This document shows, in pieces, positions 1 through 64,000 of a DNA stretch of 64,000 nucleotides. The DNA lies in contig NC_087077.1 in the NCBI RefSeq assembly GCF_026151205.1, positions 620,001-684,000 of the forward strand. The letters are read 5' to 3'. The notes under the pieces were generated by a model, which saw only the letters and a list, made by a program, of their open reading frames with translations, searched no databases and had not been told where the DNA came from. How positions within the stretch are numbered: the stretch's first letter is position 1; every line of letters begins with the position of its first letter. A program made the position numbers and the translations under genes. Source of the stretch: Bolinopsis microptera. Its lineage: Eukaryota; Ctenophora; Tentaculata; Lobata; Bolinopsidae.

Positions 1-340
1 GTTGTCCACATAAAATACGACTACTTCCTGTGTACCTTGGGGAAACTATAGCTACTAAATGTTAAATTTGCACAGATATTGGGCAAGATTAGCCTGAAAT
101 TATCGTCACGTACATTCTGAAAACCAATTGTAGAAACGGTATGATATCACGTGACAGAAGCAATTGCGGTCCCTGCTCAATGATAGCACGTGCAGAATAC
201 CAAACGAAACCTGAGATGGTATGTTTTATTTCTCTGTTAGGATTCAGGAAGTAAAACATGCACGACGCACGTGCAGGGTTACAACCAGCCACCAGGAGAA
301 ACTATCGCGACAGTCAACCCAAGATCAGCGGTACTGGTAT

Positions 341-400
341 AAGTTTAGAATCTTTAGATGGACTATAATCATTGATAGTCCATCTAAAGATTCTAAACTT
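341..400. repeat. Perfect 26-bp inverted repeat (hairpin 1)
   Basis: Bases 341-366 are the exact reverse complement of 375-400, with an 8-base loop. The arms begin AAGTTTAGAATCTTTAG. Pairing can continue outward through ACTGGT/ACCAGT with a small bulge. There is no protein-coding explanation. Confidence 0.9.
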
Positions 401-401
401 A

Positions 402-444
402 CCAGTTTATAAGCACTTGATAGTATCAAGTGCTTATAAACTGG
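402..444. repeat. Perfect 19-bp inverted repeat (hairpin 2)
   Basis: Bases 402-420 are the exact reverse complement of 426-444 around a 5-base loop. The arm is CCAGTTTATAAGCACTTGA. It abuts hairpin 1 directly, so the two form a double-stem structure. Confidence 0.9.
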
Positions 445-913
445 CGCACAAATTATTAGGAACGACACGGAATTATTAAAGTCTAAACGCGATCACAAAA
501 GGTTAATTACACGGATCTGTACTCATGTTGGAGCTGCTACTAGAGTAGAGTTGAACTTGAGACTTTTATTGCGTCATCCTTCAAATCATCAGTGTAACTG
601 TAAACGCTGTGTTACTTAATATTACATTATATACGCTTATTAAATGGGGGCCGAGTAGCTTGTTTAGTAGCAGTGACATAACCAGGTCAACAGTCAGCAA
701 TCAGCATTACGGTCAGAGTTGAAAATAAATCTTATGACAGCAAATGAGATAAGCCACTCCCAGTGATATTTTTCGCACTTTAAATTTGACTGTTTATCTA
801 TAACCTAATTGCTCGACGATGTCGCCAACATGCAACAATTTTATTTTGTCTTTCTTTATAACTTAAATATGTCATACTGAAAGGTCCCCTAATACCAACA
901 TGTTGAATGTTAT

Positions 914-974
914 ACAATATATGTTATACAATATATATATATATATATAAAGCCTCCAATTTTCTTACCTAGAA

Positions 975-1008
<34 letters not shown>
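914..1008. repeat. AT-dinucleotide microsatellite, two tracts
   Basis: Two runs of alternating A and T (about 930-950 and 980-1007) are separated by about 30 bases. Simple low-complexity DNA. Confidence 0.85.
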
Positions 1009-1009
<1 letters not shown>

Positions 1010-1118
1010 TACAATGTGTTATACGAACTCGAAGCTGCACGGTTCTAGGAAATAGTTTGGTTGGAGACTTGTTACTATTATATATAAATATAATCAATTA
1101 ATATCCACTATTTACTGT

Positions 1119-1162
1119 ACTTACAGTTAATATTAGTATGCAGTTTAATATTAACTGTAAGT
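1119..1162. repeat. 17-bp inverted repeat
   Basis: ACTTACAGTTAATATTA at 1119-1135 is the reverse complement of 1146-1162, with a 10-base loop. It may be part of an old MITE, but no target duplication was found. Confidence 0.8.
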
Positions 1163-3197
1163 AATAGTAGCCCAAGAACTCTAGAAGTGGATGAACACCG
1201 TTATATTCAGAAACTAAGAACTATACGTCCATTGGGGCTCAATGCCGTGGACCCGTTTGGGATTCCATTATTGGATTTATCTTAAAGGTTTTCCATTGCA
1301 TTGGGGCACAAAAGTTATGTTTTTAAAAATATTCATAGGTATCGTTTTTAGTTGTGTCATTTCATTTCCAATGTTACACTTAGTAGGAACTGATATTAAC
1401 CGAGTTTCTGATTCAGGATGTTACTGAAGATAGTAATGAAAATGTTTTAACACCTCAGTACTGTGTTTTACTACAGCTCAACCTGCTCAGTCTGACTATT
1501 TGGGAATTTAAACTCTTGAGTATGCAGTTTATATAACATTAACATTGATAATCTGACGATCTGGTGGCTACTGCTGGTCTGCTGGATTTACTGGTTGAAA
1601 ATGCAACTGCCCTCAATTTTATACAAAAATAAATCCAATTAGAAACAGAGAAACGGCGAAGACTGCATATTAGGACGCAATGAAACTACCGGACCACGAT
1701 GTATGGGGACATGCCACCCCATGGCAACATTAAATATAAGATCACGGTTTATTACATGGTTGTAAGATTACGAGTTAAGAACCACTGGCAGGTGGAAATA
1801 TTATTCTAGGTAAGTTGGAGGCTTTTTCAGAAGGTCGTAAGACTAATAGTAGTAGAATCAAGCATAACGGCTCACGGCAGGTGCAATAGTAAGAACTGGT
1901 CAGCGATTCAAGCGTGATTATATAACTCCAGCCACTATTAAAGGACTTTAAAGATGCAATAATTTGGAAAAGAATTGCAGTTGGTACGGTACTGGAATTA
2001 GGGCTCGTCCCCATGGTTACAGGAGTACAATCCGTGAATTGTCAAACGGCTCAAATTCGAATGCTGGAAATGCTAGGAGAATTGTAGTCGAACCTCTGTA
2101 ACGATCCTTAAATCATTAAGCAGCAAATTAAAAACACCTGTTTTCTCATCACTACCAAGTCTGGTGTTTGTTAAATTATCGCTGAAAAATGCAGCAAAAT
2201 ACCTTGAATTCACCGCGAAACCAGCGATTTTAAAAAGGATTTAAGAGCATGGCTAATCATGAAACAGGTGGTGTCACAGCATTTAGTCCACTAATTAGTA
2301 CTTCGGCGAGGCAGATCGACAATTTGGCTTTCGGTGTACCTATCAGGTTGAAATACGTGTGGGCAAAAATTCTATGTCACTATTATTTTTTCAGCTTCCC
2401 AAAAGTGGCAGAAATCAAACAAATCGATTCAAAATTTTTGTCAAAATTTAGGGGATAAAAATCATTTACAATAATGATGACATTAGTAAAGTATCCGACT
2501 TGATTTAAAAGTGCTACAAAACTTCTTTATCTAATTCTTAAAGGGTAAGTAGAAAGATAAAGATAGAAATTATCTACTATACTCCCACGACAAAATGTAA
2601 TAACTGTGAGTATGAGTAATATGCGTAATAATTTATACCCATCTAAACCCAGAAGTCAGAATTGGACACTCAGCACTCTTTCTAGCGAGTTTCGAGTAGT
2701 TTGGTGTCTCTAAAAGGGAGATCAGATTTCGGATTATACAATACGTTAATCAAATCACGTAAGGTCAGTTATATTTACAATTGCATCAATATTCAAACGT
2801 ATTAAATCGTATTAAAGAAATGTGAACGCGAAATGTAAATCGGTAGCTTAAACTTTTGAAACCCTGAGAACATAAAACAACAAATACGGTCATCATGCTA
2901 ATAACATTGTTAAGAATAAAATATGCTCGTTTACAGCATTGTTAGCTGAAGGTTCGATTATTCATTTTATCAATTAAGTGGGGTTTAGAAACGTGTTATG
3001 TCTTATCAAAAATAAAATGAAGTCCGAGCAAGTAATATTATGTTAATCTGTAGATCTTCATAACATTCTATCCGCTTCCACAATCCATAATTCAGTGTCC
3101 CATAATCTTATCAAAATGATCATTTCTTTCAGTGCCATTGGAGTTTTTACTTTCGTCCTCTAGTTTTTGTCACTATCGTAACTCTTCTCGTTTCAGT

Positions 3198-6100
3198 TTA
3201 ACTAGAGGTTTTAGTTCGGGCTCTGAATGGACCCCACCCGTGGAACAATTTTATGAACTTCAAGTTTTCTTTTCCTCTTCTTACGATTGAGAGTTTTCTA
3301 GCCTCCCCTGAAACAAACGAAATGTTTATATCCCCCCCTTATATTATGTATTAAGTATGTTATTATGGTATACATGAAAGAAGGCAGCTTGTTTGTCTAC
3401 AATACCTAAGTAGAAAGTCCACTTAATGTGAACAACGGCTTGTAAAAAAGATGATTCGCGGATTATTCATGAGTTGACTTGAACCACGTGTTACAACGTC
3501 ATGTCACATGAGATTAATTACCTGAGAGGTCCTGGATGTGCTGCTGGTAAAGCTGAGCTGATTTGAGAGCAAGTTTTCTCTCTACGTCACTACTCTCCTC
3601 TCCTATCCAAACAAACACGTCCTGTAAAACAATAAGTTAACTAAGTATTAGATGAAAATGAAAGAGAATCAGTTAGATATCAGTTATATATACGTCATGT
3701 AGTTTATATTGTAGATGTTAACAGTAAAGGAAAATACGATGGTAAGTAAAACTAATATAATCCAAGGTGTATTATATAATAGTTACTTACAGTTCCGCTG
3801 TCTAGAATCATCACATCTTCGTCCGACAAATCATCTTGACAGAAATCAGAACATTTCTCCGACACTGCAAAGTATCCTCTCTCATTGGAGCACCTGATGA
3901 GTATTATTTGGATTTACTTTAGGATTTTAACCAGGTTTTTGTACTTCAATTCATTTGATTTATTGACCGATGATTCAAATTAAAGTTGTAACATTAAAGC
4001 AGTTCGAAGCGTCCACCTTCCGGAACAGCATTACTACCTGAAGAGTCTGATAAGAGCCATCCAGTCAGCATTAGTGTCGTACTGCCTTCTTCCTCCTAGT
4101 GCCGACCAGAATATATCGGGCTCGTTTGTACCTTCATACAGAACTGAAACTGTGTCCACATCCTGTGGGAAAATGCAATGTCAGTAAAAGTGTTAGTGTA
4201 ACGGTGGGGGGGGGGGCCGGGGGGGGTGTAGTGTGCTCTTGTTGACTGATACTTCAAAGTTAAATATATATCCACAAATTCAGATGAAAATTTCAATGCA
4301 ATTTTTTTTTGATTTTTCAATAACTTGTAAGTATCTGAATCTCACATCGAATGCCTCTTTGCCTATCTCAATAGAAGCGTTCATGAGTTCCTCCGAGCTC
4401 CTACTACCTATCCACACGTAGAGGATAAAGCACATTTCACCATCCTTTTCAGCTGGAACTTTCAGCATGTAACAGAAACCTGGCATTTAATGAATTAAGG
4501 AAACAATCTAATAGATTAATTTTTATATTAAAACTTGCCAAATTTCCTGATATTCATAGTGGACGCTACTTTTTTATTGTTTGGTACCGCAAGTATTGGT
4601 CTTTTATCTATTGTAATAACTCGTATGATCTCATGCTACGTTTTATGACGTCACAGACCGCGTCACAATACATGCCATGACGTCACAGATTTATGTTACC
4701 TGAGTTGAGCAGGAGAGAAGAACACCCAATCTCCACACACCGTTGAGCCAGGATATTACCGTTCTGTCGGACCTGGTACAGTCGAGGTCGAGGATGGGGA
4801 GACTCTGGGTCGTTGTTTGCTGGTCTTTTTCCTGAGAAATGTTAGTGAAGTTAGTCGCTTAGTCGGTTTAAGAACGATAAAAAGGATACATAGAAGCCGA
4901 GAAGATTGCATGGCAGTATAGAGTAATCAAATCCAAGAATTTGTATCATAAATCACAACCAACTTGCACCGCCTACCCATAGTAAGCGTCTTCTATAAGA
5001 GACAATTACACTTTGCTTCGATTTTTACGATATCTATAGATTTATTAAAGATATTGAATATTTCTCCGGAAAAGGTGAGTGCTAATAACTAATGATAATA
5101 AAGCAAATGTAATCTTGAGTAGGTGAGGTAAACGTAAGAATTGTGCATTTACTTTTCAAATAGCAGTTTTTCTTCAGAAAATGTTATATGAGATGTTTTG
5201 TGGATTTCACGATTATCGTACTTGGTCTTACAAATGCAAACTACATAATCTTCAAGGAGGAGCTTTAAGCTAAAACCCAATATTGTAAAGGAAGTTGAAA
5301 TGTACTTCTCAATTTCAGATTAGCAATGTAGATTACAGAGTTGTAGACGGTATAATTTGTCAAAACAAAGGCAGAGTCTTCACAATTGCTTGCTGATATA
5401 CAGCCCGCAATTGCGAAGATGCGAAATAATGTTAAATTATGTATGCTGGATTTTCCACGAGCCAATTTTAGTGGACATAAGTAATTACCTTTGTGAATCA
5501 TGAATTGACCGTTGAAGTAAGATAGAAACTTCATATTCTCCTGCTGTTGATAACAACGTTCGTCTTCAACTGGCATCTTTATTCCTATCTTTTCTCGGAT
5601 CTTTGAACGGAACGAACTGTGGGAAGGCAAGCTAGTTTGAACGTTAGTATAGTTTTTAACTGTTTGATATCTGCTTTATAAATTCAGTCTGAGAAGTTAT
5701 GGACACCCCTCCTTATCTGGGAAACTACCACACTGCCAACCTGAGGGAATACTGGGGCCAGCACACTTTACTGGCGTCCCGGCCCTGCCAGAAGTACACC
5801 CGGCACACCAGCGCCTCTTCCTCTTCCTCCTCCTCTTCCTCGGACCCTCCTTCTTCTCCTCCATTCTCTCCTTCCTCAGTAGTCTTCTTTTTACCGGACG
5901 ACGTTTTCTTCTGGAGAATCACGTACTGTTCTAACAGATCTGTACAGTAAGAGAACGATGTGAGAACACAATATGTGAGAACACAATATGTGAGAACACA
6001 ATATGTGAGAACACAATATGTGAGAACACAATATGTGAGAACACAATATGTGAGAACACAATATGTGGACCTTTTAAAACAAGTCGCTATTAAGTTTTCG

Positions 6101-9100
6101 GCAAACGACATAATTTGAAATCGAACATAAAATTACAATAAAATTACAGAGTTTACAGTGATTACCAGTAATATACAATTACGGAGACTAAAAAATGGCT
6201 TACCATCGTTGAAGTCGGATATGAACATCCAGTAAGTACAGAGGAATATGTAGCAGTTCTCCGTGTAAAAGTGGCCTTGTTCTCCGGCGGGGAGGCGGGT
6301 GTAGTTCTTACCCTCCATCACGAAACAACCTGATGAAATATTTAGTTATCCACGTCATTAATTAGGGTTATAGGTCATTAATTAGGGTATGTATGGAATA
6401 TGTATAGAATATGTATAGAATATGTATGGAATATGTATGGAATATGTATGGAATATGTATGGAATATTGCCTATTGGTCAGGGTGATGGTTGAACCATCC
6501 CTAGCTCGCTGTTACACTTCTGAAGAATCGCAGTGTAACTCACTCATAGTTTCGAGGTTCTCTTTCCACTGCTCCCTGTAGTCGGTACAGTCAGTCTGTG
6601 ACATGGGTGGTTCTCTCTTGATGAACAACGCCGTTAGATCAACTTTCATTTCACCCTTTCCGTCCTGCAGGGGAACACTTTACATAGTGGGCCAAGATAG
6701 CCGACACTTTAAGATTAGTTCTAGGTGATGAAAATTGGTAAGGTTTGAATAAGAGTAAATATATTTGTCAATTATCGTTCACAGTTTATCGGTTCTTTTG
6801 CGATAGTCAAAACGCGACAACTAGCGCTGGATGGCGACAACTAGCGCTATCCAGCGCTAGTTGTCGCCATCCAGCGCTAGTTGTCGCTATCCAGCGCTGG
6901 ATAACGCTGGCCAGCGCAAAATATATATGTTCGATAATTGTCGCTATCCAGCGCTAGTTGTCGCCATCCAGCGCTAGTTGTCGCCATCCAGCGCTGGTTG
7001 TCGCTATCCAGCGCTAGTTGTCGCTGGCTATGCGACACTGTCGCACGCGATAGTTTGCGATGGCCAGCGCAACTGGCCATCGCAGAAAACAGTTCGATAA
7101 CTAGCGCTGGATAGCGACAACTAGCGCTGGCCAGCGCTGGCCAGCGCTAAGCGATAGCCAGCGCTGGCCAGCGCTGGCCATCGATATCCAGCGCAAAATT
7201 TTTGCGCTATTACTCGTCAGCTAGCGCTAACCAGCGCTAGCCAGCGCTAGCCAGCGCTAGCCAGCGCTGGTTAGCGCTAGCTGACGAGTAATATCGCAAC
7301 TATATTGCGCTGGCCAGCGCTGGCTGACGAGTAATACTAATATCGAGCGTGCTAAATCACTCTACAGTCGATCTTCGAGATTGTTCTAAAAGGGCCCCCG
7401 ATGGTTGTGTCCAACTTCAATCGATGTATTTTCGGACGCTAATTCCGAATCAACCCCCATGGGCCCATGACATAAGGTTCCGGTTAAAATGCTCTCCTGA
7501 CGAGATATTGGCGAAAAACTGTACATGTATCGATCACGTGATATGACCGTATAAGGAAGTTAGTCTAATTTCTCGTTATTGTTAGGGTTTCAGCATATGT
7601 TTTTGTTAAGGATTGGGTTAGGGTTAGGGTTGGGATCAGATTAGAGGGTTGGGGTTTCGAAAAGTCGTTCAGAACCAGCTAGAGTCAGAGAATGGGTTAA
7701 AAAAGGCACGTGACAGTCAAGTGTAAAGTGATTAATCATCATCCGAGTAATATCGCAAGTATATGATTTTGATACATTGCGCTGGCTAGCGCTGGTTACC
7801 GCTGGCTAGCGCTGGCTAACGCTGGATAGCGACAACTAGCGCTGGCCAGCGCTGGCTAGCGCTGGATAGCGACAACTAGCGCTGGCTAGCGCTGGCCAGC
7901 GCTAGCTGACGAGTAATAGCGCAAAAATTTTGCGCTGGATATCGATGGCCAGCGCTGGCCAGCGCTGGCTATCGCTTAGCGCTGGCCAGCGCTGGCCAGC
8001 GCTAGTTGTCGCTATCCAGCGCTAGTTATCGCTATCCAGCGCTAGTTATCGAACTGTTTTCTGCGATGGCCAGTTGCGCTGGCCATCGCAAACTATCGCG
8101 TGCGACAGTGTCGCATAGCCAGCGACAACTAGCGCTGGATAGCGACAACTAGCGCTGGATGGCGACAACTAGCGCTGGATGGCGACAACTAGCGCTGGAT
8201 AGCGACAATTATCGAACATATATATTTTGCGCTGGCCAGCGTTATCCAGCGCTGGATAGCGACAACTAGCGCTGGATGGCGACAACTAGCGCTGGATAGC
8301 GCTAGTTGTCGCCATCCAGCGCTAGTTGTCGCGTTTTGACTATCGCAAAAGAACCAGTTTATCTTGTTGAGGAAAATTTACACTTTTATTAATATACAGA
8401 AAGTGTTTTAAAGAAGGTATGTAAAAAATAAATAAAAACTCCCGAACAAATCACAAGCTCAACTCAAAATCCCAGATTTTCCACTCCACTTACCGCCACT
8501 TTCAAAGTTTCAACCTACGAACATGCAAATCATATTTCATTCCAAAAAGTTAATCAATATTTACAACTCAACAAATTCACATCTAGATCATGCAACAGTA
8601 TATGCGTTCTCGCTGAAGATCGGATTAAATCTCACGAAATATTTCCTTGTTTTTGAACTCACTGTGTTGGCAGCTGCAATGACTTTGTCGGCCGCACGTG
8701 TGAAGTCGACTGCTACGATATCGTCCCACTTGTGGAAGAACGACCTGAACATAGCACTTTCTACACCTGCAAAACATATCGTTAATTATTTTTTTTATAA
8801 TTTTTTGCCAACAAAATTTGGTGGTGTAGTGGGAGGATCATAACCATTTTCAATATTTGGGGAAGTATTCTATGCCATTTGAAAGCCGATATGCCTTCAG
8901 CATAAGCTAGCACTGACACCCGGACTCGACAGAGTTAAATTCCAATCCAAATTTCACGGGCATACATTTGAAATAATGTAAGCACCATCCTCTTAACGAT
9001 ATAGAACTCACCTTCGAAGCAAGTGTTGACAATAGCAGTAGCAGGTCGCTTGATCATCTTCAGTATCTCTATGCTGAGTTTAGCGGCAGCAGCGCGTAAC

Positions 9101-12100
9101 AACCTGGCAAGGATTGGAGATTATTTTTGACTACGAGGTTCACTGCTTTATTAGCTCTTGGTTATTGAGATTTGTGTAGCTTCATACAATTTTTGGTAAA
9201 GAGTAGGAACAGTACCTATCACTATGAGCTCCGACCCACACAAATACGTCAGTGAAGGAGTCAAGAAGATAAACCCTCTGTGTCCTTAACATCTGCTGCG
9301 TCATTGGGCGGTTCACTGAAAACTCCAGTTGAGGTAGTTCTAGGTAACCAACTCCTAGGTGAACCTGGAAGAATTGACACACGGTCACGTGGTGCAGTGG
9401 TATCAGCACTCGCCTCGCGAACCAGAGGTTCACAGTTCGAATCTGTTAAGGGACACTCTCTGGACAATTTTAAAAAATTTTCGCCACTAAATAAACTAAT
9501 ACTACGGGCTATCGGTTACAGTACCTCGTAAAGTTTAGGAGTAGGAACAGAGTAAGCGTCATCGTAGTCCTCAACTTTCTCGCCAGCAGGTTCAGATATA
9601 ACTGAAGCGTCTCCCTCCAGCATGCTGAAGAAAAGCTGCTGCTTCTCTGATTCGTACTTTGTAATAACAGTTATCCTGTTGGTTCCATGTTTAACTCGGA
9701 AAGTAACAGGGTGTAGTTCCGACAATTTTTAGGAGAATACTTAAATATGACACACACTGTCCTTGCTACAATTTTGAAATCAGCAAACGATTCATATTAG
9801 TCATCTTACTTAGCCTTGTTCTTCCTCTCTAATTTGTTGATCTTCTCCGCAAAGAGGGTTGCTTTCTTCTGCTGGGTGAGTTTGCTGAGTTTCCCAAACC
9901 ACACTACAATATCCATACCATCATCCAGCAGGTAGGAGTGTCTGTGATCTGGAGGACAAATCATTGTCACGTGACACATGTGTTAATATGTGTTAATATG
10001 TGTTAATATGTGTTAATATGTGTTAGTATGTTATAACAAGCTATTGGCCAGCTGTGAAATAACACGCAAAAACCTCAGGCTCCTCCCTCCAATGTGTGGC
10101 CACAAAAACCACAGCCAGCTCAGATAGAGACATAAATATATAACATTAACTGACTGCTAATATGAACCGGTGATATGTACAGAGTCTCCTAACTCAAAGA
10201 AACCACATTTACAGAAACCACAGTTAGTTCGAAGAGAAAGACACACAACTGTTTAGTCATAATAATGAACTGAGTGAATAGTGAGGAGTAATATTTACCT
10301 ATGGAGTCTACGTGTATCTCTACTGGCTCGAGAAGCACGTTGTTCTGACCGTGACACTTGTATAATCTCTTAACGTAAATAGTCTCCTCTACTTGGAAGA
10401 AACCACTTTCACTACCACCTTCTAACACCTCTATATCACCGTCAAAATATAGTATAAACTCGTCTGATTCGTCACCTTGCTCTTCTCTTGTCGTCCTGAA
10501 TAAACAAGTTTAAAAAAAGATGGAACCTGCTAAAGAACTGGTTGTAAGAGGAGCCTCTGTCACTTTATTTTAGAAAGCCAGCGGTCACCACTTATTGAGA
10601 AAGCAATATACTAGATAAAATGTAACAATAATAATGTAGGGGTCTTGAACTCTAAGCTGTTGAAAATTTAATGTCCCTTGAAATTTAAATTCTTCAAATT
10701 CTTACTAGTAGGGCAGAGCAAAATGTGATGAAATTTTCAAAACTATGTAATAATATACAAACTATATAAAATAATAAAGCACGAGTTAATTAGCAGGTAT
10801 TTAAAACTCACGGGGAAAATAAATATGATATATGTGTATAATATAAAAAAAGTATTACTTTTCTTAAATAAAAAGGTTATAGTAACCAATAAATAGTAAC
10901 TCCTCACTAGTAACCAGTCACTAGTAACCAGTCATAGTTACCAGTCACTAGTCACTCCTCACTACCTACCTATTATCACAACCGAGCATGTTTCGCAAGT
11001 GCACAGCGTGGATTGCAGCGCAGGCTTTCTTGTCTATCTCGCATTTGGCTCCAATCCAAAAGTGGATGTTGTACTGTAGACCGGGCAGATTGTCCCTCTG
11101 ATTCGCCTGGAGAGGATAATCTGATAAAATGCTGGAATCCTACTGAACAGAAAGCTTTAGACAGGTTACATGTTATATACACTAAGCTTTAGACAAGTTA
11201 CATGTTATATAATACAAACAATACATAGGTAGGTGAATACACTGTTACAGGTGGAATGGGAAGAGTCGAATATCTTTTTTTTAAGAAGTTAGCTTCTTGA
11301 CTGTTATCAAATATACAGTGATTAGTGAAGCAGTGACTTTTATCAGCAAAAAAAAGATTCGACCAATTGAGAACAACGGTTATTGCTCTTCAGCTTAGAA
11401 AGGAAAGAGTATAAAAAGTAGTAGTGCTTTGATAATAGCAGATTTAGATATAAACTTAGGTCTTAGAGCCTATAATGGGCTGCATTTATAACAAAGAAAA
11501 GGGGGTTGTTATAGATTCCACTCAGATTTTTAAAACTTTTACCGGTCTATTGAATTCATTAAATGATTTGTTTATTGTTGAGGGTGTCTAACCTTATAGC
11601 TGGAAAATGACCATTGCTGAAATTATCTTTATACATTGTTTGAATGACATTTTCTCATCAATACAAAGCCTTAAAACGTCTATTTCGGGATTCCGACATT
11701 TCGACATAACTTCCCTCATACTAAGAAGAGAAGTAGCCACTTACATGAAGGATAATGTAGCAGTCAGTCTCGTAGAATCGCCCGACAGCATCATCTAGCA
11801 GCAAAGGCAGGAAGTTATCTATCCTCCACATATACAGACCTTCCTCCTGAAACACAAGGAAAGTTTTAATGGGAGCAATACCAACCACAACCTTTGAGTT
11901 ATGGGAAATGTTGCCAATCTTGAATCTCATTACAGAGTCAACTAACCTGTCCAACTGAACCGTTTACAACTTCAGGGAACAGTTCCGAGTAATCCAGCGC
12001 TGGTTTCGTCAGAGCATCCGTCCACTTCTTGTGTTTTATCAGCTTTCTCTCCTCGTCCTCATTCTCATTCTTGTTAAGTCTGGCTCGTGAAGAAAGGTAG

Positions 12101-15100
12101 GTTGACACGCTTCCCGAGTCCTCCTTATACTCAGACATACCCTGAGGAGAGCCATGGTCACAGGAATAGAAAACATTATTACAGATAAGGTAAGGGCCGG
12201 GTTGTCTCAGACATACCCTGAGGAGAGCCATGGTCACAGGAATAGAAAACATTATTACAGATGAAGTAAGGGCCTCCTTATACTCGGACATACCCTGAGG
12301 AGAGCCATGGTCACAGGAATAGAAAACATTATTACAGATAAGGTAAGGGCCGGGTTGTCTCAGACATACCCTGAGGAGAGCCATGGTCACAGGAATAGAA
12401 AACATTATTACAGATGAAGTAAGGGCCTCCTTATACTCGGACATACCCTGAGGAGAGCCATGGTCACAGGAATAGAAAACATTATTACAGATGAAGTAAG
12501 GGCCATGAGGAGAGCCATGGTCACAGGAATGGAAAACATTATTACAGATGAAGGAGAGCCATGAGGAGAGCCATGGTCACAGGAATAGAAAACATTATTA
12601 CAGATGAAGTAAGGGCGGGGTTGTCTCGACAATGTTTACACGTAGGGACTGCCCAATTTAGTTAAAGCTATAAAATGTGACCGAGAAGTTTCATCCGCAC
12701 TTGATATTATGAATCACGGAATTCTAGAAGTTGTATTGAATCAAGCTTTTTAGCCGAATACGAAGGTTTAAATACTGAAGTTAATTAATTATGAACACAT
12801 AAATGTGCCATGTTTACCTTGAGGAATTTACTGCTGTCTTTACTGCTACCCTCTTCCTCTCCTTTAAGTTGAGCTTGTTTTATTCTCAGTCTAGCACGGA
12901 GTTTCTTCCTTTCTGCCTCTTTATCTTCTGGAAACAACAGGCGAATAAATGCCAGATAAAATAAAACATACACATAGCTTCTAGTGTTAAGATTGATCAT
13001 CCCTATTAGCATAGAAACATCGTCTATTTTATCTAAAGATCTAGTTCTTACTCTGAGGCATTGTCTCGGCTGAAGGTTTAAGTCCGGCAACTTTTCGTTG
13101 GTTGTAGAGAGAAAAGTCCACATTATAAAACTCAGCTCCACTTCCCTTGACTTCCGGCGGAGGTTTATCCGGCATGACCAGACTTGGGTTATCGTCTGTA
13201 TTCAGGTTCTGGAGGAGGAATTCAAATCTTAATGACAGAAACCGTTTCTTTTCGTGTATTGAGTATTGAGGCTGTTTTTAATGTTTAGTCGTGACCCCAA
13301 ACTGAATTAATGTTTGAGTTTCGACGAAAGAAAAAGAAAGAATTTATCGTCAAAATGTTTACATAATTATAAAAAGTGAGTTGTCTCTGACCTTGAGTTG
13401 TTTAAGTTCCCAGATGCTGGCTGGAAGAGCCACCAACTGATTCCCACTCAGGTTCATCTGCTTGAGACTATTACATTTACATAAACTGTCAGGAATGCAA
13501 GTCAGGAGGTTGCGAGCTGCCATGAACACTTCCTGAAATGGAGAAACCAATTACCAGGACAGATTAACTGAACTATATAGTATATAAATTGTACATAGTT
13601 CAAACTTTTGCAAACGCACTAGTCGTTAGTTCGTACACTTTTCACTGTCTTGTTCTGAGAAGGAACGCAGCGGAGATTTATAAGGTTGCCTGCAAACACC
13701 GACAAAAGAAGAATTATGAACTGTTAACGAGAAAACAATTGAAGATGTACTTAATGGCTACCTTTCTGAACAAATATTAAGGGGTATCGTAGATGATATT
13801 ATAAGCTTATGAGCATTGGACCGTGGCCGTGGGTAGAAAAAACCTTAACCTTGTTGGCTGTTGCCTGCACAAGAGCAATTCTAACTGCACATCCACATTT
13901 TTTGGGAACAAACTGAAATGAATCATATCTGCACAATATTATGTTATCTGCACACTTAACTTTTCTCAAGGCATGCATTGGACAGTGGGTACTAACCAGG
14001 TTTTGAAGTTTTCCAATCAGGGAGGGTACTCCTTCAAACGTGATCTGATTACCTGAACAGATTACTGTTAACATTTAAGTGGAGTCCAGGGAGTTAGCAG
14101 GGATCAAAACACGACGAATTTTACCAGAGTGTGATCTGTGTATGACATTTCATTTCTTGCCCAAATGCACCACATTTTTTTGCATCCAGGTTTAGCTGGC
14201 AGGTTTCTACCACCAAGAAACCTTGCTGGGAACGTGGACCTGTGCTAGCTAAGTATCAGCATACTCATACTCAGTATATTTTGGGCAGTGACTTAATCTT
14301 GTTCTAGTTTATTCCCTTATTGCTTGAAACTTCCACCAATGCACGTGCAGTTACCGGTACTTAATCTAATCTTAACTTTTTAATTAATCTTAACTTATAA
14401 ATTGATCATCAATTCATTATCAGTTGTAATTTCATTAAATTGCAAAGAAACACAATTTTACAACATTTGATAAGTTCGTTAGCATTTATTAACCATTAAA
14501 AAAACAATAATAATAATAATATGTCACAGCTCATAGCGCGTGTCATAAAATCAAAACATAGCGTTTAAAATATCCGTGCTTACTGCTCAGTTGGTCACAA
14601 AACAGTTGGTCACAAAACCTGCTCAGTTGGTCACAAAACCTGCTCAGTTGGTCACAAAACCTGCTCAGTTGGTCACAAAACCTGCTCAGTTGGTCACAAA
14701 ACCAAGTGTTAGGTCACAAAACCAAGTGTTTGGTAGGAATTGTCAAACTATTTGAGGCTAGGTTACCAGATTTTGAACTGGAGCTGGAATAAGATTTAAC
14801 AAGCTTCACTGGTTTAATATTATCACTCGGTTTCAAATCTTCGATAGGTAAATTCACATCGCCGTTAGCTTTGATATCACTGACAAATGTGATATCTTCG
14901 CTATTTTCAAGCGCTGTAGTTCCTGAAGCTTGTCTAGGCATGTCTATATGAGCTGATATGTTGTTGTGTTCACTGGAAAGTTTTGACAAATCTTCGACAG
15001 ATATATCGCTGTGTGTCGAGTGATATTCGTCATCGGATGAATCAACAAAATGACGAATTACAGGTGATTCCTGATTAACAAGCGACAAAACATCTTTTTC

Positions 15101-18100
15101 AGACGACATTAGGATCTCGCTATCACGAGGTAACACTTCGTTCTCCTTGATATCTAGATCCGTATCATCCGTCCATTCTATATTTCTGGCTTGAAGGTGA
15201 GGGGGGACTATTCTAGAAGTCCTCTGTAACAAAGATCTCGCTTCCTTCCCTTCACCTCATCATCCGTGGCCTCGTCAGACCATTCTAGTTGGTTTTTAGG
15301 GAGGACTCTAGTTCTCCTGGAATCCACTCGTTTTGGCGGTGTATAATTATGTTCTGAAGATTGAGGTGTTTCCTTGTATTTAACATGTTTCAAGTAAAGT
15401 GATGACGATGAAGACGAGGAGAAGGAGGGTGTTAATGATCTCTCATTATGGATGATCACTTCATCGTTAATCGGACTAGACCCTTTACTCCGAATAACGC
15501 TCACATACCGCTCACAGTTCAGTAAAATATGGCTTTTTGAGGTCTCTCCCGACCTCCCGAGTCCGCTTTCTACAGAATCTCTAGAGTCTACTCTCTCAAG
15601 TCCACTCTCTACAGAACCTCTAGAGTCTACTCTCTCAAGTCCACTCTCTACGGAACCTCTAGAGTCTACTCTCTCAAGTCCACTCTCTACGGAGTCTGAT
15701 GATGAAGAGTCTGGCGAGATGTCCTGGCTGTCACCTCTGTCACTGTCACATACAACACTATCAGGAAGCTCAATCGTTACAATCTCATCTAGAGATAACG
15801 CTCTCCTCAGTTTTAATGACACCGAAAGTCTGTGAGAGGAGATAACCCTGTCTGAAGTGGTCCTCATAAGAGGAGGACAGGACTGGTGGGGAAGGGTTGG
15901 AGTGTTGGGGAGAGAAACATTGGGGCTGCAGTGCGGGATTAAACCGTTCATTAAACGGGCATAGTTGGGCTTCTGAATCCTGCACGGTGTAGCAGTAGCA
16001 GGTGACTGACAGAGCAAACGCACCCATTACAATCAACAGGATGATAACGATGATGATGATGGTGGTGGGGGTAGGGGAGGAGGAAATGTAGTACAACACG
16101 TTACTCTTCTCTTTCTCGCCTGACGACATGATCACCTGACACTGACTGGAGATTTCCGGATTATTCTGGAGATTTCCGGATTATTCTGGAGGTTTCCGGA
16201 TTATTCTGGAGGTTTCCGGATTAGTTGAAAATAAGAGGGTAGGTTTATCTTGGTTTATGAAAGTTGGAAGAAGAAGGAGTGTGGTGTACGCTATGTGTAG
16301 TGGAGAAAGGAAGAGGTGCTATCCTGGCTACTGAGAGAGCGTTACAATAACACATCATGTTGTCATGTCTGGTTTCTTCGCTGAGAGTGGTAATTACACG
16401 TAACACTTAGAGTAACGTTACACTGAGAGTGGTACACTTAATTACACGTAAAACTTAGAGTAACGTTACACTGATAGCTAATATACGAGTGTGACTATTA
16501 TTAAACAGCGGTAAACAAAAAGATGAGTAAATAAACAAATGATTGCCAAATTAACTAACAAAGTATAATAACGATCTCATCGATTAACAATAACATCTAT
16601 CACTACACCTCGTCGATGAAGAAACAAATGGTCGTGACTTACAACCGATTGCAACGACGGAAAAGTAAGGCGACTGTATAATACACACATATTTTAAACA
16701 TTTGCGAGCGTGTTGATGGACAAGTGGAAGCAGCTGATAAGACTATTTGAAACAGTAACAGCTATTTAACGTCTACTCGATCTTCGTCAGACTCCCCTGC
16801 TAGATGTTGAAATTGTTTACTTTTTAAAAAGCACAACAAAATCAACACCAGCCGCTTGGACAAACGGATAATAGTACATGTACACAGCCACCTTGTTACC
16901 ATCCGTCATATAACAAGTACACACAATAGGACGGATCATCACCGGAGACTGCGAAGAAGAAAAGAGGAACAATTAAAACTGCCAGCAATCAAGGGACGAC
17001 ACTGTCTGAAGTTGGAAATAATTCACGTGTCGAAAAAGAACAATCAACAAAAATACACGATTTAATGTTAACAAATACACGTGCTAAACCAATGTGTTGT
17101 AACAACGTGTGTAAACTAGCTGTCAAAAGCTATGCATGTCACAAATTACTTGCGAGAATTTGTCGTATAGCACTGGTGCAAGTTGAATATATAATGTTAG
17201 TCGTATAAACTACACGATATACGGTATTACACACTGTAGTTAGTACTTGTACTGACTGTACTACTAATTGAAGACAAGACTCCAGTTCCCTTTCTCCTTC
17301 CGGTTTGGGTGTTTGAGGGTGTATAACAGTTGATGTGGCGCTGTTCCAGAACCAGGACAACATGTTTGAGCGCTGTTCAAGAACCGGGACAACATGTTCG
17401 AGCAGCAATGAATAATGGACCAGGCCAGATGATGCATCTTGTAGTTAACCAAGTAAACCAACTATCCTAACACTGACCGAGAGTTTAATTATCGGTTCCT
17501 GAAATGCTAATTATACACTACAATGACGTCTTTGGCCATGTGGATTGTCGTAAGAAGGGTGTTACAAAGGCACCGTGATTATTATTATGTTCAACACGTA
17601 CGGAAGAGAGTTAGTTACAAGTGTTGTCAGTCTGGGTTGGACTCTGAAGTTGATCTAAGGATCTTATTAAACTAAGACATGAAAACAAGAAGATATAATT
17701 GTGTTATTTCCTGTGATCTTAGGAACCACTTTCGATTGAAAACACTATAACTAAAGCATGACATGATATTGTATAATAATATGACCCCTGCGCGGCGGTT
17801 GAAAGAGAACATTTCCGAGAATTGTTAAGGGGTGTATGTGCTATCTGTGGGGGTTCTAATTTGAGAATGAGGACACAAACACATTTCTTGGCGCTTTTTC
17901 CAAAAACTGGATGTCAGAATACCAAAACATAAGGTATGTTTATGCTAACTGCCCAACGTGATCTCATACTTTTAATATTCAAGCGTTACAAAATGAAATG
18001 ACCTAGTAATATAGTACCAAGTGCCTCAAACATAAGTAAAAGGGTCCTGCTCGGTGACCGACAACTAAGAACCTCTCATTCCGGGCTCCCACAGGTATCA

Positions 18101-21100
18101 CATCACATGGCCCAATCAGTGACGTATCATTTGGGATGTGATCCATATTCTAACAATCCTAACAGCCGGACAACGGAGAACCTGAGTAGGGTTCACAAAG
18201 AAAGCTCAAACCTTTGACAAACCTACGATCACATACTGACATACTAACCATGAAAACTTTAGCTTCAAAATATAAACTTTTGGGAAAACCTGTATATATG
18301 CAGTATTTGCTGATTTTAATTATAATATAATCAAGTTTATTTTTCTAGTGTAGTAAGTTGTCATCCAGCCACACAATAAGCAACTTATATTGCAGTTTTA
18401 TCAATTAGTTTATCAAAATATGTCATTGTAATTTTGCATGGCTGAAATGTAACGCTTGATAAATATATAATAATTAATTGAATTTTCAAATAAAAAATTA
18501 ACTTACTCTGCCCTAATGTTAATGAAGCATAATAATGATTAAAATAAATCCCGGTTGATAATCTGATAAGGCACCGAAGTACTAGCACCGAAGTAATAGC
18601 AAACGCTCGCTACTTGCTTTTTCTTTTTATGGCAAAAATTTGAAAAGTTCCTCGAAATTTGAGGTCAGATATCAAAAGTTAAATTTATCATGACGACCTC
18701 GCCTATTCTTAAACTCATTAGTGAAAGCAAAAAATCGTATCTATAAAGTCCGCCCTTTTTTCTTCCTAGTAGATGTGTTAAAAATGACTTCAGATACAAC
18801 AGCACTTTTACTTCTTATTCGTCACTAAACCTACTTTAAACGCGTATCAATTAAAGTTCTCCATTACAAAGTTCTCCCACATATCATACCCCGGATAAAT
18901 TGTTCTGAGAACTGTTATCCATGTTGCTGAGCAAAACACTTCTTGATGTACTCCTCTGACGTATAGTCCGTGTATAGTGTATAGTGTATAGTCCGTGTAT
19001 AGTGTATAGTGTGATACAACAAGCCATCTTATCTACTCAACAGCACTTGTAATATGAGTAGAGATAAGGAAGAGCTAATTACCTTAATTACTAATTAGCA
19101 ATAACATTCTAGAGTGTGTGAAAAGTATATCCGCCACTAATCGGAAGTACTGCGGAGGAGTACTGAATGTTATTTGGCTCGCCTTTTAGTTTAAAAGCTT
19201 CTATATCACATGAAAAAAGCGTTAAGTCGCGCTCACTTTACTTTTATACCGTTACGGGATGTAAGAAACCAAAAAAGTAAAACAGTTCTATTTACAAAAT
19301 CACAAGAAGTAAAAAAACAAACAATGTGCCAACCAACCGACCAATCCTTGGTGTTCATAGTAAGACTGATAATTCAGGGTCATTATAAAATGCGGTTAAC
19401 GCTTGAGAAAAAGGTAGGCAATACTTAACACTTTAGATAAACTGAGTCCTATTGGACAAAAATATCATGACCTTATAATAGGTCAATAATGGAGCAGCGC
19501 AAGGCATCAAATATCAGTAATTACACATACAACAACTCGGGAATATTAACTAATTAGTTGACGATACGTCTCACTTAACTGATATCTAGTTTAAGGGCAC
19601 GTGACGTCATTAGGGCACGTGACGTCATTATCACCTTAAAATAAAATTACTGCTTGACCTGCACACAAATAACGGCACTCTTATATCAAGAATTACTGAT
19701 ACACTCAAATACTTTATAATTACAAAATCAAACTATTAAAACAGTAGGGTCCTAGATTTAATTGCATCCAATTAACTGATCGAAAAGGAGTCACACTTGC
19801 ACTTCTGACATATCTTCTTTTTCTAGATCGGAGTAAAGGAAGTTGAAAATTCTCGCGGAGTCGCTCGAGTCTAAAAGAATCAATCTACCGGCAAATAAAA
19901 AGCTTGACTAAAACATATGTACTTTTAAACCACGAAATTTGTCTCAAAGCTAAAAACACAATAATTTGTCACGTGATACATATTCAGGAACTTTGCCGGA
20001 AATTCATAGTCGGTTAATTAATTATGGGATTATTTTGGTAGTAAGATGTGTCCTGCACGTACGGTTCATACTATTTTCCATAGAACCAATAGCAATATAA
20101 TGAATAGCGAGTCGTGCTTATCAAACAGTTGTTGAATCCATCCTCTCAAACGTAGCTGTAGGGATCCTGAATCTACTAAGATTCTCCACAGTAGTCTCAG
20201 TTGGATGTTGTGCTGCGTACTTTTCTGCGTACATTATAGCATTATCACCATTATTGGGTGCGGTAGGGTGGATGGCTTGGGTGGGCATTGTGGCGCTGTG
20301 ATACTGCTTTGGCACATTGACGTTGTGGTCGTATTTGGACATATCTGCGTGGCGGTTATCTTTAGACATATCTGCGTGGTGGTAATCTTTGGACATATCT
20401 GCGTGGCGGTAATCTTTGGACATATCTGCATGGCGGTAATCTTTGGACATATCTGCGTGGTGGTAATCTTTGGACATATCTGCGTGGTGGTTATCTTTAG
20501 ACATATCTGCGTGGTGGTAATCTTTGGACATATCTGCGTGGTGGTAATCTTTGGACATATCTGCGTGGTGGTAATCTTTAGATATATCAGGATATTGGCT
20601 ATCTTTGGACATATGGGGATGATGGCCACGTATGAACACATCAGGGTTATGGACATCCCTGGCTAGATCGGGGTTTTTTCCATTTTTGACAGTTATATCG
20701 GGTACATCAGCAGAGTGACTATATTTGGGCATACTGGTGGTTTTGTTCTGCACATCAGGGACCCTCTTGAAGCTGTTTGTCTGCACAGATACAGGTTTGT
20801 CGGGTTTTTTCGATTGGTACGTTAAGGCTCGCGGAGGCTTACCGCACTTCCAGCAGATACTCCAACAGAAGCATAGAGAGCAGATCAGGAAAATTACAAG
20901 GAATACAATTATGACTTCATCAACGAGCTCTGCCCCTCCAACCGTTATAGACATCCTGAACTGAAATCAATTGAAACTTATTATTAGATATCTGAAAAGT
21001 TATTACAATCTTTGTTGTCTATGTAAATCGTGCTCGATGTAAATCTGTTCTCGATGTAAACTGTAAAATTATACAAGCAGAAACTGTTGATAAATACTCT

Positions 21101-24100
21101 CAAACTAGACGTTAAATGAATAAGCTTGAATCTCAAGCAAACGATGCATGGTTCATCTTCAACAAGAAAGTACGGAAGGAAAATGACTCTGAGAGTAGAC
21201 AGTAGTTTGAAATTTGCTGTAAGGTCACACGGCGGAGAAACATTACCTAGAACTGAAGGACAGTGTGTTTGATCATAGAGTAAAATGATGCCAGCGAACT
21301 AAATTTTGTACTCAAAGTAAGAATTGTCTCAAATCCGAGTAAGATCCCTACAGTATTCTGACATCGAGTAACAGTATCTGACTGAATATGATACCGTTGA
21401 TGATCGTAAGTCTGTAAGTGTAACTGGGAGGAAATCGAAATACCAGTGACGTAAAACACTCGTGAGCTCCTTCATAAAACTCTTATTTTGGAATAGCAGA
21501 TAACAACGATATGTCATATGCTTTAAATAATTCTGGAATAATAGAGGCTAGTTGATGCATGCATTGCACAATGCACCTATATCTAAACCCTATACTTATT
21601 AATGGCCATTCGAGAACCTTGCCACTTACCGTAAAAAATGACCTGGTAACAGATCCAATTTAACTTACGTTTATCAAGCGTAAAGGGGCATAAATTAGAA
21701 CGTAAATATGGGAGGCAATGAGAATAGTAAAACAGTTGTTTTTATATGAGCTGGTGATAAACTTTACTGCTCCTATCTTAAAGCTACCACCTCTCACCAA
21801 TCAACTGCCGAATACTACAACATTAAATTCTAAATGAATTTTAGCTATGAGTTATTTTGATATTATATGATCTTATGTCATTGCTTAATACTTACTCAAA
21901 GAAGAATTTTGTTTTAAATTGGCTGTTTGTGTGCATTAGTCAGAGACGACATTCAAATCGGCATAATGATCCAGCTAATATGAACAAAATATTTATTCCG
22001 AACTGGATATTTTGCATGTGGCTTTAGAATTGTCACAAATCTTTGCAATATACGAAACGCACAAATTTGTAACCATGGGGTATTAAATAGGATGACTAAA
22101 AGAATTTGTTCTCACTCACCATTAAGATATAGCCTTTTTAACTTCGTCAGTTTACAGATACATGCCTGAAATTTTATTCGTCAACAGTGCAAAATAACAA
22201 TAGAAATACGTTTACACAACCTGAAATTTAAAATACACATAGTAACATACCAATCTTTACAGTATATAGTAGTGCTAAAACCAAACACAATACTTGAATT
22301 TAAATAAGGATTAAAGTGCAAACTTACTGGAATGTCTTTCAGCTTGTTTTCAGTTAAGTTGAGAGTTATTAGTTCAGTCCAACATTCTGAAGCAAATTGG
22401 AAATATAATGATGGTTAAATTCTGAATATTCAGTGGTTACCGAACTTTATACAGCACGATTCGAAAACGTTAACAAACATTTCACGAATTGTGACGAGAA
22501 TTCATTATGGTCACACCTAAATTTCCTAGGAAGCTCCTAAACTTTGGAAGTATGGAGGTTTTTATTAGATGTACTCGTACGGTACGACCTGAATTGGCTA
22601 TATTTTCAAAATTTCTCTTACCAGTAAGCGAGGACATTTCACTGATTTCGTTGTGACTAAAGTTGGCTCGTTTCAGATTCTCCAGCCGATATACTGGTTC
22701 GGGTACGCGGGTCAGTTTGTTGTAGGATAGATCTATCTCGGTCAAACTTGCAAGCTTATCAAACTCCGATGGTATATTGTTGATCCCTCTCTGAAATGGC
22801 ACATACTCAGTTTTTTTGTAACCCGATTATGAAATATTATATCATGTCATTAAACTCATTATCGAAATAAGATAGTTTACAATGGACTTTCTTAATAATT
22901 GTGTGTCTTTGTTATTGTGGTCTAGACAGATTATGGTAAAACTTTTACCCATGCATATTGTGTGATATTTTTGAGGATATGTCTCTTGTACAACTCTACT
23001 CGGCTTCACACAATGAAATAATATGTATCTTGGTGCAATTGTAAAGAATGAAAACAAACACATGTGCTTTTTAATATATTTTATTTGTGGACGTACGTGC
23101 GCGGCTCAAATTTCTGATGTTGACTGTAACAAAAAGTACTCATAACTTGTGTCACGCGTTACATAAAACTCTACAAAAATAATATTATCAGTAGATGTTC
23201 AGATCCGAAATAGCTCAAAAGTTAGGTGCGCTAGGAAATTAACATCGATAAATTATACTGTTCGGAGAAAACTTGTTCACACAAAGACATGTCAAATGGT
23301 TAACGTAGTTATCGGCAAATATCTGCAAACCAAATAACTGCTGAAATCAAATGAGTGTATTACTGGGATAAGGTTCACCAATATAGCCTCTGATAGGGGC
23401 TAGGGCCCTGTCTGTTCTGTCTACAATAAAGCCTCTGAGCCTCTGATAGGGGCTAGGGCCCTGTCTGTTCTGTCTACAATATAGCCTCTGAGCCTCTGAT
23501 AGGGGCTAGAGCCCTGTCTGTTCTGTCTACAATATAGCCTCTGATAGGGGCTAGGGCCCTGTCTGTTCTGTCTACAATATAGCCTCTGAGCCCCTGATAG
23601 GGGCTAGGGCCCTGTCTGTTCTGTCTACAATATAGCCTCTGAGCCTCTGATAGGGACTAGGGCCCTGTCTGTTCTGTCTACAATAAAGCCTCTGAGCCTC
23701 TGATAGGGGCTAGGGCCCTGTCTGTTCTGTCTACAATATAGCCTCTGAGCCTCTGATAGGGGCTAGGGCCCTGTCTGTTCTGTCTACAATATAGCCTCTG
23801 AGCCCCTGATAGGGGCTAGGGCCCTGTCTGTTCTGTCTACAATATAGCCTCTGAGCCTCTGATAGGGACTAGGGCCCTGTCTGTTCTGTCTACAATAAAG
23901 CCTCTGAGCCTCTGATAGGGGCTAGGGCCCTGTCTGTTCTGTCTACAATATAGCCTCTGAGCCTCTGATAGGGGCTAGAGCCCTGTCTGTTCTGTCTACA
24001 ATATAGCCTCTGAGCCCCTGATAGGGGCTAGGGCCCTGTCTGTTCTGTCTACAATATAGCCTCTGAGCCTCTGATAGGGGCTAGGGCCCTGTCTGTTCTG

Positions 24101-27100
24101 TCACCAATAAAGCCTCTGAGCCTCTGATAGGGGCTGGGGCCCTGTCTGTTCTGTCTACAATAAAGCCTCTGAGCCTCTGATAGGGGTTAGGGCCCTGTCT
24201 GTTCTGTCTACAATAAAGCCTCTGAGCCTGTGATAGGGGCTAGGGCCCTGTCTGTTCTGTCTACAATATAGCCTCTGAGCCTCTGATAGGGGCTAGGGCC
24301 CTGTCTGTTCTGTCTACAATAAAGCCTCTGAGCCTCTGATAGGGGTTAGGGCCCTGTCTATTCTGTCTACAATAAAGCCTCTGAGCCTGTGATAGGGGCT
24401 AGGGCCCTGTCTGTTCTGTCTACAATATAGCCTCTGAGCCTCTGATAGGGGTTAGGGCCCTGTCTGTTCTGTCTACAATATAGCCTCTGAGCCTCTGATA
24501 GGGGCTAGGGCCCTGTCTGTTCTGTCACCAATAAAGCCTCTGAGCCTCTGATAGGGGCTGGGGCCCTGTCTGTTCTGTCTACAATATAGCCTCTGAGCCT
24601 CTGATAGGGGCTAGGGCCCTGTCTGTTCTGTCTACAATATGTTGTCGCTCAGGATATATTATGACAGTGTATTATTACATACATCCCACATACATGTTAC
24701 ATGGCGAGATCTCCATCCAAAAGGATTAGTCTGCGTCGACTGCGTCATTACTTTGTATTATACAACTTCGGCATTCATTTAAGCTCTTCCTAGGCCTGCC
24801 TCTTGATCTCTTCCCATGCTTGGGTTTCCATTCAAGTAAATAGTTGGGTAACCGATCTTCAGGCATTCTACTGACATGTCCAAACCAACGCAGCCATTTT
24901 GTTGTTATTATGTCAGCAAGAGTAGTTATTGATTCCCTTCTTAAAACATCCTCATTACTTACTCGATGGAACCACCTCACTCTCAGGATTCTTCTTAAGC
25001 AGTACTGATGGAAAGACTCTAATCTTCTTGTCTGCACTTGAGTCGTGTTCCATATCTCACATCCATAGGTCAGAATGGTAAGAACAGCTGCGATGTAGAT
25101 TCGCACTTTGTTGTTAATGCTTATGTTCTTATTCTTCCAAATGTTGTTGAGTTGGTTAAAAGCAAAGTGTATTATACTGTATATATATGTATCATAATGA
25201 AATTGAATTGCTCTTTTTCTGAACTGAGGAGTAATATTCAAAAATAAGTATTGATCTACACAAATCGACGGCTAAAACCCAATTGTAACAATGTTTGGAT
25301 GTATATACATAGTAGATCTATATTATTGGAGTAATTATTCATAATTGCAAAAACTGTGGAAAAAACGCGCGAACCGAACCCTTATGCTACAAGCGACTGA
25401 GCTAATTGGGAAATACTAAATTAGCAATATTTAAAGCTACATACATTAAACGTGTGATGAGGTGTACATACATTCAACTTATCTATGAACTAATTCACCG
25501 ACATGGATCAAGTTTGAATAATTAGATTTCTGCTAGAACACCTCTTGTATTTAGTAGATGTTCTCAACAAGAATAACACGAAATATCGTCCCAGTTCGTA
25601 CGCAAAATAGTGCACTGCCCCTTGTCGGGAGCGACAAGGGGCGACATTTGTAAAATTTTACTTACTATTTTGCTAGAACACCTCCTCATCTAATGAATTA
25701 CAGCAGTACTTGAATATTTGAATGTTATTTTATTTCGGTCTGTTTTCAGGTTGAGCAAGCAAATGAAAACAGTCCGAAAGCAGTTTTCTCCACGTTTCAT
25801 GCAATTTGATCACTTTTTGCGAAAAAAAAATTCGAATTTTCGAAATTCTTCTGACTCGAAAAATTGTTCACCCTGTTAATTGATAAATTGTTTGATTTTT
25901 CGCAGCATTTTAATCGGTTTAGAGATTCAGAGATTGGTGGTAAACCGGTATAGTATGGAGATCCAGGTATTACCTTATCTATCATGTTCCGTAATGAGAA
26001 GTTAATCACGTTAGACAACTTTAGACCTGGTTCACTCCTGTGCATGCCTCATACAGAACGTGGTGTAAATATTAGCCATTGTTGGACGTGAGGAGAGTGA
26101 GGACTCCTCAAACTACATTAAATTAATTCCTTCTGTAACGTCCTCAATTTAAAATAGACAGTTTTTGGGTTTTCCAAATAGTTTCTGATTATTCTGATTT
26201 GCGACAAATGATATTGCACTGTTAGGATAAACGACGTTTCAAAGTAACAACTTCTTATTCATGCTGACAAAATTGGTAAATATGTGAGAAAACTGTCTCA
26301 TAAAATTTATTAAACAAAAATGGCTAAACGACAACAAATTGTTCAAATACTCGACTAAAATTAGAATCAAAATCTATATATATACAACACTACTCGATCT
26401 GCTATTCAATAAACTTAAAACATCCACTAAACAGCAAGTACGTGATTGTGATCGTGTGATGGAATGACATGTACAGTGATAACAGATGATAAGATGTAAG
26501 TGATACCAGAAGATAAGGTAAAAGATACAATACATGTGAGATGGTGTATACACAATGTGAGTGAAAATATAGTGAGTGGTTACTGATTGTGAGCGAGATG
26601 TGAAAAAACATTAAAACTTACTACTGCTAGAAAACTTAAACTGTATGCAATAAAAAGGGAATGAAACTAAAATATCTAAAATTCTTCAGTACTAGCTATG
26701 ATAAAACGTTTAATAGTATCCAGTTCTTCTCTCTTGTTAACTGTAGGGTTCAGATTAATAATAAACATCGCTTCGAAAATCTTTCTTCTGACAGTATTGG
26801 GTTCAATTCTTAAAATATCTACTTCTAAACTGGGATTTAACCCCTCATGACAGCTCGAATAATGTATGGCAAAAGCTTGACTAACATTAGAAGGGGTAGC
26901 AGGGTAGGTAGTCAATTTAAAATGTAATAGATTTTTTCCCGATCCATGACTCAAAGTGCCGAAGGCACAAAAGAGTCAAGGACAAGGGTTAGCGAACGAG
27001 GTTTTTTTGTATATGGTAGCTTCGCGACCGTGCGAGCGTGCGTACATACGTGCCCGCGAACTGACCAAGTAAATTGTTAATTTCACCATGATATATACGT

Positions 27101-30100
27101 ATTCCACTAGGCACTAATTAATAGCATATTGTTATTATTATATTGTTAGTAAATTTACTATTTTGCACAGATCCGTGTCAGGTTGCATAAACGATAAAAA
27201 TAATCAATAAACATACGGTGACACGATTTTTAAATTCAATATGGAATTAACTGGGCGGCGCTCAGCCTGTCACTCCGCTATAGATCTGCATGCTTAATCT
27301 TATAAACAGCAAAGACTGGGGACCCAGGTTATATTGAATATAATAAAATAAGTCATCACGGATCGGGAAATTGAGCGGTTATCCACAAAAGAAAAGCGGC
27401 CGCATTTCTTGTTAATGTTGTAATTAGTTGAAAATACCTCATATTATACAATACGTGGTAGAGATGATTAATAAGTAATTGTACTGTCAAGAATATCAAA
27501 AGATATTTGGGTACCTGAAAAAGTGGCGTCTGATGATATTGATAAAACACAGTACGGACATAACACTTGTGATTCCAGTAAAAAATACCGGTTAAGCAGG
27601 TAAGATTCCGGAAAATGTCGAATCAGAAGTCAATTATTGTGATACCCTCTCTTCATTCAGTTAGGGGTCATCTACTTAGGGCGTCCGGCAAATAGAGAAG
27701 GGGGTGGTTTTGGAATTTCGGACAAATTCGGACAGGGGAGGGGGTGGTTTTGAAAATTCGGACACACCCGGACAGGGGGATGGTCTGAAAATCTGCGATT
27801 TTGGTGGACGCCCTAAGTAGATGGCCCCTTATCTGCGTTCTAGTTATTATTCTATTATTACTTTGCTTGATCGTTGGTCAATTTTATTTATCTCAATTAT
27901 TCTTTGCTCATGTTGGTCAATTTCTTTATAATTAAAGCAATCGGCTCAAGCAGAAATGTCGAATCATAAAGGCGAGAATTTCACAAGAAAGAATGTTTTG
28001 ACATTGGATAAACACCTGGTCATAGAAAATCCTGTTACAAATATTAAAGAGTTCAAGGAGTCTGAAATATACTCTGATTCACGAGATATAACAGGTATAG
28101 CACTCATTTCTCAATTTTTACTATAATATGTTTTGAATTGTAACCAAAATTTCAGTAAGGTAAAGGGTAATATTGTATCATAAGGTAATCATGGTAATAA
28201 ATGTATTGTTTTTCAGAACCGAAGCCAAGCAAACAGCAATGTATAATCATAACTTTGTTTGCCTTCTTGGGCAATGTCATGGTGGTGACAGCAAGAATTT
28301 TTCCAGCAGGATTTTTCATCAACTTTTTGCTGGACTTAAATCTCAACAAACCGATCGGTACGTAACATATTTTACTGTTTAATGCACATACTGAAGACAG
28401 GATAGATGGTTAGAATATCTTCATAATTAAAAAAGCGCGATTGATGACAGAGGAATGATTATGCGGCTTATTTACTGAATCAAGAAATCCCCAGGCACAG
28501 TCTGCATATCTGTTACCTTGGTGACGTCAGCTGCAAGCCCGTACTTGTACCAGCATTTACCAGTCTACATCAGATCAAAACCTCTTATACACAGATATCT
28601 GGTACTTTTCCTCCTCAACCTGATCTGTTTGGCTTTGCTGAGTGTTGTTGATGCTGCGGTACAATGGGATCCTGAAGGATGGTGTGTATTTGGCATCATC
28701 TTCCTAGTGAGAGCTCTTCAGGGTCTAGTGGTTGGGGCGCTCTTTACTGCTGTGCAAGTGAGATCATAACTTCTGATTAATTACATAATTTAACAAATTG
28801 TTTCCTCAATGTTTCCTCTAATACAAACCATGACTCACATTCTAACCATAACAATACTTAAATGTCCCGGGCCTTAAATGTCCCAAGCCTCAAAAAATAG
28901 TGAGGAATACGGCAACAGGGGCAAAAATTTCTGGGGTACAAATATTGGACAACACGACACAGCTGACAGCCAAAGTCTGATCTTTCGTACATTTCAGGGA
29001 GAAATAATAGACCTCTACCTGAAAGACAACAAGTCGCTGATGGTTCTGATAACGAACGCGATCCAGGTTGCGTCAATAACATTCAACATAGTTGGAACAG
29101 AGCTCTTTCTGGCAGGGGGCTGGCTTCTCTGCGGATTGGTATTAGGAGCTATCAACATCCTACCCATTATGCTCCTTCCTGCTATCCACCGGATACACAA
29201 CACGCTCTTTAAACTGTCCCACCAACATTCAGAGACAGGAAGAGCTAACGAGATTTCAAAACAAACTTCATCGTCCATTGTAATATCACGCAAACGGAAA
29301 GTGGCCCTTTTTTTACTTGATTTAAATTTGTTTCTAAATAATTTCTTGTATTACGTCATGGCATATGTTCTCCCATCACGAGTTGTTGAATTTAACAGCC
29401 AAGATCTTGGACGAGCCGTTCTGGTTTATAATACCGTAAACCTTACTTCGCTTATCGGAGCTCTCCTATACAGTTTTATAGCCGAAGCAGTCGTTAGCAT
29501 TTTTAACCTCATGCTATTTGCCAATATTTCGTTTTGCGTAGGCTGCTTCTTAGCAATTGCTTCGACCACAGATTCGTTCCAGATACTTGAATACCCGTAC
29601 CAAATCATCCTTGGAACGGCCTTGATGGGATTTGGTGATGCAGGTCATATCAATCTAACAGTTTTGAGTAAATTTGTTCTGTACAAGAAATGGAACCTAA
29701 AGAACAGCGGACTCGGGGAAAGCTCAACGACTAGGTACAACGTTGCCAGTTGTATGTCGTCAGCCTTCGGAGCCTCAATTGCGTGGGTTGCTCTATCTCG
29801 AGGCAGTGAGGTGTACATGTTGGGAGTGATCACTTCAATTGGGGTGGCAGTGACAATAGGACTGTTGATTTGTAAGAACGTTAGGTAATGAACACTGAGC
29901 AGAATCAAATCTCATCTTGCTCTATATTTTAATGAGGATTCCATTAGAACAGTGTATGCCAAATTTCAACTTTTAACAATTAAAAGCTATGACTTTCCAA
30001 ATTTTACATTTTATTGGGGACGAATTGAATTGAAATTACGATCGATATGCAAAAGTTTTGTTTGAATTGTTAATAGGAATTAGTGTTAAAATGATTGACG

Positions 30101-32605
30101 GGAGTATACGTTTGATGCAATTAAACATCGATCCAAAAATACAAAAAAGGTAAACTGGTAAAGTCGAAGTCACTGAACTAGATATCTTGAAAAATTCTTC
30201 CTAACACTGCAACTACCTTGATGCTAAAACTGTGCAAAGACTAACATTAATTTTATGACGCTCAAATTTTTAGAGAAAATTATTTTAGTGCTGTGTATTT
30301 TTAACAAATATGTTGCGGGTTGCCATGGTAACCAAATGCTTCCATCCCACTTCATACTCACAAACTCATCTCTCGTATCTGATAAAACCACTCGATACTC
30401 GCCTTCACACATCCTCTGTATTTCCATGGTTACGTATAATTTTGCACAAAGTACACACTTTATGTTTTCATGGTTCGGCATGGTTACATACTATTTTGTC
30501 ATGGTTACACAATACACATTATTTTTCAGTGCCATTTTGCAAACAAATGCAGTAGATTTCTAAGTTAGTTCTCCGATTGTAATCACTTACCATCACTGGT
30601 TATGTAGACGAAATACAATTCCAATGTTGAGAAATGTTGCGCAATGAATGTGTATTGTGAATTGTGATGTTTGTAATTTGATTCTCTCCTATACTAACAT
30701 ACCAAGTTTTAACAACAAGTCGGGATAACCAAATACCTGGGTATGAGCTATGTTAAGAGATTCCAGTTGAGTTAATCCGGAGAGAGACCTGTTGTATAAA
30801 CGTAAGTTTAAATTTTGACACGAAGGTTGCGACTTTCTTATTTGGGATCGTGTCAAATACGAATTAAAGTTTGCAGGGTCAATTTTATATACCAACTCTT
30901 AAACCACCAAACATTCTGATAAGAATAATTGTCTATATAAAAAATGATCAATACTTTAAATGTTACAATATAGAAATTGAGAGAGTTAAAAACTTTTCTA
31001 ACCTGAACTGATCGTGTTGAAGAGGGTTGTATGAAATATTCAGAGATTTTAACTGTTGTAATCTTCTGATTTGTGGAGGAATGTACTCTGAAGAAACGAT
31101 TTTGTTAAATAATATTTCAACTACAATAATACGGTTATTTTGTTTATATAGTGGAGAATAAGGAGAATAAGGAGAATAAGGAGAATAAGGAGAACAATCA
31201 GGTAACTTTGAGAGCCATGTCCGTTTCCTCTGGCTTCACTCCTACTAGAAGAACCGCAGGGTACGGCCTTAATGGAGTTAACGAATTTAACAACTTTAAT
31301 AACAACCGTAACAACTTTATAGGTCACGTACCAATGAGATTGTTAGAAAGGTCTAAGTGCTGCATGTACTTGAGTTGAGTAAACAGGCTCGGGGGAACTT
31401 CTTTTATTCTGAAAAAGTGTTAACTATTATTTTTTATAATAATTCAATAACAACATCCACAGCACATCGTGATATTATGAAAAAAACACATAAAATTTTC
31501 ACTGAAAACTTCCAATAAATCAACAATAAAGCAACCTATTGTGAGCGACGTTGAGCACCAGTAGAGCCTTAGCTCTGTGTAGATTCTCAGGGCAACTGTC
31601 TAGATTATTATGGGAGAAATCCAGTGTGGTCAATTCTTCCAGGTCAAACAGAGAGTATGGGATTCCTTCCTTTTGGAGCTTGTTGTGTCGAAGGTTCAGG
31701 GACTGAAAGTATGGTAGGTCAGCAAAACAGTGACATGACGTCATGATAAAACTTTGATTTCTCTGGATATGACTAGCTCAAACGTTGATACAATAACAGT
31801 GTTAATATCAAATTGCAGCCATAAATGACAAAAGTGTACATTAAACAATAACCAGATCGAGATTTAACATTCCAGCTACACATAAAGGTGCCTGATATTT
31901 AACACAAAAGAGAAAAGACAAATTCCACACTCCCTACCCGAAGTCCTGCCATCTCAGTGATCTCTTGTGGCAGTTCCTTAATCTCATTCCTGCTCAGAAT
32001 AAGATCCTCCAACTTATTAAGTTTACACAGACTGTCAGGTACATCAGACAGGTGAGTTTTGTTGGCTCGAAGCCAAGTTAGGGACGTCATGTTCGCCACT
32101 GCCGCTGGAAAATCATCCTGGGAGAATTATCTATCACTGAGATTTTGTGTTCAACACATTTTGAATGGCGTGGATAGTGGACCATTGTGGAAACCCCGAT
32201 CTTTTTCAATTTAATGAGGAGTGGGAATGGCAGCCGCCTTATTCTACATACCTTTGCTAGAAGCAGTAATGTAAAAAACCAGTGGAGAAATTTCCACAAC
32301 AATTCAAACAACATTTTCTAAACTGTATTCCGTGAAACTGTGAGATTAACAGAAAAATACGTAATTAGTAATTAGTCATTAGCCAAGGCTTAGGAATGTA
32401 GTGGTTACTAGCACAGAGCTATGCTGTACTGGTCTTTAAACTAGCAGGAATTAAAGAGAAGCTCCAATATAACAGGGTTAAATAAACTTTAGTAATTGTA
32501 ATCTTGTAATGACTAATTTTAAGAAGTGTAATCAGCTGAACAAACCTTGAAGTTATTCTTAGTGAAGTCTATAGCCCTGAGGAAGGGTAGAACCCCGGCC
32601 GACAT
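3198..32605 (-). CDS. FLII: Flightless-1 homologue (LRR plus gelsolin-repeat actin regulator), 32 coding exons
   Basis: Flightless-1 is a conserved actin-remodelling protein and nuclear-receptor co-activator. Its LRR half binds partners such as LRRFIP proteins, and its gelsolin half binds actin. Here the start codon is at 32605 (protein begins [14 protein letters not shown]) and the stop is TAA at 3198. All 32 exons have GT-AG borders and compatible phases, giving 3,903 nt or 1,300 residues, close to the roughly 1,270 of the human protein. Family-like blocks in order include [91 protein letters not shown] and FHGWGPF at the end. Exon maps are in the two part entries. Introns range from about 100 bp to about 8 kb and host three nested genes. 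Orthology is clear to me from the domain order and motifs. Only individual splice borders could be off. Confidence 0.95.
4646..4685. promoter_or_regulatory. Pair of CRE-like palindromes in an FLII intron
   Basis: TGACGTCA occurs at 4646-4653 and 4678-4685, both followed by CAG. This octamer is the consensus CREB/ATF site. Its position inside a small intron near the 3' end of FLII makes a promoter role uncertain. Confidence 0.35.
5960..6066. repeat. 15-bp minisatellite beside an FLII splice acceptor
   Basis: About seven near-identical copies of GTGAGAACACAATAT. The array lies some 20 bases upstream (transcript sense) of the acceptor of FLII exon 5939-5741, so on the transcript it reads as a run rich in TCTCACATATTG just before the splice site. 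Confidence 0.9.
6385..6468. repeat. 11-bp minisatellite in an FLII intron
   Basis: About seven copies of GAATATGTATG (some with A in place of the final G), upstream of the acceptor of FLII exon 6329-6204. Confidence 0.85.
6791..8355. mobile_element. 1,565-bp foldback transposable element with 8-bp target duplication
   Basis: The left arm (from 6791) and the right arm (to 8355) are near-identical inverted copies of each other for roughly 500-600 bp. Both start GGTTCTTTTGCGATAGTC. The element is flanked on each side by the 8-bp direct repeat AGTTTATC (6783-6790 and 8356-8363), an intact insertion footprint. The arms are built of many copies of the palindromic core CAGCGCTAG/CAGCGCTGG in both orientations, joined by GGATAGCGACAA-type spacers. 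A central unique segment (about 7335-7740) has no plausible transposase frame but contains a short TTAGGG-like run. It sits in the FLII intron between exons 8766-8663 and 6664-6544. An 8-bp duplication is typical of hAT, P and some other DNA transposon families, so it is probably non-autonomous. Confidence 0.9.
9383..9454 (+). repeat. tRNA-like SINE remnant in a 160-bp FLII intron
   Basis: An A-box-like TGGTGCAGTGG at 9390 and a B-box-like AGTTCGAATCT at 9435 have tRNA spacing. The T-arm pairs (ACAG/CTGT), but the acceptor arms do not pair. This suggests a degenerate tRNA-derived SINE rather than a working tRNA. It fills much of the intron between exons 9675-9525 and 9364-9216. Confidence 0.5.
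9979..10030. repeat. 10-bp minisatellite near an FLII acceptor
   Basis: About five copies of TGTGTTAATA, some 30 bases upstream (transcript sense) of the acceptor of FLII exon 9948-9810. Confidence 0.85.
10905..10965. repeat. Short AGTAACCAGTCACT-type repeats next to an FLII donor
   Basis: About four to five imperfect copies of AGTAACCAGTCACT lie just inside the intron after the donor of FLII exon 11106-10970. Confidence 0.7.
12131..12620. repeat. Tandem duplication of an FLII intron-exon junction
   Basis: Five to six copies of a 50-80 bp unit. Each copy holds, on the transcript strand, a pyrimidine-rich tract ending CTCTCCTCAG, and the fuller copies are followed by the first codons of the exon (GGT ATG TCT GAG TAT AAG GAG). 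The true FLII exon (12141-11947) uses the most downstream copy. The upstream copies are duplicate acceptors. Two copy types alternate, ending AAGGGCCGGGTTGTCT or AAGGGCCTCCTTATACT. Long open frames seen through the array arise from the duplication. Confidence 0.9.
14590..14735. repeat. 20-bp minisatellite at the 3' end of a nested gene
   Basis: About six copies of CTCAGTTGGTCACAAAACCTG-like units. On the minus strand the stop codon of the nested membrane-protein gene (14714-14716) lies inside the first degenerate copy, so the array begins exactly where that reading frame ends. Confidence 0.85.
14714..16129 (-). CDS. Nested single-pass membrane protein with Ser/Asp-rich cytoplasmic tail, family unknown
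   Basis: I do not recognise this family. It lies inside an 8.1-kb FLII intron on the same strand. From ATG at 16129 the protein starts [14 protein letters not shown] and has one strongly hydrophobic segment ([17 protein letters not shown], about residues 23-40) followed by Cys-rich CYCYT. A long hydrophilic tail follows with four 13-residue repeats ([13 protein letters not shown] type) and two similar blocks, [11 protein letters not shown] and [11 protein letters not shown]. The reading frame changes twice. Both changes are mended if 34 nt (15789-15822) and 32 nt (15224-15255) are removed. Both bounds are GT-AG, giving exons 16129-15823, 15788-15256 and 15223-14714, 449 residues. Sequencing indels are the alternative, since the frames overlap and the first joint could lie further upstream. 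Four GGAA-type repeats precede the start. Confidence 0.55.
16148..16227. promoter_or_regulatory. Four 20-bp repeats with ETS-like CCGGAA cores upstream of the nested gene
   Basis: Four copies of a 20-bp unit containing TTTCCGGATTATTCTGGA, immediately upstream of the minus-strand start at 16129. On the gene's strand each copy reads AATCCGGAAA, a GGAA core as bound by ETS factors, spaced exactly 20 bp apart. Promoter or 5' leader position is inferred from the start codon. Confidence 0.45.
16228..20120. other. Intronic stretch without a recognised gene
   Basis: Part of the 8.1-kb FLII intron between the two nested genes. It contains a 35-bp direct duplication around 16390-16475, a 30-bp duplication at about 17335-17402, short GTATAGTCCGTGTATAGT repeats near 18960-19010 and the E-box/CRE pair at 19595-19627. 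Remaining open frames are short and unsupported. Confidence 0.5.
19595..19627. promoter_or_regulatory. Two overlapping E-box/CRE composites
   Basis: The 18-bp unit GGGCACGTGACGTCATTA occurs twice in tandem. In each, an E-box CACGTG (19598, 19616) overlaps a CRE TGACGTCA (19602, 19620). They lie some 500 bp beyond the 3' end of the nested gene at 20121. Confidence 0.4.
20121..20954 (-). CDS. Nested single-pass membrane protein with nine-residue tandem repeats, family unknown
   Basis: An unrecognised protein of 277 residues, ATG at 20954, stop at 20121. Near the N-terminus is a transmembrane segment ([18 protein letters not shown], about residues 14-32) followed by CxxC-like Cys and Lys-rich residues. 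That layout fits a type III membrane protein with a short outside end and a long inside tail. The middle consists of about ten copies of a nine-residue repeat, KDYHHADMS, with variants ([18 protein letters not shown]). The tail after the repeats is ordinary and ends with DSTTV, which resembles a PDZ-binding end. A good acceptor (TTGATTTCAG) lies six bases upstream of the ATG, so a 5' non-coding exon or a longer N-terminus is likely. The gene sits in an FLII intron on the same strand as FLII. Confidence 0.6.
   Translation of the reverse strand: MSITVGGAELVDEVIIVFLVIFLICSLCFCWSICWKCGKPPRALTYQSKKPDKPVSVQTNSFKRVPDVQNKTTSMPKYSHSADVPDITVKNGKNPDLARDVHNPDVFIRGHHPHMSKDSQYPDISKDYHHADMSKDYHHADMSKDYHHADMSKDNHHADMSKDYHHADMSKDYRHADMSKDYRHADMSKDYHHADMSKDNRHADMSKYDHNVNVPKQYHSATMPTQAIHPTAPNNGDNAIMYAEKYAAQHPTETTVENLSRFRIPTATFERMDSTTV
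20959..22119. other. FLII intron stretch without a recognised gene
   Basis: This runs from the nested repeat protein to FLII exon 22165-22120. An upstream non-coding exon or promoter of the nested gene may lie here. No further coding signal was seen. Confidence 0.4.
23378..24645. repeat. 53-bp satellite array, about 23-24 copies
   Basis: The unit contains GCCTCTGATAGGGGCTAGG, then GCCCTGTCTGTTCTGTCTAC and AATATA or AATAAA. Spacing between successive units is 53 bp. Copies differ at a few positions in a shuffled pattern (ATATAG or ATAAAG; CTCTGAT or CCCTGAT; TCACCAAT in two copies), which suggests higher-order duplication of blocks. There is no open frame of note. It lies in the 7.9-kb FLII intron. 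Confidence 0.95.
24726..25241 (-). pseudogene. C-terminal fragment of a LINE reverse transcriptase
   Basis: A 171-codon frame carries the region after the polymerase core that is typical of non-LTR elements: [12 protein letters not shown], a run like [17 protein letters not shown], and then [20 protein letters not shown] and GRPRKS. The catalytic F/YxDD motif and the N-terminus are missing, so this is a truncated, dead copy. It lies beside the 53-bp satellite array within an FLII intron. The family name (RTE-, Jockey- or CR1-like) cannot be settled from this fragment. Confidence 0.85.
25242..27663. other. Repeat-rich intronic stretch without a recognised gene
   Basis: Contains a tRNA-like fragment near 25365-25411 on the minus strand. 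Also here is a segment around 27250-27290 (GGCGGCGCTCAGCCTGTCA) that recurs near 58690 and, inverted, near 60015, and so belongs to a dispersed repeat. Short open frames such as 25797-26045 and 26676-26954 have no supporting features. Confidence 0.5.
25365..25411 (-). repeat. Degenerate tRNA-like fragment
   Basis: On the minus strand AATTAGCTCAGTCGCTTGTA resembles a tRNA A-box arm, and GGGTTCGGTTCGCG resembles a B-box. The interval between them is too short for an anticodon arm, so this is at most a SINE head or decayed tRNA copy. Confidence 0.3.
27664..27828. mobile_element. 165-bp PIF/Harbinger-like MITE
   Basis: Terminal inverted repeats GGGGTCATCTACTTAGGG and GGGGCCATCTACTTAGGG (about 23 bp with one mismatch) are flanked by TTA on both sides (27661-27663 and 27829-27831). 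A TTA/TAA target duplication and G-rich ends are the hallmarks of PIF/Harbinger elements. There is no coding capacity. It lies some 130 bp upstream of the nested transporter's start codon. Confidence 0.85.
27956..29888 (+). CDS. MFS-type multi-pass transporter nested antisense in an FLII intron, four exons
   Basis: Exons are 27956-28094, 28217-28357, 28495-28757 and 28998-29888, with consistent phases and GT-AG borders, totalling 477 residues. The ATG follows AGAA. The N-terminus (about 46 residues) is polar. About 12 hydrophobic helices follow, including [73 protein letters not shown] and [15 protein letters not shown], with a polar loop in the middle (about residues 265-295). This layout fits the major facilitator superfamily. 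I cannot assign a substrate or subfamily. It is transcribed opposite to its host gene FLII. An intron that reads through to a stop (TAA at 28767) explains why no single long frame covers it. Confidence 0.75.
29889..30736. other. Transporter 3' flank and FLII intron remainder
   Basis: No further exon was seen. It includes the likely 3' untranslated region of the transporter and a stretch (30300-30560) of short repeated CATGGTTAC words without a clear period. Confidence 0.4.
31152..31197. repeat. 9-bp minisatellite in an FLII intron
   Basis: About five copies of GGAGAATAA, some 65 bases upstream of the acceptor of FLII exon 31087-31003. Confidence 0.85.
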
Positions 32606-32670
32606 CTTTACTTTGTTAACTGTCTACTGTTTTTAACAACCAGTCACACTTAATGTACTCTGTAGGGTTG

Positions 32671-32760
32671 TCTCCAAGTGTCTCCAAGTGTCTCCAAGTG
32701 TCTCCAAGTGTCTCCAAGTGTCTCCAAGTGTCTCCAAGTGTCTCCAAGTGTCTCCAAGTG
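32671..32760. repeat. 10-bp minisatellite in the FLII promoter region
   Basis: Nine exact copies of TCTCCAAGTG, about 65-155 bp upstream of the FLII start codon (32605). The exactness suggests recent expansion, and copy number could affect the promoter or 5' leader. Confidence 0.95.
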
Positions 32761-32837
32761 TGCAGCTCCTCTGTCACATGTCACCTAGTTCACAATTAAC
32801 ACTATTAATTGACAGTAGTGAGTCTTGCTATGTAACA

Positions 32838-33008
32838 CACTCTATTATAACTGTGTGTACTGTGTGTATATACCTTCGTGTACATCTAGTGTACATATAA
32901 ATTACATAACAATAACACTTCCTCGTTACGGTGTGTACTGTGTGTATATACCTTTGTGTACATGTAGTGTACATATAAATTACATTACAATAACACTTCC
33001 TCGTTACG
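32838..33008. repeat. Tandem duplication of about 84 bp upstream of FLII
   Basis: Two near-identical copies (about 32838-32920 and 32922-33008) contain GTGTGTACTGTGTGTATATA and end in AACACTTCCTCGTTACG. They lie between the EME1 3' end and the FLII start, so they may hold part of the FLII promoter. Confidence 0.85.
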
Positions 33009-33492
33009 AGTAGCTATTATAAGACTTCATTAATAATGCAATTTATGTGTTGGACGCAAATTGTGCGGTAACTAACGCAAATTTATTACTTATTCAGTGT
33101 CTACTGGTTAGTAGTTTTAAGGTGTTTATTTATAATGAAGTAATGAATATCGTTGTAAACATTGGATTAATGGAAAAAGAATCTAATAATTTACAAATCA
33201 ATAAATCTTAGATCAGTCAAGTGTTAAAAATAAGCCGAGAAAAAGAACAAAATTATGATATTTGTAAAAATACACTTCTCTCAACCGTACACACTTAGAT
33301 AACAATTTAATAAATAAGAATAAGTTAGAAAGCTAAAAATAAAACTTCTTAAAATTTAAAAAGTTCAAACTGCAAATTTGCAGTGTTGTATTTCATTTTG
33401 TGTGTTGATATCTTCTATATTATGTAACTGCAAGCAGTACAGAGCGACTACACCATAACCACGAGCCTGGACCTCGCACTACGTGGGGTGGG

Positions 33493-33549
33493 TGACGTCA
33501 CACCACGTGAGGTGACGTCACACCACGTGAGGTGACGTCACACCACGTG
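33493..33549. promoter_or_regulatory. Three alternating CRE and E-box sites in 20-bp repeats
   Basis: TGACGTCA occurs at 33493, 33513 and 33533. CACGTG occurs at 33504, 33524 and 33544. The 20-bp unit is TGACGTCACACCACGTGAGG. These are the consensus sites for CREB/ATF-type bZIP factors and bHLH or plant-like bZIP E-box binders. The cluster lies 12-70 bp beyond the EME1 stop codon and 0.9 kb upstream of the FLII start. Confidence 0.5.
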
Positions 33550-33560
33550 ACATTACTCCG

Positions 33561-36500
33561 CTACACTATCTCTTGTAGAGGATCAGAAGAGCTGTAGAAG
33601 AGTACAATCCTCTTGGCAGCCTCAGGTCCAACCCTCCTTACGTTGGCTAACGTTCCAACACCTGCAGACATACTGCAGTTAAATTACCCTCAATTTTTTA
33701 AGTATTTGGATTCGGATTGTTTTTAAATTATCATTATCTGGTTATCAGGACCACTGTTTTTTTGCATTATAAGAAAGTTACTGCTCTCAAAACTATTGTC
33801 TCTAAAAGCTGTGAACCCCCCCCCCCCCCCCCCCCTGTGAATTACAAATATTACCTCTCCTAACAGGTATACCAGCCAGAGTATTGATAACAGTGTCCTT
33901 ATCAGTAGAGTCTATATAATTAGATAATATAACCGGAGAGGGGTACTGCTGAGCAACTGCAGTAGCTACAGCTTCGTTAACGGATCTGATATCTTGGAGT
34001 TGAGCTATGAAGACTTGCAGGTAGCCCCCACCCTCTCTGTCAACGAATAGGGGGGTTTTAGAGGTTCCGATAAACAGGTCTTTGTGGTGTTTTAGTTTGT
34101 GGGGCCGTTCTCCCAGAGCTTTACAGTACATTCTCACGTTATCTACCAACTGAATGAAGTATTTGTTGTTGTGTCCACTTTAGATACTGCGGTCTTCCTT
34201 CAATAAAACTTCAATGCGAAATCAGTTGCCTAACAAGTTACATAGTTGTTGAATACTGAAATCAGTGCGCTTACTGAGTAAGCGGATTACTCCTATACGA
34301 TATACTTACTTGTGCTGTGTCTTTGATAATGTAAGTTGAAACATTGAGCTCCATTTGCAACGCAACCACTCCCTGCTCCCAATCAAGTCTATTTATCGTT
34401 CTATTAATAGAAATGTGTCATGTGAAAATCGTACTGAAATTATCACCAATAACCAATAACCAGTGCTTGTACACATTAGCTTACGGGGGAAAACAGAGCA
34501 TGCAGTCCGTTTGGTTTTATATTATCTTATGAAGTGATCAAAAGATTCTTAAAATATTGTAATCGGCAAATGGTAAACTTTTACTATTTTGACAGATATA
34601 CCAACGAATATTAAGTAAAATATTGCAAACCCTTTTCGTTTAGACTTCATGAGTTTATCAAAACCCAGCACAAGAAGGGTAACTGTGCAGGTGACGTGTT
34701 CTGAGAGTATAGAAATGCATTGTCGCACGTGTGTGACTAAGTTATCACTTTGCACGTGTGCGGCCACTGTTTCTGCTTGTTCTACTAACAGAACTGTATC
34801 CTCAAAAATCTGAAAAATCGAGACTAGGTTAGGAAAAGGTTGACACGTGACAGAGATTGACCAATCAGCTTCCAGCTGAATCAATGTGAACAAAACATGG
34901 AAAATAAAACGCTTTAAATTATTTACTTATATTCTTGAAGAGTATGAGATTCCACTTACTTTAGTTTTGGAGACAATACCATCGTCAGCGCTGAGCTCAA
35001 ATCTAATAAAAGAGATTGTGTTCGGTAACGGCTGACTGATCACGTCACATTTCATCCCTTCCAGCTCCAGAGTTGTTAGCATTTCCGTTCCTGAAAATTT
35101 GATGCATTTAGAATTTAAATGTCTTTTCGATCATCATGACTTATACTTATTACAATAGTTTCAAATCATAAAATATTGAATCACATTTATGAAATAATTG
35201 TCATCTGGAGACATCGAAATTACCTCCTTTGTCCTCAGCAATTTTTGAGTCTATCAGCACTTGCATGTAATCCATCCAATTTTCTCTCTTCATCCCTTTA
35301 GCAACTGCAGCCTTTGCCTGGAAAAAGGATATTAAATGTTTAATGCTACAATTTGGAGCTACAAGAACAATGTTCCCGGAACATGGGATCACAAATAAAC
35401 GAACTATTTATCAAAATGTATTAAGAATTACTTTAATTAGAATATAATTGCTACAAATTTATGTCAGTCACATTTTTGCGACACTAATTATTCGTATAAT
35501 TACAGTATACCTTACGAGACATATTTAAATGGTACGAAAATCGGTGGGGTTTCGAAAAAAAAACACGATATTTTCGGACTACCAAAATTTAGGTCACCAA
35601 CATTATTTTCCCCAAATTATTTTTCACGTATTTTCCTTAATCATGACTTGATCGATTTACTTATTTACTATCAACTTATCAATATAGTAGGTTATAAATA
35701 TGATTCATCAAAAAATTAATAAATACTAGTATTCGATCATGAATTGTTTAAAAATGATTTTGGACGTGCGTTCTATTAAAAATAAGTAAGCTCTGTCGCT
35801 ACTTTATTGGTCACAGCGGTGAAATTTCGGGAGTAGTGGAAAATAACTAACACTGTCGGTCTCCTATACCCTCTGGAGGATTATAAGTTAAGTTGAGGCT
35901 AACTTTCAAAGGCTCCGGAGAAATTTTTCACAAGATGAAACAGCTGATCAGAGAAGATCTTTGTATTTAATTTTCTCAAATATTGGGTTTCATTTTTGTG
36001 AAAAAATCACCTAATACCATGATTTAATTTGGGGTACGAAATGTGGCGTTTTCATAAAAAAATTCCCATGTTTTTGTTTCCAAATCATTTAGGTCACCGG
36101 AATTATGTCGAACATAAATATATCTTGTAAGGTACGGGTAAACCGCCCCTAAAACGTCACCTGTTTTTTGGGCCCAGATTGCCGAGTTAGGGCTAAATTT
36201 ACAGGGTTCTGAAGTGTCTAGGAATAATATTTAAACCTTTTTCTAGCCTGCCAGGAAGATTTGGAAATTTGAAAATAAAATCAGGTACAATGTTTTTGAC
36301 GTTGAAATGGAGTCACTTTTAAAACACCACCCCTAAAATTTCAACTCTATATGTGTGATAATTACAAAATGTACAGGAGGCCTGATTTATCTTTTGTCAC
36401 TAGTACTATTTGTTTTGTCTTGAAAACATTCACTCACTAAAGGAAGTACCTCAAAACCGTAATCACCCCCTAAAATGTCACGTGCACCACCCCTAAAACG

Positions 36501-38601
36501 TCAGCTAAAACAGGTTGTGTAGCACTCAGAATGTTGCTTAATTATTAATTTTAACCACTTCTGGGATAAATATAACCTATTTCTGAGAGGTGTCGACCAG
36601 AATTTCTCTCTCTGTTGAAAAAAAATGGTGGAATTTAGTCAATGTACTTTTTGTGACATTTTGGGGACCTTTTTTTTTAATACCCAGAACTTACGGCAAA
36701 ACAGTAACTCAGTCAACAAAATTAACACCTGTAGTTAGATTATCTAGTTATAAACTAACAATTGGCACAAAAGAAATGGATTCAATGTGATTTTAACCTT
36801 GTGCAAATTGCATGTTTTAATTGCATTTTTTGGGATTTTTAACATCATCCTGCATTTTGGCAATTTTAGTGACCTGTAGTTAACTAATCCAACCCAGTAA
36901 TCGATCTGACCTTCTCTATAGACTAGATTTGACTGCTTTTAGCAAAATTGAATGTCAAAAACTACGTTTTTTGGTACTTACTAGTTTATGGTAAACCTAT
37001 GATATGCCCCCTAAAATGTCATTTTTTCCTCCCCTAAAATGTCAAATTTGTATTTTGTTCGCATGGTGTGCGATAATAGCTCTTGTTTTGGCACTTGTTA
37101 ATTATTAACATCAACTATTAACGAAATGTGAGTATGCATTGCATCTTAGGAAAAGCCTGAGTAATTTGATCATGTTAAAATGACATTTTAGGGGGGACAA
37201 TTAGACATTTTAGGGGATGTTTATTGCAATTAATAAAATAAAACTAATTCCTTGAGCTGCAAAAGCTTTCTTATATTACCATTAGATGCTAAATATGATG
37301 TTTAATAGGCTGGTACCTCCATTTTATGGTGCTTGTAGTCTCAAAGCCAGAATCTGATAAAATGACATTTTAGGGGGCGGCCAGGTGACATTTTAGGGGA
37401 GGGTAGTAATATTGAGTAATGTATAACTTTCCATATCTCCAGTCATATGTACAAAGTTGCTAAAATATGTAAATATCACTATCCTAGACCAAAACTGAGT
37501 TAATATTAATGAATTCCAGAGTTATAAAATTGTGCGCTTTTTTTCAAAAGTAAAAAATTCGTACAAAGTGAAAAAAATGCCCTTATGGCATCATTTAGAT
37601 TCAATTTCAGGATGTGGCAGGGTCTGAATGATATTTTTTTATGTTTAGGAGTTACAAATGATTAGGTAAGATACTTTCTAAGAAGATGGGATCCAATCAA
37701 TCAAGAGTGGCGTTTTAGGGGTGGGTGACATTTTAGGGGCGGTTTACCCGTACAGCCAAACGCATGCTATGTACAGATGATAGTATTCCAATCTAATTCG
37801 AATCGAGGGTGAGCAATTATTGTATTGTATTTGTACAAATTACTACAGCCCAATCTATGCAACTCCAAATCGAGTTAAATTCATTCGAAATTTACGATAC
37901 ATTCCGATGATAAATATTTAACATATCTTTTGACAAGTCTAATTACAGAGGAGAGTTGTTGAGAAAATGAGATGAAACAGAAAATTAAGTAAGCAGTAAG
38001 TTCGATATGTTATCGTATGGTCACTGAAGAATGAAGTGAGCTACAAATTCAATTTGTAAAAAATTGCAAATAAAGTCAGAGAGATCAGAGAAATGAGACT
38101 CCTAAAGAAGAAAGCGCAGACTGTCAATATAGAATTTCACTGTCAAAATTATGCAAAATAACACTGTCATTTAAAAAAAGGATACATCAATTTACCAACC
38201 ATTTATTCATTTTGGCAACTATGTATTCCATAAACGATTCAATTTTATCTGACTTCACAACTATTTAAGGTATAGTAGCATGTATTTAAAAACGGAAATT
38301 AAACAAAGTGTGAATACATATTGTGATAAGCAGGGTTGTAATCAGTGGTAAAATATAGAGCAGGTAAGGAAATTGCTTTCTGTTTTCTGAATTTCATATA
38401 TATATTATGAATAGTAACTACTATTAGAAATTACCCTTAATGCATTTTAGGAATAAGTATGTGAAAATGTTGAAATGAAACGTGTTATGATTGGTATCAT
38501 CACCTGTTTGGCTGCCTTTTCTTTCTCCTTTTCAATTCTCTTTTGCTCACGAGCCATCTGCAGTTCGGTCTTTGGTTTCCCATCCTGAACCATCAGCAGA
38601 T
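33561..38601 (-). CDS. EME1: EME1 homologue (MUS81 partner, structure-specific endonuclease subunit), 5' end not found
   Basis: EME1 is the non-catalytic partner of MUS81, which cuts branched DNA at stalled forks and recombination intermediates in the nucleus. Exons in transcript order are 38601-38504, 35317-35224, 35090-34960, 34809 to about 34602, about 34372-34310, 34149-33855 and 33661-33561 (stop TAG). Family blocks: a charged helix MAREQKRIEKEKEKAA, then the ERCC4-like fold (NWMDYMQVLIDSKI, LEGMKCDVISQPLP, FEDTVLLV), then LQMELNVSTYIIKDTAQLV. The C-terminal part has VATAVAQQYPSPVIL, LAGIPVRRG and VGTLANVRRVGPEAAKRI, a helix-hairpin-helix region. The joint between 34602 and 34372 has two possible splice pairs. 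Exons before 38601 (phase 1) were not recognised, and the 3.2-kb intron before exon 35317 carries a foldback-like element. Confidence 0.85.
33816..33835. repeat. Poly-C tract
   Basis: A run of about 20 C in the last EME1 intron. Low complexity. Confidence 0.95.
36132..37754. mobile_element. 1.6-kb inverted-repeat element with a reiterated 14-bp motif
   Basis: The ends are inverted copies: GTACGGGTAAACCGCCCC then TAAAACGTCAC at the left, and the reverse complement at 37726-37754. If the flanking TA is the target duplication, the element is 36135-37751 and Tc1/mariner-like. If GTAC is counted, it is 36132-37754. Inside, about a dozen copies of CCCCTAAAATGTCA occur singly or in pairs. All point one way in the left half (36147, 36324, 36465, 36487, 37008, 37032) and the other way in the right half (about 37178, 37205, 37362, 37387, 37710, 37727). 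No transposase frame longer than about 66 codons is present. It lies in an EME1 intron. Confidence 0.85.
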
Positions 38602-38879
38602 CTGTTATAAGAATCAATGATATAAAAATATCTTAATCCAATGATTAGTTAAAATGTTTCAAACCAAGATAACACACAAAAGATTGAGATTCTGTTTTAT
38701 TCCATAACATGACCACTCAGGGTTAGCACAGGTTTAGGACTGTAGCTATACCGTACGTGACGCGTCACATAATCGGTCAAGGAACAGGTCACATCTAGCT
38801 AGGACCAAATACACCATTAAAAATTCGAAAAACCACTTGAGAAAGTTATGTCACAGTTGAGGTACAGTGTGTACAGTAA

Positions 38880-39350
38880 CATGAACCAATTTGTCCAAGA
38901 AGGAGTATGACGAAAGATATTGAGGAGTTGAAGAGCAGTTTTATTTGGTCACAAAGTTCGGTTGTCAAGCTGCAAAGTGATCTACTTAAAGGCAAATCAA
39001 AGCAGCTGGATTCTGTTCAGACCACCGTGAAATCGGTCCTTCAAGAAACTGTGCAAGCTGAGATCAGGTCTGAGGTCATACTCATACAGTCAAGCTGTTT
39101 CAAAAGTCTCGTTGGAAACTACACTGACAGAACAGAGCTTAAAAAAGGTTGTTCAGAGTGCTGTATCGAAAGAGGACCACAGCAGGAATCTTGTCATCTT
39201 TGGTTTAAAGGAGACAGACGATGAGAAAATATCAGCTAAAGTAGACGAACTGTTTCAACAGATTGAAGTGAAACCACGCTTTGAAGCTGTCAGGATTAGA
39301 AGGAGATCAGCCGACAAGTCATCAGCCGACATGTCAAAATATTGTTAACT
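38880..39350 (+). pseudogene. LINE ORF1-like fragment, frameshifted
   Basis: Two overlapping frames (38907-39224 and 39112-39348) together read as the coiled-coil protein that opens many non-LTR elements. The first has a helical stretch (IEELKSSFIWSQSSVVKLQ). The second has NLVIFGLKETDDEKISAKVD followed by VRIRRRSADKS, where a short RNA-binding-like fold usually lies. The frame break and missing remainder mark it as a relic. Confidence 0.6.
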
Positions 39351-39695
39351 CATTCCAATAATGTTTATGGGATATTACTGAAATCAAAGGAACTGAGACT
39401 GAGTCAGCACGATGTTTCTTCAGGGTCCCTGAAAATTGTTGTTCACACATCCATCTGAAACTTTTAGTTGGACGATAACATCGTTTACTTTGCCACACTT
39501 ATAGAAAGCTCCTATTAATTAGTTGAGCACTTTGCTGAAAAGAGAAACAAACTGTGTCTATGGATATATATATATATTTATAACTAGAAACCCGCTAGTC
39601 GAAAGCCTTGTTCGAGGAAATTGTTAAAAATTAGTTACGTTTTAATTTCTCATCATAATTGATAATCTATAAAAATATAAATCTGTACTGTAGAA

Positions 39696-39870
39696 ATTAT
39701 ATACGCTAATCTAACTGCGTATAATGCGATTACACTATTAATTGCACGAGGCGCAGCCGAGTGAAAATTGATGCAATAATTGCACAAGGCGAATAATTGC
39801 AGTTATTTCACGAGGCGCAGTCAAGTGCAATAACTGGTGTAATCGTATTATAGCTTATTATATAGCGTAT
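39696..39870. mobile_element. MITE family A, copy 1
   Basis: A 150-175 bp sequence with inverted ends. ATAATGCGATTACAC near the left is mirrored by GTGTAATCGTATTAT near the right, and the middle has repeated TTGCACGAGGCGCAG/TTTCACGAGGCGCAG words. A second, diverged copy in the same orientation is at 46338-46522. Confidence 0.75.
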
Positions 39871-40293
39871 TAACCAAAATGCTCATTTTCGGCATATCCG
39901 TCATGCTAAATCTGGACAAAATGACCTGGCGTGCTTAGCTTTGGGCAGCTTTTGTCCTTATGGGCCATTGTTAGCCCCAAGCGTTTTGGTCCGTCATTCC
40001 TGCCACTCAGCATTGCCTACTGTAAAGTAGAAATTTTTCTGAGACAATAGAGAAACTGACCTTGTCTCACTAAATTCAACCACTTTCTATAATAAAAATA
40101 CTAACAAATAAAGTTTTTTTAAAATAATTATATACAACCACTAAAGAATATTTCCTCAAGTTTACTTCTAGTTTTAACTAATTCGTGGTTTAAGCTCTTA
40201 TTTTATTTATGAAAGGAATGTAAAATAAAACTTATTGTTTCATTGAATGCTACAAATATGGAAATTCTAAATGACTGAAAGGTTATGATCTGT

Positions 40294-43200
40294 TTAATCG
40301 TTTTGAATATAACCAGCTGGAGGATTATTTACTAAATCGTTTATATCCACATGTTCCCACAAATCTTGTTTGTTGAAGTCTTCATAGTCCGCAAACATAT
40401 CACTTGGTGAACACTGCGACTGTTTGTGCGAATAAGGCAGAGGAGAACCGTGTCGCATAATAACCACTGTAGGAAGCATGTACGATCCAGATATCCTGAA
40501 AATGTCATTAAAAAGGAGCAAGATTTTCTGTTTTGTTATCTCCAACACTGGGACTGCTGTTAAACTGTTGCTGTACATGGATCCACGGTTATGTTGGGAA
40601 TTTACAAGTGTGCCTTCTTTGACAAAAGTTTCCACGTCCCTCAATACAATAATCAAAGAGCAATAAACCCTCGCTCTCGAAGCAGTAATGTACATTCTCG
40701 TCAGCTGCTGATCATACCACTCTGCCAATAAATCCTCCATTGAGAACTCTGTGTTATTTCGATTACAACAATTTGGTAAAGTCCATTCCAATATTCCTAT
40801 CACTGCCGGCCATTCAGCAGAGAATGTGTTCTCGTATTGTATTATGTCGATGGGGTTTTTCGGGCCCGAATAGCTCGTCGATTTCGCCTCTGCAAGAAAC
40901 TCATTAACTGTATCTTTGCACAATTCCTCCCAGTCGATGATATCTGATTGATAAAAGTTTAGACTCCTTTGAATGTGTTGAAATTTGTTTGTATAATAAG
41001 TATCCTGGGTCTCGAAACCTTTATCTGATGCGAGTAATCTATCGTCATTTACTATGATTGCGACTTTGGTGTTTTTTAGCTTTTCGAGTTCTTTAAGAAT
41101 TTGCTGTTTGGCATGCATCCTTGTCGACTTTGTGTTGAGCGTGAAACTTTTTAGCAATAACAACATGCCTTTTGGGCCATGGATGAAATGGCCTGGTTGC
41201 TGATCAATAAATTTTACACCTCTATCAAATGATTTCGATCTCATCTTTCTTATTTCTGCTAGAAATTGTGCTATTTCATAGCAGTTTCTTAGGTTATCAG
41301 AGAGTTGTTTGATGACATCGGGGCTCAACCTGCTTATCAATTCTTCAACTTTTTTGTGCTTTTTTGTATAGTCATTTATATACCCACGTTGTAAAGTGTC
41401 ATTTGCTATCCAAAACGTTCTTTTTGATCGTGATTTCGACTCAAACTCCGCCAAAACCTGATCGTATACACGATCAGCCTTACCTCCAACTCCGGTGGTC
41501 AAACCGTGGAAGTCATCAATGAATATATCATAATCAGAACGAAGCAGAGTCGTTAAACTGGAGCACCTATCTTTCTCGTTAACCTCAACGATTGGAAGGA
41601 TTTCCAAGTCTTCTTCTTTCACCGTCACCTGGTTTACAAAATATTTGATCAAAATCCTTCCTTGCAATTTTAACGACTTGTATTTCTCGTCTCCCCACAG
41701 AGTTGCTTTTAGGCCCGACTGTGCAAAAACTTTAGAGTATTTTTTTGCCAGAGTCTTGTTGAGAACAATAATAGCAACGTTTTTGTCTGTGGACTTGACT
41801 ATTTCCATAACTTTAGCCATGATAAGAATTGTTTTTCCAGTCCCTGCCGGGCCCCTTAAACAAAGTTTATTTTGTTTGCTCTCGAAAACATCAAGCTGAC
41901 TTGCTGTTAGACATTTGATTTTTAAATGTTTCGTGAAAATTGGTGGGGCATTCTTTACCAAGGGTGATCGGTTTCCTCTTTTCAGACTGCTTGTTATTTC
42001 CGAAGTTCTTAGAAGATCGTCAACTCGTTCAATGTTTTTACCGAGATCGCAAGTCTTTGTGACATTGGATTCGTTGCTATTGTCCATGCACCATAAACCG
42101 AGGAGCAACCATTTCATCTTGTTTTCGGTCTTTTTTCTTAGTGTGGTCTCTTGAAACAAGCAACTCAAAAGAACGCCTTCATTTTCAAGGTCATCTTTGA
42201 ACAGAATACAAGACTTCTCTTGAAAGGACAAAGAACGATAACCAACAAGATTATTCTCCGCATATTTTCTATTGATGCTAGTGAAAACAGTAAATTGATT
42301 AATAGCTTGTGATTTAAAACCGTATTTTCTGCTGACGCTCATCAAAAGTTCGTTAACTTTTTCTCGCTGGACTTTTGACTTCATATAGTTTCGTCTGAAC
42401 TTTTTTTCCTTATCGCAGTCAGATGCTTTAACTTCTATGATCGATATAGATCTGTCATGAATCATTATAAAGTCAATCTCTCCTTCGTCGTCCATGTCTT
42501 TCTTATTGCAATCATGTCCGACAAACAAATTATACTGCTGATGCGTGAAGCGTACCCCGTGAAGAACAATACCATCTTCTCTAATTTCTTCAAGTGCTCT
42601 ATAAACTGTAACTTCAGCTTCGTATTCTCGCTGCTGTTTCTCAATTTGTTTTACCCAGTTAGGCTCATCCTCAATATTGTCCGGATACTTGTCAATAAAT
42701 TTACAAAGTGGTGCAGGAGGAAACATAATGGGGTGTCCGTTTTTCTCTTTACAGTGAAGTGACGAAATTGCGATCCCTACTTTGACGATCTGTTTAATTA
42801 AGCCTTCGTTAAAACGGACATCAACTTTTGCGTTGAATTCTGGCCGCTTTATTAGTTGAGTCCTTTCTTGTTCGTCTTTTGATGAATCGTCAGATAAATT
42901 TGCTGGAACTCCTTTTATCTCTAATGGCTTCTGTAGATCTTGAAATCGTTCTATGTTTTGACTAAGACCACTAGTTATTTTTGCATAAGTCTCCATGTTT
43001 TTGTTTGTGTTCCATAAACCAAGGAGAAACCATTTCATCTTGTTTTCTATCGTCATTCTTAAAGTGGGTTTGCCTAACAAGCGAAACAAAAGATCCTCTT
43101 GGTTTTCAAGGTCATCTTCAAAGAGGATAGAATGCTTTTCTTCGGGGGACAGTGAAACATACCCAACCAGGCTATCCTCCGCATAATTTTTTGTGATGTT

Positions 43201-43815
43201 CATAAAAACAGAGAATTGATGGATAGTAGGAGCTTCAATGAATTTAAATTTCCTGTTTATGCCTATCACAAACTTATAAACATTTTCTAAATTGTCTTTG
43301 GACGCTGCATAGTTTTTCATGAACATTTCATTACTCTCACCATTAGATGATATGACTTTTAAAACCAACACAAATTTGTCATGGATTATCAGAAAGTCGA
43401 TTCCTCCTCCGTCATTTTGACCGTTCAAAACACCATCATGTCCAACAAATAAATTATACTGCTGATGCGTGAATCTTAGCCCAAGAAGAGCGATAAAATT
43501 CTCCCTGAGCTTTTCCAGTGATTTGTACACTTTTGTTTCTCCTTCGTGTTCCAGCTGTTGTTTCACATTCTTATCTTGATAATACTCTGCAGCTGGAGGC
43601 AGCATGACGGGACATCCCTTTCTCTTGGAGTAACACGATGAAATTTCTTTACCGACTTTGACAATTCTCCTTATAAAGTCTTCAGGATCTTCTTCGTTTT
43701 CCGTTTCATTTAGGTTTGTACTTGTTATCTTTGGGACCATCATCCAATAAAGCAGGGCATTCCAGACAGTTACTATGAATTCCCATCCTATCCGGAAAAA
43801 GTAACGTAGGGACAT
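40294..43815 (-). CDS. Duplicated nuclease-like domain fused to SF1 (UvrD-like) helicase, intronless, 1,173 residues
   Basis: The start at 43815 gives MSLRYFFRIGWEFIVTVWNA, a hydrophobic N-terminus that may insert in a membrane. Two similar domains follow (about residues 50-275 and 350-605), sharing FTHQQYNLFVGHD, then GxIDFxxIHD, then FSVF/FTVF and NKMKW. The second has GEIDFIMIHDRSISIIEVKA (about 442-461), with the D...ExK pattern of PD-(D/E)xK nucleases such as NERD domains. The first has GIDFLIIHDKFVLVLKVIS, lacking the acidic residue, so it looks inactive. The C-terminal half is a helicase: Walker A GPAGTGKT (about 654-661), Walker B-like DIFIDDF (about 762), motif V-like NTFSAEWPAVIGI and motif VI-like MYITASRAR (about 1038). 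Known bacterial NERD-helicase proteins have the same order. A role in nucleic-acid defence or repair is only inference. The lack of introns contrasts with its neighbours. Confidence 0.8.
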   Translation of the reverse strand: MSLRYFFRIGWEFIVTVWNALLYWMMVPKITSTNLNETENEEDPEDFIRRIVKVGKEISSCYSKRKGCPVMLPPAAEYYQDKNVKQQLEHEGETKVYKSLEKLRENFIALLGLRFTHQQYNLFVGHDGVLNGQNDGGGIDFLIIHDKFVLVLKVISSNGESNEMFMKNYAASKDNLENVYKFVIGINRKFKFIEAPTIHQFSVFMNITKNYAEDSLVGYVSLSPEEKHSILFEDDLENQEDLLFRLLGKPTLRMTIENKMKWFLLGLWNTNKNMETYAKITSGLSQNIERFQDLQKPLEIKGVPANLSDDSSKDEQERTQLIKRPEFNAKVDVRFNEGLIKQIVKVGIAISSLHCKEKNGHPIMFPPAPLCKFIDKYPDNIEDEPNWVKQIEKQQREYEAEVTVYRALEEIREDGIVLHGVRFTHQQYNLFVGHDCNKKDMDDEGEIDFIMIHDRSISIIEVKASDCDKEKKFRRNYMKSKVQREKVNELLMSVSRKYGFKSQAINQFTVFTSINRKYAENNLVGYRSLSFQEKSCILFKDDLENEGVLLSCLFQETTLRKKTENKMKWLLLGLWCMDNSNESNVTKTCDLGKNIERVDDLLRTSEITSSLKRGNRSPLVKNAPPIFTKHLKIKCLTASQLDVFESKQNKLCLRGPAGTGKTILIMAKVMEIVKSTDKNVAIIVLNKTLAKKYSKVFAQSGLKATLWGDEKYKSLKLQGRILIKYFVNQVTVKEEDLEILPIVEVNEKDRCSSLTTLLRSDYDIFIDDFHGLTTGVGGKADRVYDQVLAEFESKSRSKRTFWIANDTLQRGYINDYTKKHKKVEELISRLSPDVIKQLSDNLRNCYEIAQFLAEIRKMRSKSFDRGVKFIDQQPGHFIHGPKGMLLLLKSFTLNTKSTRMHAKQQILKELEKLKNTKVAIIVNDDRLLASDKGFETQDTYYTNKFQHIQRSLNFYQSDIIDWEELCKDTVNEFLAEAKSTSYSGPKNPIDIIQYENTFSAEWPAVIGILEWTLPNCCNRNNTEFSMEDLLAEWYDQQLTRMYITASRARVYCSLIIVLRDVETFVKEGTLVNSQHNRGSMYSNSLTAVPVLEITKQKILLLFNDIFRISGSYMLPTVVIMRHGSPLPYSHKQSQCSPSDMFADYEDFNKQDLWEHVDINDLVNNPPAGYIQND

Positions 43816-45174
43816 TATTCAGAGCTCTTCCATCCAGTATCATCATGAACACTGGAATTCGGAAAATGCCATCACACCTGTATGGAATATGGATCATCAT
43901 TAAATCTTTGTTTTAAACTGTTTCTTTATTTCTTAGATCCGCGCCGTTAAATAGGTTGCTGATCAATACATTTTAAACTTGTGTGAGGTAGTGTGAAAAC
44001 TTCAAAATAAAGGTGTTTACGACGAAACAAAAAAAAGAATTCAATTTCATTCTCTAAATTTAATTCAATTATAAATTTCAAACATTAAATCGAGATTAGA
44101 GTACAATAATAAACAAGAATTTCGCCGCGGTTAAACCACGCACGATCAATTTTCCCTACCATGTACCATTAATTCGTTTTAGTGAAAAGTGTGACTGGAA
44201 AAAAAGTGCACCATATTTACATACTATGTTTTTTATAAATAAGTGGGATTCGTGCATAAATTGACGATTTATTTGACCAATGCAGCGCCGCGCATCAACA
44301 ATAAATGAATCCAGAAAATTGCGGAAAATAACTTTGCGAAGGAGGAATTTCACTGCAATTGATTAACACATGGCTAGCGTCGCGCGCGGCATAACAGATG
44401 CTTCCTATACACTTAATTATATATAGGGGAGTGGTCTATATTGCGAAGGAGCAGACTTTTGTCGTCATCGCAGGTCCATCGAGCCACTTCATATATCCAA
44501 ACTCGATTACTTATTCCCTACGATCTTTTTGCCTTCGGCAAGAGTAGGGAAAAAAATCTAAGTAGTAAACATCTTTACCGGCTAACCAGCACATAAAGAT
44601 TTATCTGTCCAGCCTAAAACTAAAAACACAGAAAGAGGTTAATGTGGACCACATCTTCAAAGCAGCCATTATTTTTCCGCCCTGTAGCTCTTGAATTATT
44701 AATACAGCAGATGAAAATGAAATACCCTTTTTAATTTATTAGGCTTTTAGTTTTCAGTAAGTTTACACCACTTGTACGAAAGCTGTCCCCTTAAAGTTCG
44801 AAATATACAACTGAAAATTAGTCATTCTCAACTTTTCACATGGTGTGCATGTGATTTGCATGCCAATCGCTAACAGAATCAGATTCACTAGAAATGAAAT
44901 CCTGATTGTTCATAAGAAAACGAGGCTTTTATTCTGTAGTTTCGCCATTTTCTTCGTTGAAATTATATGCGTAGAAAAAATCCTTCAATGGAACGCGTTC
45001 TATTTTTATCAGGTTTTCTTGTCCCGGGTCGTCTTCATCGCCCACAATCCAATAAACGGATCCATCTGCATTGTGCATAGTCAGAAAATGCAGGACGGAC
45101 ATTCCAAACCATACTCAAAATTTTGCTTGCCTAATTTACAATAAATGAAATGATGACAAATATTTAGAGGACAG
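43816..45174. other. Flank upstream of the nuclease-helicase gene
   Basis: No convincing exon was seen. Part may be the promoter or 5' leader of the minus-strand gene at 43815. The 44845-45144 plus-strand frame of 99 codons has no recognisable domain or exon borders and is left out. Confidence 0.4.
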
Positions 45175-45300
45175 GAACATACAACCAGCACGCAGCGGAC
45201 CAGTTTCCGTACGAGAAGACGGCTGTGGAGTACCTACAGGACCAGTTTAACCTGGACTACCAGGACGCGAGGAAGAACCTTGGGAGATATGGACTTGCTA
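45175..45300 (+). CDS. Orphan coding exon, product unknown
   Basis: A 126-bp, GC-richer block with an acceptor before it (AGGACAG) and a strong donor after it (GTAAGT at 45301). In the frame offset by two bases it encodes a soluble, amphipathic piece containing QFPYEKTAVEYLQDQFNLDY and then ARKNLGRYGLA. This looks like real protein, but I cannot name the family. No other exon of the gene was found, and the following LINE fragment begins within a few bases. It may be a cut-off gene end or a captured exon. Confidence 0.4.
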
Positions 45301-45302
45301 GT

Positions 45303-46231
45303 AAGTTATGCAGGGAGATACACTGGCGCCCTACCTCTTCGTGATTGTCATTGACTATGTGATGACAACAGCACTTAGAGGTAAAGATCTGGGCTTCACT
45401 GTCAACCCCAGAAGAAGCAGGAGATACCCAGCAGTTAAGATGACAGATGTCGACTTTGCTGACGATCTTGCACTGACAACAGACACCGCAGAGCAAGCGC
45501 AAGATCTTCTCCTCAGTGCGGAGCTGGCTGCTAACTCCGTTGGACTTCACCTCAACGAGAGTAAGACGAAGTACATCAGAGTCAATCTCTCTGAGTCTGA
45601 CTCTACCGTCATTAAAGCAGCAAGTGGGCAGGAGATAGAGCAAGTAGATGACTTTGTCTACCTTGGAAGCAGAATAATGAGTGCGGAGAAGGACTTTGAT
45701 GTTAGGAAAGCAAAGGCATGGGGGGCCTGTCATCAGTTAAAGACAACCTGGAAGTCTGGAATGCGCAGGGACTTAAAGATCCGTGTCTTTCGAGCAACGG
45801 TTGAGCCTGTACTCCTGTACGGCTCTGAAGCTTGGACGATAAGCCAATCCATGACTAAGCGGATCAATGGATGCTACACTAGAATGCTCCGGATGGCCTT
45901 GAACATACGTTGGCCACAAATCATCAACAACAGTGATTTATACGGCAACATCCCCAAGCCATCAGCGATGATAGCCTCCAGAAGAATGAGACTGGCTGGA
46001 CATGTAGCCAGGCATGACGACCTTCTGGCAAACCAACTTCTGTTCTGGGACCCTCAGCATGGATACAGGAGACCGGGGAGGCCCCACCTTACGTTTCTGG
46101 ACATGCTAAAGAAGGACACCAGCCTTTCCTGTGTTGAAGAGATAAGATCTGTTATGCTTGACCGCGACGTGTGGCGAGGAATTGTAGTTGTTGCTCGACC
46201 AAGAAGCCGACTTAAGTCAGTAAGTCAGTAG
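45303..46231 (+). pseudogene. 5'-truncated LINE reverse transcriptase
   Basis: The open frame starts at the conserved QGDTLAPYLF block, has the polymerase active-site motif DFADDLAL, then DFVYLGS, the post-core region VEPVLLYGSEAWTIS and RMRLAGHVARHDD, and ends with GRPHLTFLDMLKKD. This is the standard order for the C-terminal half of a non-LTR reverse transcriptase. The endonuclease, N-terminal polymerase and ORF1 are missing. The remaining frame of about 307 codons is unbroken, so it is a fairly young 5'-truncated insertion. Confidence 0.9.
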
Positions 46232-46337
46232 TAAGTGAGAAAGTTGCAAAATGTTAAATCTCAAGTTAGGTTATAAGCTGTGAAAAGTAACTTTTTAGAA
46301 CGTCCTCCATAATAACCCCAGGTCCCCCCTGTGTAAT

Positions 46338-46522
46338 AATATACGCTAATCTAACTGCGTATAATGCGATTACACTATTAATTGCACCGAGGCCGGCAGC
46401 CGAGTGAAATTGATGCAATAATCGCCCGAGGCCGATGCGAGTTCGATTATTGCAGTTATTTTCCACGAGGCGCGCCAAGTGCAATAACTGGTGTAATCGT
46501 ATTATACATGCAGTTAGATAAC
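46338..46522. mobile_element. MITE family A, copy 2
   Basis: The left end AATCTAACTGCGTATAATGC and the right end (reverse complement TTATCTAACTGCATGTATAA) form inverted termini of about 30 bp. The interior matches copy 1 at 39696-39870 with small indels. Confidence 0.8.
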
Positions 46523-49500
46523 TCCACGCTTCTGGTGTTATAACCAGTGCATTAGTTTTATAATCGCACCGACTATGTTTGTTATAATTTGGCTTCAAAA
46601 AAATGCGATTATAAACACATTGCCCCTGTTTTTTCATTGGAGCACACGCACAGCTGATATTTTGATTTTAACAATTGAATTGGCGGGCAAACGATCCGTT
46701 TTATGAGATGTATAAAACAATGCCAATCAAATGCATTATAATACATTTCCAAGCAACTGTTAAATGTTATTGTACCATCCAACACGGCCACGGCAACACA
46801 AATCAAATTTCAAAATAAGGAGACAACAGCGGGTCGCACATGCTTCAGAGTTTCAGACATGATGATCGTTGGCCACACGCCGTGCATTTGCTTGAAGATT
46901 ATCGTTTTCTGGTGGATCGTACGCAGTGGTCACGTGAACCTACCATTTCCGACGAAATTCTGACACTGACCAACCCCGAATTACTGATTTTTGAGGAATA
47001 AATGTCACGTGACACCAACTTGGATTTCCAATAGCCATGTGTCCTACGCGTACTGCGTGACGCCTTGTTTCATCAACGCGCGCTACTGCAAGCGAGAGGG
47101 CTCTGGTTAGAGCAAATTCTAGCCCCCCGACACCATAAGAAATCTGCCCTTGCCTCAATCCTCATACTGTGTTGTATTAATGCAACACAGTTTTTAAGTG
47201 AATTTTAATTGAATTTTCATTGGTTTATGTATACGTTGTATATACCAGATACCTTCAGCTACCGCGCGTGCGCGCGAAAAAGTTATACAACATGTGTCAA
47301 CTCTTTTTTGTAATTAATGAAATTTTAAATAACTTAAGCTTAATTTTTTTGATATTTTGACATTGAAATTTTATTTCATTTGCATTTGTCATTATATTAG
47401 TGACGATTTATTAAACGATCTGTAAAAAATTTAAAAATGCGCGCAGCTTATATATATATTAATCACAAATAAAGATTATAACGGGCCCGCGGTTCACATA
47501 GCATGTGCTAACGCGTACTGCGGTGACGCGCCTTGTTTCACAATTAGCCGGGCGGTCGCAGCGCTACTGCAAGCGAGAGGGCTCTGGTTAGAGCAAGGGC
47601 CCGCGCATTGTTAATTAAAAGTTTTTTAGTTTTGAGTAAACATATTTAATTTTGTAATACTTTGTTTTATTGATTGACGATGTCAATCCGTCGAGATTGT
47701 TGTTCTGCGAAGCAACGACGACGGATTCGATGCGAAGCAAGAATGCTAGTTCGCGCGGCGCTCGAAGCGGCGAAGTCCCTCCAACTTGTTTTAGTAATTT
47801 TTAATTTTGTTAAACATAATAATTTGACCAAAGATCGACTGGTTAGAAAATTTATTATTCAATTAATCAATTAATAAATGATCAAACAGCAATTTTAATA
47901 TTTTTCAGGTAGCGCCGCGCATATTCGAGTACTTTTGTTTGGCACCTTACGAATCGAGCGCTTGTTAGGCTTTTGGAGAGATTTCTCGTTCCCTTTGCTG
48001 AGATAATACTGCTGTGCTGACTATCTGCCTGCCCTTAGTTCATTTAACTATTCATGTATGTAACTGTGTTGTAATTCATCAAGTACATGTGCTTGTCAAA
48101 GCAGATGTAGGAAGAAAACAATATATGTGAAATGTACATTGCTCATTCTTGGAATTTCACATTCTAGGTCGACTTAAATGGGAATCAGCTTTGTGCGAAT
48201 TATCGACAATTTCGAGCGACAAATTAAGAAATACAAACTTTTTAAGGAATACAAATTTCCAGTGGTCTTACAATATTTCCCTGTCATTTTAAATTTGTTG
48301 GACCATTTTAGTGATACAATCATCCTGTGGTGTTGCAAACTGACAACCTTGCTTTCAACTAACTGTTTGCCTTTGCCCTTCTGACTCCAGAAAAGGACTT
48401 GAAGGTAGCAGTTCGTCATCCGATCATATTAAGACGATAACAATTTCACATCACGCTGCACAGTCAGTGAGTTTAATCCGAATCACGGCCTGTCTGAACC
48501 CAATTGTTTTAGTTGACTACCGACGCAAGTTGCCATAGATCTAAAACATAAGAGTTTACAATATAATTAAACAGATTCCTCCAGCTGGTACGCATTTGCT
48601 AGGTAACATGAGTGTAGCTTCCTTTCCTCCGTCATAGTTTCCCTATCATACGTTTAATTATTCGGCAGATGCTAGTTTAATCTGCAGGTATTCCAGGGAT
48701 CGATAAATCTTGGTAAGGTCTGAGTTTGCGCTGGCTTATTCCCTCAATGCTTTGCTGTGCGAGCATAGCTTCTCATCTTCGCCTATATAGTGTAAATCAC
48801 ATGCATCAGCGTTTTATTTTCTATTTGGTTTGATCTAGTTGGGATTTCTAAGTCCTTTAGATTGTGCTGCTTTAGCCGTAGAATGTCTTAGATTAGATTA
48901 ATATAAGAATAATGACATAAACATCATCACTAGTTTTAAACATTCTTCCTAATTTCTTCGCCATCAGAACTGTGAACATCTCACAGCCTTCGTCTTAGAA
49001 AACAAACAAATTTTAACATAAATGTCTAAAAAATAACTTATTTGCGTAAACGGAACAGGGTTTAAATCAAGAACACTTACATCATCCAAATTGGTCATTC
49101 AAACAATATATCTAATCAAGCAATGGTCATTGTCTAGCTATAAGGTTAGACAATATACGAATATTACAGGCTCATGTCATCAGAACAGACGACAACTTCC
49201 TGTTTTTTCTTCTATATTAGTTACTCATATCTCTTGTACAGACTTTTTTACAAGGACATTGACAAATGATACTCACATTAGGCATTCATTATTGCATCTA
49301 AATTATTTCACTTGCATTAGGCTTAGAAATTTATTCTCTGGTCAACAGATTTCAAATGTTTAATTAATTTGTAGTATGACAGTAAGGTATATAAGAAGTT
49401 ATTTAATTTTGCTTGGGCTATTATATTGACTAGGTATTGAGGTTTAATGATGATATGGAATTTGAATTCTATATAAATTTACACTATGTGGTTGGGGCAT

Positions 49501-50173
49501 TTTGCATAGTAAATATGGTTACTACTCATATATATCATATTATTTGATTGGTATTCGATTTCTGATTATTTCTCTAGGAATATGATTATTATATCTCAAT
49601 TTGGCTTTAGGTAGGGTGCCCCGCTAAAAGAACTGGATTCTTCCAGGAAGCATCCCGTGCACAGAGCTTGGTCTACATATATATTAAATTATTAACCATT
49701 CATTCTGTATGTGCACGAAAATTTATTTCAAAAAAAAAAAAATCAATAGTAATTTACATCCGTACGAACACAAAATTTGCCAAATTCGCTGTGCAAACTC
49801 TTCGTTTTTGGACATGACTTAATTTCCTTCTTGTTAAATTTACAGCGAACTGGCTAATTAGTCGCAGTCTAAAGAAACTATTATAAATCTTAGTACTCCT
49901 CTAGATAACACGTTGTCAGTAACTTGGAAGAAAATTAACAGAATCAAATGTTAAAATTCACATTTTCTCTATATTTTACTCGAACCGGCTTAATTTTTAA
50001 ATGGTACCTTTCCGAAAGTACATTTGATCCGCTAGTTGGGACCATGTTGTATCAATGCAATTATATTTTAAAAAAGATTCAATGAAAAATCATGTAATAT
50101 CATGCTTATTTTCATTCTAGCACTGTTTATTAAATCATTTACCAAGATGTCTGAGCGTACATGAAATGTTAAG
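46523..50173. other. Repeat-containing stretch without a recognised gene
   Basis: Two related segments, about 47040-47115 and 47511-47600, share CGCGTACTGC, CCTTGTTTCA and the run GCTACTGCAAGCGAGAGGGC. They are copies of one dispersed repeat. A segment at about 47670-47790 (GAACTAGCATTCTTGCTTCG on the minus strand) recurs near 58925. The rest is AT-rich with only short open frames. Confidence 0.5.
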
Positions 50174-53100
50174 ATGCCGAGCATCGACTCAGCATTGTTT
50201 AATCTCTTGGGATCTTCTTCTACCCTCGATAACCACACTCCTTCACGCCTCCTAACTGAACGGTGAGTCAAATGCCATGCAATTTAAATTAGTTAGTAAT
50301 TTGTGGGAGCAAACACCATGCTAAATGATAGCGAGGTATGCTTGATTAGAAATATGCTGTACTATATATCTTCCGATTTGATGTTGCAGCCTTGCCGGGC
50401 TCCTTGGTACCAGACATTTATTATATCATGTATGAACGAACGGTCGTTCACTGTGTCAACAAATTATCTACACCAATAAGTTGCATGTTTGTTTAACCTT
50501 TCCTAAAACGAATCGTTATGATCAGCTTACACTACCACATTTCAATTGTTTGCCACTGGCACGTGATCTACGTTTGTGTGGTGGAGTGTGCACTTAACCA
50601 ATTGTTTTGTCAGTATCGAGTTTGTTGCCCCAACGAAGAAGGACAGTTACATGGAACAACTCCGACTCAAATACAAACCAATCAACGGAATAGATAAATC
50701 CTCCGTTATCCCTCAGACTAAGTATGGATGATTTGTTAATTGTGTACAGGAAATTTTCTTTTTATGATAAATAAGGATTTAAAGAGCTGCTGTGTAAAAC
50801 TAGACCTTGGTTTCTTAGAGTACAGTGTTTCTTACATTGTTCGTACATTGTTCATTGTATAATGTATATTGTATATGCCAAAAGTGTTCACAATTTCTGG
50901 TTCTAACAACACTTTATAATTTAATCTCCGCTCCCTTGTGTTTATCTACTAAACTAACAAACCACACCCAGGAGTCTACAGAATGAGCTCTATAACAAAG
51001 ACAGAGTAGAGTTGAGGTGGAGACAGAAGCGGAGTGTGGGTTGCGGGCTGGTTAATCCTGCTAACACTTGTTATCTCAACTCAACATTACAGTGTCTTCT
51101 CTACACTCCTCCTCTTATTAACTATCTACTTACTGATCACAAGAAACATTGTGAGTACCTGGAATAAATCTCTTTCTGCTGGAATTTACTAGAATGTTCC
51201 TGATAGAATTTGTTTGCTAGAATTTTCCTCATCTGCAAGAGAGTGCACTTGATTGTTATTTTACTATTTACTGTTCACCACCATAGCTGGAAATCATCAG
51301 CGTTATTTAAAAAATTCAACCTCATCCTTTATTCGTCCATTAACGGATCTGTTACAAATGTAAAACGTTACATAAACTTAAATATAATTGAAAGGTCGCT
51401 CGGGGGGATTCTGCGTTAGCTGCAGTTTACTACAACTCTACAACACAGTGAATAATTCTAGTGGAGGAGCTTGTCGTCCTTCCTCCTTTATACACCACCT
51501 TAAAAGTAAGTTCACACTTGCCCTTATATTTATGTTGGACATTTTCCTGGCAGATTTTTATCGTAGTCAGAAATTTATACTTTCTGTGTTTGGATACAAC
51601 GTGGAATACTAGATACTAGAAAGTGACCATTAATTTTAATAATGTAATGTATGCCTTTTTTGTGTTTTGATTTTCTGGTAATCGAGTTAGGATATAGGTT
51701 TATTTATTTATTTATTCATATTAATTTATTATATAAAATAGAGATTCTGGATTTTTACTGTAATTAGTTCTGTTTATTAAAAATCTATTTCTTTCAGTGA
51801 TAGCAAAACACTTCTGTTTTGGTCGACAAGAAGACGCGCACGAGTTTTTAATACACCTCCGAGATAAAATGATACAACATTTCCTAAATTCCCATCCCAA
51901 GTACGTTATACATAATAAATCTCATGATACTACCCACAACTCATTTCACAGAGTCAAAATAAAACTCATCATATATAGAAATATCTTATATTACCATAAG
52001 ATAACAGATGTAGAATCTCATGAGATAACAGATGTACAATCTCATGAGATAACAGATGTACAATCTCATGAGATAACAGATGTAGAATCTCATGAGATAA
52101 CAGATGTACAATCTCATGAGATAACAGATGTACAATCTCATGAGATAACAGATGTACAATCTCATGAGATAACAGATGTACAATCTCATGAGATAACAGA
52201 TGTACAATCTCATGAGATAACAGATGTACAATCTCATGAGATAACAGATGTACAATCTCATGAGATAACAGATGTACAATCTCATGAGATAACAGATGTA
52301 CAATTTCAGGGTAGATAACACCAGAAAAGACACCACACCAACACACGCGGTGTTTGGTGGTAAGCTCGTCTCCACAGTAACCTGCACCCAGTGTAACCAT
52401 CAGAGCAACACTAACGAGTGTTTTCTCGAGCTGGGACTTGATGTTCGGGTAAGTTGTTTGGTTGTTTGTAGCTTATTTTACTTGTTAGGAGGAGAATTTA
52501 ACTTGTTCAATTATTGGTTGTGAGGAGTATTGGTGTGTATTTAGTGTGTGTTGGACCCCCCCCCCCCCCCCCCCCCCAGCTACACATTTGGCCCTTCGAT
52601 CATAATTTATTCATGTTTATAATTGTCTATCCTGGAATAAAACATTAAACACAATGTCTATCATTGTAAATATGGTCTGTCATTTCAGCACAGTGAATCG
52701 ATTCAGCAGTCCTTCAACAAGCTTTGCAAAAGAGAGACCTTAAGTGGAGCTAACTCTTACAAATGTGAAAAGTAAGGGGACAAAATTACTTTTTAACCTA
52801 TTTTTGAGAAGATATTTGTTATTGTTTTGCTGACTCGTTGAATCTAAATTTAACCGTTTTAGTAAAATATGAGGTATTAAGTTGTATAAATAGTGATTAT
52901 ATTACCGTGCTTACTGCAGTGTTGTATTGATAAGGGAGTTAACGTTACACTGCCAAAATATCTTAAAAATTACTAATTAATGACAGAAAAGTGAACGCCT
53001 TTCTCCCTTGAGAATTACCTGACAGGCTTGTTTGTATTGTACCTCCACCTCAATTAAATTTTATAATTTGAATGATCAGTGTTAGATAATATACATGAGT

Positions 53101-55295
53101 AAGTGAACAGGAAACTCAAAAGGCAGGCCTGTTCACAATCTTAGCACAAATATTGCGGATTAGCGGATTGCAGCTCTAACATTCAACAAACATCGTATCT
53201 CTAAAAACAAAGGGAAAAAATTAAAATGAAGAACTAAAATTGAATAACAGCTGTTTCACTGACTTAATCTTTCAGATGTAAAAGAACGGTTATAGCCACC
53301 AAGCAGTTTAAAATAGCCGAAACGCCCAATGTCTTGGTTCTGCACTTGAAGAGATTTCAATTTGGAGGATTCACGGGGAAACTTAAAAATCAGATAACTT
53401 TTCCAGAACATCTAGACTTGGCAAACTGGACCAAACAAAAGGTATTTTTATCATTACTGTTTTTATTACATCAAATTCTATTTCAAGGTTAAGTTGTTGA
53501 TGGCACTAGATACAAGATATGTTTGAAAAGCCCGCTCACAGTTAAATTGAATTCCTAACTAAACCAATCTCAGGGTGCAACTACAAAGTATAATTTGTAT
53601 GCAGTTCTTGTGCATGCTGGTTCCTCGGCGCAATGTGGGCACTACTACTGTTTTGTCAAGTCTGCTTCAGGTAAATATGTTTTCGCTCTGTGCTTGTTTC
53701 CTACGTTGCCGCCAAAATTGTAGCGGGAAACATGGATCAAATTGCATTTTTAGAATAGCTAGAAGGCTGTTTGTCGGAGAAACACCGAGCATGACGTAAC
53801 ATTTTTTCAGGGTCGTGGCACTGTATGAACGATACAAGTGTGAATACTGTCAGTCTACAGAGAGTCCTTAACTCGGAAGCTTATCTTCTTTTTTATATCA
53901 GACACGAGGTGAGCCGGTCTCATTGTGACAAAGGAATGCGCTGATAACGTTACGCGCGAAATAGTCCCTTAGATACAGCTCCTATTTGACTTAGCACTCA
54001 GTGGCTCTAAACATCTGCGCGCACACATGTCCTCGTTGGGCGCGTTGTATATCTGTCTCTGCTTCACATGTGTCGCGGTTTGAGGTGTACATTGTATTTG
54101 GCTGGCAGTATGCCCGAAATTTACTGGGTTCGATTTTGATTGAATATTTTTGCAGGGCTCGATTAGCAATGGTGTAACAGCCGCAACGAACGGCCATTCT
54201 GTCTCTTCTCATTCAAACGGACAAACCTCTGTTGGACCTTCTAAAACAAATGGTATGTCACACTAGCTATTCTTATTTCATGTACATAATATGACACGCA
54301 TATATATATATCTTATATGTGTTATTATTGTTCAAGTTGGAGAGCTCCTTTGATAGAATGATAGCTCAATATCCATAATTTCAGGCAATCACAACTCGTT
54401 GAAGGTGAGACTGATGGAGTCAAACCCATTCTTTTCGGAATCTCCAAAGCAAACGAAATCCGGACTAAATTCGGGTCGACCGGTCAAGTTCAACTTGTCA
54501 GTCAACTCAAACAAAGTAAAAAACCCCTATCTCAACAAAACTGAGAAATCCAATGGAGCTGGATTTATTGGTCCCCTTCTCCCGAATGGATCAATGCGGT
54601 CAAACGGCACAGCCAGCAAGCACATTCCAACAAATGAAACTGGTCCTGTTCAACCTAATGCCGAAAAACAATCCCCAGCTTCAAACAAGACTGGCCAATC
54701 TGTGAACTCAAATGCGACAGAGAAACCGAATGAGAACTCCGACAAAACTGCCACCCCTAAAAAGCCTTCTTCAGTTATCAGTTGTGCAGCTTCTCTCTCC
54801 TCTCTTGATATTCTGAAAAACACGTACAAAGACGAGTCAGAGGAAGAAGCGCAGCTTCACAAACCTAACGCTCAACCTGCTCTCATCCTTAAGAAGAAGA
54901 AGTCAGGGGAGAAGAACAGTGTATTCGACAGACTGAAAGATGCTGCCGAGAAGAAAACACCCTCCTCTGGAAACGTGTTCGAGAGACTTGGCATGAAGTC
55001 GGGGATCAAAAGTTGGTCCGGGGAGGAGTCTAAGAACTTCAAAAAAGGTACTGAGAATTGGAAGTCAATCGAAAATCCTCACAAGAGGGTTAGAGATGAT
55101 TACGAAGAAGAATTAGATGAAGGCCGTGTTAAGAAAGTTAAACAACAGAAAAATAATAATTTTAGAGAGAAACACGATTTTCAGAAAGCTCACGATTTTA
55201 ACAAGAATCAGAAGCGGTGGGAAGAAAGGAAATCGTGGAAACAAAACGGCCAAGGTCCCAAATACTTCTGGAAGAACAAAAAGCACAAGGTGTAA
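50174..55295 (+). CDS. USP36: Ubiquitin-specific protease of the USP36/USP42 type, 12 exons
   Basis: This enzyme family cuts ubiquitin from proteins; USP36 acts in the nucleolus. Exons are 50174-50262, 50614-50721, 50972-51150, 51395-51505, 51798-51900, 52310-52448, 52689-52771, 53276-53441, 53574-53670, 53811-53908, 54156-54252 and 54385-55295. All phases agree, giving 726 residues. The Cys box is GLVNPANTCYLNSTLQCL, with catalytic Cys about residue 99. After it come FCFGRQEDAHEFL, zinc-binding pairs CTQC and CEKC, LVLHLKRFQFGG, the His box CGHYYCFVK (His about 349), WHCMNDTSV (Asp about 366) and AYLLFYIR. The tail of about 340 residues is Ser/Asn/Lys-rich and ends in a basic stretch (PKYFWKNKKHKV), as expected of a nucleolar protein. 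In the Cys box, Ala replaces the usual Gly before NTC. USP36 versus USP42 cannot be settled. Confidence 0.9.
52006..52309. repeat. 24-bp minisatellite ending in a USP splice acceptor
   Basis: About 12 copies of GAGATAACAGATGTACAATC plus TCAT. The final copy differs (CAATTTCAGGGTAGATAACA where others read CAATCTCATGAGATAACA), and that change creates the acceptor of USP exon 52310-52448. Open frames across the array on both strands are repeat artefacts. Confidence 0.95.
52556..52577. repeat. Poly-C tract in a USP intron
   Basis: A run of about 22 C. Length in the assembly may be unreliable. Confidence 0.95.
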
Positions 55296-56166
55296 TTCAA
55301 AGAATCTGATGACATTCTTATTGTGGATAATTTTAGCGACTCTAAGCGAGCTACGATTTGTGTTTGCTGTACAGCTATGGATCGCTGGCGATAAAGTCGT
55401 TTGCTGCCATGCCCTAAATGAAGTTGAACATTGAGCTACGGACTTGAATCGAAACATTGGGAGCCGCAGTTTGATATATATGCACTCGGAAATGTGGCAA
55501 GCTTTTGCATGTTTTAGTGCTGAGAAGAGTTCTCAAATTATTCCTACTACTCTTGTTCAATCATTCGCAGAAGTGGTGAAAATATGTGGTAGTTTAACTG
55601 TTAGCTGCCCCTAGTTTCGTTTAATGATGAACGGTACGGACGAATGTTCACTGTTTAACTTTTTATTTGCTGTGAAGCAAATTTTAAACAGCAGACTTAA
55701 TGATCCCCCTCCAGGTTAAGTGATCGATTCTGGAGTTGATTTGTTTGATGAAAAAGGTACTTTTTCGTATTCTTTTTCGATGTGGTGGGTTTCTGAACTA
55801 TAGATTACAGCATGTCAGTGGTGATAAGTGATTCGAGAGTATATGGTTGATGGGTGTAATTTCTGTTCCGTTTTTCTTGAAATTTGAAATAACTAGATGA
55901 AAATGTATATTAAAATATAAGGAGTGGGATATGTTATGTATTTTTGTAATTTATTAAAACAGTTTGTTTCTTAAACGATGTATCAATAGCGCTCTGATTA
56001 TTGGTTTCAAAACGCCAACACAACGACCTTCAAGTCAAGCTTTGGGTAAATCTAAGTTCATCAAATATCCTCTTTCTTCACAAGATCGTCACCGGGCAGG
56101 CGATCAAATGTTCGACAGTATCACTGATCCTCTTCTTCGCACCTAGTTAAATCAAGTAGCACCACT
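55296..56166. other. Probable 3' untranslated region of the USP gene and spacer
   Basis: No coding signal was seen. ATTAAA at 55909, about 610 bases after the stop, is a plausible polyadenylation signal. The canonical AATAAA was not seen nearby. Confidence 0.4.
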
Positions 56167-56174
56167 ATTTGGAT

Positions 56175-58313
56175 GGGGGTAATGCAACGTCCATTAATGT
56201 CAGTATTTGAGATTTTTCCGAAACTGACATTGTCATTAATGGTCATTAATGGTCATAAATGGTCATAAGATATCTCAAATTTTGAAATATCTGGCAGTAG
56301 CCTTGACTAATTGAGGGGAGAAATTATGTTTCGTACGGAGATCAGCGGCTTAGGTCAATACAGATGAACGGATCAAAACAGCCAGTCAGAGCGAGCTGTC
56401 GAAGTTGGAGTACCCGCCAGTATTTTACTTCAACAAAACAGGATACTTTCCCATGCAGGACATCTGTCATGAGTTGAAAAAACTGGTTAACTGTCTCCAT
56501 TACCTCAGTACTAGATTCATCATAATGGCCGATTCTGATTCGATCGAGGACACGAAATTCACCCTAAACTGGGGGATGATTCTTAAACTCGCTACGGAAA
56601 GTGAAGAATTCAGAAACTCTGTATCCCTTACAACTCTGCAGCACTCTGATAGACAAAACCCGCAGTGTGCTGCAGAGCTAATGGCTACATGGGATGTTCT
56701 AAAACAAGCAGGATTTCTCGGCCTATCTTAAGGCCGGGTTTTTGCTCCTGGCAGCGTTTTATGACAAATCGCTGACTGTTTCAGAAAGAGCTGAAAATGC
56801 GTGGACTGTTTTCACGTTCTTCACTCTGTGGGGAGAACACTCGAAGAAATTCAATACCAGCGAGAACTTCATAACTAGAGAAAGCTTCAAAGACTTAATA
56901 ACCGCAGCTAACGGACTTGTCTTGTATTTTGTCGACTTGATTTGTAATCACCCCAAAGCACCAGTAGTACCGTGGTTTTTATCGTCTGATCAAAATGAAC
57001 AACTCTTCGCTCGAATTAGGGTTGGACGGCACTCCGGTAGACGCACACAAATCGACTCTACAAGAGTCCCTGTAGCCATGGGTCGTTACAACCGACTATT
57101 AGAGGTGGAGAATACGCTTGATGTTGAATGTGGTACAAGTGTTCATAAAACCGCTCATACCCGGGGGAAGACACTCTTTCGTTCTGAGTGGAGCAAACAT
57201 CCAGAGAAAAAGATTGCTGTTGATTTTGGATGTTCGGTCAAGATGAGTAACCTTATCCAAAGCTTAAAAAGAGGATCCAAGATTGGAGAGGAACTCTTTG
57301 TTTCCTCTTCTAGTTAAGGAAGTTCGTATCTTTCAGGTGATAATGGAAATGTTATTTCTTAAAGACGGCGGAGTCTCCAATTTCCACTCTCATATGGTAG
57401 TGAACAACAATCAGATGATGAATCAGACCATGAGAGTGAAGACAATTTTTCTGATTATGAGGACGAAGAGCTGGTTGATACCTCCACTAAGGTCAGAATT
57501 CGGGGGAAGGAGATAGACTATCGGTCTGCCGTGACCAAATATTGTAACCAAGGCAAGACCAACTTTGGTGCGAAAAGCCGAAGGAAAAGATTTTTTGGTC
57601 TTGCCTTGGATACAAGTATTGGGTTGTATCGCCCAGTCTGTAAAGGTTTAGCAGAATCAGAGCTATGCAACGCTCAATAGGTGCAAGTTGGTGGAACAAT
57701 AACTGGTATACTCATAACAGGCAAGGATGAAAAAAGAAGGCGCACGGTTGTGCAGGGCAAAGTGCTTTCTATATCTGTTAAGACATCTAAAGCATCACAA
57801 AGAAAAGGAAATGCTCGATCGGGAGAGAGAAGACCTGCGGTGGCGATCTGTATTGAGCACGATATGTCTTCCCAGTGTTGGGTGAAGACCCAGGATGGTT
57901 CAATAATAAGTTTAGATTGGGAGAACGTTCATCGGAATTAAATCTTGCTCGGTACCTTGATGCTTGATGTTATCATTGGTATAATTCTCTTTCTTGAATA
58001 GGGCTTAAATAGCGATCTTCATTAATTGTTATGGTATAATTGGGTTAGTTGTAATATGTGGTAATATCAGTGTTTGAGAAAGTTGTAAAATTAACTTTTC
58101 ATCCCCTTCCAAGACGTAAAGTACCGTCTACTTATTGTTAGTTAACTTTAGGTAGGTTCTAAGTGGTCCTCGTGTCCGTCCTTCTTGTTCCAGGAAGTGC
58201 GAAAAAAAAACATGACCATTAATGTCAGTATTTGAAATTTTGGCAAAACTGACATTGTCATTAATGGTCATTAATGGTCATTAATGGTCATTAATGGTCG
58301 TTGCATCACCCCC
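56175..58313. mobile_element. 2,139-bp DNA transposon with terminal inverted repeats and 8-bp target duplication
   Basis: Ends are GGGGGTAATGCAACG at the left and, on the opposite strand, GGGGGTGATGCAACG at the right. The direct repeat ATTTGGAT flanks it exactly (56167-56174 and 58314-58321). Subterminal parts carry iterated CATTAATGGTCATTAATGG and an internal inverted pair around AATGTCAGTATTTGA / AACTGACATTGTCATTAAT at both ends. Between them lies a broken protein-coding region, listed separately. An 8-bp duplication fits P, hAT, Merlin or Sola1 elements, and the protein motifs did not let me choose. Confidence 0.92.
56405..57941 (+). pseudogene. Broken transposase-like gene inside the transposon
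   Basis: Coding segments in three or four frames: 56405-56731 (108 codons), 56742-57317 (191 codons), an acidic segment about 57380-57680 (QQSDDESDHESEDNFSDYED then RKRFFGLALDTS) and 57681-57941 (86 codons, GRVLSISVK-like region with AVAICIEHDMSSQCWVKTQ). The second has LYFVDLICNHPKAPVVPWFL followed by SSDQNEQLFARIRVGR, which reads like the catalytic end of a cut-and-paste transposase. I do not recognise the superfamily. Frame changes at 56731 and 57317 without obvious introns indicate decay, though one joint could be spliced. Confidence 0.6.
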
Positions 58314-58599
58314 ATTTGGATCGGTGTAGTCTTGATTAGTGCGGTCTTGGCAGTGCCAGTATAGTTTGCAAGCTCCAAGTCTATTCCAAATCTATGTTGA
58401 GCAAGGGGATCAAGGAATGCCTTTAATAACGTCTTTGGATCTGTCAGGTGAATTGAGTCTTGTACGACTGCGTATGCACTCACTACGCAGGCCTGGTTAT
58501 TTCCTCAACTTGCGACGTCCGCCAGAATCTCTGATTTTCAGACCCCCCCCATCTGAATTTCCAAACCACGTCCGGATTGTATGAGACCAAATGAAGGTA

Positions 58600-60300
58600 T
58601 AGGACTGTAGTTCGATTCACGATGTCAACCCTTCAGCTTGGTGAGGCCCATTGTAGGTATATAACCTATACCGAGATGCTTACTGGGCCGCGCTCAGCCT
58701 GTCATTCCGCCGAATCTCTATTGTTAATGAACATGATAGCCTGAGGTCCCCAGGTAACGAGATGCGCGCCGAGTTGGACTCGTCGACGGGATCTTTGGAA
58801 CAAATATTTTACGAGTATCACCCGTTAAACGAGGCCCAGTGCAGTGGTGTATCTCGCCGATCTACCGAGATCAGAAACATTATTTGATGCGCGGACCAGT
58901 GTTGGAGGACTTCGCCGCGCAAACTAGCATTCTTGCTTCGCCCAGTGGTACATCGCGCTGCAATTCGCGTAACCAGTAACTCAAACTGGTAACTTTAATT
59001 TGTAGGTTTACAACTTACCAGGACGCGCGCCGAGTTGGACTCGTCGACGGTATATATGGAACAAATATTTTGCTAGTACCACCCGTTAAACTTTAATCTG
59101 CGAAATCGGCCATTTGGGGGTCGTTCACATATTACGTAATCGACAGCTTGATTCACTATGTCAATCCTTCGCAGCTCGGTGAGGCACAGTGGTGCATTTC
59201 GCCGATCTACCGAAGTGGTTGCGAGAAGAATTATTTGATCATTGATGCGCGGCGCGACCCAGTAGTGCATCGCGCTACAAGTAATCAGCCGAGGGGGGGT
59301 TTTCAAATGCTTACGGCCGGGTGGGGGGGTTGGTCGTTGATTATGTAATCAAAATTTTAATTTTTTACCGATTTTCGAAATACCAATTGGACAATTTTCG
59401 TTAATTATGTAATAAAAATTTTCGTTTTTTAAACCAATTTCCGTTTAGTAAGTGCAAAAATCGTCTCAAGTCTCAGACAGCAATGAATAATGTGTATTTC
59501 TTGTATCTCTACATCAAAATTTAACTCAAAAATGGGGGGGGGGGTCCCCATTTTTGAGTGGGGGTGTCTAATCTTGATTACGTAAATGGTAATATAGGAG
59601 TTAACGGGTGATACTACGGTGTACAAGAAGTAGCCTTACGAAGAAAATATATGCTTTTTAAAAAATAAATAATTTTTCAAAAAACATACATTTTCTTCGT
59701 AAGGCTCCTTCTCGTACACCGTAGTGATACTCGTAAAATATTTGTTCCAACTCGGCGCGCGCGTCCTGGTCTGGTAGGTTATAAACCTACAATATAGAAG
59801 GGGGTTGGGTCTTATGATAACGGGGGGGGGGGGGGGTCAAACATTGATTACGTAATATAGGGGGGGGGGGGGGGGTTTGGTCTTGATTACGGTTGATTAC
59901 GGAGGGGGGGCCCAAAAAAAATTGCCAAAAATTGATTACGTAATATAATATGTGAACGACTTACCTGGGGACCGCAGGCTATTATGTTCATAAACATATA
60001 GATAAATAAAGATTCGGCGGAATGACAGGCTGAGCGCCGCCCAGTAAGTGATTAGCGGGTGATACTCGTAAAATATCTGTTCCATATATATATACAATAT
60101 ATAATCTATACAGGACCGTCGACGAGTCCAACTCGGCGCGCGTCCTGGTAGGTTGTAAACCTACAAATTGATTCACGATGTCAATCCTTCGCAGCTCGGT
60201 GAGGCACAGTGGTGCATCTCGCCGATCTACCGAAGCATTATTTGATGCGCGCGCGACCCAGTAGTGCATCGCGCTACAAACCTACAAAGTAAGTGAACGA
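58600..60300. mobile_element. Composite foldback repeat block, degenerate
   Basis: Two word families occur in plus orientation on the left and minus on the right. One is GCGCCGAGTTGGACTCGTCG with GGAACAAATATTTT (58764, 59020; inverted at 59725 and 60060-60140). The other is GGTGAGGCACAGTGGTGCAT with CGCCGATCTACCGA (59170, 60200; variants at 58836). At the centre, 59614-59724 forms a long stem: TAGCCTTACGAAGAAAATAT is mirrored by TTTTCTTCGTAAGGC, and ACGGTGTAC by GTACACCGT. Poly-G tracts and repeated GATTACGTAAT words fill the middle. No coding capacity and no clean target duplication were found. Confidence 0.7.
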
Positions 60301-62445
60301 CCCTTTATTGACCTGCATGTGTGTACTATACGTCGCGTAGTGTATATATAGCGCGCATGCGCGTTGAAATTTAGCTGTTGATATCCGTTTTGTGACAGTA
60401 AAATGATCTCGCGGTTTCCTTCAAGTCGGTTGCCACGGTTCAAATATATATCAACGGTCGACCAGTATCAAAGTTTCTAATCGCCAGTGGCTACATGCAT
60501 GCACAACGATCCATGAATTCTAGATTTTACATGATATAACGCAGTTGGCATCGAATGCAACAGGTGCATGTTGAAAAGAGATCCATTTGGTGCTAATTTT
60601 AAAATGTTATGGCGCTCGAGACACGAGTGTTGGTGACTTAATACGATACTAATTTTCAGTTGTTTTCCCTGGTTGTAATGAAATGTTGCACAGTGCTTAT
60701 GAGCAGTCTCCCACCACCAAAATGTTTCATTTCATTAATTAAATAAGTTACTCATCGAGATTGGGAGACAAGGCTTTATACAAATGTTATAGAAATAGTG
60801 GGATCAGCCCACGCATTGGTATTATCTGGTAAAATTCGCGTTCAAATTACTCGTCCCTTTACCTTTGCTCGTATAATACAAATTAGAGGAGCAAAGACAG
60901 ATCAATCTGCGGAATTAATTTGACACGAGCTGGAAAAGTCTGCAGAAATGTGATTCCGGAGTGGTGGAGTCTGGCTGTATTGTCTATCAGTACCATCATG
61001 TTGGTTTCTAGTCAATGCTAGTCTTTTATCAGCATTATTCTTAAATAATTTAGTCCCTTTGCAATCTAGATTTGATGAGTAAACCTTTAATCTGGTCGAA
61101 TTGGATCTAAATATAGCGTTGTCTTGACAATTTCATGAATTTAGCTTAATTTAACCCGGCATGTTTTCTGAGAATTCTTTAGAAGATGTACTATTATGTG
61201 AATTATTCAGAATCCAAAACCTACATATTAAAAATGAAAAAGAAAAAACTTATGTAATAAGAAAATAAATATCAATTTCTATAGCACTAAACTCTGACAA
61301 ATACGGTTAATTATTTAACTCTGAACTAGGTGATTGGTAACATAAAATAAATCACGATTAATAAGTTTACATACAACATTTCACTTTGATCAATAAGTCT
61401 GAAACCCTGTGAACCAACAATAAACCAACATCATCACTCTAAGATTCCTTGTTATAGATGAAAACTCAACTATTCAGCACCTGGCCAAAGTGCGATAAAA
61501 AGCTTTAAAAAACTATTTGTAGTAAAATATACTTTCACTAAAATACGGCCTCAAAGATTTATATCTTTTCTTAAGAAAGTTAACAGCGAAATATCCAACA
61601 GATTCTCGCCCTGAATTTGGCAAAATGTCAATATTCGGCTGACCGGACGGATCGCTCCTCACGAGTTTACATCGATATCGCCTGAGTTCTTCACGTGTTA
61701 GAATGTGGCACACAAATGTACACACAACTATGGTACATTACGGTACAAGGTGCTTCATGGTACAGATATTAGGACTATTAGAGACTACTCTCCCCTGAAC
61801 CCGGCCACCAGGGTAAATTAATCTCGTTACTAAGGCGATATTGTATATTTAACAACGAATGTCAATCAATGATCAACAAATCAGGCACCAAAATTAAAGG
61901 ACGTCCAAAAGAAAGGGAGCTCAGGCCTAGCGGACACGTCCACAAATATATTGGATAGATTATAAAGGAGCGGGTTTTCCTAAAGCGCAGTTAAGATTGC
62001 CTAAAAGTCTAAATGTTTTTTGGACGTCCTTCTATCTGTTCTGGGCACAATAGACATTAAACAGTTGACAATTAATCTCAATCATAAATGTACAAATACA
62101 CTTTGAGTTCCGTTGTTCGGTTCAGATGCTTCGATAAATGCTTCCAACTGTACAGTGCATTAAATCTGCATTATAGTACATAAAATAAACAAAAGAGCCG
62201 GTTCTTGTACTTTACAGAGCAATTAGAAAGGCAACTGTAACCAGATAACTGTAACCAGGTAAAACTGTAACCAGGTAACTGTAACCAGGCAACTGTAACC
62301 AGGCAACTGTAACCAGGTAACTGACAACTTTTGGTGGGCTCGATGGTCATGCAAAAAGTAATTCATCATCTTGTTGCTCCTTTCATTCAAATAAATATTC
62401 GAAAATCTGCTTTGTTAATAAATGTCTTTTAATTGAAAAAAAAAG
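60301..62445. other. Spacer without a recognised gene, ending in a 3' minisatellite
   Basis: Open frames are short and unsupported. The last 200 bases before 62446 would be the 3' untranslated region of the minus-strand gene and contain a 14-bp repeat (about 62226-62322). Confidence 0.45.
62226..62322. repeat. 13-14-bp minisatellite in a probable 3' untranslated region
   Basis: About six copies of CTGTAACCAGGTAA/CTGTAACCAGGCAA, about 125-220 bases past the stop codon at 62446 of the minus-strand gene. Confidence 0.85.
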
Positions 62446-63195
62446 CTAAGTATGAACATAAGAATAATCACGGACAATATGATTGTTTTTGTTGATGTTG
62501 GGAAGCGAATTTTTCCTGTCTTTGCACTCCCTACCTGAGCGAGTAATTTTAGGAGCGGCAATGGAACTGGTCGTCAACTTAGAGCTCCGCATGCCTTCAC
62601 GGGACGACAAGTTGCGTGCTGACGTCACACCACGTGTCGTGACGTCACCAGCGTTCCGCACCACCTCGCCGGACGATTTCCCTTTAATTCGAGGTGCCAC
62701 CGAGTCAGGAACCTTGGCAGCAGGCAAGTTTGGTCGGGATACACGCCTCGTGCTAGTTATGACTGGAGAGTTCACCTGGGTGCGCGAGAGCAGTGAGTTA
62801 TCGATGGACCGCCGCCTCTCCATTCGTCTGACACTCGCAGGCTTCTGCAGAGTTGCTGGAGAGGGCACGAACGCTACGTCCTCAGAAAAAGGGTCCTCTA
62901 ATCGTGGGAAAGTGGGAGAGGGAGCAGACACGACGGACATTGAGCTGTCACATCGCTCAACAAACTTGCCCGCGTTCTCGTTAACGAAACAACCTCGACC
63001 CTCGTTCACGTTAGGAATATCAAACATGGACCGAGGTACAGATTCTGATACAAGTGGCAGGAAGGGGGTAGGCTCGGACATGTTCAACAGGATGCTGTCG
63101 ATTGTCTCGTCCAGTTCGGTGAGTTCTGGTTCTAGTTCCTTGTCTTGGTCCGATACGATGCAGATTGTACGGTTTATCTGGTGCTTCCTCGGCTC
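62446..63195 (-). CDS. Last exon of an unidentified Ser/Arg-rich protein
   Basis: A 250-codon terminal exon (249 residues and stop) starts after a strong acceptor (TTGCATTTTCAG before 63195). Upstream exons lie outside the window or were not recognised. The beginning is acidic (DKELEPELTELDETID), the middle Ser/Pro-rich (VVSAPSPTFPRLEDPF), and the end basic and disordered with phospho-site-like RRMERRRSIDNSLLSRT and STRRVSRPN. Composition suggests the regulatory tail of a cytoskeletal or nuclear protein, but no family can be named. The opposite strand is also open across most of the exon, a common by-product of biased composition. Confidence 0.7.
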   Translation of the reverse strand, partial: EPRKHQINRTICIVSDQDKELEPELTELDETIDSILLNMSEPTPFLPLVSESVPRSMFDIPNVNEGRGCFVNENAGKFVERCDSSMSVVSAPSPTFPRLEDPFSEDVAFVPSPATLQKPASVRRMERRRSIDNSLLSRTQVNSPVITSTRRVSRPNLPAAKVPDSVAPRIKGKSSGEVVRNAGDVTTRGVTSARNLSSREGMRSSKLTTSSIAAPKITRSGRECKDRKNSLPNINKNNHIVRDYSYVHT

Positions 63196-63819
63196 CTGAA
63201 AATGCAAGTATTTTAAAAAGGTATTATTATGAATCAATAAACATTAACGCGCAATTTATCGGTTACTGGCCGTGACAGCGAGGGCTGCAGTGAACAATAT
63301 TCGATGACTAAGTTGTAATGGTTGGGTGGTTGGTAGGATGAGTATTGAGTATAATGTTTGTTGTCTAAAGTTCCCATTTACTATTGTATTCATTGAGTCC
63401 CGTTCAAAGTGTTTTAGAGGTACAATGTATGTGTAAATTTGTAAATACTAATTGGCAGAATATATTGATTTTTACCAGTTGACTTTGAAAACATTTTAAC
63501 TACACCTCAATGCTTTGTCTACTTTATACAAAGTGAAATGTCATTCTTGGGCCAAAAAACAGTTATCAAATTATGAGCCGTAACTCGAAGTATTAATGAA
63601 AAGATATGATGCATTTTAATACAGAATTTAAAACTTGAGTTCAGTTCAATACACAATTGAAGATTTAAACCAGACCACCGTGCAATGTACACAGAAATGG
63701 TCGATTAAACTTTCAATCCGACTTCAATGAAAACTATTTAGATTTTGACACGGATATAAATCTAGACATATGTTTAAAAAATATCTTGTATAAAAGCTTA
63801 TAAAATCTCAATTAAAACA

Positions 63820-64000
63820 ATGGATAGTAGTGCATGTCAATTGCCGTGTAAAATACTCCGAAAGAAGTCGTGCTATTCTCTCACTGTCACGTTAACATTG
63901 TTAAATGTCCCAGCGGTTAAATCTCCAGTCACGTTTTATGTGCCTTGTGGTTATTCGCTAAATGATCCAGGTTTTCAGTTGACCGGCGACCGCGCTAACT
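63820..64000 (+). CDS. Possible first exon of a gene leaving the window
   Basis: ATG at 63820 in good context (AAAACAATGG) opens 60 codons with no stop before the window ends (MDSSACQLPCKILRKKSCYS then LTVTLTLLNVPAVKSPV). TATAAAAG at 63790 lies 30 bases upstream and looks like a TATA box or leader. No family is recognised, and an open frame of this length can occur by chance. Confidence 0.3.
   Translation, partial: MDSSACQLPCKILRKKSCYSLTVTLTLLNVPAVKSPVTFYVPCGYSLNDPGFQLTGDRAN

Follow-up and report, generated by a model that had tools for sequence, protein, structure and literature searches.

A single open reading frame of 1173 aa from the ctenophore Bolinopsis microptera very likely encodes a homolog of the bacterial NERD-SF1 helicases, judging by its sequence. 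The frame occupies 40294..43815 on the minus strand of the window, a 64,000-nucleotide stretch of contig NC_087077.1 (positions 620,001 to 684,000), and comprises two successive copies of a NERD-linker module followed by an SF1-type helicase. The protein appears to be a very divergent eukaryotic member of this group, whose architecture was otherwise met here in bacteria, with the whole nuclease-plus-linker unit duplicated inside the gene. Taken jointly with the mechanism proposed below, this reading is given an even chance of being right.

The frame lies at the coordinates originally predicted and is open from end to end; when the window was shuffled 20 times by mononucleotide, no stop-free stretch exceeded 168 codons. 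Codon use was scored against nine long ORFs of the window, chosen by eye as host exons. The annotated frame ranks first in eight of nine rows (the whole gene and eight segments), narrowly so for residues 761-900 (0.092 vs 0.091). Residues 1-44 are the sole tested segment in which it does not, so the start codon and the weakly hydrophobic N-terminus (residues 1-28, 43732..43815, minus strand) are the least certain part of the model. A TGA is found two codons upstream of the ATG. The hydrophobic N-terminus of the original prediction holds in a weak form: averaged over 19 residues, Kyte-Doolittle hydropathy there peaks at 1.34 (near residues 9-27), but a segment within the first module copy reaches 1.52. 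Overall, the ORF is very probably an intact, real gene.

The gene was also described as intronless and set among intron-rich neighbors. Its reading frame is uninterrupted; however, this is evidence from the ORF only, and an intron in the 5′ UTR or a spliced alternative start is possible. Matches to neighboring genes are indeed split across ORFs, but 28878-29888 (336 aa) is open as well, and the gene is thus not alone in having a long open frame. Among the neighbors, gelsolin and LRR matches lie far apart on the minus strand in separate ORFs and appear to mark an FLII-type gene. The matches to a USP36-like gene on the plus strand are spread over several ORFs, and both neighbors fit an animal genome. 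A partial reverse transcriptase is found at 45305-46228. Two copies of a palindromic repeat (39695-39852 and 46335-46506, 86% identical) flank the gene together with the reverse-transcriptase stretch; the repeat is MITE-like and probably unrelated to the nuclease-helicase gene.

The tandem duplication proposed for the N-terminal half is borne out by direct comparison. Residues 45-301 (copy 1, 42913..43683, minus strand) and 337-609 (copy 2, 41989..42807, minus strand) share 46% amino acid identity at E 2e-74, and their DNA is 67% identical over 633 columns. The copies are in register, with spacings of 921 and 924 nt, and the repeated unit takes in the linker that joins NERD to the helicase in bacterial proteins. 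Comparison of the two copies gives dN/dS of 0.26 (NG86), 0.37 (LWL85) and 0.32 (YN00), values which average both branches and thus place the module under purifying selection on average, and which do not by themselves establish present-day constraint on copy 1. A 25-nt match had raised the possibility of a further copy remnant upstream. This candidate was set aside, as a tblastn search with the protein, run on the remainder of the window, returned only one hit, elsewhere and at E 9.5.

Similarity of the N-terminal half to PD-(D/E)xK nucleases is detected by profile. Copy 2 exceeds the Pfam cut-off for NERD (PF08378, 22.1 bits) with 33 bits in the whole protein and 27.4 bits by itself. Copy 1 by itself scores 14.4 bits, under the cut-off, yet it aligns in the correct register and is clearly homologous to copy 2. 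The D...ExK signature predicted for copy 2 is present, with GEIDF at residues 445-449 (42469-42483, minus strand) and IIEVKA at residues 459-464 (42424-42441, minus strand). Its PD-(D/E)xK set is complete: the helix Glu E401, D448 and E461-x-K463. Copy 1 carries GGIDF at residues 137-141 (43393-43407, minus strand) and VLKVIS at residues 151-156 (43348-43365, minus strand). It was thought to have lost the acidic pair, and the Glu of ExK is indeed gone, as is the Lys, these being replaced by K153 and I155; the Asp, D140, is still there, as is the helix Glu, E93. Of 20 bacterial NERD-helicases aligned with the two copies, all 20 have D at the Asp position and both E and K in E-x-K, and by eye the column of E401 and E93 is E in every bacterial row. 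A model built from the N-terminal parts of these 20 sequences matches copy 2 weakly (10.9 bits) and leaves copy 1 unmatched. One NERD domain was found in each of the 20 bacterial proteins by a model that is equally blind to copy 1, so a divergent second NERD in them would escape it.

The C-terminal half, from about residue 620 to 1110 (40486..41958, minus strand), aligns with 21 bacterial helicases and shows the SF1 motifs in order on the minus strand: I (41830-41853), Ia (41737-41766), II (41503-41526), III (41389-41412), IV (41272-41304), V (40798-40830) and VI (40669-40695). The Walker A sequence noted earlier is motif I (GPAGTGKT, residues 655-662), and the motif VI noted with it reads MYITASRAR (residues 1041-1049). 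Motif II is IDDFH. The six bacterial rows displayed have DExQ or DExH, so the His is as expected; the departure is the Asp, which replaces a catalytic Glu that is invariant in the eight sequences compared. Motif V is degenerate, with FSAEW against KGLE in bacteria, and because of these two changes the motor may be weakened. Together with the missing ExK of copy 1, they would suit a non-catalytic regulator in which motor and nuclease have both turned into sensors or scaffolds. This reading is improbable, however, as all four site residues (E, D, E and K) persist in copy 2, and in the helicase motif I is kept, together with the motif III Asp and Gln and the Arg in each of motifs IV and VI.

Assignment of the helicase half by domain libraries is less direct. 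ResIII is the only helicase model past its Pfam cut-off (28.5 vs 22.5 bits), spanning motifs I to II, and AAA exceeds its own by 0.3 bits when this half is scanned alone. The Pfam UvrD-helicase model stays under its cut-off (15.2 vs 23 bits). The ResIII hit raised an SF2 or type III restriction helicase as a candidate, which was rejected: the match stops near motif II, and motifs III-VI instead align with the SF1 NERD-helicases. A Schlafen protein was likewise rejected, as the Schlafen group III helicase model PF09848 reaches 15.7 vs 24 bits and no Schlafen core domain is among the Pfam matches. PHROGs gave one PhoH-like P-loop hit (E 4.8e-4) plus four marginal hits, and NCBIfam two hits only, far under cut-off.

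The link between the two halves is provided by profiles of bacterial NERD-helicases. A profile of 20 such sequences aligns with residues 396-704 in one piece at 45.6 bits, a span that begins in NERD, crosses the linker and reaches motif Ia, and the same profile aligns with residues 801-924 at 3.7 bits; copy 1 scores -2.7 bits. With a 5-sequence profile, the scores are 42.8 bits for residues 396-694 and 4.9 bits for copy 1. Because the alignment is continuous, the window protein is read as a NERD-SF1 helicase, though a very divergent one, whose nuclease-linker module is doubled. The 20 sequences are 14 ORFs from genome regions together with L002, L003, L005, L006, L009 and L014. The 14 are those of 20 regions in which an ORF with a P-loop spans 450 codons or more (L047, L060, L062, L064, L065 and L066 were left out). 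Removed before profile building were L004 and L016, which are one helicase without NERD, and L010, L011, L013 and L017, second fetches of L005, L006, L057 and L003. In single-protein comparisons, copy 2 is closest to L003 (15.4 bits) and the helicase to L004 (26.1 bits).

The bacterial relatives resemble defense proteins, in line with the original prediction. All five comparators submitted to PADLOC match defense models, the best being RTasNERD-Hel for L003, L014 and L061 and NERD+UvrD for L002 and L057. The whole window protein matches no PADLOC model at E 1, and the piece comprising copy 2 and the helicase matches none at E 10. The helicase half alone gives short matches around motif I to Nhi (E 6.2e-6) and AbiO (E 7.4e-6), as well as matches to GajB (E 5.8e-4) and to NERD+UvrD (C3a187, E 7.3e-4 over 51 residues).

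AlphaFold2 models were poor, with a mean pLDDT of 30.0 for the helicase (single sequence) and 45.3 for copy 2 (two sequences). At E up to 10, Foldseek on the poor copy 2 model listed 349 matches, the best at 6.1e-3 and none at or below 0.001; many are PD-(D/E)xK nucleases, and unrelated proteins are present as well, all with E above 0.001. Solved structures searched by sequence gave no hit to the whole protein at E 1 or to copy 2 at E 10, while the helicase had 47 at E up to 10, the best at 0.48.

The route by which such a gene came to be in an animal was also considered. Recent bacterial transfer or retro-copying of a spliced gene had been suggested, and the uninterrupted ORF, the otherwise bacterial architecture and the reverse-transcriptase fragment 1.5 kb away speak for such an origin. 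However, searches of phages and plasmids left the whole protein unmatched at E 0.01, and viral contigs yielded no relative in a search sensitive to close relatives only, nor any match when queried with two bacterial NERD-helicases. In plasmids, copy 2 alone reaches a Selenomonas NERD protein at E 0.02 and the helicase alone a Geobacillus helicase at E 0.007; of three plasmid records searched singly, two matched, the best at 6.7e-8 over residues 636-699. The whole-genome search covered Pseudomonadota, other bacterial phyla being covered via plasmids and phages, and 4 of 299 genomes match at E ≤ 0.01 (0.0013-0.0098); two of the four match sites (L013 and L014) are NERD-helicases. GC3 is 0.39 vs 0.45 in the nine long ORFs taken by eye as host exons. 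For retro-copying, no A-run longer than 7, and thus no poly(A) tract, is found in the 700 nt downstream, where an ordinary AATAAA signal lies about 86-87 nt 3′ of the stop codon (40202-40207, minus strand). Judged by these searches of phages, plasmids, viral contigs and Pseudomonadota and by the sequence 3′ of the gene, recent transfer or retro-copying is a very remote explanation. As a separate candidate, a phage or plasmid gene was dismissed, as there is no full-length match and the weak matches to pieces (E up to 10) mainly yielded the bacterial comparators. No paper recognizable by its title or the start of its abstract as being on an animal NERD-helicase was found in a literature search whose scope took in few subscription papers. 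Some invertebrate entries in databases carry the name NERD domain-containing, and the gene may then belong to an animal group that exists already but is little studied.

A mechanism can be proposed from the residues retained, on which opinion is evenly balanced. The SF1 motor would bind ATP and travel along DNA (or RNA), feeding the nucleic acid to copy 2, which would cleave it through a metal-dependent PD-(D/E)xK site. Copy 1, presumably maintained by selection without ExK, would be a pseudo-nuclease with a role in substrate binding, in pairing with copy 2 or in restraining it, the labor thus being divided between the copies. A function in surveillance or defense against foreign nucleic acid is suggested by the bacterial relatives and is offered tentatively, as rather unlikely at present. 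Nuclease-helicase chemistry on the cell's own nucleic acid, in housekeeping DNA repair, recombination or RNA processing, is a minority possibility too: the sequence holds no pointer to a defense substrate, and NERD is common in bacteria (at E 0.001 in 106 of 249 Pseudomonadota genomes), where most matches have not been shown to be defense genes. Against it, the closest bacterial comparators tested hit defense models in five of five cases, and duplication with one decayed active site is commoner in fast-evolving conflict genes. The furthest extension, doubtful as it is, would make the protein an animal innate-immunity enzyme derived from bacterial NERD-helicase defense proteins, its dead NERD serving as a recognition or locking subunit for the live twin in one chain.

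If the proposed mechanism and kinship are right, a nuclease-helicase of the bacterial-defense type would join the animal repertoire. The gene would also be a compact natural example of a nuclease kept under selection in two adjacent copies, one intact and one disabled, and since they sit side by side, the role of a pseudo-nuclease would be directly testable.

Several known systems invite comparison. Schlafen group III proteins are animal proteins that combine an SF1-type helicase with an N-terminal nuclease-related part. The window protein differs from them in that its nuclease is NERD and its PF09848 score is under the cut-off. Another point of comparison is with the anti-phage proteins Nhi and AbiO, whose PADLOC models are weakly matched by the helicase half around motif I; in contrast, the match is short, the whole protein is unmatched and the NERD domains of the window protein are in tandem. 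Nhi is described as a nuclease-helicase activated by phage SSB (PMC10732053). NERD also recurs in other defense systems: it is recorded in Mokosh type I and Nhi-like systems (PMC10952713), acts as a backup nuclease within the PglW protein of type 2 BREX (PMC12839542) and is included in the TALON system (PMC12458937). The bacterial NERD-UvrD-type helicases (C3a187 and RTasNERD-Hel, with L003 from a Selenomonas plasmid, L005 from Vibrio, and L057) are the systems with which the layout is shared. The window protein departs from these in having two NERD domains, one without ExK, and DD rather than DE in motif II, and identity is very low. Yet both are single chains with the order NERD-linker-SF1, and their sequences can be aligned between NERD and motif Ia and once more in the region of motifs III-IV.

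The NERD-helicase gene, which joins two NERD-linker copies to an SF1-type helicase, lies together with a fragment of a reverse transcriptase gene between two copies of a MITE-like repeat (39695-39852 and 46335-46506). Each copy is an imperfect palindrome of ~160-170 bp, and the two share 86% identity and the same orientation. A search of viral contigs with the longest exact core of this repeat returned 0 matches. The bracketed fragment (45305-46228) encodes a partial reverse transcriptase matching RVT_1 (E 3.2e-8), and apparently derives from a 5'-truncated non-LTR element, its class being inferred.

A shorter repeat links the upstream region to the helicase. The 25 nt at 43954-43978, upstream of the ATG of the NERD-helicase gene, are 92% identical to 41195-41219, which lie in the part of the gene that encodes the helicase (E 0.001 by blastn). 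Beyond this match, a search of the window turned up no other trace of a second copy of the gene.

Other open reading frames in the window include a long one of 336 aa (28878-29888), whose weak match to Major Facilitator (E 0.0025) falls under the cut-off. Two more carry tandem repeats. Inspection by eye revealed an HHADMSKD-type repeat with a unit of ~8 residues in the 277-aa frame at 20121-20954. At 51797-52318, close to the exons of a USP36-like gene, a part judged USP-like by eye is followed by a short tandem repeat, one frame of which reads ITDVQSHE.
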